From NCBI RefSeq assembly GCF_030291135.1, contig NZ_CP127409.1:2108001-2172000 (forward strand): a stretch of DNA of 64,000 nt. Reading direction: 5' to 3'. Both the position numbers and the translations under genes were made by a program. The stretch is from Rhodanobacter thiooxydans. Its GTDB lineage: Bacteria; Pseudomonadota; Gammaproteobacteria; Xanthomonadales; Rhodanobacteraceae. The notes beneath the pieces were generated by a model. That model did no database searches. It saw nothing but the letters and a program-made list of their open reading frames with translations, and was not told the origin of the DNA. This document shows, piece after piece, positions 1 through 64,000 of this stretch; the first letter of the stretch is position 1; the number at the start of each line of letters is the position of its first letter.

Positions 1-584
1 CACTGATCGTGACCATGCTGTTCCCGTTCGCGCTGGGACCTGAGGACACTCTGCTGCAACGGATCGCCGGCGGCGTGGTGCTGGTCACCGTACTGCTGGC
101 GATGCTGCTGGCGCTGGACGCGATGTTCGCCAGTGACATCGAGGACGGTTCGCTGGAACAACTGGTGCTGGCGCCGCAGCCGCTGGCGCTGATGCTGGGC
201 ATGAAAATTCTTGCGCACTGGATCACCACCGCGCTGCCGCTGATCGTGATCGCACCGCTGATGGCCGCGATGCTGCACCTGCCCGGCGCGGTAATCCCGG
301 TGCTGCTGCTGGCGCTGCTGCTGGCCACACCACTGCTCAGCCTGCTCGGCGCTGTGCTGGTCGCGCTGACGGCCGGCACCCGGCGCTCTGGTATGCTGCT
401 CGCCTTGATGTTGCTGCCGCTTTGCGTGCCAGCCGTGATCTTCGCCGCCGGCGCCGTGGCGGCTGCCCAGCAGGGTTTGCCATGGTTCGCGCCGGTCGCC
501 TGGCTCGCGGCCGCGCTGGTGCTGGCCGTGGTGCTGGCGCCACTGGCCTGCGCGGCGGCCCTTCGTATTGCCCTGGACGCTTGA
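1..584 (+). CDS. ccmB: CcmB, heme exporter permease subunit (5' end cut by window)
   Basis: Membrane subunit of the CcmAB ABC transporter that, with CcmC and CcmD, releases holo-CcmE in System I cytochrome c maturation. The reading frame is open from the window edge, so the start lies upstream; about 30 residues of the usual 220 are missing. The visible part has five to six hydrophobic helices and the CcmB-like stretch LFPFALGPED near the front. ccmA is expected just upstream. ccmC starts 6 bp after the stop, so they are co-transcribed. Identification rests on the fold and on the perfect ccm gene order that follows. Confidence 0.93.
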   Translation, partial: LIVTMLFPFALGPEDTLLQRIAGGVVLVTVLLAMLLALDAMFASDIEDGSLEQLVLAPQPLALMLGMKILAHWITTALPLIVIAPLMAAMLHLPGAVIPVLLLALLLATPLLSLLGAVLVALTAGTRRSGMLLALMLLPLCVPAVIFAAGAVAAAQQGLPWFAPVAWLAAALVLAVVLAPLACAAALRIALDA

Positions 585-590
585 TCGGTT

Positions 591-1349
591 ATGGCTAGCT
601 GGATTCCGCTCTGGTTGCACAAGCTCGGCTCGCCGCCGACGTTCTACCGCTTCGCCGGCGCGCTGCAGCCGTGGGCGATGGCGCTGGCGCTTCTGCTCGG
701 CGCGGTCGCGCTGTACGGCGGGCTGGTGCTGGCGCCGGCCGACTACCAGCAGGGCGACGCTTACCGGATCATCTTCATCCACGTGCCCAGCGCGTGGATG
801 AGCATGTTCATCTATGCAGTGATGGGCGTGGCCTCGTTCATCGCGCTGGTGTGGCGGATCAAGCTGGCCGAGGTGGTGGCGATGGAGTCGGCGCCGATCG
901 GCGCGGCGTTCACCTTCATCACCCTGGTCACCGGCTCGCTGTGGGGCAAGCCGATGTGGGGCACCTGGTGGACCTGGGATGCGCGGCTCACCTCCGAGCT
1001 GGTGCTGCTGTTCCTGTTCCTGGGCGTGATCGGCCTGTACCACGCGTTCGAGGATCGCCGCCAGGGCGCGCGCGCCGCGGCGTTCCTCGCCATCATCGGC
1101 ATCATCAACGTGCCGATCGTGCATTTCTCGGTGAACTGGTGGAACACCCTGCACCAGGGCAGCACAGTCAACGTGTTCGGCCAGTCGAAGATTTCCGCGG
1201 ACATGTTATGGCCGCTGCTGACGATGACCCTGGCGACCAAGTTCTACTACCTCGCCAGCCTGTTCCGTCGCGCACGCACCGACCTGCTGGCGCTGGAAGG
1301 CGGCAAGGACTGGGTGCGCAAGATCGCCGAAGACGAGGCTGGCCGATGA
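591..1349 (+). CDS. ccmC: CcmC, heme lyase that loads heme onto CcmE
   Basis: Inner-membrane heme-handling protein of 252 residues with six predicted helices. The tryptophan-rich periplasmic WWD motif WGTWWTWD is at residues 123-130. His64 and His188 have the same 124-residue spacing as the two heme-ligand histidines of E. coli CcmC (60 and 184). It presents heme to CcmE with CcmD as partner. The TGA overlaps the ATG of ccmD in an ATGA arrangement, which indicates translational coupling. Confidence 0.97.
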   Translation: MASWIPLWLHKLGSPPTFYRFAGALQPWAMALALLLGAVALYGGLVLAPADYQQGDAYRIIFIHVPSAWMSMFIYAVMGVASFIALVWRIKLAEVVAMESAPIGAAFTFITLVTGSLWGKPMWGTWWTWDARLTSELVLLFLFLGVIGLYHAFEDRRQGARAAAFLAIIGIINVPIVHFSVNWWNTLHQGSTVNVFGQSKISADMLWPLLTMTLATKFYYLASLFRRARTDLLALEGGKDWVRKIAEDEAGR

Positions 1350-1552
1350 GCGCCCTGCAGCACTTCCTGGCGATGGGCGGCTACGCGGCCTATGTATGGC
1401 CGGCCTACGCGCTGTTCTTCATCGTGCTGATCGCCGATACCCTCGCGCCGCGCCTGCGCCGCCGCCGCGTGCTGGCGGAACTTCGTGCCCGCCTGGCGCG
1501 TCAGAGCGCGCGACAGGAACGCAAACCCCTTTCCACGCCAGCATCCCCCTGA
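1346..1552 (+). CDS. ccmD: CcmD, small membrane partner of CcmC and CcmE
   Basis: A 68-residue protein with one N-terminal transmembrane helix (YAAYVWPAYALFFIVLIAD) followed by a short, Arg-rich cytoplasmic tail, the normal CcmD design. It stabilises the CcmC-CcmE complex and is needed to release heme-loaded CcmE. The ATG at 1346 overlaps the ccmC stop by four bases. Other in-frame starts upstream would run far into ccmC and are not credible. Confidence 0.92.
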   Translation: MSALQHFLAMGGYAAYVWPAYALFFIVLIADTLAPRLRRRRVLAELRARLARQSARQERKPLSTPASP

Positions 1553-1576
1553 CCGGGGCGGTCGACCACCATGCCC

Positions 1577-2062
1577 ATGAATCCCACCCGCAAGCGCCGG
1601 CTCACCATCGTGCTGGCCATCCTCGCCGCGGCAGCCGTCGCGGCCGTGCTGGTCGTGCTGGCGTTGCAGAACAACATGAACTACCTGCTCACCCCGAGCC
1701 AGGTTCAGTCGGGCGAGGCGGCCAGCTACAACACGTTCCGCCTCGGCGGCATGGTCAAGGCCGGCTCGATCCAGCGCTCCAGCGACTCGCTCAAGGTCAC
1801 CTTCACCGTGGTCGACGCCGGCGGCGCGATGCCGGTGGAATACACCGGCATCCTGCCCGACCTGTTCCGCGACAACCAGTCGGTGATCGCCACCGGCCAC
1901 ATGGACGGCGCCCGCTTCGTCGCCACCGAAGTGCTGGCCAAGCATGACGAGACCTACATGCCGAAGGAACTGAAGGACGCCATGGCGAAGGCGCACGAAG
2001 GGAAGCGGGTCGAAGAAGGTGCCGCGGCACCGAACAACATGCAAGGGAACCCCAAGCCATGA
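1577..2062 (+). CDS. ccmE: CcmE, periplasmic heme chaperone
   Basis: Membrane-anchored heme chaperone that binds heme covalently through a histidine and passes it to CcmF. With the start at the second ATG (MNPTRKRRL, the usual beginning in this family) it has 161 residues; the ATG six bases earlier is possible. One N-terminal helix is followed by an OB-fold beta barrel. The heme-attachment motif HxxxY is seen as His123 and Tyr127 in AKHDETYMP. The end overlaps ccmF by four bases. Confidence 0.96.
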
Positions 2063-4044
2063 CCCCCGAACTCGGCCAACTCGCGTTGATCCTCGCCCTG
2101 TTGCTGGCGCTGGCGCAGAGCATCCTGCCGCTGATCGGCGCATGGCGCAGCAACCGCGCACTGATGGCGGTGGCGCGCCCGGCCGCGGCCGGCCAGGCGG
2201 TGTTCGTGGCGATGGCGTTCGGCATCCTGGCCTGGGCGTTCCTGCGCTTCGACTTCTCGGTGCAGTACGTGGCCGACAACTCGAACCTGGCGCTGCCGTG
2301 GTACTACCGCATAGCCGCGGTATGGGGCGCGCACGAGGGTTCGCTGCTGCTGTGGATCCTGATCCTCAATGTATGGACGGTGGCGCTGGCCGCGTTCAGC
2401 CAGAAGCTGCCCGAGGTGTTCGCCTCGCGCGTGCTCGCCGTGATGGGGCTGATCGCGGTGGGCTTCCTCGCCTTCATCATCTTCACTTCCAACCCGTTCG
2501 GCCGACTGCTGCCGATGCCGGGCGACGGCGCGGACCTGAACCCGGTGCTGCAGGACCCGGGCATGACCTTCCACCCGCCGATGCTGTACATGGGCTACGT
2601 CGGCTTCTCGGTGGCGTTCGCGTTCTCGATCGCCGCGCTGCTCGGCGGCGAGCTGGAACAGGCGTGGGTGCGCTGGGCACGACCGTGGACCAACGTCGCC
2701 TGGGCCTTCCTCACCTGCGGCATCGTCGCCGGCAGCTGGTGGGCCTATGCCGAGCTGGGCTGGGGCGGCTGGTGGTTCTGGGACCCGGTGGAGAACGCCA
2801 GCTTCATGCCGTGGCTGGTCGGCGCCGCGCTGATCCACGCGCAGGCGGTGACCGAGAAGCGCGGCTCGCTGCGCGCATGGACCATCCTGCTGTCGATCTT
2901 CGCGTTCTCGCTGTCCCTGCTCGGCACCTTCCTGGTGCGCTCGGGCGTGCTCACCTCGGTGCATGCGTTCGCCTCCGACCCGCGCCGCGGCGTGTTCATC
3001 CTGGCCTTCCTGACCATCGTGGTCGGCGGCTCGCTGCTGCTGTACGCACTGCGTGCGCCGAAGGTGCTCGGCGGCAAGGCGTTCAACGTGGTGTCGCGCG
3101 AGACGGTGCTGCTGATCGGCAACCTGATGTTCGCGGTGGCCGCGGCGATGGTGCTGCTGGGCACGCTGTTCCCGCTGATCGGCGATGCGCTGAACCTGGG
3201 CCGGATCTCGGTGGGCCCGCCCTACTTCGGCTTCCTGTTCCCGCTGCTGATGGCGCCGATCGTGTTGCTGCTGCCGTTCGGCCCGTTCCTGCGCTGGGGC
3301 AAGGGCGAGGCACCGGTACTCAAGAGCCTGCTGCTGCGCGTATTCATCGCCGCGCTGGCCTGCGCCATCATCGCGGCCTTCCTGGTCGAGGGAAACCTGA
3401 AGACGATCGTCGGCGTGGCCGCCGCCGTGTGGATCATGGTCGGCGTGCTGCTCTATGCCTACAAGCGCTGGCGTGAAGCGCCGCGCGGCCGGCGCTATCC
3501 CGGCGAGCTGGCCGGCATGCTGCTGGCGCATCTTGGCGTGGGCGTGTTCGTGGCCGGCGTGCTGCTGTCCGAATCGCTCAGCGTGACCCGCGACGTGCGC
3601 ATGGCGCCGGGTGAAACGCAGCACATCGGCAGCTACGACTTCCGCTTCGACGGCGTGCACCACACCACCGGCCCGAACTGGACCGCCGACCAGGGCGTGG
3701 TCACGGTGACCCGCGGCGAAAAACAGATCGCCGTGATGCACCCGCAGAAACGCACCTACCCGCGCGGCCAGGTGCAGACCGAGTCCGCCGTGGACGCCGG
3801 CGTCACCCGCGATCTCTACGTGGCGCTGGGTGAGCCGATGGATGCCAACGACATCGAGGGTGCATGGGCGTTGCGGCTGTACTACAAGCCGTTCATCCGC
3901 TGGATCTGGGCCGGCGGCCTGCTGATGATGCTGGGTGGCCTGGTCTGCGCCACCGACAAGCGCTTCCGCATCAAGCGCAGCGTCACCGCTGAAGCCGGCG
4001 CCACCGCTGCCGAGGGCCTGCAGGTACAGGAAACGCGCGCATGA
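2059..4044 (+). CDS. ccmF: CcmF, cytochrome c heme lyase core subunit
   Basis: Large polytopic heme lyase of 661 residues, the normal size, that attaches heme from CcmE to apocytochrome c together with CcmH and CcmI. The WWD-type motif [14 protein letters not shown] is at about residues 236-250, and the C-terminal third forms the periplasmic domain ending in a last membrane helix. It overlaps ccmE and ccmG by four bases at each end, so the operon is translated as a coupled unit. Confidence 0.97.
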
Positions 4045-4583
4045 GTCGCCTGCTTCCGTTCATCGGTTTCATGCTGCTGGTCGGGCTGTTCGGCTTCGGC
4101 ATCTGGTGGAACACCCAGCACGATCCGAACGCGATCCCGACGCCGCTGCTGAACAAGCCGGCGCCCGCGTTCAACCTGCCCAAGCTGTACGAGCCCGCGC
4201 AGACGGTCAGCAAGGCCGACCTGCTGGGCAAGCCCTACCTGCTCAACGTGTTTGCCAGCTGGTGCATCGAATGTGGCGTGGAGCACCCGGTGCTGACTGC
4301 CGAAGGCCCGACCCTGGGCGTGCAGCTGGTCGGCTACAACTACAAGGACGCGCCGGCCGACGCGAAAGCCTGGCTGGCCAAACACGGCAACCCGTACGAC
4401 CTGCTGATCGCCGACGAGCCGGGCCAGACCGCGATCGACTTCGGCGTGTACGGCGCACCGGAAAGCTTCCTGGTCGACGCCAAGGGCGTGATCCGCTACA
4501 AGCACATCGGCCCGCTGACCCCCGACGTGATGGCGAAGGAACTGAAGCCGGCGATCGCGGCGATGCTGAAGGAGGTGCCGTGA
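4041..4583 (+). CDS. ccmG: CcmG/DsbE, thiol-disulfide reductant for cytochrome c maturation
   Basis: Membrane-tethered periplasmic thioredoxin of 180 residues that keeps the apocytochrome CXXCH cysteines reduced. An N-terminal anchor helix (residues 5-23) is followed by the thioredoxin domain. The active site is WCIEC (Cys75 and Cys78); many relatives have a Pro or Thr between the cysteines, so the acidic residue is a small departure that could shift redox potential. The cis-Pro loop YGAPESFLVD is present. Its stop overlaps the start of ccmH. Confidence 0.95.
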   Translation: MSRLLPFIGFMLLVGLFGFGIWWNTQHDPNAIPTPLLNKPAPAFNLPKLYEPAQTVSKADLLGKPYLLNVFASWCIECGVEHPVLTAEGPTLGVQLVGYNYKDAPADAKAWLAKHGNPYDLLIADEPGQTAIDFGVYGAPESFLVDAKGVIRYKHIGPLTPDVMAKELKPAIAAMLKEVP

Positions 4584-5044
4584 TGCGGCTGCCCCTACGC
4601 ATGCTGCTCGTGGCGCTGCTCGCGTTCGCCGGCGTCGCCCACGCCCAGGCGATCGAGCCGATGCCGTTCAAGGACCACGCCCAGGAACTGCGCTTCCAGC
4701 ACCTCACCCACCAGCTGCGCTGCCCGATGTGCCAGAACGAGACGCTGGCCGATTCCAACGCGCCGATCGCGCGCGACCTGCGCAACCAGATCTTCCGGAT
4801 GATGCAGCAGGGCAGCAGCGACGAGGAGATCAAGCAGTACCTGGTCGCGCGCTATTCCGATTTCGTGCTGTATGACCCGCCACTGACCTCGCGCACCTGG
4901 CTGCTCTGGTTCGGTCCGCTGCTGATCCTGCTCGGCGGCGCCGGCGTGGTACTGGTGGCGATCCGCCGGCGCCGCCGGCTCGGCAGTACCACTACTGAAA
5001 CACCGGCCGGCAACGGTCCGATCGACAACGGGGACGACTGGTGA
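4583..5044 (+). CDS. ccmH: CcmH (CycL), apocytochrome c thiol reductase
   Basis: A 153-residue protein with a signal peptide ending at AHA (about residue 21), the redox motif LRCPMCQ (Cys47, Cys50), a three-helix bundle and one C-terminal transmembrane helix. It reduces the apocytochrome or CcmG and works in the CcmFHI lyase. This is the short form equal to the N-terminal half of E. coli CcmH; the TPR half is the separate next gene. The ATG at 4583 overlaps the ccmG stop; earlier in-frame starts lie inside ccmG. Confidence 0.95.
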   Translation: MRLPLRMLLVALLAFAGVAHAQAIEPMPFKDHAQELRFQHLTHQLRCPMCQNETLADSNAPIARDLRNQIFRMMQQGSSDEEIKQYLVARYSDFVLYDPPLTSRTWLLWFGPLLILLGGAGVVLVAIRRRRRLGSTTTETPAGNGPIDNGDDW

Positions 5045-6093
5045 AGACCGTTTTTTTCATTGCCGCCGCCGCGATGATCGTTGTGGCGCTGGCCGTGCTG
5101 TTGCTGCCGCTGATGCGCCAGGGTCGCCGCTCCGGTCGCCCGCGCAGCGTGTTCGCGCTGGCCCTGCTGATCGCGCTCGCGTTGCCACTGGGCACCGGCG
5201 CGCTGTACCTGCTGGTGGGTACGCCGGCCGCGTTGAACGGGGTGACCGCCGCGGCCGCCGCGCCGCTCAGCATGCAGCAGGCGCTTACCGAACTGCGCAC
5301 GCACCTGCAGCAGCAGCCAGACGACCTGCAGGGCTGGATGCTGCTGGCCCAGACCAGCAGCATGCTGCGCCAGCCGGCCGAGGCGCGCGATGCGTTCGAC
5401 CACGCGCTCAAGCTCGCCCCGAACAACGCCGAGGCGATGATCGGCTGGGCCGAGAACGACTCGATGACGCGCGACGACCACCTGATCGAAGGCCGCGCGC
5501 TGGATCTGCTCAAGCGCGCCGTGCAACTGCACCCGGACAGCCAGCGCGGCCTGTGGCTGCTCGGCATCAGCGACTTCCAGCGCGGCGCCTACCGCGAAGC
5601 CGCCGCCACCTGGCGCCTGCTGCAGCCTCAGCTGGAGCCGGGCTCGAAGGTGGCCACGGCGGTCGCCGAGCAGATTGCCGTGGCCGACGCCCGCTCTGGC
5701 GGCGCGCCGGCCGGCGCATCGTCGAGCGCTGCCACAGCTGCTCCGCAAGGTGCCGCACTGCAGGTGCAGGTGGCGCTGGCGCCGGCGCTGAAGGACAAGC
5801 TCGCCCCCGGTGACGCACTGTTCGTCTACGCCCGTGCCGAGAACGGCCCGCCGATGCCGCTGGCCGTGGCCAAACTCGATCCGGCGCAGTTGCCCACCAC
5901 CGTCACGCTGAACGACGCCATGGCGATGACGCCGGCCTACCGGCTGTCCTCGGTCCAGCGCGTCTTCGTCGGCGCGCGCATCAGCCACAGCGGCCAGCCG
6001 GTCGCCCAGCCCGGCGACCTGGAAGGCGACGCCGGCGTGGTCGCGGTGGACAGCAAGACGCCAATCAAGATCAGCATCGACAAGGTGCATTGA
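5041..6093 (+). CDS. ccmI: CcmI (CycH), TPR apocytochrome c chaperone
   Basis: 350 residues: two N-terminal transmembrane helices (about 5-22 and 36-56), a periplasmic TPR region (about 75-210) and a C-terminal beta-rich domain. It binds the C-terminal helix of apocytochrome c and delivers it to CcmF/CcmH. It is the last gene of the ccm operon and overlaps ccmH by four bases. A low-complexity Ala/Ser linker separates TPR and C-terminal domains. Confidence 0.93.
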   Translation: MKTVFFIAAAAMIVVALAVLLLPLMRQGRRSGRPRSVFALALLIALALPLGTGALYLLVGTPAALNGVTAAAAAPLSMQQALTELRTHLQQQPDDLQGWMLLAQTSSMLRQPAEARDAFDHALKLAPNNAEAMIGWAENDSMTRDDHLIEGRALDLLKRAVQLHPDSQRGLWLLGISDFQRGAYREAAATWRLLQPQLEPGSKVATAVAEQIAVADARSGGAPAGASSSAATAAPQGAALQVQVALAPALKDKLAPGDALFVYARAENGPPMPLAVAKLDPAQLPTTVTLNDAMAMTPAYRLSSVQRVFVGARISHSGQPVAQPGDLEGDAGVVAVDSKTPIKISIDKVH

Positions 6094-6095
6094 CG

Positions 6096-7220
6096 ATGGG
6101 CGACGCGCGCCGTTATTACGCCCTGCCCTCGCCATTCGCGATGAAGCGTGGCGGCGAATTGCACGGCGCACATGTCGCCTACGAGACCTGGGGCACGCTG
6201 AACGCCGCACGCGACAACGCCGTGCTGGTGCTCACCGGCCTGTCGCCCAGCGCACACATGACCTCGTGCGAAGAGGACCCGTCACCAGGCTGGTGGGAAG
6301 GCATGGCCGGCCCCGGCAAGGCGATCGACACCACCCGCTGGTTCGTGATCTGCGTGAACTCGCTGGGCAGCGACAAGGGTTCGACCTGCCCCGCCTCGAT
6401 CGATCCGTCCACCGGCGAGCCGTACCGCCTGAGCTTCCCCGAAATGGCGCTGGAAGACGTCGCCAACGCCGCGCATGGCGTCGCCGGCAGCCTCGGCATC
6501 AGCCAGCTGGCCTGCCTGATCGGCTGCTCGATGGGCGGCATGAGCGCGCTGGCCTACATGCTGCTGCACCCCGACAGCGCGCGCGCGCACATCAGCGTGG
6601 ACACCGCGCCGCAGGCGCAGCCGTTCGCCATCGCGATCCGCTCGCTGCAGCGCGAGGCGATCCGGCTCGACCCGCAGTTCAACGACGGCAACTACGACAT
6701 CCATGCGGAGCAAGGTGGCCGCTACCCCGACCTCGGCATGAGCATCGCGCGCAAGCTCGGCGTGATCACCTATCGCTCCGCGATGGAATGGAACGGCCGC
6801 TTCGCGCGCATCCGGCTCGATCCCGAGCAGCGCGAGGACGAGCCATTCGGCCGCGAGTTCCAGGTCGAGTCCTACCTGGAAGGCCACGCCCAGCGCTTCG
6901 TACGCCATTTCGACCCGAACAGCTATCTCTACCTGTCGCGCGCCAGCGACTGGTTCGACATCGCCGAATACGGCCACGGCAGCGTGCTGGAAGGCCTCAG
7001 ACGCATCCGCATCGAACAGGCGATGGTGATCGGCGTCAGCACCGACATCCTGTTCCCGCTACAGCAGCAGGAACAGATCGCCGAAGGCCTGGAAGCCGCC
7101 GGCGCGAAGGTGGAATTCGTGGCGCTGGATTCGCCGCAGGGCCACGACGCGTTCCTGGTCGACATCGACAACTACAGCCGCGCGATCGGTGGCTTCCTGA
7201 ACAGGCTGGCGGCCGGGTGA
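6096..7220 (+). CDS. MetX-family homoserine/serine O-acyltransferase
   Basis: Alpha/beta-hydrolase acyltransferase of about 374 residues. The nucleophile elbow GCSMGGMSAL (Ser145) and the late Asp and His motifs (STDILFP and GHDAFL) give a full catalytic triad. Family members acylate homoserine in methionine synthesis, or serine in cysteine synthesis. The oxyanion-region segment here is LGSDKGSTCPAS, whereas classical MetX has a Gly-Gly and TGP. Members of this family in Xanthomonadales have been reported as serine O-succinyltransferases, so substrate is left open. ATG 6096 is chosen; a TTG at 6090 overlaps ccmI. A thiol dioxygenase gene follows after 49 bp, which fits a role around cysteine. 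Confidence 0.85.
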   Translation: MGDARRYYALPSPFAMKRGGELHGAHVAYETWGTLNAARDNAVLVLTGLSPSAHMTSCEEDPSPGWWEGMAGPGKAIDTTRWFVICVNSLGSDKGSTCPASIDPSTGEPYRLSFPEMALEDVANAAHGVAGSLGISQLACLIGCSMGGMSALAYMLLHPDSARAHISVDTAPQAQPFAIAIRSLQREAIRLDPQFNDGNYDIHAEQGGRYPDLGMSIARKLGVITYRSAMEWNGRFARIRLDPEQREDEPFGREFQVESYLEGHAQRFVRHFDPNSYLYLSRASDWFDIAEYGHGSVLEGLRRIRIEQAMVIGVSTDILFPLQQQEQIAEGLEAAGAKVEFVALDSPQGHDAFLVDIDNYSRAIGGFLNRLAAG

Positions 7221-7269
7221 ATGCCGCGCTGCTAAGATAAGCCGCACCACGCATCCCACCGAGATCATC

Positions 7270-7851
7270 ATGCTCACCCTGGATTTCCCCGGCAGCCGCA
7301 CCCTGATCGACGCGATCGACGCCGCCGTGGCCAAACCGACCACCCACGAACTCACCGACAGCCTGCGCAACAGCCTGTGCAAGCTGATCCGCGAGAATGC
7401 CGTCACCCTGCCCGACTGCGTGTTCGAGGCGAATGCCGAGCACTACGCCCGCCGCGAGCTGTACCGCAGCGAGGACCACGGCTACTGCGTGGTGGCGATG
7501 ACCTGGGGGCCAGGCCAGGGCACGCCGATCCACGACCACGACGGCATGTGGTGCGTCGAAGGTGTCTGGAACGGCGCGCTGGAGATCGTGCAGTACGAAC
7601 TGATCGAGCACGACGCACAGCGCTACTGCTTCCAGCCGGTCGGCTCGATCCAGGCCGGCGCCGGCTCGGCCGGCAGCCTGATCCCGCCGCACGAATACCA
7701 CAGCATCCGCAACCCCAGCGACAGCGCGGTCACCGTCAGCCTGCACATCTACTCCGGCCCGATGACCCGCTGCTCGGTGTTCCAGCCGCTGCCGGAAGAC
7801 CGCTGGTACGGCCGCGACGTGCGCCAGCTGGGTCTCGACCGCGTGCACTGA
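7270..7851 (+). CDS. Cysteine dioxygenase-family (cupin) thiol dioxygenase
   Basis: A 193-residue cupin. The iron-binding three-His set is visible: His88 and His90 in TPIHDHDGMWCVEG and His144 in PPHEYHSIRN, as in bacterial cysteine or 3-mercaptopropionate dioxygenases. These enzymes oxidise a thiol to a sulfinate with O2. Which thiol is used cannot be read from sequence. It follows the MetX-family acyltransferase in the same direction with 49 bp between, so the pair may make and degrade cysteine, or control its level. Confidence 0.85.
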   Translation: MLTLDFPGSRTLIDAIDAAVAKPTTHELTDSLRNSLCKLIRENAVTLPDCVFEANAEHYARRELYRSEDHGYCVVAMTWGPGQGTPIHDHDGMWCVEGVWNGALEIVQYELIEHDAQRYCFQPVGSIQAGAGSAGSLIPPHEYHSIRNPSDSAVTVSLHIYSGPMTRCSVFQPLPEDRWYGRDVRQLGLDRVH

Positions 7852-7863
7852 ACCCGGCATAAT
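7835..7863 (+). promoter_or_regulatory. Candidate sigma-70 promoter of tRNA-Leu
   Basis: TCGACC (7835-7840) and CATAAT (7858-7863) are separated by 17 bp and sit 15 bp before the tRNA 5' end. The -35 lies within the end of the dioxygenase gene. Pattern match only. Confidence 0.45.
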
Positions 7864-7878
7864 CACCCGCTCGCACAT

Positions 7879-7964
7879 GCCGGCGTGGCGGAATGGTAGA
7901 CGCGGCGGACTCAAAATCCGCTTGTGGTGACACAGTGGAGGTTCGAGTCCTCTCGCCGGTACCA
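7879..7964 (+). tRNA. tRNA-Leu (anticodon CAA)
   Basis: 86 nt class II tRNA. Acceptor GCCGGCG pairs with CGCCGGT, the anticodon loop is CTCAAAA giving anticodon CAA (reads UUG), a long variable arm is present, the T loop is GTTCGAGTC, and CCA is encoded at 7962-7964. Confidence 0.97.
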
Positions 7965-7974
7965 GCTCACGAAG

Positions 7975-7998
7975 AACCCCGCCTCGCGCGGGGTTTTT
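7975..7998 (+). terminator. Rho-independent terminator after tRNA-Leu
   Basis: An 8-bp stem (AACCCCGC / GCGGGGTT) with a 5-nt loop is followed by a run of five T. It ends the tRNA-Leu transcript and lies just downstream of the converging gene at 8025. Confidence 0.85.
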
Positions 7999-8024
7999 CA
8001 TGCCTGGAGATCTTGAACAGCCTC

Positions 8025-9962
8025 TTACAGCTCTCGCACCACCCGGAAGCCGACCCGGCCGCTGCGCGTGTCGCCGCTGCTGCCCTGGCGGTAGGCCGAG
8101 TCCACCTGCTCCGGCGAGCTGCCCCACGAGCCGCCGCGCACCACGTGGGAGCGGCAGCCGGGGTTGACCCAGGCGCTGCCGTCGTCCGGCGCGCGGATGT
8201 AGTTGTCGTGCCAGCAGTCCAGCACCCACTCGGAGACGTTGCCGTTGATGTCGTACAGGCCGAACGGGTTGGCGGCGAAGCTCATCACCGGCGCCGGCCC
8301 CCAGTAGCCGTCGCGGTAGTTGCGGAAGGCGTGGCTCCAGCGGCGGCCGCTGCGCGAGCGGTCGCCGGAGCCGGTCAGGTTTTCCACCGCGCGCTTCGGT
8401 GCGTCGTCGCCCCACCAGTAACGGCTGCTGGTGCCGCCGCGCAGCGCGTACTCGAACTCCGCCTCGCTGGGCAGCCGGTAGGTCTTGCCGGTACGCTGGC
8501 TCAGCCACTCGGCGTACGCCCTGGCGTCGTTCCAGGAAACGTTCACCACCGGCAGGTTGTCGTCGGCCTTGCGGCCGGCGTAGTCGTCCTGCCAGGTGGC
8601 GTCCGCATCGTCGCGCAGCGTGCCGCTGCGCTCGTCATACACGCTGGCGCCACCCAGCTTGATCGAGTCGGGCACGTAACCGCTGGCGCGCACGAATTCG
8701 CGGAATTCGCCCACCGTCACCGCGCTGCGCGCCATCGCAAAACCCTTGCTGATGGTGACCGCGTGTTGCGGCGTCTCGGCATCGGTATGGTCTTCCTCGT
8801 CGGCCGGTGCGCCCATGCGGAAGCTGCCGGTGGGGATCACCACCATCGCCGGCGTCTTGCCCGGCAGGTCGACGTAGCGGTCGGCGAACACCTGGCCGGG
8901 CTTGTAGCTGGCGTACAGGCGCGCGTTGGTCAGCTGTTCGTCGAACGCGGCCAGCGCCGGCAGCGCCGGGGCGATCGCCCGCACCTGCGCCGCCAGCTTC
9001 GTCGCCAGTCCGACATTGCCGGCGTCCAGCGCCGAATGCGCCTGCGCCAGCATGCCGTTCGCGCGCTGCTCGCGCATGTCGTCCACGCGCTTGTGCACGT
9101 CGATCATCTGCTGCGAACCGGGGCGGATCGCCTGCGCCGCGGCCAGTTCGTGGTCGGCCCCGACAAAATCGTTCTGCGCCACCGCCGCCAGCGCACGGTC
9201 CAGCACCGCCCGCTGCACCTGGAAGATGCCCTGCTCGGCCACCGCATTCTGCGGGTCCAGCTTCTGCACCTCGCGGTACAGCTCCAGCGCACTGCCGTCG
9301 CGCGGCTGGTCCGCCTTGCCCTGCCGCAGCAAACCGGCGGCCTTCGCCAGCATCGGCCGCACCTGCTCCAGGATCTTCAGGCTCGCCTCCAGTTGCGCCA
9401 CTTCCGTCTCGGCATTCGGCAGCGTGCGCAGCGCACCAAGCAGGTCCTGCGCCGCGTCGGCGTCGCCCACCGCGATGTCCTGGTCGATCTCCGCCACCAG
9501 CCGCGCGCGCACGTCGAACAGGCCCTGCACCGCGTGGCGGCTGTCCGGCTTGTCCTTCAGTGCCTGCTCGAACAAGGCGGCGGCGCTGTCCTTGGCGCCG
9601 ACCAGCCGGCCGGCACGCAGCGCCACGTTCGCCCGCTCCAGCAGCGCCTGTACCGCGGGCGGGTCCGCGCTGAGCTGCTCGGGCAGGTTCGCGTTCTTGC
9701 TGCCGCGCGCGGCGATCACCGCCGCCGGCGCCAGCGTCAGCGGCGGCCCGGCATTCAGTTCGTTGATCGTCGACAACCGCTCCGGCTGCAGGCCGCTGCC
9801 CGGCGCGGCCGCACCGAGCGACATCGAACGGCGCGGCGCCTGCGCCGGATTGACGTGGAACAGCCCCGGGAAGAAGTGGTACAGCAGCGCAAACCCCAGC
9901 ACGATCACCCCAAGCGCCCCGCCGAGCGCGCGCTGACGGCGCAGGGTTGCGTTGTTCGGCAT
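8025..9962 (-). CDS. Membrane-anchored protein with C-terminal FGE/SUMF1-like domain lacking catalytic cysteines
   Basis: 645 residues. One transmembrane helix (about 13-31) is followed by a long helical, TPR-like region (about 70-330) and a C-terminal formylglycine-generating-enzyme-like domain (about 350-645) with the fold signatures NVSWNDARAYAEWLS, RLPSEAEFEYALRGG, NPFGLYDINGNVSEWV and VRGGSW. In true FGE the segment after GGSW holds the active cysteines; here it reads GGSWGSSPEQVDSAYR with no Cys, so sulfatase activation is unlikely. Such domains often serve as binding or regulatory modules. The role is unknown. It is transcribed divergently from rnd. Confidence 0.85.
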   Translation of the reverse strand: MPNNATLRRQRALGGALGVIVLGFALLYHFFPGLFHVNPAQAPRRSMSLGAAAPGSGLQPERLSTINELNAGPPLTLAPAAVIAARGSKNANLPEQLSADPPAVQALLERANVALRAGRLVGAKDSAAALFEQALKDKPDSRHAVQGLFDVRARLVAEIDQDIAVGDADAAQDLLGALRTLPNAETEVAQLEASLKILEQVRPMLAKAAGLLRQGKADQPRDGSALELYREVQKLDPQNAVAEQGIFQVQRAVLDRALAAVAQNDFVGADHELAAAQAIRPGSQQMIDVHKRVDDMREQRANGMLAQAHSALDAGNVGLATKLAAQVRAIAPALPALAAFDEQLTNARLYASYKPGQVFADRYVDLPGKTPAMVVIPTGSFRMGAPADEEDHTDAETPQHAVTISKGFAMARSAVTVGEFREFVRASGYVPDSIKLGGASVYDERSGTLRDDADATWQDDYAGRKADDNLPVVNVSWNDARAYAEWLSQRTGKTYRLPSEAEFEYALRGGTSSRYWWGDDAPKRAVENLTGSGDRSRSGRRWSHAFRNYRDGYWGPAPVMSFAANPFGLYDINGNVSEWVLDCWHDNYIRAPDDGSAWVNPGCRSHVVRGGSWGSSPEQVDSAYRQGSSGDTRSGRVGFRVVREL

Positions 9963-10062
9963 AGATGGGCGTCCTTGGTGCGGCCTGTTATCGTGCGCTG
10001 CTCACCATAGGCACAAACCGGCGACAGGGCAATCCACGCCCGCGCCTTTCCAAGGAGTACCG

Positions 10063-11178
10063 ATGTCACCGCCCGAACCCGCCGCTGCCGACTGGATCGA
10101 CCGTCCCGACGCGCTGCAGGCATGGCTGGCCGCGCTACCCGCCGACGCCGCCGTCGGCCTGGACACCGAGTTCATGCGCCGCAACACCTTCTATCCGCAG
10201 CTGGCGCTGCTGCAGCTGGGCTGGAACGGCCGTTACGCCCTGATCGACCCGCTCGCGTTCGCCATCGGCGCCGCGCTGCAGCCGCTGCTCGGCGCCGGCC
10301 CCGCGGTGACCATCATGCACAGCGCCGGCGAAGACCTGGAAACCCTCGCGCCGCTGCTGCCGGACGGCCCACACACCCTGTTCGACACCCAGGTCGCCGC
10401 CGCCTTCGCCGGCATGGGCCTGGGCCTGAGTTACCGCGCGCTGGTCGCCGAACTCGCCGGCGTGGATCTGGACAAGGGCGAGACCCGCTCGGACTGGCTG
10501 CAGCGCCCGCTCACCGACGCGCAGCGCAGCTACGCCGCGCTGGATGTCGTGTACCTGAAAACCATCCACGAACAGCTGGCCGAACGCCTGCAGCGCCGCG
10601 ACCGCAGCGCCTGGCACGCCGAGGATTGCGCGCGCCTGAAGCAGCGCGCCAGCCATCGTGACGGCGACCCGCAACCGCAGCGTGCACTGCGAGGCGCCGC
10701 CGACTGGCCGGTCGCGCAGCAGGCCCTGCTGCGTCGCCTGCTGCAATGGCGTGACCGCAGAGCGCGCCGCCTCGACGTGCCGCGCCCGTGGCTGCTCGAC
10801 GACACGCTGGCGCTCAACCTGGCGCAGCAGCCGCCGCGCAGCCTCGGCGATCTGGAACAGCGCGGCCGCGGCCAGCGCGCCCTGCGCTCGGCCCAGCGCA
10901 GCGAGTTGTTCGAACTGCTCGCCGTGCCCGTCAGCGACGAGGAAATCGCCACCACCGCGCGCATCCCCGGCCACCCGCAGGGTGAGGCGAAGAAGGCGCT
11001 GGCGGCGATGAAGGAGCTGATCGACCACCGCGCCGGCGAACTCGACCTGCCGCCCGGCCTGCTGTGCCCGCGCAAGGTGCTGGAGGAATACGTGGTCACC
11101 GCCGAATGGCCCGAGTTCCTCGAAGGCTGGCGCCGCGAGGTGCTGCACGACCGCCTGCCCGACCTGCTGCCCGGCTGA
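10063..11178 (+). CDS. rnd: Ribonuclease D
   Basis: 371 residues. DEDDy 3'-5' exonuclease: Exo I VGLDTEFMRR (Asp34, Glu36), Exo II with HSAGEDLE, and Exo III with a Tyr four residues before the last Asp (SYAALDVVYL). Two HRDC-type helical regions follow. It trims 3' ends of tRNA precursors and other small RNAs. The start at 10063 is fixed by a strong AAGGAG at 10052-10057. A tRNA-Ala gene follows 60 bp downstream. Confidence 0.95.
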   Translation: MSPPEPAAADWIDRPDALQAWLAALPADAAVGLDTEFMRRNTFYPQLALLQLGWNGRYALIDPLAFAIGAALQPLLGAGPAVTIMHSAGEDLETLAPLLPDGPHTLFDTQVAAAFAGMGLGLSYRALVAELAGVDLDKGETRSDWLQRPLTDAQRSYAALDVVYLKTIHEQLAERLQRRDRSAWHAEDCARLKQRASHRDGDPQPQRALRGAADWPVAQQALLRRLLQWRDRRARRLDVPRPWLLDDTLALNLAQQPPRSLGDLEQRGRGQRALRSAQRSELFELLAVPVSDEEIATTARIPGHPQGEAKKALAAMKELIDHRAGELDLPPGLLCPRKVLEEYVVTAEWPEFLEGWRREVLHDRLPDLLPG

Positions 11179-11196
11179 GTTCGTCCGGCTCAGCTC

Positions 11197-11225
11197 TTGG
11201 CGAAGCTCCCGCACGCTGCTAATAT
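11197..11225 (+). promoter_or_regulatory. Sigma-70 promoter of tRNA-Ala
   Basis: TTGGCG (11197-11202) and TAATAT (11220-11225) lie 17 bp apart and 13 bp before the mature tRNA 5' end. Good consensus match in a GC-rich background. Confidence 0.7.
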
Positions 11226-11238
11226 TCGCGGCTTCCGT

Positions 11239-11314
11239 GGGGCGGTAGCTCAGCTGGGAGAGCGCCACGTTCGCATCGTGGAGGTCGTGGGTTCGATCCC
11301 CATCCGCTCCACCA
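11239..11314 (+). tRNA. tRNA-Ala (anticodon CGC)
   Basis: 76 nt. Acceptor GGGGCGG pairs with CCGCTCC, the anticodon stem CCACG/CGTGG encloses loop TTCGCAT with anticodon CGC (reads GCG), T arm GTTCGATCC, encoded CCA at 11312-11314. Confidence 0.97.
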
Positions 11315-11328
11315 CGGATTCACACGAA

Positions 11329-11354
11329 AGCCCCCGGCCTCCGGGGGCTTTTTT
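11329..11354 (+). terminator. Rho-independent terminator after tRNA-Ala
   Basis: A 9-bp perfect stem (AGCCCCCGG / CCGGGGGCT) with a 3-nt loop followed by T's up to 11354. It separates tRNA-Ala from the restriction-modification gene. Confidence 0.9.
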
Positions 11355-11458
11355 GTTGGGCGTTTTGTTGGGCATGATGCCACCGCCGCGTCGATGGGCG
11401 CGTGCGCTGGCCGCCCCCATCGGCTAGCCTGCGCAGGGGGTGGATCGAAGGAATGGCC

Positions 11459-15058
<3,600 letters not shown>

Positions 15059-15070
15059 GCCCCGAGCCTT

Positions 15071-15353
15071 GCGCTCCGGGCAAAAAGCCTCGCGCTCCGA
15101 GCGAAAAGCCCCACACTCCGAGCGAAAAGCTCGGCGCTCCGGGCAAAAGAGCCTGAAGCTCCAAACAAAAAGCTCGGAGTTCCGAGCGAAAAGCCCCGCG
15201 CTCCGAACAAAAAGCGCCACGCTCCGAGCGAAAAGCCCGGCGCTCCGAGCAAAAGAGCCCGACGCTCCGAGCAAAAAGCCCCGCGCTCCGCGCAAAAAGC
15301 CCCACGCTCCGCGCAAAAAGCCCCGCGCTCCGAGCGAAAAGCCCCACGCTCCA
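15071..15353 (+). repeat. 21-bp minisatellite, about 13.5 imperfect copies
   Basis: Tandem units close to GCGCTCCGAGCGAAAAGCCCC. Most are exactly 21 bp and two appear to be 22. Positions vary mainly at the CGAGCGA/CGGGCAA/CGCGCAA part and in the last bases. The array fills the gap between the restriction-modification gene, whose stop is 12 bp before it, and the converging ppk1. Because 21 is a multiple of 3, long frames stay open on both strands and would code heptapeptides such as GAFRSER; I see no start or ribosome site that makes these convincing genes. Confidence 0.9.
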
Positions 15354-15412
15354 CCCGCGCCGTAGGGCGTTCCGTGGTGCGTGGCGGGTGGTGCCACCCT
15401 GCGCTGTGTGGC

Positions 15413-17578
15413 TCAGTACGTGCTGCCGGCCCCTGCCCCGCACAGCTTGTCCATCAGCTCGGCCTGCACGTTGCGCACGGGTTCGCCGGCGGCCGGTGAG
15501 AGGCGCAGGTATTCGCCATCGGGCTGCAGCAGCGAGGCGCTGGCGTTGTCGGTGAGGTACAGCTCCAGCGCTCGGTGCACGCGCTGCTGCAGTTTCTTGC
15601 CTTCGATCGGGAAGGCGGTTTCGACGCGGCGGTCGAGGTTGCGTTCCATCAGGTCGGCGCTGGCCAGGTACAGCTGCGGCTCGCCGGCGTTGGCGAACCA
15701 GTAGGCGCGGCTGTGTTCCAGGAAGCGGCCGATGACCGAGCGCACGCGGATGTTGTCCGACACGCCTTCGATGCCAGGGCGCAGGCAGCAGATGCCGCGC
15801 ACGATCAGCTCCACCTGCACGCCGGCGATACTGGCCTTGTACAGCGCACGGATGACCTTCGGCTCGGTCAGCGCGTTGACCTTGAGGATGATCTGCGCCG
15901 GCTTGCCCGCCGCCGCGTGCGCGGTCTCGCGCGCGATCAGTTCCAGCAGGGCCTTCTTCAGCGTGAACGGCGCATGCAGCAGTTTCTTCATGTGCAGCAT
16001 CTTGCCCATGCCGGTGAGCTGGCTGAACAGCTTGTGCACGTCCTCGCACAGTGCCTCGTCGGAGGTGAGCAGGCTGTAGTCGGTGTACAGGCGGGCGTTG
16101 CCGGTGTGGTAGTTGCCGGTGCCCAGGTGCGCATAACGCACCAGTTCGCTGCCCTCGCGGCGCTGGATCAGCATCAGCTTGGCGTGCGTCTTGATGCCGA
16201 CCACGCCGTAGATCACCATCGCGCCGGCCTGCTGCAGGCGCGAGGCGAGGCTGAGGTTGGATTCCTCGTCGAAACGTGCGCGCAGCTCGACCACCGCGGT
16301 CACTTCCTTGCCGGCGCGGGCGGCGTCGACCAGCGCATCGACGATCTCGGAGTTCGCGTTGGTGCGGTACAGCGTCTGCTTGATCGCCAGCACCTGCGGG
16401 TCCTTCGAGGCCTGGCGCAGCAGGTCGACCACCGGCGCGAACGACTCGTACGGATGCAGCAGCAGCACGTCCTGCTTGCCGATCACCTCGAACAGGTCCT
16501 CGGCGTGCTGCAGCACCTTGGGCAGCGCCGGTGTGAACGGCGGGTACTGCAGCTTCGGGTAGCTGACGTTGTTGGCGATGCGGAACAGCCGCGCCAGGTT
16601 CACCGGGCCGTTCACTTCATACAGTTCCGACTCGGCCAGGCCGAACTGCTTGAGCAGGTGGTCGGCCAGATCCTTGGGGCAGTTGTCGGCCACCTCCAGC
16701 CGCACCGCGTCGCCGAAGCGGCGCGAGTACAGCTCGCCACGCAGCGCCAGCGCCAGGTCCTCGACGTCTTCCGGGTCGAGCGTGAGGTCGGCGTTGCGGG
16801 TCAGCCGGAACTGGTAGCAGCCGAGCACCTGCATGCCAGGGAACAGTTCCTCTGCATGGGCGTGGATGATCGAGGACAGCAACACGTAGTTGTCGCCGCC
16901 CTCGCAGATCTCCAGCGGCAGGCGAATCAAGCGCGGTAACACGCGCGGCGCCGGCACGATGGCCAGGCCCGAGTCGCGGCCGAACGCATCCACGCCGTCC
17001 AGCCGCACGATGAAGTTGAGGCTCTTGTTGACCAAGAGCGGGAACGGATGGGTCGGGTCCAGCCCGATCGGGGTGACCAGCGGCGCCACCTCCTCGCGGA
17101 AGTAGCGGCGCACCCACAGCTTCTGCTTGTGCGTCCACTGCGTGCGCCGCACGATGCGGATGCCGTGCGTGGCCAGCTCCGGCAGGATGCGCTCGTTGAG
17201 GATCGCGTACTGCCGCGCGACCTGCCGGTGTGCGATCTCGGCGATCTCGGCCAGCGCGCGCCGGGGCGGCACGCCATCGGCGCCGATGATCTCGTGGTCC
17301 AGCGCGATCTGCCCTTTCAGCCCGGCCACGCGGATCTCGAAGAACTCGTCCATGTTCGCCGAGAAGATCAGCAGGAACTTCAACCGTTCCAGCAGCGGCG
17401 TGCGCTCGTCCAGCGCCTGGTCCAGCACACGGATGTTGAACTTCAGCTGCGACAACTCGCGATGGATGTACAGGCGGCTGTCGGTAAGGTCCGGCCCGTG
17501 CGTCGACGGCGCGGCATCGTTGGCGGCAGGCGCGGCGGCGTCGGTCGGCAAGGTCTCGCGAATCAGGCGGCTGGTCAT
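15413..17578 (-). CDS. ppk1: Polyphosphate kinase 1
   Basis: 721 residues, normal for PPK1, which polymerises the gamma-phosphate of ATP into inorganic polyphosphate and works at the membrane. Domains in order: N domain (RELSQLKFNIRVLDQA), head domain, and the two phospholipase-D-like C domains. The phospho-histidine region HLGTGNYHTGNARLYTDYS and the ATP-site segment are intact. The start MTSRLIRETLP at 17578 is chosen because upstream in-frame sequence is not PPK-like and overlaps repeat-rich DNA. It stands alone, without ppx beside it. Confidence 0.96.
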   Translation of the reverse strand: MTSRLIRETLPTDAAAPAANDAAPSTHGPDLTDSRLYIHRELSQLKFNIRVLDQALDERTPLLERLKFLLIFSANMDEFFEIRVAGLKGQIALDHEIIGADGVPPRRALAEIAEIAHRQVARQYAILNERILPELATHGIRIVRRTQWTHKQKLWVRRYFREEVAPLVTPIGLDPTHPFPLLVNKSLNFIVRLDGVDAFGRDSGLAIVPAPRVLPRLIRLPLEICEGGDNYVLLSSIIHAHAEELFPGMQVLGCYQFRLTRNADLTLDPEDVEDLALALRGELYSRRFGDAVRLEVADNCPKDLADHLLKQFGLAESELYEVNGPVNLARLFRIANNVSYPKLQYPPFTPALPKVLQHAEDLFEVIGKQDVLLLHPYESFAPVVDLLRQASKDPQVLAIKQTLYRTNANSEIVDALVDAARAGKEVTAVVELRARFDEESNLSLASRLQQAGAMVIYGVVGIKTHAKLMLIQRREGSELVRYAHLGTGNYHTGNARLYTDYSLLTSDEALCEDVHKLFSQLTGMGKMLHMKKLLHAPFTLKKALLELIARETAHAAAGKPAQIILKVNALTEPKVIRALYKASIAGVQVELIVRGICCLRPGIEGVSDNIRVRSVIGRFLEHSRAYWFANAGEPQLYLASADLMERNLDRRVETAFPIEGKKLQQRVHRALELYLTDNASASLLQPDGEYLRLSPAAGEPVRNVQAELMDKLCGAGAGSTY

Positions 17579-17909
17579 GGGTACACCGGGTGGGTTCAAG
17601 CAGGGAACACCGGACATCGTAGCGCGTCGCGGGCCAAGTCCAGGCGACCGCAACCTTGCCGGTCATGCACCGCTCAGTGTGCAATCCACCGTTGACGACG
17701 GGATGACAACGACGGGCTCTGCGGGGGGGATGTCCAGGGTACCGCGCAGCCCGGCGGGCAGTGCCCGCCCTACCACAGCCGGCTTCGTAGGGCGGGCACT
17801 GCCCGCCGCTCCTTGCGCCGCTCCGCTGCATACGTTGGCACATGCGGGCTTGCCACCATTTGCCTTATCGTGGGAGCTCCCCGCCCCGCCCTACCCCGCC
17901 AAAACACCC
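17579..17909. repeat. Gene-free 331 bp with a 21-bp perfect inverted repeat
   Basis: Divergent spacer between ppk1 and the MFS gene. It holds an inverted repeat with arms GGCGGGCAGTGCCCGCCCTAC (split here as 17753-17773) and its exact complement at 17787-17807, with a 13-nt loop. Each arm is itself nearly palindromic (GGGCAGTGCCC). This looks like a REP-type element. I see nothing else clear here; promoters for both genes must lie in this stretch. Confidence 0.8.
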
Positions 17910-19157
17910 ATGCAGACTCGCGTCGAGACCGCTCCGCTGTCCCCTGTCGCCCTCACGCCGTCCACCGATACCGCTCCGGCCGCGGAGCACACCCAGTTTG
18001 CGGTGCTCGGCGGGATCAGCTTCGCGCACATGCTCAACGACATGATCCAGTCGCTGATCCTGGCGATCTACCCGATCCTGAAGAACGACTTCCAGCTCAG
18101 CTTCGCCCAGGTCGGCCTGATCACGCTGACCTTCCAGCTCACCGCCTCGCTGCTGCAACCCGTGGTGGGCATGGTGACGGATCGGCGGCCGATGCCGTAC
18201 TCGTTGCCGGTGGGCATGGGCTTCACCCTGTGCGGCCTGTTGCTGCTGGCCACCGCGCCGAGCTTTCCCGTGCTGCTGCTCGCCGCGGCGCTGGTCGGCA
18301 CCGGCTCGTCGGTGTTCCATCCCGAGTCCTCGCGCGTGGCGCGGATGGCCTCCGGCGGTCGGCATGGGCTGGCGCAGTCGCTGTTCCAGGTCGGCGGCAA
18401 TACCGGCTCGTCGCTGGGGCCGCTGCTGGCCGCGTGGATCATCGTGCCGCACGGGCGCGGCAGCGTGGCGTGGTTCTCGCTGGCGGCGCTGCTGGCGATC
18501 GTGGTGCTGTTGCAGGTGGGGCGCTGGTACAGCCGGCATCATGCCGTCCGTCGCAAGGCCATGGCCGGGCATTTCGAGATACTCGCGCTGTCGCGCCGGC
18601 AGATCATCGCGGCGCTGGCGATCCTCGGCCTGCTGATCTTCTCCAAGTATTTCTACCTGGCCAGCCTCAGCAGCTATTACACGTTCTACCTGATCCACAA
18701 GTTCGGCGTGTCGGTGCAGAGCGCGCAGGTGCACCTGTTCGTGTTCCTGTTCGCGGTGGCCGCCGGCTCGCTGATCGGCGGCCCGGTCGGCGACCGCATC
18801 GGGCGCAAGTGGGTGATCTGGGTCTCCATTCTCGGCGTCGCGCCGTTCACCCTGCTGCTGCCCCACGTGAACCTGATGTGGACCGGCGTGCTGACCGTGG
18901 TGATCGGCCTGATCCTGGCCTCGGCGTTCTCGGCGATCCTGGTCTACGCGCAGGAACTGATCCCCGGCCGCGTGGGCATGATCTCGGGCCTGTTCTTCGG
19001 CTTCGCCTTCGGCATGGGCGGCATCGGCGCCGCCGTGCTCGGCGGCCTGGCCGACACGCATGGCATCGAGTATGTCTACCGGTTGTGCGCGTACCTGCCG
19101 TTGATGGGGTTGATTACGGTGTTTTTGCCGGATATCGAGAAGCGGGTTCGCGCGTAG
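17910..19157 (+). CDS. MFS exporter of the fosmidomycin-resistance (Fsr) type
   Basis: 415 residues with about 12 transmembrane helices in two halves. Fsr-like features include the N-terminal FAHMLNDMIQSLILAIYP, the loop GTGSSVFHPESSRVARMASGGR and the MFS motif GDRIGRKWVIW between helices 8 and 9. Relatives export fosmidomycin and other small compounds; the natural substrate is not predictable. The start at ATG 17910 gives a short hydrophilic N-terminus; earlier frames run into the inverted repeat. It is a single-gene unit followed by the large repeat block. Confidence 0.87.
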   Translation: MQTRVETAPLSPVALTPSTDTAPAAEHTQFAVLGGISFAHMLNDMIQSLILAIYPILKNDFQLSFAQVGLITLTFQLTASLLQPVVGMVTDRRPMPYSLPVGMGFTLCGLLLLATAPSFPVLLLAAALVGTGSSVFHPESSRVARMASGGRHGLAQSLFQVGGNTGSSLGPLLAAWIIVPHGRGSVAWFSLAALLAIVVLLQVGRWYSRHHAVRRKAMAGHFEILALSRRQIIAALAILGLLIFSKYFYLASLSSYYTFYLIHKFGVSVQSAQVHLFVFLFAVAAGSLIGGPVGDRIGRKWVIWVSILGVAPFTLLLPHVNLMWTGVLTVVIGLILASAFSAILVYAQELIPGRVGMISGLFFGFAFGMGGIGAAVLGGLADTHGIEYVYRLCAYLPLMGLITVFLPDIEKRVRA

Positions 19158-19183
19158 CGTAGCTTTGGCTTCTTTGCCACTAT

Positions 19184-19812
19184 CAGAGCAAGAGCTTTCG
19201 TCCTCCTTCGGAGGGCGAGTCACTTTCTCTCGCTTGCCCGAGAGAAAGTAACCAAAGAGAGGGGCACCCCGCTTCCGCGCTTTCCGGGCATCCTGCCCGG
19301 AAAGTTCGCGGCCGGGCTACGGGGTTTGTCGACAGGGCATCCTGCCCTGACGACAAACTGGTTCGCATCCCTGCGAACCACCCTGCGGGCTTTCCTTCGC
19401 CCGCCCGCCGCTGCAGAGGGGACCCCGGTAGAGCAGCGCGCATCCTGCGCGCACTCTTTAGAAGAGCCAGACCACAGCCACGGCAAAACGACGCTATGGT
19501 GTGGCTTCGGCCGTTGCTTTTCAGCTTTATCACCGAGTGCGGGCCACGATGGCCCGCTGCTCTACCCGGGGTCCCTTGCGCGGCGGTGAGGCGGGGTCGA
19601 CAGGCCGCGCAGCGGGCGAGTCCATGGATGGACTCGCCTTTTCGCGCGGGCAGGATGCCCGCTCGAAAAGCCCGGCCCCGACTCACGGACTTGTTGGGCA
19701 GGATGCCCAACAAGCGCCAAGCGGGGTGGCCTTTCTCTTTGGTTACTTTCTCTTTGGCCACGCAAAGAGAAAGTAACTCGGCTGCCGAAGGCAGACGAAA
19801 GCCCTTGCTCTG
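19184..19812. repeat. About 630-bp mirrored repeat made of hairpins with ATCCT loops
   Basis: Imperfect inverted repeat: left arm 19184-19274, right arm 19719-19812. Each end carries a hairpin containing ACTTTCTCT/AGAGAAAGT (19222-19249; 19743-19776). Inside, left-half hairpins have loop ATCCT or ATCCCT (stems at 19280-19304, 19324-19358, 19359-19380, 19436-19452), and right-half hairpins have the complementary loop AGGAT (centred near 19651-19655 and 19700-19704). A match to GGACCCCGGTAGAGCAGCG is also mirrored (about 19419-19438 and 19553-19575). No credible gene lies within; the small frames present are by-products of the repeats. Confidence 0.85.
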
Positions 19813-19881
19813 AAATGCCGGCGCACAAGCGAAAGCATCGCGCGCGCTCCTACAAGGGTATTAATCGCCGGGCGAAGTGCG

Positions 19882-19993
19882 ATGCCTGCCTTCGCAGGCA
19901 TGACGAGGTGGAGGGAGGGCGGTACCCGCCTTCGCGGGCATGACGGCCTTCGCAGGCATGACGGGGGGTGCGCAGGCAGACGAAAGCCCTTGC
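19882..19993. repeat. Cluster of short CCTTCGCRGGCATGAC repeats and a copied arm fragment
   Basis: CCTTCGC(A/G)GGCATGAC occurs at 19889-19904, 19929-19944 and 19947-19962; the first forms an ATGCCTGC/GCAGGCAT hairpin. GGCAGACGAAAGCCCTTGC at 19975-19993 exactly repeats 19790-19808 of the large element, followed in both places by a similar GCATCGCGC tail. The remaining bases to 20054 hold no gene I can see. Confidence 0.8.
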
Positions 19994-20054
19994 CTCCGAA
20001 ACTCTCGGCCCTGAGTGAAGCAAGAGCATCGCGCACGGAGTGCGCCCCAAAAAC

Positions 20055-21104
20055 TCAGCGCGCGCCGATCACCACCGGCTCCGGCTCCAGCTGCACGCCA
20101 AACCTGTCGCGCACACCGTGCATCACCCGCTGCGCCAGCGCCCACAACTGCGGGCCGGTGGCGTGGCCGTGGTTGACCAGCACCAGTGCATGCCGGCTGG
20201 AAATGCCGGCATCGCCCTCGCGCACGCCCTTGAAGCCGGCAGCCTCGATCATCCACGCGGCGGACACCTTGCAGCGGCCGTCGGGTTGCGGCCAGGCAGC
20301 GAGGCCGGGATGCTCCCGCTTCAGTGCGTCGGCCAGCGCGGCGTCGACGATCGGGTTCTTGAAGAAGCTGCCGGCGTTGCCGATCACCGCCGGGTCGGGC
20401 AGCTTGCGCGTGCGCAGGCGTACCACCGCCTCGGCGACGTGGAACGGTGCGGGTTTGTCCACGCCCATCCGCGCCAGTTCCTCGCTGATGCCGGCGTAGT
20501 CGGTGCGCAGCGGACGGCTGCGCGGCAGCATGAAGCGCACGGCGGTGACGATGTAGCGGCCGGGTTCGTGCTTGAACAGCGAGTCGCGGTAGGCGAAGGC
20601 ACAGGTGGCGTGGTCCAGCGTCACCACGCGGTGCTCGCGGGTATCCCACGCTTCCACGCTTTCGACGAACTCGGCTACTTCGCTGCCGTAGGCGCCGATG
20701 TTCTGGATTGGCGCAGCGCCGACCGTGCCGGGGATCAGGATGAGATTCTCCAGGCCGGCGTAGCCCTGGCCCAGGGTCCAGCGCACGAAGTCGTCCCAGC
20801 GCTCGCCGGCGGCCACCGCGATACGGGCGCTGTCGCCGTCACTTTCCACCTGCACGCCGCGGGTTTCCATCGCCAGCACGGTGCCGTCGAAGTCGCCGGT
20901 GAACAGCAGGTTGCTACCCTCGCCCAGCACCAGCAGGCGGCTGTGGCGCACGGCGGGGAAGTCGAGCAGTTGGGGCAGTTTGCTGGCGTCGCGAATTTCT
21001 GCCAGCAGCGTTGCCCGCGCATCGACGCGCAGGGTGTTGCGGTTCGCCAGCGGGGCATGCTCGATGAGCGTGTAGCCGCCCATGTCCACGCGTTCAGTCG
21101 ACAT
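20055..21104 (-). CDS. murB: MurB, UDP-N-acetylenolpyruvoylglucosamine reductase
   Basis: 349 residues, E. coli-type MurB, cytoplasmic FAD enzyme that makes UDP-N-acetylmuramate with NADPH. FAD-binding segments LGEGSNLLF and [20 protein letters not shown] are present, as is the catalytic Ser region NAGSFFKNP. The ATG at 21104 overlaps the end of pyrD by 11 bp; a downstream ATG (MGGYTLIEH) at 21083 is also possible. The overlap with pyrD implies one transcript. Confidence 0.96.
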
Positions 21105-22131
21105 CGGCGTTCCCGCGCTGGCGACGGATCTCGTCGACGCATTCGGCGACCAGGGTTGGCCCGCGGTAGATCAGGCCCGAGTACAACTGCACCAGCGAGG
21201 CGCCCAGCTCCATCTTCTCGGCGGCATCGCTGCCGTCCACGATGCCGCCCACGCCGATCAGTGGGATACGGCCCTGCAGCCGCCGGTGCATGCCGGCCAG
21301 CACCGCGGTGGAACGGTCGAACAGCGGCTTGCCGGACAGCCCACCGGCTTCGCTGCCGCGCGGGTCGTCCGCCACCGCTGCATGGTCGATGGTGGTGTTG
21401 GTGCAGATCACGCCGTCGATGCCGGTGCGCAGCAGCACCTCGGCGATCGAATCCAGTTCCGCCTCGGCAAGGTCGGGCGCAATCTTCAGCAGCATCGGCT
21501 TGCGCCGGCCATGCTGCGAACCGAGCCGCTCCTGCGCCTCGCGCAGCACCGAGATGAAGCGGCGCAGCGTGGCTTCCTGCTGCAGGTCGCGCAGGCCCTG
21601 GGTGTTCGGCGAGGAGATGTTCACCGTGACGTAGCTGGCCAGCTCGTACACGCGGGTGAGGCACAGCAGGTAGTCGCTGACCGCCTTCTCGTTCGGCGTG
21701 TCCTTGTTCTTGCCGATGTTGATGCCGAGCACGCCGTGGTAGCTGGACTGCTGCACGTTGCGCACCAGCGCATCGACGCCGTCGTTGTTGAAGCCCATGC
21801 GGTTGATGATCGCCTCGTGCCGCGGCAGCCGGAACAGGCGCGGCCGGTCGTTGCCCGGCTGCGGCTTCGGCGTCACCGTGCCGACCTCGATGAAGCCGAA
21901 GCCCAGCGCATCGAGCGCGTCCAGGTGTTCGGCGTTCTTGTCCAGGCCGGCGGCCAGCCCGACCGGGTTCGGGAAGGTGATGCCGAACGCCTTGGTCGGC
22001 AGGTCCGCCGGCGGCTTGGCGATCCAGTGGGCAAACCCGCTGCGCTGGGCCACGCCCAGCGCGTACAGGGTGGCGCGATGCGCGGTCTCGGCATCGAGCT
22101 TGAACAGCAGCGGGCGCAGGGTGTCGTACAT
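21094..22131 (-). CDS. pyrD: PyrD, quinone-dependent (class 2) dihydroorotate dehydrogenase
   Basis: 345 residues. Membrane-associated FMN enzyme oxidising dihydroorotate to orotate with quinone in pyrimidine synthesis. The short N-terminal helix for quinone access, the FMN loop [12 protein letters not shown], the active-site segment [14 protein letters not shown] with the class 2 Ser, and the C-terminal GVGGI phosphate loop are all visible. Upstream of and overlapping murB. Confidence 0.96.
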
Positions 22132-22282
22132 GGATCAGACCGGTTGGCCCGCGCAGATGCGGGCGAGGTGATCGAAGGGTGCCACACCGCTTCTGCCAGC
22201 GCCGTCGAGCCACCGGCGCGGGCGCACGTTGCGGGTACGGCGCACGAATGCGCCAGCGTGGAGCCAGGGGGTGGCGTGCCGC

Positions 22283-23044
22283 TCAGCCATGGAGCATCTG
22301 CCCGCCATCGACCACCAGGGTGTGGCCGGTGATCCAGCCGGCCCACGGCGAGGCCAGGAACAGCGCAGCGTGCGCGATCTCTTCCGGCTTGCCGAAGCGA
22401 CCGAACGGAATTTTCGCCAGGGTGGCGCGGTAGAGCTCCGGCTGTTCCTGCCGGCGGCGATCCCACAGGCCATCGGCAAACGCGATCGAGCCGGGCGCGA
22501 TCGCGTTGACGCGGATGCGCTGCGGCGCCAGCGCCAGCGCCTGCGAGGTGGTGTACTGGCTCAGCGCCGCCTTCACCGCCGCATACGCCGCGCCGTTCGC
22601 ACGCGGACGGAACGCGGCGATCGAGCTGGTGTGCAGGATGCAGCCATGCGCCGACGAGGCCAGATGCGGCAGCGCCGCGCGCGAGGCGCGCACCGCGGCC
22701 ATCAGGTCCACGTTGAAGCCGGCCAGCCAGCTCTCGTCGCGTTCGTCGAAGCCATAGCCGCTGGCATTGTTGACCAGCACGTCGATGCCGCCGAGCGCCG
22801 CGGCGGCGTCCGCCACCCAGTTGGTAATAGCGTCGGCGTCGGCCAGGTCGCAGCTCTGCGCATGTGCCGGTACGCCGTGCGCCGCCAGCGCCTGGCGGGT
22901 TTCCTCCAGCGCCGTGGCGCCGCGTGCGCAGATCGAGACAGCCGCGCCGGCTTCGGCGAAGCCCAGCGCGATGCTGCGACCGATACCGCGGCTGCCGCCG
23001 GCGACGACGACGCGATACCCGGAGAAATCGAAGGCCGCCGTCAT
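22283..23044 (-). CDS. SDR-family oxidoreductase
   Basis: 253 residues, classical short-chain dehydrogenase: cofactor loop GGSRGIG, NNAS motif, catalytic Ser in HTSSIAAF and YAAVK for Tyr/Lys. The C-terminal segment FLASPWAGWITGHTLVVDGG is typical of FabG-like enzymes. The substrate is not evident and there is no fatty-acid operon around it. Located 151 bp upstream of pyrD in the same direction; no gene is seen in that gap. Confidence 0.85.
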   Translation of the reverse strand: MTAAFDFSGYRVVVAGGSRGIGRSIALGFAEAGAAVSICARGATALEETRQALAAHGVPAHAQSCDLADADAITNWVADAAAALGGIDVLVNNASGYGFDERDESWLAGFNVDLMAAVRASRAALPHLASSAHGCILHTSSIAAFRPRANGAAYAAVKAALSQYTTSQALALAPQRIRVNAIAPGSIAFADGLWDRRRQEQPELYRATLAKIPFGRFGKPEEIAHAALFLASPWAGWITGHTLVVDGGQMLHG

Positions 23045-23051
23045 GCGAGCA

Positions 23052-23354
23052 TCAGTGCCAGCCCGCGAACGCGAAGCCGAACACCAGCACCGCGATCAGC
23101 ACGAACACGCCCAGCACACACAGCACCAGCTGCGCGTAGCCCAGCACCAGACCAGCCACGGCCATGCCATCGCCTTCGAGGCGGTTGTCGGGCGGACTGC
23201 GGCGGATCTCGCCACGCGCCAGGTGGCCGCAGATGATCGCCACGATCGCGCCGATGAACGGCAGCACGCACCAGGCCAGAATGCCGAAGACCAGGCTCAC
23301 CACCGCCAGCGAATTGGTGGTGGTGCCCGGTCGATAGGACGGTTGATAGCTCAT
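23052..23354 (-). CDS. Small DUF4190-like membrane protein
   Basis: 100 residues, starting MSYQPSYRPG. Two hydrophobic helices (about 17-40 and 66-98) flank a loop with the common GHLARGEIRRS segment of DUF4190 proteins, which is usually followed by GxGMAxAGLVLGY; both are present. Function unknown. Its stop is 7 bp before the SDR start, so the two are co-transcribed. Confidence 0.8.
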   Translation of the reverse strand: MSYQPSYRPGTTTNSLAVVSLVFGILAWCVLPFIGAIVAIICGHLARGEIRRSPPDNRLEGDGMAVAGLVLGYAQLVLCVLGVFVLIAVLVFGFAFAGWH

Positions 23355-23442
23355 CGGGTCGCTCACTCGTCTAGGAAGTGGAACAGCGCCGTCATGCATC
23401 GAACGGTCACGGGCGGCGCACCGCCCGCGACCGGTTACGCGA

Positions 23443-24978
23443 TTACACCGTGAACTTGATGCCCTGCGCCAGCGGCAGCGCGTCGGAGTAGTTGATGGTG
23501 TTGGTCTGCCGGCGCATGTAGACCTTCCATGCATCGGAACCGGATTCGCGGCCGCCGCCGGTTTCCTTCTCGCCGCCGAACGCGCCGCCGATCTCCGCAC
23601 CCGAGGTGCCGATGTTGACGTTGGCGATGCCGCAATCCGAACCCGCCGCCGACAGGAACTGCTCGCCCGCGCGCAGGTTGTTGGTGAAGATCGACGAGGA
23701 CAGGCCCTGCGGCACGTCGTTCTGCATGTCGATGGCTTCGTCCAGCGTCTTGAACGGCATCACGTAGAGGATCGGCGCGAACGTTTCGGTCTGCACCACG
23801 TCGTCGGAGTTCTTCACGCCGGTGACGATGGTCGGCAGCACGAAGTTGCCCTTGCGCTCGGTCAGCGCCTTGCCGCCGGTGCGCACGGTGCCGCCAGCGG
23901 CCTTGGCGTTCTCCACGGCCTTCAGGTAACCCTGCACCGCTTCCTGGCTGTTGAGCGGGCCCATCAGCGTGGTGGCCAGGGTGGGATCGCCGATCTTGCC
24001 CTCGACCTGGTGGTACGCCTTGACCAGCGTATCGACCACGCCGTCGAAGATCGACTCGTGCACGAACAGCCGGCGCGTGGTGGTGCAGCGCTGGCCGGCG
24101 GTGCCGACCGCGCCGAACACGATGCCCGGGATCGCCAGCTTCAGGTCGGCGGTTTCATCGAGGATGATCGCGTTGTTGCCGCCCAGTTCCAGCAGCGAGC
24201 GGCCCATGCGCCGCGCCACGCGCTCGCCGACCATGCGGCCGACCTTGGTCGAGCCGGTGAAGCTGATCAGCGCGATGCGCTTGTCGTCGACGAAGGCCTG
24301 CGCCAGGTCGCTGCCGGCGTCGTTGAACAGGAAGAACAGGTCGGGGAAACCGCCGGCCTTCAGCGCCTCGTTGCAGATCTTCATGGTGGCGATCGCCGAC
24401 AGCGGCGTCTTCGGCGACGGCTTCCAGATGCAGATGTCGCCGGCAATGGTGGCCAGCATGGCGTTCCACGCCCACACCGCGACCGGGAAGTTGAACGCGC
24501 TGATGATGCCGACCAGGCCCAGCGGGTGGTACTGGTCGTACATGCGGTGGCCGGGGCGCTCCGAATGCATGGTGGCGCCGTACATCATGCGGCTCTGGCC
24601 CACCGCGAAGTCGGCGATGTCGATCATCTCCTGCACTTCGCCGTCGCCCTCGGGCTTGATCTTGCCCATCTCCAGCGCGACCAGCGAACCGAGCGCGTCC
24701 TTGTGCTTGCGCAACGCCTCGCCGCACAGGCGCACCGCTTCGCCACGCTGCGGCGCCGGGGTGCTGCGCCATACCTTGAACGCGGCCTGCGCGCGCTGGA
24801 CGATCACCTCGTAATCGGCGGCGCTGGACGCATGCACGGTGCCGAGCACGTCGCCGGAGGCCGGGTTCACCGGCTGCAGCGCGCCGGCGTCGGTGGTCTT
24901 CGACCACTCGCCCTGGCCGAGGTAGCTGCCGGACTGCTCGCCGTCGAGGCCGAGCGCGCTGAGGATTGCATGGGACAT
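23443..24978 (-). CDS. ALDH7-family aldehyde dehydrogenase (aminoadipate semialdehyde dehydrogenase type)
   Basis: 511 residues. Catalytic Cys298 in [12 protein letters not shown] and general-base Glu265 in LLELGGNN, with the NAD loop FTGSTKVG. The GQRCTTTRR and [21 protein letters not shown] segments are characteristic of ALDH7/antiquitin, whose bacterial members oxidise alpha-aminoadipate semialdehyde in lysine breakdown. Lysine catabolic neighbours are absent. The start at 24978 is supported by GGAGACC just upstream on the minus strand; longer frames run into the palindromic repeat. Confidence 0.92.
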
Positions 24979-25058
24979 GGAGGTCTCCTGGACGTGCGGC
25001 GCCCGCGGGCGCCGTGGGTGAAATCGGTAATTGCCCATTCTAACAGGCTGGCCGCCTT

Positions 25059-25199
25059 GCTCCCTCCCCTGCGAACAGGAGGCAGATGCTGTGCTCCTCC
25101 CCCTGCTTGCAGGGGGAGGTTGGAGGGGGTAGCGCCGGGCTTGCGAAAAGATCAAGAGCCAACCCCTCCCCAGCCCTCCCCTGCAAGCAGGGGAGGGAG
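25059..25199. repeat. Second copy of the palindromic element, with an extra partial hairpin
   Basis: 25094-25199 has the same parts as 13387-13490: a left hairpin (CTCCCCCTGCTTGCAGGGGGAG), GGAGGGGGT, a spacer, ACCCCTCCCC, and a right hairpin (CTCCCCTGCAAGCAGGGGAG). A degenerate third hairpin (CTCCCTCCCCTGC...) at about 25059-25083 precedes it. It fills the 303-bp spacer between the ALDH7 start and tRNA-Arg, where no gene is seen. The hairpin loops differ from the first copy while stems are kept. Confidence 0.85.
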
Positions 25200-25281
25200 T
25201 GATGTTTCGCCCCTTGCTTGCCGACGGACGGCGAAGTGACGGATCGCGCCGCCATGCGATCCATGCGAAAATCCCGCCGCT

Positions 25282-25358
<77 letters not shown>

Positions 25359-25405
25359 GTTCCGCAACGCGAGGGCCGGCCATGCCGGCCTTCGTGCTTT
25401 CCGGC

Positions 25406-26965
25406 TCAGGAGCTGCACGACAGCATCGAGCAACCAGCCTTGTGCCGCGCCCAGTCCGGACGCTTCTGCGCGAACGCCTCGCGGCCGGGCTGGTCGTCGT
25501 ACGGATGGCGCAGCACGTCGAGCAATTCAGCGATACCGCTGGTATCGCCCTGCTCCGCACGATCGATCGCCTGTTGCGCCAGGTAGTTGCGCAGCACGTA
25601 GCGCGGGTTGGCCAGGCGCATGCGCTCGCGGCGCTGCGCCGGCGACAGCGGATCGTCGGCCAGCCGCGCCGCGTAGCGGGCCAGCCAGTCGCCGAGCGCC
25701 GGCTCGGCCTCGCGCCGTTTCGCCTCGTCGTAGAACGCCTCGCCGAACAGCGCCAGCGAGGGCGACTGCATGCCGAACTCACCCAGCGCGCGGAACCACA
25801 GCGTCATGTCGATCTCGGCCTGCTGCATCAATCCCTGCAGCGACTGCATCAGCGCCACGTCGTCGTCGCGGCATTCAGCCACGCCCAGCTTGGCGGCAAT
25901 GTTCGCGCGGTCGGCGGCGGCATAGGTGGCGGCGTAATGCTGCAGCCCGGCTTCCAGCCGTTCGACGCCGTCAAACAGCGGCGCCAGCGCACCGGCCAGG
26001 CAGCTCAGGTTCCACCACGCCACGTTCGGCTGCTGGCCGTAGCGGTAGCGGCGCCGCTGCGCATCGGTGGTGTTCGGCGTCCACTCCGGATCGTAGTTGT
26101 CGACCCAGCCGTACGGGCCGTAGTCGATGGTGAGGCCGAGGATCGACATGTTGTCGGTGTTCATCACCCCGTGCACGAAGCCCACGCGCATCCAGTGCGC
26201 CATCATCGTGGCGGTGCGCTCGCACACCTGCCGGAACCACGCCGCGTACAGCGCCTCGCCGCTGCCTTCCAGTTCCGGAAAATCGCGGCGGATGGTGAAC
26301 TCGACCAGCTGCCGCAGCAGCACGATATCGCCGCGCGACGTGGGCAGCTCGAAATTGCCGAAGCGGATGAACGAGGGCGCCGCGCGGCAGACGATCGCGC
26401 CGGGTTCCGGCGCGGCGTGGCCGTCGTAGAACATGTCGCGCACCACCGTTTCGCCGGTGCCGACCAGGCTCAGCGCGCGTGTGGTCGGCACGCCCAGGTG
26501 GTGCATCGCCTCGCTGCACAGGAACTCGCGCACCGAGGAACGCAGCACCGCGCGGCCGTCTGCGCCGCGCGAATACGGCGTCAGCCCCGCACCTTTCAAT
26601 TGCAGTTCCCAGCGCTCGTCGGCGGCGTTGACGACTTCGCCCAGCGAGATCGCGCGGCCGTCGCCGAGCTGCCCGGCCCAGTGGCCGAACTGGTGACCGC
26701 CGTAGTTCGCCGCGTACGGCTGCATGCCCTCGAGCAGCGCATTGCCGCCGAACACCTGCGCGAACGCGGGTGCGGCGACGTCCGCTGCACTGAAACCCAG
26801 CGCCGCTGCCATCTCCGCCGAATGCGCCAGCAGGCGCGGCGCCGCCACCGGCGTGGGATCGACCCGCGAGTACAGCGCGCCGTCCACCTGGCGCCGCCGC
26901 GCGCCCTGCTCCGCATCGCCGGGCAGCTCGCGCACGAACGCATTGTCGAAACGAAGATCAAACAT
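25406..26965 (-). CDS. selO: SelO (YdiU) protein adenylyltransferase (AMPylator)
   Basis: 519 residues. Pseudokinase-fold enzyme that transfers AMP to protein Ser/Thr/Tyr. Conserved segments are present: [19 protein letters not shown], the nucleotide Lys in [28 protein letters not shown], and the metal-site region [19 protein letters not shown]. The C-terminus ends CSMLSCSS: the redox Cys pair, whose second position is selenocysteine in eukaryotes. It acts in oxidative-stress response in characterised bacteria. Confidence 0.95.
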
Positions 26966-27030
26966 CAGGGCACCTCGGGGCTGCAGCCTATATCCGGGCG
27001 CCGATGGCCCTATGCAAGGCCGCGCCGCGG

Positions 27031-28260
27031 CTAGCGCGCCACGGCCTGCCCGCCGTGCGCCGGGCGATGGATCGCCTGCAGCCGCTGGTAGACGGTCAAT
27101 ACGGCGGTGCCGTAATCCCTGGCCAGGCTCGGCGTGTGGCTGTGGTAGTAGCCCACGCCGAGCACGCGGTCGCGGGTCTGGTGCATGCCGTCGCGCAGGA
27201 TTTTCGCGGCCACGGTGATGTTGGTGCGCGGATTCAGCAGGGTCAGCGGATCGCGCACCGCGTCGCGGTGCATCGGGTAGTAGACCTGCATGATGCCGAC
27301 GTCCTGCACCGCCGAACCGAACTGGCTCGCCGCCGCCATCGCCAGTTGCACGTCATGGCGCTCGCCGCGCACCAGATGATCGTTGACGCGGAACAGCCAG
27401 GGCGTGGGCGCGACCTTGCCGTCCGGGTACAACGCCTTCGACTCCACCAGGGCGACGCTGTAGAGCAGCAGCGGATCGACGCCGGCGGCCTTGCCGACCT
27501 GCGACCACAGGCTGTGCCGGGACGTGATGTCCAGGTCGGGTTCGTCGATCGGCATCATCAGGTCCATCGTGCTGGCCCCGGACAGCAGCTGGCGACGAGT
27601 TTCGGCCTGCACGGAGCGGATTGCCGACGCCACCGTTGCCGCGCTTGCCGGAGCCGCGGTGGCCATCGACAGCACCGGCACCGGTGTGGTCGCCGAGAGC
27701 AGTGCAGACGTGGCCGATGCCGGCGTGGCAGCCATGGCACTGGCCGTTGTTGATCCCGCGCCGAAGTGCGGCACGCCAGGGCGCAACAGCACGAGGGCAG
27801 CACTCGCGATGGCGCCCATGACGACGCCTGCCGCAAGCCGGTGCCAAGACGTATTCGCCCATCCCGGCCACCGTGTCCACGGTGCGATGCGCGCGTCGAC
27901 GAGGCGGCGCAAGCGGGCGGCTGCGGTCGCCTGCCATCCATCCAGCGGCCATGTGGGTGGCAGCAGCCAGCGTTCCGCTGCCGGCCGCGGCGCCCGCGCC
28001 GACAACCGGTCAGGCACGGCCCGTGAGCGAATCCACCGGGCAGGTGCCGGCATCACGACCAGCGGGGCGACGGGGCGATGGCGTGCCGACGAACCGCCGG
28101 ATTTCCAGCACGCCGGAGCCATCAGGTATACGCGGGCCGGATCGCGCGGGATGTTGCGCACCGTCATGGGGTCCGCCGGCGGATGCACGCCATCGACCCC
28201 GGCGTACCCGCGGCTCTCGCCGTGCAAGGTATCTGCGGTCGTCGGGGTGGAACCATCCAC
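27031..28260 (-). CDS. Lytic-transglycosylase-like (SLT) protein, membrane-anchored
   Basis: 409 residues in the longest form. A basic N-terminal segment, a transmembrane helix at about 138-156 ([17 protein letters not shown]), an Ala/Ser/Thr-rich linker, and a C-terminal SLT domain. The domain shows a catalytic Glu in [12 protein letters not shown], then DVGIMQVYY and YYHSHTP. These enzymes cleave peptidoglycan glycan strands. The internal position of the helix suggests the true start may be later (several in-frame ATGs), or a cytosolic head exists. Transcribed divergently from the DUF1415 gene. Confidence 0.75.
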
Positions 28261-28447
28261 GAGGGAATCCTGTTCAAGGGCGCGGGCACAGCCAGTTTCC
28301 GGCGCCGGGGTTCGCCATTAAATCAGGTTTGCGGAGCCAGTTGCCGTATCCGGCGGCAAGGCGTCCCGCACGGCCATCGATACGGCATGCCCGGGCCGCT
28401 GCGACGGCCAGCCGCTATAGTCGGCTGCCGCCACCTGCGAAAACCGC

Positions 28448-29038
28448 ATGAACCCGACGCCCGCCAACGAGCTCAACGCCGACGCGCTGCCCGAGGATGC
28501 CCCCTACCTCGCCGCCACCACCCGCTGGCTGGAGCGCGCGGTGATCGGGCTGAACCTGTGCCCGTTCGCCCGCGCGCCGCACGTGCAGGGCAAGCTGCGC
28601 ATGCGGGTGAGCCATGCACGCGATGCCGACGCGCTGCTCGATGACCTCTGCGGCGAGCTGCAGTCGCTCAACGCGCTGACGCCGGAGGAATGCGAGACCG
28701 GCCTGCTGATCCACCCGTTCGTGCTCGACGACTTCCTCGACTACAACGACTTCCTCGACGTGGCCGACGCCGCCGTACAGACGCTGGGGCTGGAAGGCGA
28801 ATGGCAGGTGGCTGGCTTTCATCCCCGCTATCAGTTCGCCGACACCGCACCGGACGATGTCGAGAACTTCAGCAACCGCTCGCCGTACCCCACGCTGCAT
28901 CTGTTGCGCGAATCCAGCATCGAGCGTGCGATGGAACAGATGAGCGACACCGACGCCATCTACCGGCGCAACATCGAGACGCTGCAACGGCTGGGCGTCG
29001 ATGGCTGGCAGGCGTTGTGGCGCGACGGCACGGATTGA
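28448..29038 (+). CDS. DUF1415 family protein
   Basis: 196 residues. Family signatures: TTRWLERAVIGLNLCPFA near the front, LIHPFVLDDFLDYNDFLD in the middle, and GFHPRYQFAD with NRSPYPTLHLLRE further on. Conserved Cys, His and Asp suggest a metal or redox site, but no function is established. A TATAGT at about 28416 may be its -10 element. Confidence 0.85.
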   Translation: MNPTPANELNADALPEDAPYLAATTRWLERAVIGLNLCPFARAPHVQGKLRMRVSHARDADALLDDLCGELQSLNALTPEECETGLLIHPFVLDDFLDYNDFLDVADAAVQTLGLEGEWQVAGFHPRYQFADTAPDDVENFSNRSPYPTLHLLRESSIERAMEQMSDTDAIYRRNIETLQRLGVDGWQALWRDGTD

Positions 29039-29096
29039 ACACGGCAATCCCACCGGAAGTTCACATTCGCGCCGGGCGAAGCTGTCACACTGACGA

Positions 29097-29429
29097 GTGA
29101 AAAATATCCCCGACCCCTACGCAGAAAGCGTCGACCCCGGCGTGCACTGCAATACCTGCGAAGCCGTGTGCTGCCGCCTCACCGTAGTGCTGATGCCGGA
29201 AGACCGCGTGCCGGCCTGGCTGGTCGCCCGCGACGAATACGGCATGGAAACCCTGGCCAAGGGCGAGGACGGCTGGTGCGCCGCAGTCGACCCGAACACC
29301 TTCCGCTGCACCATCTACGAAGACCGCCCCGCCATCTGCCGCAAGTTCGCGATGGGCAGCCCGAGCTGCCGCGACGAGCGGCACAAGTGGTTCGGCAACG
29401 CGATTCCCACCGCAGTGCACGTTCTGTAG
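29097..29429 (+). CDS. YkgJ-family cysteine-cluster protein
   Basis: 110 residues from a GTG start. Eight cysteines in the family pattern (CNTCEAVCC, WCAA, FRCTIY, RPAICRKF, PSCRD) likely bind zinc or an Fe-S cluster. Function unknown. It lies 58 bp after the DUF1415 gene in the same direction. Confidence 0.82.
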   Translation: MKNIPDPYAESVDPGVHCNTCEAVCCRLTVVLMPEDRVPAWLVARDEYGMETLAKGEDGWCAAVDPNTFRCTIYEDRPAICRKFAMGSPSCRDERHKWFGNAIPTAVHVL

Positions 29430-29435
29430 TAGCGC

Positions 29436-30137
29436 TTACACGGCGAAGATCAGCGCGACTTCGGCGGCATCGAGCGCACGCCATTCGCCTGGCGGCAGGT
29501 CCCCCAGCACCAGCCCGCCGACCGACACCCGCTGCAGCGTCTCCACATGATTGCCGACGGCGGCGAACATGCGGCGTACCTGGTGGTAACGGCCTTCGCT
29601 GACGCCGAGCCGGGCATGCCGCGGACCCAGCACCTCCAGCGCAGCCGGCGCCAGCGGCTCGGTTTCCGACTCCAGCAGCAGGCTGCCGCTGGCGAACAGC
29701 TCGCCCTCGTCGCCGCGCAGGTCCTGCGCCAGGGTGGCTTCGTAGACCTTGGTCACCTGCGCTTTTGGCGAGATGATCCGGTGCAGCAGTGCGCCGTCGT
29801 CGGTGAACAGCAGCAGGCCGGAGGTGTCGCGGTCGAGCCGGCCCACGCTGGACAGGGCCGGCGAACGCACGTTGTAGCGCGGCGGCAACAGGTCATACAC
29901 CACGCGACCCGGGTCCTTGCGCGAGCAGGTGACGCCGAGCGGCTTGTTCATCATCAGGGTGAGCCCGGGCGGCGGATCGAGCGGCTCGTCGTCGACGCGG
30001 ATGGTCTCGTACGGCACCACGTCGTCGGCGTACAGCACTTCGCCGTTCGCATCGGTGATGCGCCCGGAGCGGAACAGCTGGGTCACGTCCTTGCGGCTGC
30101 CGTAGCCCAGGTTCGCAATGAGCTTGACCAGTTTCAT
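29436..30137 (-). CDS. RsuA-family rRNA pseudouridine synthase
   Basis: 233 residues. N-terminal S4 RNA-binding domain (KLIANLGYGSRKDVTQLFRSGRI in two parts), then the synthase domain with catalytic Asp in GRLDRDTSGLLLFT and the EGRYHQVRRMF motif. Size and motifs fit RsuA, which modifies U516 of 16S rRNA. ATG overlaps the stop of the upstream RsmC-like gene by four bases, so two rRNA-modifying enzymes are coupled. Confidence 0.88.
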   Translation of the reverse strand: MKLVKLIANLGYGSRKDVTQLFRSGRITDANGEVLYADDVVPYETIRVDDEPLDPPPGLTLMMNKPLGVTCSRKDPGRVVYDLLPPRYNVRSPALSSVGRLDRDTSGLLLFTDDGALLHRIISPKAQVTKVYEATLAQDLRGDEGELFASGSLLLESETEPLAPAALEVLGPRHARLGVSEGRYHQVRRMFAAVGNHVETLQRVSVGGLVLGDLPPGEWRALDAAEVALIFAV

Positions 30138-31204
30138 CCGCGCACCCCGACTGCTTCGATCACCTTGAATCCTTCCTGCACGACCAGCGTGCGCACTTCA
30201 TGGAAACGCGAGGCCAGCACGGCCTCGTATGGCAGGTGCCGGTTCGCCACCAGCAGCAGCCGGCCATCCGGCAGCAGCGCCTCGGCCGCGCTGACGATGA
30301 ACGCGCGGCCCAGTTCCGGCAGGTCGGCGCGCCCCTGGTGGAACGGCGGGTTGCTGACGATGGCGTCGTAGCGCTGTGCCAGGCCACGGGTGACGTCGTG
30401 CCAGTAGACCGTCACGGCCAGCTCGCGCGCGCACTCGCGCTGCGCCCGTGCCAGGTTGAGCCGTGCCGGTTCCAGCGCGCGCGCCTCGGCTTCGTACAGG
30501 TCGATCGCCTCGACCCGCGGGCAACGCGCGACGACCTGCGTGGACAGATAGCCGTAGCCGGCACCGAGGTCGGCCACGCGACCGTGCAGGTCTGCCGGCA
30601 GGTGTTCCGCCAGCAGCGCCGAGGCGGGGTCGATGCGATCCCAGGCGAACAGGCCGGGGCGGCTGAGGTAGCCGTCGGCGATGCTACGCGGTTCATCCAG
30701 TGCCAGCCATGCGGCCAGCAGGTCCTGGTCGACGTCGGCTGGCTGCGGCGTGCTCCAGAACGCGCGGCACTTGTGCTTGGACAGGTGCTGCACGGCGCCG
30801 GAAAGTTTCGCCAGGTCCGCCTCGCCCGACTTGGCGCCTTCGGCATTCGGCATCGCGGCCAGCACCGTGCCGCCCGGCGCCAGCTGCCGCAACGCGCGGG
30901 CGAACAGCGCGCGTGCCTCGTCGCGCTGGCGCGACGGCAACAGCAGCACCAGCGGAAATTTTTCATCGGCCGCCGCTTCGCCCACGCGCAGGCCGTGGCG
31001 GCCCAGTTCATCGGCGAACGGCAGGAAACCCTGCTCGCACAACCAGCCGGGTTGCGCCCTCTGGCGCAGGCTCAGCCCGGCGCGGGCGCGCAGGAACAAC
31101 ACGCGGCCGTCCGCCGGCATACGCAACTCGCCCGCTTCGAACGGCACGAACAGCGCGGCCAGCGCCGCATCCGGCGCGGCCGCGGAAAATCCGCCAGCAG
31201 TCAC
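30134..31204 (-). CDS. RsmC-like 16S rRNA (guanine-N2) methyltransferase
   Basis: 356 residues from a GTG at 31204 preceded by GGAGGGG on the minus strand. Two-domain layout: a degenerate N-terminal methyltransferase-like half and an active C-terminal half with SAM motif VADLGAGYGYLS and catalytic VSNPPFHQG. RsmC methylates G1207 of 16S rRNA. The end overlaps rsuA by four bases. The closely related RlmG is a possible alternative. Confidence 0.83.
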   Translation of the reverse strand: MTAGGFSAAAPDAALAALFVPFEAGELRMPADGRVLFLRARAGLSLRQRAQPGWLCEQGFLPFADELGRHGLRVGEAAADEKFPLVLLLPSRQRDEARALFARALRQLAPGGTVLAAMPNAEGAKSGEADLAKLSGAVQHLSKHKCRAFWSTPQPADVDQDLLAAWLALDEPRSIADGYLSRPGLFAWDRIDPASALLAEHLPADLHGRVADLGAGYGYLSTQVVARCPRVEAIDLYEAEARALEPARLNLARAQRECARELAVTVYWHDVTRGLAQRYDAIVSNPPFHQGRADLPELGRAFIVSAAEALLPDGRLLLVANRHLPYEAVLASRFHEVRTLVVQEGFKVIEAVGVRG

Positions 31205-31271
31205 GTCATCCCCTCCACCTCGAACAGTGGCGGCATTGTACGTGGCGGCGGGCCGGAGCTGGCCGACGGGT

Positions 31272-31613
31272 TCAGCTGCCGCTGTGCTCGTGCACCGCAT
31301 CCATCACGCGGGCGGAAAACACCAGCGCCGCACCGGCGTTGAGCGCAACCGCCACGCCCAGTGCTTCGGCGATCTCCTCGCGGGTCGCGCCGTGTTTCAG
31401 CGCCTCGCCCACGTGCACCGTGATGCAGCCGTCGCAGCGGGTGGTCACCGCCACCGCCAGCCCGATCAGCTCGCGGGTCTTCGCGTCCAGGTGGCCGGTT
31501 TTCTCGCCGGCTCCGGTCAGGACCTGGTAGCCCCGCAGCGTGTCCGGGCTGAGCTTGCCGACTTCGCCGATGCGGCCCAGCAGTTCCTTGCGGTATTGCA
31601 GCCAACCCAACAT
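31272..31613 (-). CDS. AhpD-like carboxymuconolactone-decarboxylase family protein
   Basis: 113 residues, start at MLGWLQYRKELL (31613). The alkylhydroperoxidase-type core TTRCDGCITVHVGEALKHGAT has the CxxC and downstream His used for peroxide or thiol redox chemistry in AhpD. Followed by LGVAVALNAGAAL. It lies 92 bp downstream of the OPT transporter gene in the same direction. The substrate is unknown. Confidence 0.87.
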   Translation of the reverse strand: MLGWLQYRKELLGRIGEVGKLSPDTLRGYQVLTGAGEKTGHLDAKTRELIGLAVAVTTRCDGCITVHVGEALKHGATREEIAEALGVAVALNAGAALVFSARVMDAVHEHSGS

Positions 31614-31705
31614 GGTGGTCACCTCGTTGTCGTGGCGGCTGGACGACCTGCCCCCGCCGTGGTGCGATGGTGCGCCACGGCGGGGGCAAATTTCCGTCAA
31701 ATCAC

Positions 31706-33709
31706 TCAAACGGTCGCTGGCGTGCGCCCCAGCCGGGCCACCCAGCGGTACAGCGCGACGTTGACCGCGACGAAGGCGATGCCGCCGATCCAGATCGCGG
31801 CAGTAGCGAAGCCGCCACCGACCAGCGCCAGCGGTGCACTCTTGCCGGAGAACACCACGATCGCCGCGATGACAACGCCGATGATGCTCTCGCCCACGAT
31901 CATGCCGGAGGCCAGCAGCACACCCAGTTGCTTGGTCGACTCGGGCTTCGGACCGCGCTCGGCGCGCCTGTCGAAATACCAGCCGACGACGGCGCCGACC
32001 ACGATCATCAGCGTGGTCGAGGTGGGCAGGTAGATGCCCAGGCCCACCGCCAGCGGCGGCAGCGCAGCCGACTTGGTGGTGCGGCCAAGGACGGCATCCA
32101 GCACGATCAGCGCCACGCCGATCGCGCCGCCCAGGATGATCAGGCTCCAGTCGATATTGCCCTGGATCACGCCCTGCGCCAGCGCCGAGATCAGCCCCGC
32201 CTGCGGCGCGGCCAGTGCACGCGCCGGGTCGACCCCGGGCATGCCGGCAAAACCGTAGGCCTCGTTCAGCAGGTCCAGCACCGGCGGGATCACCGCCGCG
32301 CCGACCAGCACGCCGACCACCAGCGCCACCTGCTGTTTCCACGGCGTGGCGTCGACCAGCTGGCCGGTCTTCAGGTCCTGCAGGTTGTTGTTGGCGATGG
32401 TCGCCACCGCGAATACCACCGAGGTGGCGAACAGCGCGAACGCCACCAGCCCCTTGCCGGCGTCGCCGGCCAGCTCCGACTTCACGCCGGCCACCAGCAG
32501 CAGCAACGCGGCGATGATCACCACCAGGATGCCCACGCCCGACAACGGGCTGTTGGACGAGCCGATCAGGCCGGCCATGTAGCCGCACACTGCGGAGACC
32601 AGGAAGCCCATGATCACCACGAAAGCCAGGCCGCCGATCACCAGCAGCCACAGGTCCGAACCCAGCCCGGTGGTGATGCTGAAGTCGCCCAGCAGCCAGC
32701 CGATCGGCAGCAGGCAGAGCAGGCTGATCAGGCCGACGATACCGATCGGCATGTCGTGCTCGGTACGCGGCAGCGCATCGCCCTGCCCTGCCTTGCGCGC
32801 CCGCGACGAGGCCATCGCCGAGGAAAGTCCGCTGATCACCGGCTTGACCAGCTTGGCCAGCGTCCAGATCGCCGCCACGCCGATCGTACCGGCGCCGAGG
32901 AAACGCACCTTGGTGCTCCATGCCGCCTGCGCCACGTCGGCCGCCGCACCGGTCGCTGCCGCCAGCATCGTGTAGTGCGGTACCGCCCAGCCCCAGGCGA
33001 TCAACGCGCCCAGCAGCATCGCCAGACCCACCCACAGGCCGACCAGGTGGCCCACCGCCAGCAAGGCGAACGACAGGCTGAAATCGTAGCCGCTGGCACC
33101 GCCGCGGTCGCCGATGTGGAAATACTGTGCCACGTCGCTGGCGAACACCTTGGTCGCCACCACGATCGCGAACAGCGCCGAAACGATGGTGCCGGCGGCG
33201 ACCGCCAGCAGTCCGGACTTGCTGCTTTCCTCCGACGCCGCGGCGGCGTCATCGCCGCCGCCGACCTTCAGCACCTCGGCGCAGGCCACGCCTTCCGGAT
33301 ACGGCAGGTCGGAATCGGTCACCAGCGCACGGCGCAGCGGGATCGTGTACATCACGCCGAGGATGCCGCCGGTGGCGCAGATGCCGAACGTCACCCAGAA
33401 CGGAAAGCCGGTCCACCAGCCGACCATCACCAGGCCGGGCAACACGAAGATGATCGCCGACAGCGTGCCGGCCGACGAGGCGACCGTCTGCACGATGTTG
33501 TTCTCCTGCATCGTGGAGTTCTTGAACCCGCGCAGGATCGCCATCGAGATCACCGCCGCCGGGATCGAGGTGGCGAAGGTCAGGCCGGCCTTGAGGCCGA
33601 AGAACACGTTCGCCGCGGTGAACACCAGGGTGATCACGATGCCGATGATCAGGCCGCGTACGGTCAATTCGGTGCGCGGTGTCGCGCTGGACAAAGGTTT
33701 TTCACTCAC
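31706..33709 (-). CDS. OPT-family oligopeptide/metal-chelate transporter
   Basis: 667 residues from GTG 33709, with about 15 to 16 transmembrane helices. OPT family marks include an N-terminal LTVRGLIIGIVI, NVFFGLKAGLTFATSIPAAV, LPYPEGVACAEVLKVG and NSPLSGVGIL. Members import oligopeptides or siderophore-metal chelates with protons. An ATG at 33763 would add 18 residues but has no ribosome site, while GGGGGAGAG precedes the GTG. The 160 bp upstream to the next gene holds nothing clear. Confidence 0.9.
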   Translation of the reverse strand: MSEKPLSSATPRTELTVRGLIIGIVITLVFTAANVFFGLKAGLTFATSIPAAVISMAILRGFKNSTMQENNIVQTVASSAGTLSAIIFVLPGLVMVGWWTGFPFWVTFGICATGGILGVMYTIPLRRALVTDSDLPYPEGVACAEVLKVGGGDDAAAASEESSKSGLLAVAAGTIVSALFAIVVATKVFASDVAQYFHIGDRGGASGYDFSLSFALLAVGHLVGLWVGLAMLLGALIAWGWAVPHYTMLAAATGAAADVAQAAWSTKVRFLGAGTIGVAAIWTLAKLVKPVISGLSSAMASSRARKAGQGDALPRTEHDMPIGIVGLISLLCLLPIGWLLGDFSITTGLGSDLWLLVIGGLAFVVIMGFLVSAVCGYMAGLIGSSNSPLSGVGILVVIIAALLLLVAGVKSELAGDAGKGLVAFALFATSVVFAVATIANNNLQDLKTGQLVDATPWKQQVALVVGVLVGAAVIPPVLDLLNEAYGFAGMPGVDPARALAAPQAGLISALAQGVIQGNIDWSLIILGGAIGVALIVLDAVLGRTTKSAALPPLAVGLGIYLPTSTTLMIVVGAVVGWYFDRRAERGPKPESTKQLGVLLASGMIVGESIIGVVIAAIVVFSGKSAPLALVGGGFATAAIWIGGIAFVAVNVALYRWVARLGRTPATV

Positions 33710-33870
33710 GAATGGCTCTCCCCCGGATGGATGCTGCGGTGGAAGATAGCGTGGAATGGCCATGTTTGGTTACCCGGCCGCATGAAAAGAACCGGCGGGC
33801 CATGCCCTCGCGCCCGCGTGCGATCACCGCTTCGCAGAGCGGACGCTGCCCGCCACGCGTTGCCGCGGGA

Positions 33871-34758
33871 TCACAGCGCCAGCAGGCTCTCGAAGTGCCG
33901 TGGCTGCCCGGACAGCGGATCGACGAACCCCAGTCCCTGCGCCAGCAATTTCAGCGGGCGCAGGTAGTCATCGGCGGCCGGTTCGGCCAGCACCGGATAC
34001 AGGGTGTCGCCGATGATCGGCGCGCCCAGTGCCGCCATGTGCAGGCGCAGCTGATGCTTCTTTCCCGTCACCGGGAACAGCGCATAGCGCCAGACTTCGC
34101 CGCCGTGCTCAAGCACCTCGATCCGCGTCTCGCTGTTCGGCTCGCCCTCCACTTCACGCATGCGGAAGAACGGATCGCCGGCGACGATGCGCGAGCAGCG
34201 TCGCAGCGGAAACGCCATTCCGGGCAACGCCGGCGCCAGTGCCTCGTAGCGCTTGTCGATCCGGCGCTCGCGGAACAGCGCCTGGTAGGTCGCGCGGCTG
34301 GCCGGGTTCGCCGAGAACAGCACCAGCCCGGCGGTGGCACGATCGATCCGGTGCAGCGGCACCAGGTGCGGGTTGTCGAGCCGGCGGATCAATCGCCGCA
34401 ACAAGGTCTGCTCGACGAAGCCGCCGGCCGGGGTCACCGGCAGGAAGTGCGGCTTGTCGGCCACCACCAGGTGCGCGTCCGCATGCAGCACGGTTTCGAC
34501 GAACGGAATCGGCCGCTCGTCCGCCACCTCGCGGTAATAATGGATACGCATGCCCGGGCGATACGGCGTCTGCGGCGTGATCGCGACGCCCTGCCCGTCC
34601 AGCACACGCCCGCGCGCGATGCGGTCCAGCCATTGCGCGCGATCGATCGCGCCGAACTGCGCGCACAATCCGTCGAGCACGGTGGCCCAGGCACCTGGCG
34701 GCAGGTGCACGGTGCTGGCGCGCGGATCGCGGCTGAACGCTGCAGTGGCTCGGTTCAT
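33871..34758 (-). CDS. RluA-family pseudouridine synthase
   Basis: 295 residues. Catalytic Asp in the RluA-type motif HRIDRATAGLVLF, preceded by VVADKPHFLPVTP, followed by RYEAL and GKKHQLRLHMA. No clear S4 domain. It probably modifies a uridine in rRNA or tRNA. The start MNRATAAFSRD at 34758 is the last ATG before the conserved core; the much longer open frame upstream crosses divergent genes and is not used. Confidence 0.88.
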   Translation of the reverse strand: MNRATAAFSRDPRASTVHLPPGAWATVLDGLCAQFGAIDRAQWLDRIARGRVLDGQGVAITPQTPYRPGMRIHYYREVADERPIPFVETVLHADAHLVVADKPHFLPVTPAGGFVEQTLLRRLIRRLDNPHLVPLHRIDRATAGLVLFSANPASRATYQALFRERRIDKRYEALAPALPGMAFPLRRCSRIVAGDPFFRMREVEGEPNSETRIEVLEHGGEVWRYALFPVTGKKHQLRLHMAALGAPIIGDTLYPVLAEPAADDYLRPLKLLAQGLGFVDPLSGQPRHFESLLAL

Positions 34759-34863
34759 GACGCGGCCAGTGTACGGCGTCCGGCCAAGCCGCCGCCCTTC
34801 GGTCGGAGCAGCCGCGCGGCACGTGCGCGTAGAATGGCCGGCTTGTTGTCTGAAGGCGGGTCC

Positions 34864-35421
34864 ATGGCACTCAACTCCACCATCTACAAGGTCGAACTGC
34901 AGGTCAGCGACATGGACCGGCATTACTACGCCACCCATGCGCTGACCCTGGCGCGGCATCCGTCCGAGACCGAGGAGCGGCTGATGGTGCGCCTGCTCGC
35001 GTTCGCGCTTTATGCCGACGAGCGACTGGAGTTCGGCAAGGGCATCAGCGACGAGGACGAACCGGCGCTGTGGCGCAAGGCGTACACCGACGAGATCGAG
35101 CTGTGGATCGAAGTCGGCCAGCCCGACGAGACGCGCATCCGCAAGGCCTGCGGCCGCTCGCGCCAGGTGGTGGTGATCAGCTACGGCGGCAACACCGCGG
35201 AGATCTGGTGGAACAAGACCGGCGCCGCGCTCAGCCGCAACAGGAACCTCACCGTGCTCGACATCCCTGCCCGCACCGTGACCGAACTGGTTGCACTGCT
35301 GCAGCGTGGCATGCGCCTGCAGGCGCTGGTGCAGGACGGCCAGCTGCAGCTGATGAACGACGCCGACGCGGTCGCCGTCGATCCGCTGCGGCGCATGGCG
35401 CCCACCGAAACCGTGGGCTGA
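34864..35421 (+). CDS. yaeQ: YaeQ family protein
   Basis: 185 residues, all family features: MALNSTIYKVELQVSDMDRH at the start, RLMVRLLAFALYADE, LWIEVGQPDE and ISYGGNTAEIWW. The fold is related to PD-(D/E)XK nucleases, but no activity is proven; in E. coli it can suppress rfaH mutants. Ends 6 bp before the next gene. Confidence 0.93.
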   Translation: MALNSTIYKVELQVSDMDRHYYATHALTLARHPSETEERLMVRLLAFALYADERLEFGKGISDEDEPALWRKAYTDEIELWIEVGQPDETRIRKACGRSRQVVVISYGGNTAEIWWNKTGAALSRNRNLTVLDIPARTVTELVALLQRGMRLQALVQDGQLQLMNDADAVAVDPLRRMAPTETVG

Positions 35422-35427
35422 ACGATC

Positions 35428-36033
35428 ATGCCGGCGAACGCCACGGATAAATCGCTGCGCCGCGTCGTGGCCATCGTGGCGCTGCTCAACCTGAGCTACT
35501 TCGGCATCGAGTTTGCGGTGGCGCTGGCGATCGGCTCGGTCTCGCTGTTTGCCGACAGCGTCGACTTCCTGGAAGACGCCTCGGTCAACCTGCTCATCCT
35601 GATCGCACTCGGCTGGAGCCTGAAGGCCAGGGCGCGCATGGGCATGGGGCTGGCCGCCATCCTGCTGGTGCCCGCACTTGCCACGCTCTGGGCGCTGTGG
35701 AGCAAGTTCCAGTTGCCCGCCCCGCCAGCACCGCTGCCGCTGACGGCCACCGGCCTTGGCGCGATGCTCATCAACTTCAGCTGCGCCATGCTGCTGGTGC
35801 GGTTCCGCCACCACAGCGGCAGCCTGACCCGCGCTGCCTTCCTGTCGGCACGCAACGACGTGTTCGCGAACATCGCCATCATCATCGCCGGCGCCGCCAC
35901 CGCGGTGACGCATGCCGCATGGCCCGACATGGTCGTCGGCGCCGGCATCATGCTGATGAACGCCGATGCGGCGCGCGAGGTCTGGCAGACCGCACGCAGC
36001 GAACATCGCGAGGCGGCCGTCCCACGCGCGTGA
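35428..36033 (+). CDS. Short cation-diffusion-facilitator-like transporter
   Basis: 201 residues with about six transmembrane helices. The CDF metal-site pattern is partly visible in LFADSVDFLEDASVN (helix 2) and SARNDVFANI (helix 5). The usual C-terminal cytoplasmic metal-sensing domain is absent, and the protein ends about 25 residues after the last helix. Possibly a Zn/Co exporter or a divergent relative. Probably co-transcribed with yaeQ. Confidence 0.75.
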   Translation: MPANATDKSLRRVVAIVALLNLSYFGIEFAVALAIGSVSLFADSVDFLEDASVNLLILIALGWSLKARARMGMGLAAILLVPALATLWALWSKFQLPAPPAPLPLTATGLGAMLINFSCAMLLVRFRHHSGSLTRAAFLSARNDVFANIAIIIAGAATAVTHAAWPDMVVGAGIMLMNADAAREVWQTARSEHREAAVPRA

Positions 36034-36120
36034 ACCCTCGCCGGCTCATGGCGCGGGACGCCGCGGCCGGTTTACCGGATAATCGCCGATTCGGCTACAT
36101 CACTCCCACGGAGTCATCTC

Positions 36121-36555
36121 ATGCGCTGGTTGCTGCCCCTGCTCACCGTGTTCGCCCTCGCCGCCTGCAGCACGCCTCCGCCGGCGCACGCCAGCGGACA
36201 GGTGGAGAAGCTCACCGTGATCGACCAGAAGGTCGGCACCGGCGCCGAGGCGAAAGCCGGCATGGACGTGCTGGTGCACTATACCGGCTGGCTGTACGAC
36301 GAAAACGCGAAGGACAAGCACGGCGCCAAGTTTGACAGCTCGCTCGATCATGGCGCGCCGTTCAACTTCACGCTGGGCGCGGGCCGGGTGATCGACGGCT
36401 GGGACCAGGGCGTGGCCGGCATGCGCGTGGGCGGCAAGCGCACGCTGCTGATCCCCGCCGCGCTCGGCTACGGCGCCCGCGGCGCCGGCGCCGACATCCC
36501 GCCGAACGCCTCGCTGGTGTTCGACGTGGAACTGGTCGACGTCAGCACGCATTGA
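36121..36555 (+). CDS. FKBP-type peptidyl-prolyl isomerase lipoprotein
   Basis: 144 residues. Lipoprotein signal with LAAC lipobox (Cys16), then one FKBP domain with [49 protein letters not shown] and FDVELVDV. It should assist folding of envelope proteins. GATAAT at 36078-36083 may be the -10 element. A strong hairpin follows the stop. Confidence 0.92.
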
Positions 36556-36572
36556 GCCACTTCCCGTACCGC

Positions 36573-36602
36573 GTGCAGGAGCCCGCTCGCGGGCTCCTGC
36601 AC
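36573..36602. repeat. Hairpin between converging genes (REP-like or terminator)
   Basis: A 13-bp perfect stem, GTGCAGGAGCCCG with its complement, around a CTCG loop. No T run on either side, so intrinsic termination is uncertain. Similar GGAGCCCGC hairpins are common dispersed elements. Confidence 0.65.
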
Positions 36603-36660
36603 GGGCCGGGGGTATGCAAGTTGGGGGAGCGCAGCGAACTCCGACCTGCCCCGGAATCGC

Positions 36661-37518
36661 TCAGTCTTCCTGTGCCGCTGCCTCGCGCCCCTGCTGGCGG
36701 ATGATCGCTTCCTCGCGTGCGTCGATGATCGACTGCATCACGCTGTCCACGTCGACGATGCTTTCGTCGAACTCGAAACGGCCGCTGAGCTCGCTGTCCG
36801 GGTGCAGTTCGCCCAGTTCGTACAGCGCCCACATCTCCTCGCCGTAGTGGGTGTCCAGCAGCTCCGGCGCGAAGCGCGACAGGCTGATCGTGATGTTGCC
36901 CACGTCGCGACGCAGCATGGTGCGCGCATTGTTGTTGCCCGAGGCGCTGACCGCCTGCGGCAAGTCGATGATCACCGGACCGTGCGGCCCGACCAGCACG
37001 TTGTATTCGGACAGGTCGCCGTGGATCAGCCCCACGCACAGCATGCGTGCGACCTGCTGCATCAGGAACCGGTGATACTCGCGCGCGGTGTCGGCCGACA
37101 GCTCCACCTCGCCCAGCCGCGGTGCCGAATGGCCGTCCGCATCGGTGACCAGCTCCATCACCAGCACGCCGCTGAAGTAGCCGTAGGGTTTCGGCACGCG
37201 CACGCCAGCGGCGGTGAGCTGGTACAGCGCGTCGACCTCGGCATTCTTCCACGCCGCCTCGGCCTCCTTGCGGCCGAACTTGGTGGCCTTGCCCATCGCC
37301 CGTGCCTGCCGGCTGCCGCGCACCTTGCGGCCCTCCTGGTACTGCACGCGCGCCTGGAAACTGCGCTGCGCCATGTCCTTGTAGACCTTGGCGCAGCGGA
37401 CGTCCTCGCCCGAACGCACGACGTAGACGGATGCTTCCTTGCCGCTTTTCAGCGGCCGCAGCACCTGATCGATCACGCCTTCGTCGATCAGGTCCTGCAG
37501 GCCCTTGGGGGTTTTCAT
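36661..37518 (-). CDS. RIO1-family serine/threonine kinase (bacterial type)
   Basis: 285 residues. Atypical kinase: ATP Lys in VRCAKVYK after GKEASVYVV, catalytic loop LIHGDLSEYNVLV, and metal-binding VIIDLPQAV. The C-terminal tail (about 220-285) is acidic. Related proteobacterial proteins are linked to stress and motility traits, but targets are unclear. Confidence 0.88.
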   Translation of the reverse strand: MKTPKGLQDLIDEGVIDQVLRPLKSGKEASVYVVRSGEDVRCAKVYKDMAQRSFQARVQYQEGRKVRGSRQARAMGKATKFGRKEAEAAWKNAEVDALYQLTAAGVRVPKPYGYFSGVLVMELVTDADGHSAPRLGEVELSADTAREYHRFLMQQVARMLCVGLIHGDLSEYNVLVGPHGPVIIDLPQAVSASGNNNARTMLRRDVGNITISLSRFAPELLDTHYGEEMWALYELGELHPDSELSGRFEFDESIVDVDSVMQSIIDAREEAIIRQQGREAAAQED

Positions 37519-37551
37519 GCGTGGGGGGCTTCGCTCATGGGGAACACGCCA

Positions 37552-38571
37552 TTATCCCCGATCGGCGACCGGTTCGCGGCCGGCGCCAAGCCGATCGCGC
37601 GCGGCTGCCGCGAGCTCGAACGAATACCGCCGCGCGGCGTGCTCGAACACGTTGGCGGTGAGCAGCAGCTCGTCCGGCCGGTGCCTGGCGATGAACGCCT
37701 CGATGCCATCCTTCACCGTGCCGGCGTCGCCGACCACCGCGCAGGCCAGCGCGCGCTCCACCATCAGCTTCTCCGGCGGCGCCCAGTACGACTCGATATC
37801 GTCGATCGGCGGCGGGATCAGCCCCGGCCGGCCGCGGCGCAGGTTGATGAAACTCTGCTGCTGGGTGGTGAACAGGCGCCGCGCCTCGGCATCGCTGTCG
37901 GCCGCGACCACGTTCAGGCCCAGCATCGCGTACGGCTGCTGCAGCCGCGCCGACGGGCGGAAGTCGCGCCGGTACAGCGCCAGCGCCTCGTCCATCGCGT
38001 CCGGCGCGAAATGCGAGGCGAACGCGAACGGCAGGCCGAGTTGCGCCGACAGCTTCGCGCTGAACAGGCTGGAGCCGAGCAGCCACACCGGCACCTCGAC
38101 ACCGGCGCCCGGTACGGCGCGCACTGGCCGGCCGGGCCGGGCCGGCTCGAAATAGCCGAGCAGCTCCAGCACGTCCTGCGGGAAGGCATCGGCGCTGTCG
38201 AAGTAGCGGCGCAACGCCTTCGCGGTGGGCTGGTCCGTGCCGGGCGCGCGGCCCAGGCCCAGGTCGATGCGCCCCGGATACAGCGAGGCCAGCGTGCCGA
38301 ACGCCTCGGCCACCTGCAGCGGCGCGTGGTTCGGCAGCATGATGCCGCCAGCGCCGACGCGGATGGTCGAGGTGCCGCCGGCCACGTGGCCGATCAGCAC
38401 CGCCGTCGCCGCGCTGGCGATGCCGGGCATGTTGTGATGCTCGGCCAGCCAGTAGCGACGGTAGCCCAGCCGCTCGGCGAGCCGGGCCAGGTCCAGCGTG
38501 TTGCGGAACGCCTGGCTGGCGTCACTGCCTTCGGTGACCGGCGCCAGGTCGAGGATGGAAAACGGGATCAT
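37552..38571 (-). CDS. LLM-class flavin-dependent oxidoreductase
   Basis: 339 residues. Bacterial-luciferase-like TIM barrel of the MsnO8/YhbW type: begins [12 protein letters not shown], with [34 protein letters not shown] and [11 protein letters not shown]. It likely uses FMNH2 to oxidise an organic substrate; which one is not known. It ends 33 bp before the RIO kinase start in the same direction. Confidence 0.9.
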
Positions 38572-38674
38572 GTCGGGCTCTCGCCAAGTGGATGGCCACG
38601 ATGTGGGGGCTGCCGCGCGGATTGCCACCGGTGCCTGCGCCTACAATGGCCCACCCTTGTCCCATGGCATCCCG

Positions 38675-39397
38675 ATGAGCGAACCCGTCCGCCTCGCCAA
38701 ACGCGTCGTCGCGCTGACCCGGTGCTCGCGGCGCGAGGCCGAGCAGTACATCGAGGGCGGCTGGGTGCGGGTGGATGGCGTCGTGGTGGAGGAACCGCAG
38801 TTCATGGTCGACACGCAGCACGTCGAACTCGACCCGCAGGCCGAACTGGCACCCGCTGAACCGGCCACCCTGATCCTGCACAAGCCGCCTGGCTACGACG
38901 CCGGCAACGGCCCGAACCCGGCCAGCGCACTGGTCACTCCGCAGACACGCTGGCCCGACGACAATTCCGGCGTGCGCCCACTAAGACGCCACCTGCAGCG
39001 GCTCACCACGCCGTTGGCGCTGCCGACCCAGGCCAGCGGCCTGCTGGTCTTCACCCAGGACTGGCGCGTCACCCGCAAGCTCGGCGAGGACATCGAGCGG
39101 ATCGAGCAGGAGTACGTGGTCGAGGTCAGCGGTGCATTGATCCCGAACGGACTGGCCCTGCTCAACCACGGCATGCACTTCAACCACTACGCGATGCCGC
39201 CGATCAAGGTCAGCTGGCAGAGTGAGCAACGCCTGCGCTTCGCGTTCAAGGTATTGCAGCCGAGTCGGATCGAGCCGATGTGCAACGCGGTCGGCCTGAA
39301 GGTGCTGGCGATGAAATGCCTGCGCGTGGGCCGCATCCCGCTGGCGAAACTGCCGCCGGGGCAATGGCGCTACCTCGCTCCGCACGAACGCATCTGA
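38675..39397 (+). CDS. Pseudouridine-synthase homologue with missing catalytic Asp
   Basis: 240 residues. An N-terminal S4 domain (residues 5-50; LTRCSRREAEQYIEGGWV) is followed by an RsuA/RluB-like domain. The catalytic motif should read GRLDxxTxGLL; here the aligned stretch is LALPTQASGLLVFTQD, with Pro where the Asp should be. The later motif is also altered (RIEPMCNAVGLKVLAMKCLRVGR), although the rest is well kept. It is probably an RNA-binding protein without synthase activity, or the site has moved. Confidence 0.8.
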   Translation: MSEPVRLAKRVVALTRCSRREAEQYIEGGWVRVDGVVVEEPQFMVDTQHVELDPQAELAPAEPATLILHKPPGYDAGNGPNPASALVTPQTRWPDDNSGVRPLRRHLQRLTTPLALPTQASGLLVFTQDWRVTRKLGEDIERIEQEYVVEVSGALIPNGLALLNHGMHFNHYAMPPIKVSWQSEQRLRFAFKVLQPSRIEPMCNAVGLKVLAMKCLRVGRIPLAKLPPGQWRYLAPHERI

Positions 39398-39490
39398 CCC
39401 GGGGCCGCCGGCTGCCTTGTGCCTTGGCCGGCGGAACCGCTTAGACTTGCCTGTGCGTCACCGCCATCCAACCACACCACGGAGAACAGC

Positions 39491-39592
39491 ATGAGCAAGG
39501 GTATGGACTCGAAGAAGAACGAGAAGAAAAAGCCGGCCAAGACCATGAAGGAAAAGAAGGCCGCCAAGCAGGAAAAGAAGAAGAACAAGTAG
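39491..39592 (+). CDS. 33-residue lysine-rich small protein
   Basis: MSKGMDSKKNEKKKPAKTMK begins a 33-residue frame ending KKNK. Nearly half of the residues are Lys. GGAGA (39481-39485) sits 5 bp before the ATG. No helix-breaking core, signal or cysteines; likely disordered and nucleic-acid binding. The clear ribosome site and biased composition argue that it is real. Function unknown. Confidence 0.65.
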   Translation: MSKGMDSKKNEKKKPAKTMKEKKAAKQEKKKNK

Positions 39593-39762
39593 GCCCGGAC
39601 CCTCGCGCGCCGCGGCGCGACAGCCACCCCGGGGCACGGCGGCCCGCTCCGCGATGCGCTGGCCGGCCGCCTCGCCCGCCCTGGCTAAACTTTCCCCGCC
39701 TGCTGCCGATAGCCTGAGGCGGGCTGCCCGGGAGTCGGCACGCGGGGATGAGGGCACGGAAC

Positions 39763-40791
39763 ATGGGGAATATGTGGCGGCGCTTTTTTCGTGGCCGACA
39801 GCCAGCGCCAGCGCACCGCACGCGGCCAACCGCCGTGACGACCACGCACGCACCCCCGATCACGCCAGCCGTTCGATCGGCCGTGCCGCTGGCGGAAATC
39901 GAGGATCGTTTCCAGCGCTTCGTACTCGACCTTCCCGACAGCGATGCGAGCGCGCCCAGCACATCCGAGCTGGCCACGCTCAGGCGGCTGGAACTGCTCG
40001 GCGCCCGCTTCGACATGCACAGCCTGCCGCGCCTGCCGACGGTGTTGCCGCAACTGCTGCGCGCCCTGAGGAACGACAAGGCCGGCGGCGGCGAACTGGC
40101 CAAGCTGATCGGCCGCGATCCCCTGATGGTCGGCGAAATCATGCGCGTCACCGGCAGCGTGCATTACCGCGCCGCGCAGCCGATCACCAGCCTGCAGCAG
40201 GCGGTGGTGCTGCTGGGCCAGGACGGCCTGCGCCGGGTACTCACCCAGCACGTGATGAAGCCCATCCTGCAGGCCCATGCCGGCGCGTTCGGCCATGCCG
40301 CCGGCGAACGCCTGTGGCATCACGCCGAGCGTTGTGCGCATGCCTGCGCCTGGCTCGGCAGGAACAGCGGCTGCGACGCCTTCGAAGCCTATCTGGCGGG
40401 AATCGTCTGCCACGCCGGTGACAGCGCCGTGGTCCGCCTGCTGGGCAAAATGAAACCCGCCGGCGAGAAAGCCGAGCCGCCCTCGCCCGGCTTTCTCGCC
40501 GGTTGCGCCGGGCTCGCCGCGCGGCTTTCGCTGCAGCTTGCGCAGCACTGGGAACTGCCCCCGCGCGTGATCGACGCGTTGACAGAACGCCAGGCCCCGG
40601 CGACGCCGGCAGCCTCGCCGCTGGGCAACGCCCTGTCGGTGGCCGACCTGCTGGCGATGGCCCAGTTGCTGGCCGAGCACGAACGACTCGACGACGACCC
40701 GGATCTCAGCCAGGGCTGGCCCGCGGTCTTTGCGCCGAACCTGGTGGCGCGTTGCCGGCAGGACCTGCAGCGCAACTTTCCCGCGACGTGA
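39763..40791 (+). CDS. HDOD-domain protein
   Basis: 342 residues. A variable, basic N-terminus (1-60) is followed by an HDOD domain: LPRLPTVLPQLLRALRND, LIGRDPLMVGEIMRVTGS and the ITSLQQAVVLLGQDGLRRVL region. The HD residues are incomplete (ERLWHHAERCA), as usual for HDOD, so it is a signalling adaptor and not a hydrolase. An ATG at 39748 is also possible; 39763 has better spacing to GAGGG. Confidence 0.85.
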   Translation: MGNMWRRFFRGRQPAPAHRTRPTAVTTTHAPPITPAVRSAVPLAEIEDRFQRFVLDLPDSDASAPSTSELATLRRLELLGARFDMHSLPRLPTVLPQLLRALRNDKAGGGELAKLIGRDPLMVGEIMRVTGSVHYRAAQPITSLQQAVVLLGQDGLRRVLTQHVMKPILQAHAGAFGHAAGERLWHHAERCAHACAWLGRNSGCDAFEAYLAGIVCHAGDSAVVRLLGKMKPAGEKAEPPSPGFLAGCAGLAARLSLQLAQHWELPPRVIDALTERQAPATPAASPLGNALSVADLLAMAQLLAEHERLDDDPDLSQGWPAVFAPNLVARCRQDLQRNFPAT

Positions 40792-40815
40792 GCAACCCGC
40801 GGCCACGCCGCCCCG

Positions 40816-41529
40816 TCACTCGCCCCGACGCAGCAGGGTCAGCCCGATCAGACGCGACACCACCAGCGCGACGTACATCACCCCCGCGAACATCTCCAGG
40901 CTGGCCACCGCGCGGGCGTGCACGGTGATCGGGATGACATCGCCGATACCGGTGCTGGACAGCAGCGCGAAGCTGAGGAACAGCAGCTCGGTCCAGCTGC
41001 GCGCCTCATGCGGGTTGACCGCGGCGGAGAAGCAGCCCGGCTGCAGCGTCTGGCACAGCACGAATACATAGGTAAACGCCCACACCAGCAAGGTGAATGT
41101 GGCGCCCGCCGCAAACAGTTCGTCGGTGGTGGCGCGGCGGTCCGCCAGCATGTAGCTGATCAGGCACCCGGCCGCGTAGAAATAGAACGTGGCCTCCAGC
41201 GCGGCCCACCACGGCCGCAGCGGCGGCAGGTTCATGGTCAGGTCGAGCACGTTGAGCAGCACCGCCGGCAGTGCGATGCAGGCGCTGATCCAGGCGCGCC
41301 CGCGCGTACGCCGCACCATCGAGATCGCCAGCCCCAGCACCAGCACGCCGAACGCGCCGAACAACGCCCGCGCCGGGCGCGTGTGCTCGATGAACGGATA
41401 CAGCAGCAGGCCGCCCAGCTGCACCAGCAGCAGGATTGCCGAAGGGTGCCGGATGATCCGCACCAGCCAGCGCAGGTGGGCAAAGCGGATCAGTGCTCCC
41501 GTCGCCGTCGTTTCATCGCTGCCGTGCAT
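40816..41529 (-). CDS. Potassium-channel-like membrane protein (Ion_trans_2)
   Basis: 237 residues with about six hydrophobic segments. The last two flank a pore loop with selectivity-filter-like TGIGD in FALLSSTGIGDVIP; K+ channels usually have TVGYGD. A single pore loop means a tetramer if active. Ion choice is unknown. It converges on the HDOD gene with 24 bp between the stops. Confidence 0.78.
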   Translation of the reverse strand: MHGSDETTATGALIRFAHLRWLVRIIRHPSAILLLVQLGGLLLYPFIEHTRPARALFGAFGVLVLGLAISMVRRTRGRAWISACIALPAVLLNVLDLTMNLPPLRPWWAALEATFYFYAAGCLISYMLADRRATTDELFAAGATFTLLVWAFTYVFVLCQTLQPGCFSAAVNPHEARSWTELLFLSFALLSSTGIGDVIPITVHARAVASLEMFAGVMYVALVVSRLIGLTLLRRGE

Positions 41530-41586
41530 GCCTTCATCCTCCCGCCGATCGCTGCCGTGCGTGGGCCCCCCTGGCCCGCTGCCGGC

Positions 41587-42060
41587 TCATTCTGACAGTT
41601 CCAGGTGCATCGGCTGGGTGACCAAGCCGGTGTCGCTGACCAGCAGCGGCCCGCTGGGCACGAAACCGAAGTGCAGGTACACCGGCACCGCCATGGCCGA
41701 GGCTTTCAGCGTGAAACGCCGCGTGCCGGCGCGACGTACCGCGTCGCGCATCGTGCGCTGCCACAGCCGGCGCGCGATGCCGCGCCCGTGCATGCGGGTG
41801 CTGACGAAGAACTGGAACAGATGCGAGTCGTCGCGCATCGCCGCCACACCGACCAGGCGCCCGTCGTCCTGCCACGCCAGGTGGAAGCGCTGGCCGGCCA
41901 GGATCTTGCTCCGGATCATCCCGGCACCCATGCCACGCAGCAGCGGCCCGGCCGCGCTGGCCGGCTGCCACGGCAGGATCCAGCGCCGCGTCACCCGGCG
42001 CGCCAGCGCACCGATCGCGAGCGCATCCTGCGGACGGGCGAGACGATAGTGGATGGTCAT
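41587..42060 (-). CDS. GNAT-family N-acetyltransferase
   Basis: 157 residues. The acetyl-CoA loop is seen in STRMHGRGIARRLWQ, after a beta strand with HLFQFFVS. The N-terminal part begins MTIHYRLARPQDA. The substrate is unknown. An ATG 12 bp earlier (MGAAMTI) is also possible. It lies 27 bp downstream of the small oxidoreductase-like gene. Confidence 0.85.
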   Translation of the reverse strand: MTIHYRLARPQDALAIGALARRVTRRWILPWQPASAAGPLLRGMGAGMIRSKILAGQRFHLAWQDDGRLVGVAAMRDDSHLFQFFVSTRMHGRGIARRLWQRTMRDAVRRAGTRRFTLKASAMAVPVYLHFGFVPSGPLLVSDTGLVTQPMHLELSE

Positions 42061-42087
42061 GGCTGCTCCCACAAAAAAACAGCCGGC

Positions 42088-42270
42088 TCAGGGCTGGCGC
42101 GCACGCCACGCCGCCAATGCCAGCTCGTAGCGTTCAAGCGCCTCTTCGTGGACGTCGTGGACACAGCGCACGCAACCCTCGCCGCAGCAATCGGCGGCGT
42201 CCGGCTCGCGCGGGCGTTGCGGCGGCGGGTCCGGATCGGGGGTTGGCGGGGTGGGACTGGCGGGATTCAC
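42088..42270 (-). CDS. Small oxidoreductase-like-domain protein
   Basis: 60 residues: a Pro-rich N-terminus (1-20) followed by the PF09791-like motif DCCGEGCVRCVHDVHEEALE with four Cys in CC-x3-C-x2-C form, then a short helix. In other proteins this motif is a small metal-binding module; no activity is known for the free form. Co-directional with the GNAT gene. Confidence 0.75.
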   Translation of the reverse strand: MNPASPTPPTPDPDPPPQRPREPDAADCCGEGCVRCVHDVHEEALERYELALAAWRARQP

Positions 42271-42369
42271 GGCGTTCCGGTCGGCATCGGGTTCCGGGCG
42301 GCGAACCTGCCCGGAACCCGATGGTGCCGCCGATCGCCGCCGCGACTCAAGCGGCCGCGGCGGGGCGGT

Positions 42370-43146
42370 TCAATTCGCCGGCTTGCGGAAGCGGTAGATG
42401 AACTGGTCGGTATGGCCGCGTATCGACTTGTCGAACACCTTGATGTCGAGCGGGTCGGCCGGGTTGCGCAGCGCGTCGCTCTCGCCGTCGAACACGAAGC
42501 CGGCCGCCTCCACTTCCTGCTTCACCACCGCCGGATCGATGCGATGCAGGGTGTCGGTGTCGGCGAGGCCGGAGCCGGCCGGGGCCGCGTGGTCGATCAC
42601 CACGAACAGGCCGCCCGGCTTGAGCGCGTCGTAGACCCGCTTGTCGAAGCCGGTCATGTCCACCGGGCCCATGAACGGGTCGTGGTAGTCGTGGTAGTTC
42701 TGCGCGGTGAACACCAGGTCGACCGGTTCCGGCGCGCTCAGCAGCGCCGCCGGTTGCTGCAACAGGGTGACGTTGGCGTAATGCGGCGTGGCGGCCAGCT
42801 TCTGCCACTGCGCAAGGCTCTTGCTGGCGTACTTCGCCATCTCGCCCGGCCACACCGTGTAGACGTGTCCCTGCGGGCCGACGATGGCGCTGAACACGCG
42901 CGTCCAGTAGCCGCTGCCCGGCACCAGCTCCAGCACCTTCTGGCCCGGCTTCACCTCGGCGAAAGCCATCACCTGGGCCACCTTGCGGCGGGCGTCGTCG
43001 GCGCGGTCGGTCTGGCGGGCGGGGTCAGCGAGCGCTTTCTGCACCGCGGCGGAGACCGCCGCTTCGTGCGGTTTCGCCGCCTGCTGGGCCAGGGCCACGG
43101 CAGGAAAGGCGACGGCAAGCAACACAGCAAGGACAGTGGGACGCAT
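42370..43146 (-). CDS. Exported class I methyltransferase-fold protein
   Basis: 258 residues. Signal peptide (MRPTVLAVLLAVAFPAVALA, cut at about 21), then a Rossmann methyltransferase fold with motif I VLELVPGSGYWTRVFSA, DLVFTAQNYHD and GGLFVVIDHAAPAG. Export of a SAM-type fold is unusual because SAM is cytosolic, though this periplasmic-looking family is common in Xanthomonadales. Role unknown. Divergent from the next gene. Confidence 0.82.
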   Translation of the reverse strand: MRPTVLAVLLAVAFPAVALAQQAAKPHEAAVSAAVQKALADPARQTDRADDARRKVAQVMAFAEVKPGQKVLELVPGSGYWTRVFSAIVGPQGHVYTVWPGEMAKYASKSLAQWQKLAATPHYANVTLLQQPAALLSAPEPVDLVFTAQNYHDYHDPFMGPVDMTGFDKRVYDALKPGGLFVVIDHAAPAGSGLADTDTLHRIDPAVVKQEVEAAGFVFDGESDALRNPADPLDIKVFDKSIRGHTDQFIYRFRKPAN

Positions 43147-43376
43147 GGTCGTACTCCTCAGTGGGCAAGGGTTCGCCGATTGTGCTCCCGAATCGCGGCA
43201 ATGGCCCCGTGCCGCTTGGCACGGGGCACCACCCCGGTTCATGCTCCATGCTCGACCGCGACCATGCCCACCCGGGCCGGTCATCCGCACACGTCCCGGC
43301 GTGCTGCCACGCGACAGCCTGCGCGTGCCCGCAACACAGGCAGACGACCTCCCGAACACCGTATCAGGAGAACCCG

Positions 43377-44798
43377 ATGCCAAGCCGTACCTCCTTCCCC
43401 ATGCTCGGCCTTGCGCTTGGACTGCTGCTGCCCGCGCTGCCGGGCCATGCGCAGTCGGCCGCGCAATGGCAGGCGGAACAGGTCGCCGCGTCGCAAAAAT
43501 CCGAGCAGATCATGCACGAGGCCGACAAGTACAAGAGCCTGCTGGCCCAGTACCAGGTGATGCGCTATCCCTACGCCACCAACCCGGACCCCGCCTTCCA
43601 CATCATCTTCGGTCAGTACCTGAGCTGGTACCAGAGCTTCATCGGCGACTATCCGGACGCCGCCGCCAGCTTCTCGATCAGGCAGCCGGCGCTGCCGGAC
43701 GACCGCCCTTCGCCGCTGGGCAACCCCGGCTACCGCGCCAGGCCCGCGCTGGAAGCGATTCCCGAGCTGGCCAGGAACTACCGTGCGGTGTTCCTCAACG
43801 AAGCGCACAACATACCGCTCACCCGCACGCTGACCGTACAGTTGCTGGGCAAGCTGCGCGCGGAGGGCTTCAACTATTTCGCCGCCGAGACGCTTTACCA
43901 GACCGACAGCGGGCTGCAGGCGCGCGGCTACCCGGTCGCCGGCAGCGGCTTCTATACCGAGGAGCCGATCTACGCCGAGATGGTGCGCACCGCCCTGAAA
44001 CTCGGCTTCAAGGTGGTCGCCTACGAGGCGCTCTCCGCGGCCACCGGCGACGCCCGCGAAGCCGAGCAGGCGCGCAACCTCTACCGCGAGGTGTTCAAGA
44101 ATGACCCGCAGGCGCGGCTGGTGATCAACGCCGGCTACGCGCACATCCAGGAATCGGGCGTCTATCTGGGCGGCTCCTCGATGGCCGAGCACCTGCACAA
44201 GCTCAGCGGCATCGACCCGCTCACGGTCGAGCAGACCATGCTGTACCCGCATCCGTCAGCCAACGACGACCACCCCGACTACGCCCCGGTGATGAAGCAA
44301 CTGCGGCCCGGGGCACCGATCGTGTTCGTGAACAAGCAAGGCCAGCCGTGGTCGCTGCGCCCGGGCTACGACGTCAGCGTGTTCTTCCCGCCCGAACGGC
44401 TCAAGCGCGGCCGCCCCGGCTGGCTCGATCTCGGTGGCATGCGCAAGCCGTACCTGGTCGGCGGCGAACGCTGCGACCACACCTATCCGTGCATGGTCGA
44501 GGCGCGTTATGCCGACGAGGGCAGCGACGCGATTCCCGCCGACCGCCTGGTGCTCGACCCGCTGCCGTTGAACGCCGTCACCAGCGACCGCATCAGCAAC
44601 GGGCTGATCGAACCCCACAGCCTGCTCTACCTGCGTCCCGGCAAGTACCGGCTGACCTACACCGATGCGGATGCGCACCAGCTGTTCGCCCGCGACGTCA
44701 CCATCCGGGACGGCGATGCCGCCCCGCCGTCCGATCTCGTCGATCCACCTCCGCCGGCGCCGCCGGCAGAATCCGCCTCCACCACCCAGGGGAAATGA
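43377..44798 (+). CDS. Secreted protein of unknown function with a ChaN/erythromycin-esterase-like core
   Basis: 473 residues. Signal peptide (to AQS, about residue 26). The region at about 135-290 (FLNEAHNIPLTRTLTVQLL, YFAAETLY, INAGYAHIQE) has the Glu-His and Gly-Tyr-His pattern of the Tiki/ChaN/EreA superfamily, whose members include metal-dependent peptidases and esterases. The C-terminal part is beta-rich and ends in a Pro-rich tail. CAGGAG at 43365-43370 fixes the start. The stop overlaps the next gene by ATGA, tying it to a secreted M28 peptidase. The function is open. Confidence 0.7.
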   Translation: MPSRTSFPMLGLALGLLLPALPGHAQSAAQWQAEQVAASQKSEQIMHEADKYKSLLAQYQVMRYPYATNPDPAFHIIFGQYLSWYQSFIGDYPDAAASFSIRQPALPDDRPSPLGNPGYRARPALEAIPELARNYRAVFLNEAHNIPLTRTLTVQLLGKLRAEGFNYFAAETLYQTDSGLQARGYPVAGSGFYTEEPIYAEMVRTALKLGFKVVAYEALSAATGDAREAEQARNLYREVFKNDPQARLVINAGYAHIQESGVYLGGSSMAEHLHKLSGIDPLTVEQTMLYPHPSANDDHPDYAPVMKQLRPGAPIVFVNKQGQPWSLRPGYDVSVFFPPERLKRGRPGWLDLGGMRKPYLVGGERCDHTYPCMVEARYADEGSDAIPADRLVLDPLPLNAVTSDRISNGLIEPHSLLYLRPGKYRLTYTDADAHQLFARDVTIRDGDAAPPSDLVDPPPPAPPAESASTTQGK

Positions 44799-47110
44799 CC
44801 CATATGACCCGATACGCGATACGACCTGTGCTGACCCTGAGCTGTCTGCTGGCGACCTTCGCCGTCGCCGCCGCCAACGCACCGGGTCACGCCGATGACG
44901 GCAGCATGTTCGGCTTCAGCACCAGCGCGGCGACCGCCCAGCAGGACCTCGAGCGGCGCTTCGACGCCCAGCTCGATCCCGCCGAACTGCGCAGCTGGCT
45001 CAAGCAGATGTCGTCGCAACCCAATCAGGTCGGCTCGCCGCACGACAAGGCGAACGCCGAATTCATGCTGGCGAAGTTCCGCGAATGGGGCTGGGACGCG
45101 CACATCGAGACGTTCAGCGTGCTCTACCCCACACCGAAGAAGGTCGCGCTGGAACTGCTGGGGCCGAAGCCCTACACCGCTACGCTGCATGAACCGGCCG
45201 TCGCCGGCGATGCCACTTCCGACCTCGCCGGCGTTCTGCCGCCGTACAACGTCTACGGCGCCGACGGCGACGTCAGCGCGCCCGTGGTCTATGCCAATTA
45301 CGGCATGCCGGACGACTACAAGGAGCTGGCGCGGCGCGGCGTCGACGTGCGCGGCAAGATCGTCATCACCCGCTACGGCGGCGGCTGGCGCGGGCTGAAG
45401 CCCAAGCTGGCGCAGGAGCACGGCGCCATTGGCTGCCTGATCTATTCCGACCCGCACGACGACGGCTACGCCGAGGGCGACGTCTATCCACAAGGCGGCT
45501 GGCGTCCGGCGCAGGGCGTGCAGCGCGGCTCGGTGGCCGACATGCAGCTGTATCCGGGCGACCCGTTGACCCCGGGCATCGGCTCCACGCCCGGCACGAA
45601 GCGACTGGCACTGAAAGACGCGAAGACCATCCTGAAGATTCCGGTGCTGCCGATCTCCTACGCCGACGCCACGCCGCTGCTGCAGGCGCTGCGCGGCCCG
45701 ATGGCGCCGGCCAACTGGCGTGGTGCGCTGCCGCTGACCTACCGCGTCGGCCCGAGCGCGAGCAAGGTCCACCTGACCGTGCTGTCGGACTGGAGCCAGA
45801 AACCGGTTTACGACGTGATCGCCATGCTCAAGGGCGCCACCGCGCCGGACCAGTGGGTCGTGCGCGGCAACCACCACGACGGCTGGACCTTCGGCGCGTG
45901 GGACCCGCTCTCCGGCAACGTCACCCTGATGGCCGAGGCCAAGGCCATCGGCGGCCTCGTCAAGCAGGGCTGGCGGCCCCAGCGCACGCTGGTCTATGCC
46001 AGCTGGGACGGCGAGGAACCGGGCCTGCTCGGTTCCACCGAGTGGGCCGAGGCGCATGCCGCAGAACTGCAGCAGAAGGCCGTGCTGTACCTCAACTCCG
46101 ACACCAACGCTCGCGGCTTCCTCGATGCCGGCGGCAGCCATTCGCTGCAGCATCTGGTCAACCAGGTGGCCGATGGCGTGACCGATCCGGAAACCAATGT
46201 CAGCGTGCGCGAGCGCCTGCGCGCGCACATGCTGGTCGACGGCAGCAGCAAGGATGCCAAACCCGAAACGAAGGCCATCGCCAAGCTGGCGGCCGAAGGC
46301 GGCGACGTGCCGATCCAGGCGCTGGGTTCGGGCTCCGACTACAGCGCCTTCCTGGAACACCTCGGCATCGCCTCGCTGAACCTCGGCTTCGGCGGCGAAG
46401 ACGACGACGCCGGCATCTACCACTCGCGCTACGACTCGTTCGACCACTATGTGCGTTTCGGCGATCCGGACTTCGCTTACGGCGTGGCGCTGGCCAAGGT
46501 CGCCGGGCACATCATGCTGCGCACCGCCGATGCCGGCGTGCTGCCGCTGCGCTTCGGCGACTTCAGCGACACGCTCGACCGCTACGTGGGCGAGCTGCAC
46601 AAGCTGGTCGACGACACCCGCAAGGCCACCGAGCAGCAACACAAGCTGCTGGACAGCCACGCGTTCGCGCTCGACGCCGACCCCACCCGCCCGGTCGCCC
46701 CTCCCGCGCGCGACTCGGACATGCCGGCGATCGACCTGGCCCCGCTGGACCAGGCCGCGAAACGGCTCAGGCAGAGCGCCCAGGCGTATCAGGCGGCCTA
46801 CACCAGACACGCCGCCGGCTCCGACCTGCCCGCAGCCCGGCAGCAGCAACTGAACCAGCTGATCGGGAGCATGGAGCAGACCCTCACCGATCCCGCCGGC
46901 CTGCCCGGTCGCAACTGGTTCAAGCACTTCATCTACGCACCGGGCATGCTCACCGGCTACGGCGTCAAGACCGTGCCCGGCGTGCGCGAGGCCATCGAGG
47001 CACGACGCTGGGACGAGGCCAGCCATTACGCCGCGCTCACCGCCAAGGTGCTCGACCGCTACCGTGCGCAACTCGACCGGTTGACGGCGCTGCTGGACCA
47101 GCGATCCTAG
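44795..47110 (+). CDS. Secreted M28B metallopeptidase (glutamate carboxypeptidase II type)
   Basis: About 771 residues. Signal peptide, then a PA insert (about 120-290), the M28 zinc domain and a C-terminal transferrin-receptor-like dimer domain (from about 600). Metal and catalytic residues are visible: GNHHDGWTFGAWD, SWDGEEPGLLGS (Glu-Glu), LNSDTNARG and YHSRYDSF. It should remove C-terminal acidic residues from peptides outside the cytoplasm. ATG 44795 overlaps the previous stop; ATG 44804 (MTRYAIRP) is the alternative start. Confidence 0.9.
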   Translation: MTHMTRYAIRPVLTLSCLLATFAVAAANAPGHADDGSMFGFSTSAATAQQDLERRFDAQLDPAELRSWLKQMSSQPNQVGSPHDKANAEFMLAKFREWGWDAHIETFSVLYPTPKKVALELLGPKPYTATLHEPAVAGDATSDLAGVLPPYNVYGADGDVSAPVVYANYGMPDDYKELARRGVDVRGKIVITRYGGGWRGLKPKLAQEHGAIGCLIYSDPHDDGYAEGDVYPQGGWRPAQGVQRGSVADMQLYPGDPLTPGIGSTPGTKRLALKDAKTILKIPVLPISYADATPLLQALRGPMAPANWRGALPLTYRVGPSASKVHLTVLSDWSQKPVYDVIAMLKGATAPDQWVVRGNHHDGWTFGAWDPLSGNVTLMAEAKAIGGLVKQGWRPQRTLVYASWDGEEPGLLGSTEWAEAHAAELQQKAVLYLNSDTNARGFLDAGGSHSLQHLVNQVADGVTDPETNVSVRERLRAHMLVDGSSKDAKPETKAIAKLAAEGGDVPIQALGSGSDYSAFLEHLGIASLNLGFGGEDDDAGIYHSRYDSFDHYVRFGDPDFAYGVALAKVAGHIMLRTADAGVLPLRFGDFSDTLDRYVGELHKLVDDTRKATEQQHKLLDSHAFALDADPTRPVAPPARDSDMPAIDLAPLDQAAKRLRQSAQAYQAAYTRHAAGSDLPAARQQQLNQLIGSMEQTLTDPAGLPGRNWFKHFIYAPGMLTGYGVKTVPGVREAIEARRWDEASHYAALTAKVLDRYRAQLDRLTALLDQRS

Positions 47111-47273
47111 CCTGCCGCGTCACGCTCGATCGCGAGGCGGCCAGACCACCGGCCGCCCTCGATCCGCTCCAGCGTTGCACCCGTCCCGATACGGTTGGCG
47201 CCCTGCTATAAATATCTCCCTGGGGCAACCGGCAGGTTGCACGGTCGTTCCATCACGACAGGGGAAATCAACG

Positions 47274-49268
47274 ATGAGGATGCAACGCTGGATCGTTGCG
47301 GGTCTGCTCTTGCTGTTTACTGCCGTGCTGCAGGCACAGCCGGTCTCTTATGCCGAACTGGCGCGGCATACCCAGTACAAGGACGTGAAAATCTCGCCCG
47401 ACGGCAAATACCTGGCCGCCACCGCCGTGGTGAACGGGCAGACCGTGCTGGCCCTGATCCGGGTGTCCGATCACCAGGGCAACCTGGTTCGCCCGCGGCA
47501 GGAGGACGACGTCACCGATTTCTGGTGGGCGTCCGCTACCCGCGTGCTGTATTCCGTAGGCGAACGTGTCGGCGGTTACGACGCGCCGTTTGCCACCGGC
47601 GAACTGTTCGCGGTCAACGCCAGCGGCAATGGCGCGGACATGCTGTACGGCTACCGCCGCAGTGGCATGAGCACCGGCTCGCACATCCAGCGGGCGACAG
47701 CCGAATACGGCAGTGCCGAACTGATTGCCACCATCCCGGACGATCCCAACCATGTGCTGGTATCCATCAGTTCGTGGTCGGGAGGCGGGCTTGAGGGCGC
47801 CATCCCCGTGGCCTACCGCATGGACGTGCGCAACGGCAACAAGACACAACTCATCGTTGCCCCCATGCGTGGCGCAAGCTTCGTCGCCGACCACCAGGGG
47901 CGGATCCGCTTCGCGGCTGGTTTTGACAATGACGGCAACGCCAAGGTCTACCAGCACCCGATCGATGGTGATGGCTGGCAGCTGCTGCCGGAAGCAAGCA
48001 AAAACCGCTCGATGCCGATCGAATTCAACCGCGATGACAGCGAGGCGTATTTCACCTGTTCGGCACCCGCCGCCTTCGGCGTTTGCAGCTGGGATCCGGC
48101 AAAGCAGTCGCTCAGCGTCGTGTGGAGCAATCCACACGTCGAAGCGACCCGGATACTGCAGGGCCTGGCCGACGACAGCATCCTCGGCGTGGGCTTCATG
48201 GACGGCCGTACCGGCACCGCGTTGTTCGACGCGCAGTCACCCGATGCGCAGACCCTGCTCACCCTGATGAAGCAGTTCCCCGGCGAGAGCGTCCGCTTCG
48301 TCTCCGGCACGCGCGATGGCAGCCTGAGCGTGGTGCTGGTCGAGGCGGACGCCGATCCCGGCACGTTCCTGCTGTACGACGCCAAGGCCCGGAAACTCAC
48401 GCCGCTGCTGGCCCGGGCCTCGTGGATCGACCCCGCCCGGATGGCCACCATGCAGCCGGTCGACTTCGCGGCACGCGACGGCATGCAACTGCACGGCTAC
48501 GTGAGCTATCCGCCCGGCAAGGAAAGCGTCAGGCACCTGCCGATGGTGGTGCTGGTACACGGCGGCCCGTTCGGCGTCCGCGACCATTGGGAATACCAGC
48601 CGGACGTGCAGGCGCTGGCAACCCGTGGCTACGCCGTGCTGCAGGTGAACTATCGCGGTTCCGGTGGCTACGGCTACGACTACGAACGCGCCGGCTGGAA
48701 GGAGTGGGGCGGCAAGATGCAGGACGATGTCACCGACGCGACCCGCTGGGCGATCACACAAGGCATCGCCGATCCGCAGCGGATCTGCATCTACGGTGGC
48801 AGCTACGGTGGTTATGCGGCACTCGAGGGCGCGGTGAAGGAGCCGGATCTGTACAAGTGTGCGGTCGGCTACGTGGGCGTCTACGACCTGCCCCTGATGT
48901 ACCGCCGCGGCGACATCCCGCAATCGAGCTCTGGCGAGGCCTACCTGAAGCGCCAGCTGGGCGACGACATGGACGTGCTGGCCAGTCATTCGCCGATCAA
49001 CCAGCTCGACCGGCTCAAGGCACGCGTGATGCTGGTGGTTGGCGGCGAGGACAAGCGCGTGCCGCCGATCCAGGGCACCAACCTGCACCAGGCGCTGGCG
49101 AAACGGAACATCGCGCACGAATGGCTGTACAAGTCCAACGAAATGCACGGCTTCTACGACGAAGCCAACCAGGCCGAGATGTATGCAAAGCTCGTGCAGT
49201 TCGTCGACTCCAGCATCGGCCCCGATGCCACGGCGACGGGGAGCAGCAATACCGCCGCCGCCCACTGA
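47274..49268 (+). CDS. Secreted S9-family prolyl-oligopeptidase-like peptidase
   Basis: 664 residues. Signal peptide to about residue 22 (LQAQP), a beta-propeller domain, then an alpha/beta-hydrolase with Ser nucleophile in YGGSYGGYAAL, Asp in VVGGEDKRVP and His in EMHGFYDEAN. It likely acts as a dipeptidyl or acylaminoacyl peptidase on short peptides. AT-rich TATAAAT at 47210 and a small hairpin (GCAACC/GGTTGC, 47225-47240) lie in its leader. A GC hairpin follows the stop. Confidence 0.9.
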   Translation: MRMQRWIVAGLLLLFTAVLQAQPVSYAELARHTQYKDVKISPDGKYLAATAVVNGQTVLALIRVSDHQGNLVRPRQEDDVTDFWWASATRVLYSVGERVGGYDAPFATGELFAVNASGNGADMLYGYRRSGMSTGSHIQRATAEYGSAELIATIPDDPNHVLVSISSWSGGGLEGAIPVAYRMDVRNGNKTQLIVAPMRGASFVADHQGRIRFAAGFDNDGNAKVYQHPIDGDGWQLLPEASKNRSMPIEFNRDDSEAYFTCSAPAAFGVCSWDPAKQSLSVVWSNPHVEATRILQGLADDSILGVGFMDGRTGTALFDAQSPDAQTLLTLMKQFPGESVRFVSGTRDGSLSVVLVEADADPGTFLLYDAKARKLTPLLARASWIDPARMATMQPVDFAARDGMQLHGYVSYPPGKESVRHLPMVVLVHGGPFGVRDHWEYQPDVQALATRGYAVLQVNYRGSGGYGYDYERAGWKEWGGKMQDDVTDATRWAITQGIADPQRICIYGGSYGGYAALEGAVKEPDLYKCAVGYVGVYDLPLMYRRGDIPQSSSGEAYLKRQLGDDMDVLASHSPINQLDRLKARVMLVVGGEDKRVPPIQGTNLHQALAKRNIAHEWLYKSNEMHGFYDEANQAEMYAKLVQFVDSSIGPDATATGSSNTAAAH

Positions 49269-49285
49269 CCCTCTGCGGGGAAAGA

Positions 49286-49316
49286 CGCGCTCCTGCCCGA
49301 TTCCGGCAGGAGCGCG
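49286..49316 (+). terminator. Strong hairpin after the S9 peptidase gene
   Basis: A 12-bp perfect stem (CGCGCTCCTGCC with its complement) and a 7-nt loop, 18 bp after the stop. No T run follows, so it may end the transcript weakly or protect the 3' end. Confidence 0.5.
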
Positions 49317-49453
49317 CCGTTACGTGGCAGCCGTCGCCGTGGCGGCGCGACCGGCGGTTCGGATTGCCTGCCCAACTGATGGGCTACGCGCAGCCACACC
49401 TGTTCTGGCAGAGTGCGGCGATCAGCTGCCACACGACCCCGGGGAAACTCATC

Positions 49454-52201
49454 ATGCACGCACCCATCCGGCCCTTGCTCGCCGTCCTGCTGGCGACAGG
49501 CACTTTCGGTGCATTTGCGGCGGCCGGAGCCGACAGTTCAAAGCCGTACGCGCGCGACCCGGCCCAGCCGGTCGACCCGGCGTATACGGCGCAGATCCTG
49601 AAATTCACCACCGACCCCTCGTTCAATTCGCCGCTGACCGACTACCTGCCCGCCTCCGCCAGCGTACCCACGCCAGACAAGGTGCTCGGCCACATCTCCG
49701 GCGCGCCGGACTACCTGCCGCACGTGGCCGACGTCCATCGCTACTTCCGCGCCCTGGCCGCGGCCAGCCCGCGGGTGAAGGTGTTCAGCATCGGCAAGAG
49801 CGAGGAAGGCCGCGAGATGATCGCGGTGGCGATCGCCGACGAAAGCCTGCTGGCCGGTCTCGACGCGAACAAGGCGCGCCTGGCGAAACTGGCCGACCCG
49901 CGCAGCATCGGCATGGACGACGCCGTCGCCGACCAGCTGGTGGCGCAATCCACGCCGGTCTACTACGTCACCGGCGCCATCCACTCCACCGAAACCGGTT
50001 CGCCCACCGCGCTGATGGAGCTGGCCTACCGCCTGGCGGTGGACGAGGCGCCGTACATCCGCAACATCCGCTCGCACGTGATCACCCTGATCACGCCGGT
50101 GGTCGAGGTCGACGGCCGCGACCGCATGGTCGACCTGTACAACTGGCACCTCGCGCACCCGGGCCAGAATTATCCGCGGCTGCTGTACTGGGGCCATTAC
50201 GTGGCGCACGACAACAACCGCGACGCGATGGCGATGACGCTGAACCTCACCCGCAACGTGGCGGACACCTTCGTCGGCTGGCACGCGCAGGTGCTGCATG
50301 ACCTGCACGAATCGGTGCCGTTCCTGTACGACAACACCGTGGGTGACGGCCCGTACAACGCGTGGATCGACCCGATCCTCACCGGCGAGTGGCAACAGCT
50401 GGGCTGGGACAACGTGCAGCAGATGACCCGGCTCGGCATGCCCGGCGTATTCGCCCACGGCGACTTCGACACCTGGAGCCCGGGCTACCTGATGTTCATC
50501 GCCGCCATGCACAACGGCATCAGTCGGCTCTACGAAACCTTCGGCAACGGCGGCGCCGACACCGTGCAGCGCATCCTCGAACCGTCCGAGTACGAACGCA
50601 CCTGGTACCGGCCCAATCCGCCGCTGCCTACCGTGTCGTGGTCGCAGCGCAACAACAACAACTACCAGCAGACCGGCCTGCTCACCGCGCTGAACTACTT
50701 CGCAGGCAACGGCCAGCAGTTCCTGAAGAATTTTTACCTCAAGGCCAAGCGCTCGATCGAGAAGCCGCAGCAGGCCGGCCCGGCCGCCTACGTGTTCCCG
50801 GCCGACGACAAGCGCACCGGTTCCCGCGCCCAGCTGCTGCGCATCCTGCAACTGCAGCACGCGGAGATCAGCCGCACCAGCGCGCCGGTCACGGTGACCC
50901 TGTCGAAACAGGGCGACGACAGCAAGAAAACCAGGACGCAAACCTTTCCCGCCGGCAGCTACGTGGTGCGCATGGACCAGCCGTATTCGCGCATCGTCGA
51001 CACCCTGCTCGACCGCCAGTACTGGTCGCCGAAGGACCCGCAGCAGCATCCCTACGACGACACCGGCTGGTCGATGGGTGACCTGTTCGACGTGCAGGTG
51101 GTGCGCGTCACCGACACCGCGATCCTCAAGGCGCCGATGCGCCTGCTTGACGGACCGGTTGACGTACCGCAAGGCCTGGCGGCGGTCGACATGCCACCGG
51201 CAAAACTGCCGCGCATCGCGCTGATGCACACCTGGCTGGGCACCCAGACCGAAGGCTGGTGGCGCATGGCGCTGGACAAGCTCGGGATGCCGTACGACTA
51301 CATCAGCACCCAGGACGTGGCCAAGGCCGGCAACCTGCGCGCGAAGTACGACGTGATCCTGTTCGGCCCGGTCGGCGACGCCAGCACGCAGCGCATCGTC
51401 GACGGCCTGCCGATGTGGGGCAAGCCGCTGCCGTGGAAAACCACCGCACTGACACCGAATCTCGGCCACATCGACTCGACGGACGACATCCGCCCCGGCC
51501 TCGGCGAGAGCGGCGTCGCCAACCTCAAGCGCTTCGTGCAGGCCGGCGGCCTGCTGATCACCGCCGAGGACACCGCGCAGTTCGCCATCGACGTGGGCCT
51601 GGCACCGGGCGTCTTCGTCACCAAAACCGACAAGCTGAAAGTCGTCGGCAGCGTGCTGCAGGCGAAGTTCGTCGATCGCGGCAGCCCGGTCGCCGCCGGC
51701 TATCGCAGCGACGACCTGGCGCTGTACAGCGCGGAAGGCCAGTCGTTCTCCGTGTCCAACCTGGTCACCGGCGACAAGGGACTGCCGAACGCGAAGGAGT
51801 TCCAGCGCCCGACCGGGCGCGGCGGCCCGCACGACACGGACACCCCCGAAGGCCGCGCCTCGATCGCCCCGGCCGCCCTGCCCGACGTCAAGCCGTGGCA
51901 AGCGCTGCCGCTGAACGCCGAGCAGATGCGCAACAACCCCTGGGTGATCCCCGCCGAGCAGCGCCCACGGGTGATCCTGCGCTACGCCGAGGCGAAGAAC
52001 CTCTTGATCTCCGGCCTGCTCGACGGCGGCGACGAGATGGCCGAGCGCGCCGCCGTGGTCGACGCCCGCTACGGCAAGGGCCACGTGCTGCTGTTCGCCA
52101 GCAACCCGATCTGGCGCGGCGAAACCATCGGCAGCTACCCGCTGGTGCTCAACGCCATCGTGAACTTCGACAGGCTGGACACGACACCGGCGAAACCCTG
52201 A
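49454..52201 (+). CDS. Secreted M14-family zinc carboxypeptidase
   Basis: 915 residues. Signal peptide to about residue 26, then an M14 catalytic domain: HxxE zinc ligands in AIHSTETGSP, substrate-binding Asn-Asn-Arg in DNNRDAM, and LHDLHES with a later His. The second half (about 560-915) is a class-I-glutamine-amidotransferase-like and beta-rich region found in large M14 proteins. It likely digests peptides or cell-wall fragments outside the cell. Confidence 0.88.
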   Translation: MHAPIRPLLAVLLATGTFGAFAAAGADSSKPYARDPAQPVDPAYTAQILKFTTDPSFNSPLTDYLPASASVPTPDKVLGHISGAPDYLPHVADVHRYFRALAAASPRVKVFSIGKSEEGREMIAVAIADESLLAGLDANKARLAKLADPRSIGMDDAVADQLVAQSTPVYYVTGAIHSTETGSPTALMELAYRLAVDEAPYIRNIRSHVITLITPVVEVDGRDRMVDLYNWHLAHPGQNYPRLLYWGHYVAHDNNRDAMAMTLNLTRNVADTFVGWHAQVLHDLHESVPFLYDNTVGDGPYNAWIDPILTGEWQQLGWDNVQQMTRLGMPGVFAHGDFDTWSPGYLMFIAAMHNGISRLYETFGNGGADTVQRILEPSEYERTWYRPNPPLPTVSWSQRNNNNYQQTGLLTALNYFAGNGQQFLKNFYLKAKRSIEKPQQAGPAAYVFPADDKRTGSRAQLLRILQLQHAEISRTSAPVTVTLSKQGDDSKKTRTQTFPAGSYVVRMDQPYSRIVDTLLDRQYWSPKDPQQHPYDDTGWSMGDLFDVQVVRVTDTAILKAPMRLLDGPVDVPQGLAAVDMPPAKLPRIALMHTWLGTQTEGWWRMALDKLGMPYDYISTQDVAKAGNLRAKYDVILFGPVGDASTQRIVDGLPMWGKPLPWKTTALTPNLGHIDSTDDIRPGLGESGVANLKRFVQAGGLLITAEDTAQFAIDVGLAPGVFVTKTDKLKVVGSVLQAKFVDRGSPVAAGYRSDDLALYSAEGQSFSVSNLVTGDKGLPNAKEFQRPTGRGGPHDTDTPEGRASIAPAALPDVKPWQALPLNAEQMRNNPWVIPAEQRPRVILRYAEAKNLLISGLLDGGDEMAERAAVVDARYGKGHVLLFASNPIWRGETIGSYPLVLNAIVNFDRLDTTPAKP

Positions 52202-52222
52202 GGCCGGTGTCGAACCTGTTGA

Positions 52223-53902
52223 TCATTTCGACGGCGGCGCAGCCGGCTTCATCATGGCATCGCGCGTGGCCTTGAACGGATTGCCGGCATACCACTGCGG
52301 CCACACGCCCGCCTGGCTGAGGTGTCGGCCCAGTTCGTACAGCGCCTGGGTATCTTCAAGGATGCCTTCCAGGTTCCAGTGCGGATCGAACACGTCGTTC
52401 GTGGTGTGGTAGCGGTGCGCCGTATAGTCGTCGGCCGCCTTCTGGCCGGCGGCCCTGCCGCCATCGCGCAGGTCGAGGCCCGAACTGGCCAGCATCGCCG
52501 GCACGCCGGCCCGGGCGAAGTTGAAATGGTCGGAGCGGAAGTAGAAGCCGTTCTCCGGCGTGGTCTCCGGCGAGATCACCCGACCCTGCTTATGCAACAC
52601 GCCGGCAAGCATGTCCTCCAGCTCGGACTGGCCCTTGCCGATCACCGTCATGTCGCGCGCCGGGCCGATGACCGGCAACGCGTCGACGGCGATGTCGGCC
52701 ACCGTGCGGTTCAATGGAAAGATCGGCTTCGCCGCGTAGTACTGCGAACCGAGCAGGCCCGATTCCTCCAGCGTCGGCATGAAGAACAGCACGCTGCGCT
52801 CGGGCGGCCGCGCCTGGTGCGCGAACGCATCGGCGATCTGCAGCAGCATGCTCAGGCCGGTGCCGTTGTCGATCGCGCCGGCATAGACCTGGTGGCCCTG
52901 GCGGGTCGGGTCGGTGCCCAGATGGTCCCAGTGCGCGGTGTAGATCACCACCTCGTCGGGCTTGCCGTGGCCTTCGACCATCGCTACCACGTTCTTCGAT
53001 TCGATATGACCGATCTTGTTGTGCAGGGTGATCGAGGCGGTCGCGTGCAAGGGGACCGGCTCGAAGCCCGGCTTCGCCGCGGACCGTTCGAGTTCAGCGA
53101 AATCGAGGCCTGCGGCGGCGAACAGCCGGACCGCCGCATCGCGTGTCAGCCAGCCAGCCACAGGCAACCGCGGCGATGGATCGACACTGCTCGGCAGGCT
53201 CAGCTGCGGCCCGACCGCGCCGTTCTGCAGCACGCTCCACGGATAACCGGCCGCGGCGTCGCTGGTGTGCACGATGAAGCAGGCGGCAGCGCCCTGCAGC
53301 GCCGCCTCCGCATACTTGTACGGCCAGCGGCCGTACCAGGTCATCGCGCGGCCGTTGAACAGCTTCGGGTCGCGGCTGGCAAAGCCGGGGTCGTTGACCA
53401 GCACGATCACCGTCTTGCCCTTCACGTCGACACCCCGGTAGTCGTTCCAGTGCCAGGCCGGCGCATCCGCGCCGTAGCCGAGGAACACCACCGGCGAATC
53501 CTTCAGCGCGATCTCGGCTTTCGCCTGCAGGGTCTGCACCACCATGTCGGTGCGATACGCCAGCTTCAGCGACTTGCCGCCCGCGGTGACGTCCAGGCTG
53601 ACATCGGTGTTCAGCAGCAAGGTGGAGTCGGCCGGCACGGTCTGGAACCACGAGCCGTGGTTGCCCGGCTGCAGGCCCATCCGCTTGAACTCGGCCACCA
53701 GGAAATCAGTGGTGCGCTGTGCGCCGATCGTGCCGGGCTTGCGCCCGCCGAACGCATCGGAGCTGAGCGTCTGGTCGAAGCGGGCGAAATCGGCGGCGTT
53801 GATCGACGGCGCTCGTGTCGTGTCCGGTTCAGTCGTCGCCGCCTGCAGCGGCAACGCGGCCAGGCCCAGCGCAACCATCAGGGTGAAATTCCTCACTCGC
53901 AT
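52223..53902 (-). CDS. Secreted M28-family aminopeptidase
   Basis: 559 residues from ATG 53902, with GGGAG 8 bp upstream. Signal peptide to about residue 21, PA-type insert (about 120-290), and the zinc peptidase core: TAHWDHLG, DNGTGLSML and LEESGLLGS hold the His, Asp and Glu-Glu set, with HRYHTTND at the end. An exported aminopeptidase. It converges on the M14 gene with 21 bp between, and is downstream of the borosin-like operon on the same strand. Confidence 0.9.
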   Translation of the reverse strand: MRVRNFTLMVALGLAALPLQAATTEPDTTRAPSINAADFARFDQTLSSDAFGGRKPGTIGAQRTTDFLVAEFKRMGLQPGNHGSWFQTVPADSTLLLNTDVSLDVTAGGKSLKLAYRTDMVVQTLQAKAEIALKDSPVVFLGYGADAPAWHWNDYRGVDVKGKTVIVLVNDPGFASRDPKLFNGRAMTWYGRWPYKYAEAALQGAAACFIVHTSDAAAGYPWSVLQNGAVGPQLSLPSSVDPSPRLPVAGWLTRDAAVRLFAAAGLDFAELERSAAKPGFEPVPLHATASITLHNKIGHIESKNVVAMVEGHGKPDEVVIYTAHWDHLGTDPTRQGHQVYAGAIDNGTGLSMLLQIADAFAHQARPPERSVLFFMPTLEESGLLGSQYYAAKPIFPLNRTVADIAVDALPVIGPARDMTVIGKGQSELEDMLAGVLHKQGRVISPETTPENGFYFRSDHFNFARAGVPAMLASSGLDLRDGGRAAGQKAADDYTAHRYHTTNDVFDPHWNLEGILEDTQALYELGRHLSQAGVWPQWYAGNPFKATRDAMMKPAAPPSK

Positions 53903-54103
53903 CAAAACGCTCCCGCCGATGAAATCGGCCACCTTTGTAGCGCGCCCCTGCACCGCTGTCCATGCGACAGGCCCCGCTGGTGATCGTCGGTGGCGGCAGC
54001 AAACGTGGGACGCAGCTGCCGCCCTGACGCCATGATGTTGCCGCCATCGCCGTGGCGGCAGCCCGGTGCGCCCGCACGGCATTCAACTGCACACGGCGGC
54101 GTC

Positions 54104-54250
54104 AAAAGGCTGATCCGGTTGCGCCCCTCGTCCTTGGCCTGGTGCCGGGCGCAGTCGGCATCGTTCCTCAGCTGCCGCAGCTCGTAACCGGAACTGGCCG
54201 CGGCTGCCACGCCGAAGCTGGCCGAGATCGGGATGCCGGGCGCATCCCCG
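54104..54250 (-). pseudogene. Relic of a GGDEF-domain C-terminus
   Basis: The minus strand reads GDAPGIPISASFGVA, then SSGYELRQLRNDAD and QAKDEGRNRISLL, which aligns with the end of the diguanylate cyclase encoded at 54337 (GDATEEICVSASFGVA, SGHDLRQLLVHADD, RAKREGRNRVSVS). The GGDEF motif and everything before it are gone, and no start is present. It is the main content of the 434 bp between 53903 and 54336; the rest shows nothing clear. Probably left from a duplication or a lost tandem cyclase. Confidence 0.75.
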
Positions 54251-54336
54251 AATGCAACGCAGAATCGATGCCCGGGATCAGGCCTTTACGGCCTTGACCC
54301 AACTGTCCGCGAAAACGGGGTAGAACCCGACTCGGC

Positions 54337-56148
54337 TTACTGCACGCCTTCGGCCGTCACGGCAACGACGCCCAGTTGCGTTTTCGACCGGCCGTCGCTG
54401 ACGCTGACCCGGTTGCGGCCCTCGCGTTTGGCCCGATACAACGCGTCGTCGGCGTGGACCAGCAGCTGGCGCAGGTCATGCCCGGAATGCTTGGTGCTCG
54501 CCACACCAAAGCTGGCCGAAACGCAGATTTCCTCGGTGGCATCGCCGCGGACCACCTCCACGATCGCCAACCGGATCCGTTCGGTTCGGGCAAGCACCTG
54601 TTCGAGCGTGCACTCCGGCAACACAATGCCGAACTCCTCGCCACCCAGGCGGCCGAAGATGTCGGTGGAACGCAGATGCGCCTGGCAGGCGGCCACGGCA
54701 CGCTTCAGCACGCGATCGCCCACCGCATGGCCGTAGGTGTCGTTGACGGCCTTGAAGTGGTCCAAATCGATCAGCACCAGGCAGGCCTCCCGCCCCGACT
54801 TCCGGCAGTACTGCAACTGCTGCTCGGCCTCATTGACGAAATGCTGGCGGTTGAAGATGTCCGTGAGCCCGTCGCGCCGCGCCTGCCGCATGAAACGCAG
54901 CTGCGAGCGCTTGACGCGATAGGCCCAGAAAGCGATGAACGCGAGCCCGCCGAGCAGCAGCACGATGTACAGCCGGCTGGTCTCGGCGGCTTTGCGGTCC
55001 AGAGCCTGCTGCAGTTGCAGGATCTCGTTCTGCTTGCTGAGGGTATCGATCTGCAGCTTCTTGGCAGCCAGCTGCTGCTGCACAGTCTGGTAGGCGAGCG
55101 CACGGGCATTCACCGCGTTCAGGTAGCCCTTGTTGGCCAGCATGTACTGTTCGTGATACGTGAGAGCTTTGTCCAGGTGTCCCTGCTGCTTTTCGATCAG
55201 GTACAAAACACGATAGGCGATGCTGAGCGACTCCGCGTACTCGTTGCGCTTGCTCTGCTCGACGACCTCAAGAGCAAACCGTTTCGCCTTCGCCAGCTGA
55301 CCGGTACTCATGTACGCCTCGGCCAGCAAGGCGTCGAATTCGGAAATCAGTATCTGATAGTTGCTGCGCGCGACCGCGGGGTAATTGGACTCCAGCACAC
55401 GAATGGCCTCATCGGCATGGCCACGCTGGAGCGCCAGGCTGGCTACGTAAAAGCTGATGCCGTTGCCATAGACGGGATCCTTCGCTTCCGTGCAGATTTC
55501 GACGCCCTTGCGGAACTGCTCATCGATGCCTTCCAGCCTGCCGCTCTTGTAGAGCGCAGCCAGCTTGGCGTGCTCGGCCTTGCAGCTGTAGGGGCCGGGG
55601 CTTTCTTTGAATACCTGATCGGCATACTCGAAAGCCAAGTCGTATTGCCCGGCCTCTTCATAGAGGTAAGCCGCAATGACGAGGGCCTGCCCGCGTGCGT
55701 CCGGATCGGTAATCTCTGGCAACTGGGCGAGGAGCTGACTCTCCAGCTGGAACGCCTCCTCGTAACGCGATCGCTCCGCCAAGGTATTGACCTTCAGCAC
55801 CTTGGCCCGGAACAGGACAACGGCGTTGCGGGACTTCTCCAGCAGCTCACCGATCATGGTGTCGGAAGTCGGGTAATCACCGCGATAGGCCGCGCGCCAC
55901 GCCTGGAGGTAATGCAGGTAATCAACCTGATCCGGCGCCAACGCGGCGCTGTCGCCATCCAGCCGATCGAGAATCTGCTGGAACTCCCCGGGATTGGAAA
56001 GCTTGATGCCGTCCGCGCGCTTGAGCAGCGCCGGAACCTCACTCGCAGCGACGGGTACGGCCGCCAGGGCCGTACCCGTCGCAAGCAGAAGTCCCAGCAG
56101 GACAAGTCCAGCGATCACCACTCCATGTCGGTTGCCGGATGTGCGCAT
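54337..56148 (-). CDS. Diguanylate cyclase with periplasmic TPR sensor region
   Basis: 603 residues. Signal peptide or first helix (about 10-30), periplasmic TPR-like repeats (about 35-350), a coiled coil (about 355-400), a transmembrane helix (about 403-421), and a cytoplasmic GGDEF domain. The active motif is GGEEF (502-506) and the inhibitory I-site RSTD lies five residues before it, so c-di-GMP synthesis with feedback is expected. The gene starts 17 bp after the second candidate borosin precursor and is read in the same direction. A TTG at 56160 is an alternative start. Confidence 0.9.
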   Translation of the reverse strand: MRTSGNRHGVVIAGLVLLGLLLATGTALAAVPVAASEVPALLKRADGIKLSNPGEFQQILDRLDGDSAALAPDQVDYLHYLQAWRAAYRGDYPTSDTMIGELLEKSRNAVVLFRAKVLKVNTLAERSRYEEAFQLESQLLAQLPEITDPDARGQALVIAAYLYEEAGQYDLAFEYADQVFKESPGPYSCKAEHAKLAALYKSGRLEGIDEQFRKGVEICTEAKDPVYGNGISFYVASLALQRGHADEAIRVLESNYPAVARSNYQILISEFDALLAEAYMSTGQLAKAKRFALEVVEQSKRNEYAESLSIAYRVLYLIEKQQGHLDKALTYHEQYMLANKGYLNAVNARALAYQTVQQQLAAKKLQIDTLSKQNEILQLQQALDRKAAETSRLYIVLLLGGLAFIAFWAYRVKRSQLRFMRQARRDGLTDIFNRQHFVNEAEQQLQYCRKSGREACLVLIDLDHFKAVNDTYGHAVGDRVLKRAVAACQAHLRSTDIFGRLGGEEFGIVLPECTLEQVLARTERIRLAIVEVVRGDATEEICVSASFGVASTKHSGHDLRQLLVHADDALYRAKREGRNRVSVSDGRSKTQLGVVAVTAEGVQ

Positions 56149-56165
56149 TGCCCTGACCAAACGAC

Positions 56166-56441
56166 TCAGCGACTCCGGAGCTCAGGAGCCTCTTCCTCGC
56201 CATCGCGCGAGGGCGCTTCTTCGGCACCATCCTCCTGTTCCTCGCTGGGAGCCAGGAATCCGACAGCCTGAGCCATGCCCAGCAAAGCCCCCAGTCGTGC
56301 CTGATTCCCTGTACGAATGGCTTCCTGGATCGGAGGATCGAAACCCGCCGAAGTCAGTGCAAGCTCGAACTCATGCCCTGTTCCGCGGCCCAGCCGCGCA
56401 TCCTGACCGACCTGATCAAGAAATCCGACGACATCTGACAT
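56166..56441 (-). CDS. Candidate borosin precursor peptide 2
   Basis: 91 residues. The N-terminal half (1-55) is helical, with VGFLDQVGQDARL, close to the borosin-binding domain of split precursors such as SonA, which carry a GQDA motif at the same place. A short hydrophobic stretch follows (AVGFLAPS, residues 59-66), where the methylated core lies in SonA, then an acidic tail rich in Glu. GGGGAG precedes the ATG. It is a paralogue of the gene at 56537. The core boundary is inferred. Confidence 0.72.
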   Translation of the reverse strand: MSDVVGFLDQVGQDARLGRGTGHEFELALTSAGFDPPIQEAIRTGNQARLGALLGMAQAVGFLAPSEEQEDGAEEAPSRDGEEEAPELRSR

Positions 56442-56536
56442 GTGCAGCTCCCCCTAGACTTGGTGTTGGCTAGAAACAGCACACCCGGGAGAGTCGAGAT
56501 TCTTCATGCGCAGTGCGCCGCCGAATCCTTCCCTTC

Positions 56537-56797
56537 TCAGGCACGCCGTTGGTGGTAATACTCCTCGTCCCTACCCGAGTCCCGGTCAGACTGGACCATG
56601 GCAGGCACCAGCATGCAACACACGTTCTTCGCACCCGCCAATGCGGCCAGCCGAGCCTGATCCTTCGCCAGCACGGCATCGCGCACCTCGGGGTCGACCT
56701 GGATATCGGCAAGCATGCGCTGCAGCTCCCCGGCGGGGGCATAGCGCAAGCTGGCGTTCTGACCGACGTTCTCAAGAAAATCAACGATATTCGACAT
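56537..56797 (-). CDS. Candidate borosin precursor peptide 1
   Basis: 86 residues. Begins MSNIVDFLENVGQNASLRYA, the same plan as precursor 2 and SonA: a helical recognition domain to about residue 55, then the candidate core NVCCMLVPAMV (58-68) and a polar tail ending YYHQRRA. The double Cys within the core is notable and could permit extra modification. GGGAGA lies 8 bp before the start. It sits 142 bp downstream of the methyltransferase gene and 95 bp upstream of precursor 2. Confidence 0.75.
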   Translation of the reverse strand: MSNIVDFLENVGQNASLRYAPAGELQRMLADIQVDPEVRDAVLAKDQARLAALAGAKNVCCMLVPAMVQSDRDSGRDEEYYHQRRA

Positions 56798-56939
56798 GGC
56801 ATATCTCCCGGATAGTCAATGGATTGGAATGGCGCGGACTGGCCTGATTCGCGGGGGTGGAATAGTTTGCCCCGCAGCGAGGCATCAAACCGCGCCGATT
56901 CATCCTAGGGACGACGCCAACGGCAACTTGCCTACCTGT

Positions 56940-57761
56940 TCACAAAACGCCGGCATCCCGCTTGATTTCCGCCTTGTCCAGCGCGTCCAGCCGCGCGCGC
57001 ATCGCCAGGTCGGGCTGCAGCGGACCGGTCGGCGGCAACACCACGGTGTCTTCCATGCCGACCTCGGCCTGCGGCAGGTCGGCCAGCCGGATCCGGCGGA
57101 TCCGCGGCTGCTGGATCGGCAAGGTGGCGCCGCGGTAGATGGTGATCTCGTGGTCGGCCGGGTAGTCGCGCGCCAGCACCTCGACCAGCAGTTCGCGGTA
57201 GGCCGACCCGGTCGAGAAACGCGCCAGCGACTGGTCGCCGACCAGGCCCACCTGCCACAGCACCAGGTAGGCAGTCGGGTCGATCCTGCGCTTGTAGAAC
57301 AGCAGCTGGCTGGCCTCGAAGTGCTGGCAGCCGTAACGGCCCGGGTCGATGCCGAGGTCGGCGTACAGGCAGTCCTCGGCCGAGATGCCCGGTTCCATGT
57401 GCGCCTCGTAGCCTTCGCTGCGGGCGACCTCGATCGACTTGTGCGGCGCCCAGGCGAACACGCCGGGGTGGCCGTAGAACACGCCGCACACCCGCTTGCC
57501 CGCGCGCACCTCGGTGAGGATGGCCTCGACCATCTCGCGGTAGGTCTGCATGCGCGACTTGCCTTCGCGGTAGTACGGCTGCAGGCTGCGCACGTCCTGG
57601 TGCATCTTGTGCAGCCACATCTCGACGATGCCGTCGGAGAGCCCGGCGAACACCACGTCGGCCTGCTCTATGTAGCTGCGCGCCAGCGGGCCGAGGTGCG
57701 AGCCCAGGGTCATGCCCAGGCCCACGCAGACCAGGCTGCCGGGTGAAGGTGCTGCATCCAT
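56940..57761 (-). CDS. Borosin-type peptide alpha-N-methyltransferase (SonM-like, tetrapyrrole-methylase fold)
   Basis: 273 residues. Signatures shared with SonM/OphMA: GSLVCVGLGMTLG (8-20), RSYIEQADVVFAGL (28-41), YGHPGVFAWAPH (96-107), MEPGISAEDCLYADLGIDPG (122-141) and QHFEASQ (146-152). By alignment the active Tyr-Arg-Tyr-Tyr set maps to Tyr64, Arg70, Tyr74 and Tyr96. These enzymes methylate backbone amides of a partner peptide with SAM. Cobalamin or siroheme enzymes share the fold, but no such pathway is nearby and two SonA-like peptides follow directly. The core is not fused to the enzyme, so this is a split system. Confidence 0.87.
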   Translation of the reverse strand: MDAAPSPGSLVCVGLGMTLGSHLGPLARSYIEQADVVFAGLSDGIVEMWLHKMHQDVRSLQPYYREGKSRMQTYREMVEAILTEVRAGKRVCGVFYGHPGVFAWAPHKSIEVARSEGYEAHMEPGISAEDCLYADLGIDPGRYGCQHFEASQLLFYKRRIDPTAYLVLWQVGLVGDQSLARFSTGSAYRELLVEVLARDYPADHEITIYRGATLPIQQPRIRRIRLADLPQAEVGMEDTVVLPPTGPLQPDLAMRARLDALDKAEIKRDAGVL

Positions 57762-57822
57762 GGTGGGTCGCTCATCTTGATGGAAGCGGCATTATTCACC
57801 CGCCCCGGACGGCGGCGCCAGT

Positions 57823-58599
57823 TCACTGGTTCGGTGCCGGATCGGCCTTCGCCGGAAACGCATCCATCAGCGGCTTGATCAGGTCCAGCGGCAGCGGGAA
57901 CACGATGGTCGAGGACTTGCCGCTGTTGGACATGTCAGCCAGCGTCTGCAGGTAGCGCAGCTGCAGCGCCTGCGGTTGCTGCGACAGCATCGCGGCGGCG
58001 TCGCGCAATTTCTCGGCGGCCTGCAGCTCGCCCTCGGCATGGATCACCTTGGCGCGGCGTTCGCGCTCGGCTTCGGCCTGGCGGGCGATCGCGCGCACCA
58101 TGGTCTCGTTGAGGTCGACATCCTTGAGCTCCACGTTGGCGACCTTGATGCCCCACGGGTCGGTGGCCTCGTCCAGGATCGCCTGCAGGGTGTGGTTGAT
58201 CGAGTCGCGCTGCGACAGGATCTCGTCCAGCTCGTGCTGGCCCAGTACCGAGCGCAGCCGGGTCTGCGCCAGCTGGCTGGTCGCCTGCAGAAAGTTCTCC
58301 ACCTGCAGCACGGATTTGTCGGGCTCCACCACGCGGAAATAGACCACCGCGTTCACCCGCACCGAAACGTTGTCGCGCGAGATCACGTCCTGCGGCGGCA
58401 CGTCCATCACGGTCACCCGCAGGTCGACGCGGATCATGCGCTGCACGAACGGCACCAGCAGCACCAGTCCGGGCCCCTTGGTGCCGGTGTAGCGGCCCAG
58501 CGTCAGCACGACGCCGCGCTGGTACTCCGGCAGGATCTTCACCGCGGAGAACAGCAGCAGCGCGCCGAGAATTACCAGTACACCGACGAATCCGAACAT
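57823..58599 (-). CDS. Slipin (stomatin/SPFH-family membrane protein)
   Basis: 258 residues. An N-terminal hydrophobic hairpin (2-22), then the SPFH domain ([25 protein letters not shown]-like [30 protein letters not shown]) and a helical C-terminus. It forms membrane microdomain scaffolds. AGGAG lies 6 bp before ATG 58599; ATG 58605 is too close to it. Pairs with the NfeD gene upstream, a common arrangement. Confidence 0.92.
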
Positions 58600-58636
58600 G
58601 ATCATCTCCTGCCTTTCATGAAATGGCCGCACCGGC

Positions 58637-60022
58637 TCATGCCGGCTCGACCTGCAACAGCAAGCCCTGCCGCGACACCACGCGCACCCGCGCGCCGGCC
58701 GGCAAGGCGATATCGCTGTGTACGCGCCAGCGCTCGCCGCGCACCAGCATCCACGCCTCGCCACCGGCTTCCACCGGCTCCAGCAGTTCGCCGGTGTCCA
58801 CCAGCATCGCCGAATCGCCGGTAACCGGATGGGCGCGGCGCGAACGGAACACCAGCCACACGATCAGCGCCAGCAGCGCAGCCGTGCCCATGGCGATGCC
58901 GGCGATCACGCCGAGATTGACGCCATAGCCCGGCACGCCGGTATTCATCAGCATCACCGAGCCCACTACGAACGCCACCAGCCCACCGACACCGAACGCG
59001 CCCACGCTGGGATTGGCCGCCTCGGCCACCAGCAGGCCGACGCCCAGCGCCATCAGCGCCAGCCCGGCGTAGTTCACCGGCAGCAGTTGCAGCGCGTACA
59101 GGCCGACCAGCAGGCAGATGCCTCCGGCGATGCCCGGCAGCATCGCGCCGGGATGGAGGGCTTCCAGCAGCAGCCCGAAGATGCCGGCCAGCAGCAACAG
59201 ATAGGCGATGGTGGGATTGGTGATGATCGCCAGGAAGCGCGTGCGCGCGCCGGGCGCGTATTCATGCACGGACACACCCTTGAGCTGCAGCGTGACGTCG
59301 CGATCGCCCACCTGCACCTTGCGTCCGTCCGCCCTGGCCAACAGCTCGGCCACGTCCGCGGCCACGAAGTCGATCACGTGCTGCTGCGCGGCCTCGCTGG
59401 CGGTCAGCGTGGCGGCGCCGCGCACCGCCTGTTCGGCCCACTGCGCGTTGCGCCCGCGCAACTGTGCCAGCGAGCGGATATAGGCGATCGCATCGTTCAT
59501 GACCTTGTGCGACTCGGCATCGTCGCCTGCTGCCGGCTCGTCTTTCGCGGCAGAACCTGCCGACGCCGGCGAGTTGCCGGTTTTCGGCAGCGGCGTGGCG
59601 CCCCCGAGCTGCACCGGCGTCGCCGCGCCAAGGTGGGTGGCCGGCGCCATCGCGGCGATCTGCCCGGCGTACAGGATGTACGTTCCAGCCGACGCCGCGC
59701 GGGCGCCAGCGGGGGCGACATACACCAGCACCGGCACCTTGCAGGCCAGCATGCCGGCGATGATCTGCCGCATCGAATCGGCCAGCCCGCCGGGCGTATC
59801 CAGCCGCAGCACGATCGCCACCGCACCATCGGCGACGGCACGCTTCGAGGCGTCGTCGAAGTACTCCGCGGCGGCGGGGCCGATCGGGCCATCCAGCGTG
59901 ATCTGCGCCACCATGCCATCGGCCGCGGTGCGGCCGGCAACCGTGGGCTCGACGGCAAGCACCGCCTGCATCGGCAGTGTGCAAAGAACCGCCACACAGA
60001 CCCGCCACAGCCAACGCATCAT
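58637..60022 (-). CDS. Long NfeD protein with ClpP-class protease domain
   Basis: 461 residues. Signal peptide to about residue 23; a ClpP-like serine protease domain with [14 protein letters not shown] and the Ser in [10 protein letters not shown], with Lys partner region SHKVMNDA; four to five transmembrane helices (about 265-385); and a C-terminal OB-fold NfeD domain. Known relatives cleave stomatin-like partners, and the slipin gene follows 37 bp downstream. An Ala/Pro-rich insert (150-175) lies in the protease domain. Confidence 0.9.
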
Positions 60023-60178
60023 CTCACCGACCTCCGCATGACATCAGCGACGATGCCGCCACTGTAACGCGGTCGGTGTTCAAAAACCGATCGTCGACCG
60101 GGCCAGCGCAACCAAGGTCCGGCCGATGCGCGATGATTCATCGAAAGAAGCCTCCCCACCGTTACAAGGAACAAGCTC

Positions 60179-60634
60179 ATGCCGAAAGTCGACGCCGCCA
60201 AGATTTCCGAGCGCCAGGGCTCGGACTATCCGGCACCTTACGGAGAACCCGTCAGTGGACGCATCCGGCAGGCGCTGGGCCGTGCCGGCGGCCTGACCGA
60301 TTTCGGCGTCAACCTGGTGCACCTGCCGCCGGGAGCATGGTCGAGCCAGCGCCACTGGCACAGCCACGAGGAGGAATTCGTCTACGTCCTGGCCGGCGAA
60401 CTGACTTTGGTAAGCGAAGCCGGCGAGCAGTTGCTGCGCGCCGGCGATGGCGCGGCCTTTCCGAAAAACGTGCCTGATGGCCACCACATGATCAACCGCG
60501 GCGGAGAAACTGCCGTCTATCTCGACATCGGTACCCGCTGCGGTGACGACACCTGCCACTATTCAGACATCGACCTGCACCTGGAACGCGGCGCCGATCA
60601 TTACTCGCACAAGGATGGAACGCCCTACACCTGA
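60179..60634 (+). CDS. Cupin-domain protein
   Basis: 151 residues with one cupin fold. Metal ligands fit motif 1 (HWHSHEEEFVYVLAGELTL, His-His-Glu) and motif 2 (PDGHHMINR). Members of this group are often called transcription-factor or sugar-binding cupins, but the function here is unknown. AAGGA is 9 bp before ATG. Single-gene unit. Confidence 0.82.
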   Translation: MPKVDAAKISERQGSDYPAPYGEPVSGRIRQALGRAGGLTDFGVNLVHLPPGAWSSQRHWHSHEEEFVYVLAGELTLVSEAGEQLLRAGDGAAFPKNVPDGHHMINRGGETAVYLDIGTRCGDDTCHYSDIDLHLERGADHYSHKDGTPYT

Positions 60635-60645
60635 CCAGGGGCGGT

Positions 60646-61263
60646 CTACTTCACCGACTGCAGCGACCACTCCGCCAGCAGCTGATAATCCTGCTGGCCG
60701 ACCACGCTGTGGAGCAGCGCAACGCGCTCGACCCGCCACGCCACCGGTTCGATCGGCATGACGTCCAGCTGCGCCGCATGGCTGTAGGCGACCGTGACAT
60801 GCGGCGTAAAACTGCGCGCGACATGGCGGCCCTGCCCGGCCAGCACGAGCGCACGGCGCAGTTCCTGCCATAGCTGTTGCAACGGCTCGGGTACGCCCGA
60901 GCTGCGCAGGATGCAGGGCGGTTGCCGGCCATGGAAGCCGGCCGCCTCGTGCAGCACCCATTCGAACCGCGCCACATGCAGCTTGCCTGCGGCTGCCATG
61001 GCTGCGGCAACCACATCCTGCCGCAGCAGCGCGTGGTCACCGAGAAAATGCAGCGTGGCGTGATAGCGCGCCGGGTCCACCCAGCGCGCGCGCAGACCGG
61101 GATGGCTGGCCTTGAGTGCCTGCGCCGCCTGCGCCAGCCGTGTACGCGTCGCCGCGTCCGGCAGCAGCGCGAAGAACAATCGGTGCACTTCGGCAGGCCG
61201 AGGCTCGACTGCTCCGAGCAGGTCGAGCTGGGGCTGGTCGGCAGGCGTGGATCGATTGGCCAT
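60646..61263 (-). CDS. thpR: RNA 2',3'-cyclic phosphodiesterase ThpR
   Basis: 205 residues, 2H phosphoesterase. The two catalytic motifs are HATLHFLG and HVTVAYS, in the right spacing, and the start of the domain RLFFALLPDAATR is typical. It hydrolyses 2',3'-cyclic phosphates at RNA ends. The first 20 residues are variable. Confidence 0.92.
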   Translation of the reverse strand: MANRSTPADQPQLDLLGAVEPRPAEVHRLFFALLPDAATRTRLAQAAQALKASHPGLRARWVDPARYHATLHFLGDHALLRQDVVAAAMAAAGKLHVARFEWVLHEAAGFHGRQPPCILRSSGVPEPLQQLWQELRRALVLAGQGRHVARSFTPHVTVAYSHAAQLDVMPIEPVAWRVERVALLHSVVGQQDYQLLAEWSLQSVK

Positions 61264-61293
61264 CGCTGTGGATCGGAAGCTGGGCGCGCGAGT

Positions 61294-62139
61294 CTACCCG
61301 GCCGTTCCCGCCGGCGCCGGATGCAGGTCCTGCCCGGTCAGCTGCGTGCGGATTGCACGCAGCCTGGCCTTGATCTTCGCCTCGTTGGCAGGCCCCACAC
61401 GCAACAGCAGCTTCTGCCCGGTCGAGCGCGATTCCAGCGCGGGATCGGCGTAGACGTAGTACGCCTTCGAGCGCACCAGGGCCGGCGGCTGGGCCAGCTC
61501 CGGCGCGGCCAGCATGTCGTCGATCGCCACGATCAGGCGGTCGTTGAAATAGCCCTTCGGGTAGCCCAGTTGCCGGTACGCCTGCTGGAACAGCGGATAG
61601 GCGTGCACGTACCAGGCCACCAGCGCCTGCGGATCGACGGCATCGACGATCTGCATGTACGGCGCGTAGCGGGCAACGTTCCGCTCGCTGGCCACCGTGC
61701 CGCCGTTGGCTTCGTCGACGATGAACGCACCCTTCGGCACGCGCGCCGGCAGCGTGAACACGGCCAGCCCGTCGTGACGCGGCAGCATGTCGATGGTCGC
61801 CACGAGGCGCGCAATGACCTGTTGCCCCACCAGCAGCGAGGACAGGTCGTTGCCGCCGGCCAGCGCGGCGAGTGCAGCGGCCACGCTGGCGTCACTGTCG
61901 TCCAGTGCCGGCAACGCACTGGTCGAGGCCGTCGCCGGTCCGGCCTGCGCCTGTTCGATCGGATGCTGGATCGGCGGCGCGCCAGGCGGTGCGGCAGCCG
62001 ATGCCGAAGTCGCCGGCACCACCGGCGGCGGCGCGCCGGCATGCATGGCCTTGCGCGCCAGGTACACCCCCGCCACCACGATGACCGCCACCACGACCAC
62101 CGCCACGATCCAGCTGCCTGTCGATGTCTGCTTGCCCAC
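61294..62139 (-). CDS. DUF3014 membrane-anchored protein
   Basis: 281 residues from a GTG start with AGGGAG 5 to 6 bp upstream. One N-terminal transmembrane helix (10-28), an Ala/Pro-rich linker, then the DUF3014 domain (about 85-270) with LLVGQQVIARLVATIDMLPR and NVARYAPYMQIVDAVDPQAL. It should face the periplasm. Function unknown. It lies 30 bp upstream of thpR. Confidence 0.85.
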   Translation of the reverse strand: MGKQTSTGSWIVAVVVVAVIVVAGVYLARKAMHAGAPPPVVPATSASAAAPPGAPPIQHPIEQAQAGPATASTSALPALDDSDASVAAALAALAGGNDLSSLLVGQQVIARLVATIDMLPRHDGLAVFTLPARVPKGAFIVDEANGGTVASERNVARYAPYMQIVDAVDPQALVAWYVHAYPLFQQAYRQLGYPKGYFNDRLIVAIDDMLAAPELAQPPALVRSKAYYVYADPALESRSTGQKLLLRVGPANEAKIKARLRAIRTQLTGQDLHPAPAGTAG

Positions 62140-62437
62140 GATTGCTCCCTAGCGTCGAGTATCCGGTTTGGACTGGCCTGCGCGCGATTCGTTCATCGCA
62201 CTGGTCCGGGCCGGCGCGACACACCGTACCAGCTTGCTGGCCAGGCCCGCTGCGATCCGCGTCGGGTATCGCCCATGCGACCGCCGTTCCGGTTCCCGAT
62301 AACAAACGGGTCACGCAGCAACAACGTCACAACCGCTAAACGGTGAATTGCGCAAACCTGCCTCGCCCGTGCGGATATCCGGGCCGACCGGCGCCATCCG
62401 CGCGGCGGGCGCCATGCCGGATGTGGAGGGCCACCCC

Positions 62438-62935
62438 ATGAAAACCCGATGCGTATTCAGCACCCCCGACCTGGCCGCGGCACGCGCTGCGATGGCCGCG
62501 GCACGCGGGGCAGGCATCGACGACGGCGACATCTCGCTGGTCGCCCGCGAGGACATCGAACTGCAAAAGATCCCCGACCACCTGATGCAGGGGCGCAATG
62601 ATTTCTATCCTGCCGCCGTGCGTGGCGGCGCCTGCGGCGGCGGTACCGGCCTGTTGCTGGGACTGATCGCGGTCGCCGTGCCGCCACTGGGCGTGACGCT
62701 GGCCGGCGCCGCGGCGATGACCATCGCCGGCGCCGCGTTCGGCACCTGCATCGGCGAGATGGTCGGCTTCGAGGTGCCGGACGCAGTCAGCCGCAAGTTC
62801 AAGGACGAGATTGCGGCCGGCCGCATCCTGGTGGTGCTCGACGCCCGCAAGGACCAGCTCGGCGTGGCCGGGCCCGCTGTCGCGCGCACCGGCGCCACGC
62901 CGCTGCCGTTCCACGCGCACACCGCGCTGACCTGA
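62438..62935 (+). CDS. Hypothetical glycine-rich protein with a membrane hairpin
   Basis: 165 residues. The N-terminal region (1-50; CVFSTPDLAAARAAMAAAR, DISLVARED) resembles a small alpha/beta domain seen in general-stress membrane proteins, followed by a Gly-rich hydrophobic hairpin (about 60-105) and a beta-rich C-terminus with RILVVLDARKDQ. Start supported by GGAGGG 9 bp upstream. The 298 bp before it, to the DUF3014 start, shows no gene. Function unknown. Confidence 0.72.
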   Translation: MKTRCVFSTPDLAAARAAMAAARGAGIDDGDISLVAREDIELQKIPDHLMQGRNDFYPAAVRGGACGGGTGLLLGLIAVAVPPLGVTLAGAAAMTIAGAAFGTCIGEMVGFEVPDAVSRKFKDEIAAGRILVVLDARKDQLGVAGPAVARTGATPLPFHAHTALT

Positions 62936-62943
62936 CAAGCCGC

Positions 62944-63705
62944 TCAGGCTTTCAGCCGGTAGCCGCTGCGGAAGATCCACCACACGGCCGCAAGGCAGAT
63001 CGCGAGGAACACCAGGGTCATGCCCAGGCTGACCCCCACGCCGACGTCGGCGACGCCGTAGAAACTCCAGCGGAAACCGCTGATCAGGTACACCACCGGG
63101 TTGAACAGGGTGACCTTCTGCCAGAACGGCGGCAGCATGTGGATCGAATAGAAACTGCCACCGAGGAAGGTCAGCGGCGTCACCACCAGCAGCGGCACCA
63201 GTTGCAGCTTCTCGAAGTTGTCCGCCCAGATGCCGATGATGAAGCCGAACAGGCTGAAGGTGACCGCGGTAAGCAGCAGGAAAGCCAGCATCCACAGCGG
63301 GTGCTCGATCTGGAACGACACGAACAGCCGCGCGGTGACCAGGATGATCAGGCCCAGGATGATCGACTTGCTCGCCGCCGCGCCCACGTAGCCGGCGACG
63401 ATCTCCAGCGGCGACACCGGCGCCGACAGGATCTCGTAAATGGTGCCCACGAACTTCGGGAAGTAGATGCCGAACGAGGCGTTGGAGATGCTCTGCGTCA
63501 GCAGCGACAGCATGATCAGGCCGGGCACGATGAAGGCGCCGTAGCTGACCCCGTCGATCCCTTTCATGTGCGAGCCGATCGCCGCGCCGAAGACCACGAA
63601 GTACAGCGAGGTGGAGATCACCGGCGAGACGATGCTCTGCAACAGGGTGCGCCAGGTGCGCGCCATCTCGAAGCGGTAGATCGCGCGGATCGCATGGATG
63701 TTCAT
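62944..63705 (-). CDS. ABC-2 type exporter permease
   Basis: 253 residues with six transmembrane helices, like E. coli Yad[48 protein letters not shown] and [16 protein letters not shown]. The substrate is unknown. ATG overlaps the stop of the ATPase gene by four bases, so the pair forms one transporter. Confidence 0.9.
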
Positions 63706-64000
63706 GCGCGCTCCCTCAGCAGGCCGACGAAGATGTCCTCCAGCGAACTCTGCCGGGTCTGCAGGTCCTTGAAGTCGATGCCCGCTTCGCCGAGCCGGCG
63801 CAGCAGCACGTCGATGCCGGTGTGCTCGCCCTGCGTGTCGAAGGTGTAGACCAGCTGCCGGCGATCGGCCGACAGTTCCAGCGGGTAATCGGCCAGCGCC
63901 GCCGGAATGGCTTGCAACGGATCCTGCAGGTGCAGGGTGAGCTGCCTGCGGCCGAGCTTGTTCATCAGCTCGGCCTTGTCCTCGACCAGGATCAGCTCGC
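63702..64000 (-). CDS. ABC transporter ATP-binding protein (N-terminal part beyond window)
   Basis: About 99 C-terminal residues of the ATPase. The frame runs off the window end ([20 protein letters not shown]). The visible part is the regulatory C-terminal domain that ends [13 protein letters not shown], usual for DrrA/YadG-like subunits. Walker motifs lie outside. It overlaps the permease gene by four bases. Confidence 0.88.

Follow-up and report, generated by a model that had tools for sequence, protein, structure and literature searches.

A split borosin operon of Rhodanobacter thiooxydans and the adjoining TPR-GGDEF gene, a candidate receptor of its peptides

Type IV borosins and their broad distribution among bacteria are already known (PMC8429565, PMC11285071, PMC11395268). 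The closest described system is SonM-SonA of Shewanella oneidensis, for which the account of Miller et al. 2021 (PMC8429565) gives methylation of SonA by SonM at L63 and I65 and describes the roles of the SonM active-site residues considered below. In the fungal enzymes OphMA and dbOphMA the precursor is fused to the enzyme, according to the passages of PMC11285071 that treat them. The R. thiooxydans locus reported here is of the SonM-SonA kind, and its genomic context indicates one partner, a diguanylate cyclase with a TPR sensor, whose gene adjoins the precursor gene at sonM-sonA, the model locus, as well.

The window, i.e. the whole 64,000-nt stretch of DNA that was analysed, belongs to a host genome assembled as a single 3.5 Mb contig. 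On its minus strand, a SonM-like alpha-N-methyltransferase (273 aa, 56940..57761) is followed after 142 nt by precursor P1 (86 aa, 56537..56797), after another 95 nt by precursor P2 (91 aa, 56166..56441), and 17 nt beyond the P2 stop by the ATG of a putative receptor (603 aa, 54337..56148), whose open reading frame opens with TTG at 56160, 5' of the ATG at 56148. The enzyme and the precursors are separate ORFs. The initial annotation had proposed a split borosin cluster with two precursors at 56166-57761. The three genes lie at the place that it gave, and its cluster reading is supported, with SonM as the best solved relative of the enzyme and a precursor profile that finds SonA; the interval contains the enzyme, P1 and P2 but ends one gene early, before the TPR-GGDEF gene. 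The sequence signatures that it listed are likewise all present, namely YGHPGVFA, MEPGISAE and FEASQ in the enzyme and the GQ(D/N)A motif in the two small paralogues (GQNA in P1, GQDA in P2). No informative promoters or terminators were recognized in the intergenic regions of the cluster. In comparison with four relatives, dN/dS was 0.08-0.21 for the enzyme, 0.14-0.29 for P1, 0.16-0.30 for P2 and 0.13-0.21 for the receptor; the values of 0.14-0.30 for both precursors in 8/8 comparisons, the SonM match of the enzyme and the precursors found downstream of all 130 close-kin enzymes (below) indicate that the locus is more than a product of chance.

Genes for SPFH (Band_7) and NfeD proteins lie immediately upstream of the enzyme (57823-60022, minus strand; Pfam). 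They were considered as parts of the module and rejected: in a clustering of the neighbourhoods of 63 enzyme entries (61 loci) their clusters occur in only 15 and 16 entries, respectively, and they are therefore treated as mere neighbours. On the other side, 3' of the receptor, an M28-family peptidase gene (52223-54082, minus strand; Pfam) is a candidate peptidase, with a cluster at a similar place in 10 of the 63 entries. A third precursor found in relatives about 2.8 kb 3' of the enzyme left no remnant detectable by tblastn in the window; in a blastn comparison with five relatives, four share a short similarity of 119-121 nt with the window at 54109-54227.

Searched against solved structures with phmmer, the enzyme matches SonM best (E 2.3e-78), followed by fungal OphMA, dbOphMA and MroMA (about 1e-47 to 1e-52), and the sole cobalamin enzyme listed among the matches reaches 0.0068. 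This is the outcome that the initial annotation had anticipated for a search of borosin against cobalamin families. Over the alignment with SonM, 129 of 251 residues are identical (51%), and six SonM residues, Y58, R67, Y71, Y93, F99 and W166, are conserved as Y64, R70, Y74, Y96, F102 and W169. Pfam names the enzyme TP_methylase only, and no NCBIfam model passes its cut-off, the best being YabN (38.6 bits versus a cut-off of 525) and eight others also falling below. The named close relatives are mostly from Rhodanobacter; the nearest among the matches listed, which may leave out the window's own record, is R. thiooxydans LCS2 with 97% identity. The enzyme is rare in the class as a whole (9/369 genomes at 1e-20, including the host genome) and is present in 101/117 Shewanella genomes. 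Two close relatives with one full-length copy also carry short enzyme fragments of 62 residues (G180:C100:1625-1810) and 27 residues (G147:C1:2670727-2670807), which suggests decay of a second enzyme locus. At seven loci (L069, L071, L074, L075, L076, L079 and L081) the gene directly 3' of the enzyme belongs to a cluster of 11 entries; its L069 member is a GNAT acetyltransferase (Acetyltransf_3, 3.7e-24) and thus a possible further tailoring enzyme.

Neither precursor passes the cut-off of any Pfam or NCBIfam model, so that the labelling predicted by the initial annotation, under which such a locus is easily missed, is what these databases return. Searched alone against PDB chains with phmmer, P1 misses SonA and P2 matches it weakly (0.28); a profile was therefore needed. 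Profile A1, built from 45 precursors with SonA left out, finds SonA at 1.2e-6, ungapped over SonA 1-60, and scores P2, itself a member, at 8.6e-24. The structure model of P1 is a five-helix bundle like SonA, its top structural match, and P1 thus has an N-terminal borosin binding domain (aa 1-55), followed by the core NVCCMLVPA. The segment CCMLVPA (aa 60-66; 56600..56620, minus strand) was placed by the ungapped profile alignment, extended by residue count, and by the column counts of class A, one of two core classes (A and B) that we separated by a pattern of our own definition at residues 3-9. P2 has the binding domain, the core VGFLAPS (aa 60-66; 56244..56264, minus strand; register as for P1) and an acidic tail. 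In both, Leu63 aligns with the methylated Leu63 of SonA, and residue 65 is Pro in place of the methylated Ile65, which leaves no possibility of N-methylation at the second SonA site. Pro65 is found in 64/67 ungapped class A precursors, as are C60 in 59/67 and C61 in 43/67. P2 lacks the cysteines usual in class A cores, and in the close relative L057 it has Phe65 and a different tail; P2 may therefore not be kept everywhere and may be decaying in that relative. In view of these features, the proposal of the initial annotation that methylated peptides are made from both genes should be taken with caution. Two other precursors are multi-core: in L113 a DKDEEEIR-type unit is repeated about four times, and in L076 the core is repeated together with part of the helical domain.

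The possibility that the enzyme is a tetrapyrrole methylase beside unrelated small ORFs would agree with the Pfam name and with the presence of YabN, cobalamin and siroheme-type models in the NCBIfam results. All of those models fall far under their cut-offs, SonM is a far better match than the cobalamin enzyme, the borosin active-site residues are conserved, and both the precursor profile and the P1 model match SonA; we reject this alternative as scarcely credible and regard the borosin identification of the locus as practically certain. The enzyme probably methylates the backbone of the two small peptides, as judged from these similarities.

The more informative part of the locus is the receptor gene. 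Its product combines a signal-like segment (residues 14-32), a 360-aa TPR domain (54979..56058), a membrane helix (residues 395-413; 54922..54978) and a GGDEF domain (54409..54879; Pfam 2.8e-44) with an intact GGEEF motif and an RxxD motif, all on the minus strand; it probably makes c-di-GMP. The best TPR model of Pfam, TPR_12 (7.4e-6), stays under its gathering cut-off, and the domain is modelled as a superhelix (pLDDT 93.6, pTM 0.87). Cys159 and Cys189 of this domain are invariant in an alignment of 70 sequences. An N-terminal hydrophobic segment was found in 44 of 65 receptors, and for the 21 without it a wrongly early start codon of the ORF is possible. The predicted topology places the TPR domain on the periplasmic side. 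In structure comparison, known peptide receptors are among the TPR superhelices of similar shape, and APPBP2 and a subunit of the APC/C, which are unrelated in function, match as well or better; the sequence-profile list is headed by MalT and LGN. The host genome encodes 26 GGDEF domains and two TPR-sensor matches, one at each of its two enzyme loci.

Conservation of this arrangement was counted over unique enzyme sequences, because the locus sets L054-L113 and L114-L193 overlap and their raw counts are redundant. Among 155 such sequences, 152 come with 2 kb or more of downstream DNA; 130 of these are close kin, with scores of 300 bits or more against the window enzyme. A precursor-profile match lies downstream on the same strand in 130/130 close-kin cases, and a GGDEF homologue in 128/130 (127 with the TPR part), as compared with 12/125 upstream and 2/130 on the other strand. 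One of the two misses, L091, has the gene after all, within a frame whose opening lies more upstream; the other, L156, is without a receptor. The neighbourhood clustering gave the receptor cluster in 58 of the 63 entries, and clusters other than those of enzyme, precursor and receptor reached 19 entries at most, so that there is no constant exporter or peptidase neighbour. Among the 22 more distant enzymes, twelve (L268 and eleven loci of Shewanella) have a receptor downstream, three form a fusion with it and one (L269) adjoins a TPR hybrid kinase; in the remaining six (L111, L270-L274) neither binding domain nor receptor was found by the queries used, and the module is therefore not general to the enzyme family. 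In Shewanella, enzyme, precursor and TPR-GGDEF gene occur in a row at all 18 loci fetched, sonM-sonA included. At one of these loci, L250, the enzyme shows 100% identity to SonM across the 254 residues used in the search, and the precursor matches SonA over the 65 residues compared. In another, L252 (7347-9145), a frame change splits the receptor between its TPR and GGDEF parts. Across 147 genomes of the family Rhodanobacteraceae, the enzyme and the TPR sensor are present in the same 91 genomes (Fisher's p 5.6e-42, not corrected for shared descent) after setting aside weak (G015, G057, G061, G071, G083, G085; E 2e-5 to 4e-4) and fused-type (G098, G109, G130) matches from 100 enzyme genomes and the borderline G130 (9.6e-11) from 92 TPR-sensor genomes.

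The sensor follows the precursor also where an intact enzyme is missing from the neighbourhood. At 20 hand-picked TPR-GGDEF loci without an intact enzyme nearby, a precursor is immediately upstream in 19, including two that are not clean (L210, with the precursor in two frames, and L217, with a 63-aa enzyme remnant), and L207 has none. For 160 distinct receptor TPR domains, mostly from enzyme loci, a precursor ends within 313 nt upstream in 150 cases (median 92 nt). In L108, L109 and L110 (genomes G130, G109 and G098), a signal-like segment, TPR, GGDEF and a C-terminal borosin methyltransferase occupy one frame behind a SonA-like precursor, with the domains checked by Pfam for L108. At L268 and L269 the precursor is adjoined by a TPR protein with histidine kinase and receiver domains at its end, with a weak TPR similarity at L269 (6.9e-6) and an additional TPR-GGDEF gene at L268. 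Further precursors occur some kb downstream at L055, L056, L057, L060, L061, L065, L066 and L073, several of them followed by their own TPR-GGDEF gene. A mirror-tree analysis of 131 pairs gave a partial correlation of 0.53 between the TPR and binding domains and of 0.29 between TPR and core, with 0/999 permutations reaching the correlation, which is confounded by linkage and shared descent.

A sensor that adjoins the precursors in nearly all close relatives suggests that the peptides may act as signals. We lean slightly toward the reading of the locus as a type IV split borosin operon whose peptide would be the ligand of the adjacent TPR receptor, the methylation, export and binding of which we infer. 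It is very likely that the receptor is a functional partner of the precursor; that the peptide itself is the ligand appears evenly balanced at the level of sequence comparison. In the proposed sequence of events, the enzyme would bind the binding domains of P1 and P2 and methylate the backbone at or near Leu63, while Pro65 would already provide a tertiary amide, which in SonA arises through methylation of Ile65. A peptidase would then free a short core peptide, which would reach the periplasm or the outside by some route, bind the TPR superhelix of the adjacent receptor and thereby alter the cytoplasmic synthesis of c-di-GMP. A single enzyme may act for more than one precursor-receptor pair, including pairs encoded elsewhere in the genome. 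We tentatively extend this, a little short of an even chance, to a ribosomal peptide pheromone system feeding c-di-GMP. In such a system every precursor would be paired with a periplasmic TPR receptor of its own, in most cases a diguanylate cyclase but occasionally a hybrid histidine kinase, and a single methyltransferase could serve several pairs in trans.

Several points speak against a peptide ligand. A signal peptide was seen in no precursor and no exporter or peptidase is constant, yet a periplasmic orientation is expected for the TPR domain. The modelled superhelix is matched as well or better by the unrelated APPBP2 and APC/C subunit, the sequence-profile list is headed by MalT and LGN, the six divergent loci appear to lack the module, close-kin L156 has no receptor, and the TPR match of L269 is weak. 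N-methylation is said in PMC8429565 to favour membrane permeability, and it is a matter of speculation that this could bear on export. A pepsin-type enzyme (PF00026) was considered as the maturation peptidase and rejected: a homologue was found in 9/9 Shewanella genomes tested, but neither in the host genome nor in five others outside Shewanella. Shewasin A reportedly cleaves a borosin precursor.

The receptor could instead control the cluster, its TPR domain sensing an environmental or envelope cue and its c-di-GMP or kinase output switching borosin production on or off. Tight synteny, co-occurrence and the swapping of output domains would suit a dedicated regulator equally, but the sensor stays with the precursor at 19/20 loci that have no intact enzyme nearby, further precursors at six loci (L055, L056, L061, L065, L066, L073) have a GGDEF copy of their own, and known peptide receptors share the shape of the superhelix; we consider this control unlikely, though a serious competitor. 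Distinctly less probable is that the precursor itself, through its binding domain or acidic tail, interacts as a protein with the receptor of its own cell, with methylation only tuning the contact and no peptide released. The lack of a constant peptidase or exporter gene and the stronger co-variation of the TPR domain with the binding domain than with the core (0.53 versus 0.29) agree with such a partnership, whereas the TPR domain, by its predicted extracytoplasmic position, is out of reach for a precursor that is not exported, and the pepsin homologue of the Shewanella genomes is in keeping with the cleavage reported for shewasin A. We give a similarly low weight to an ordinary split borosin with an antibiotic or metallophore-like product, for which the diguanylate cyclase would be a passenger or serve in self-sensing or immunity. 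The cysteine-rich hydrophobic cores of class A do look selected as a product; the finished-product borosins named in the literature excerpts are, for their part, fungal (omphalotins, gymnopeptides). Conservation across genera, fusion to the enzyme and retention beside the precursor without the enzyme would hardly be expected of a passenger, and the neighbourhood includes no constant gene for export or resistance.

With the peptide-ligand reading still preferred, the enzyme and precursors add new members to a known kind of borosin, and the precursor-receptor module is the new part, although an earlier mention of the adjacency, for instance in Imani 2022 or Cho 2022, is possible. Full-text literature searches returned no paper joining borosins with diguanylate cyclases or c-di-GMP, and one paper containing both borosin and GGDEF, the latter in a classification figure legend (PMC11395268). 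The main text of PMC8429565 contains none of the words 'GGDEF', 'signal' and 'operon'. If correct, the proposal would link RiPP modification to second-messenger signalling and provide many precursor-receptor pairs for comparison; since the partner gene is present at sonM-sonA, the question is testable in a laboratory strain.

The locus resembles SonM-SonA of S. oneidensis (PMC8429565) in the separate enzyme and precursor, the 51% enzyme identity with all six residues conserved, the ungapped precursor register over SonA 1-60 and the TPR-GGDEF gene directly downstream. It differs in having two precursors, with cores CCMLVPA and VGFLAPS versus YLVISHG in SonA, Pro at the second methylation site and a long acidic tail in P2. 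With a second Shewanella borosin family (about 51-53% to SonM), it shares a core of the type VVCIxLPAED, an acidic tail and the downstream TPR-GGDEF gene; the genomes of that family have a pepsin homologue, whereas no pepsin-family gene was found in the host genome or two other Rhodanobacter. The Figure 1 legend of the borosin type classification (PMC11395268) names GGDEF among the architectures, and that legend assigns it no type and mentions neither TPR, signalling nor adjacency; the fused proteins of L108-L110 may represent this GGDEF type. The methyltransferase domain is homologous to that of fungal OphMA and dbOphMA (about 1e-47 to 1e-52). We know of no GGDEF partner for these fungal proteins. 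The RRNPP receptors (Rap, NprR, AimR) of Bacillota and their phages are cytoplasmic regulators with phosphatase or DNA-binding (HTH) output; the TPR superhelix is common to both systems, whereas the TPR domain found here is predicted to be periplasmic and its output is a membrane-bound diguanylate cyclase, which sets the receptor apart from the cytoplasmic output that defines the RRNPP group.
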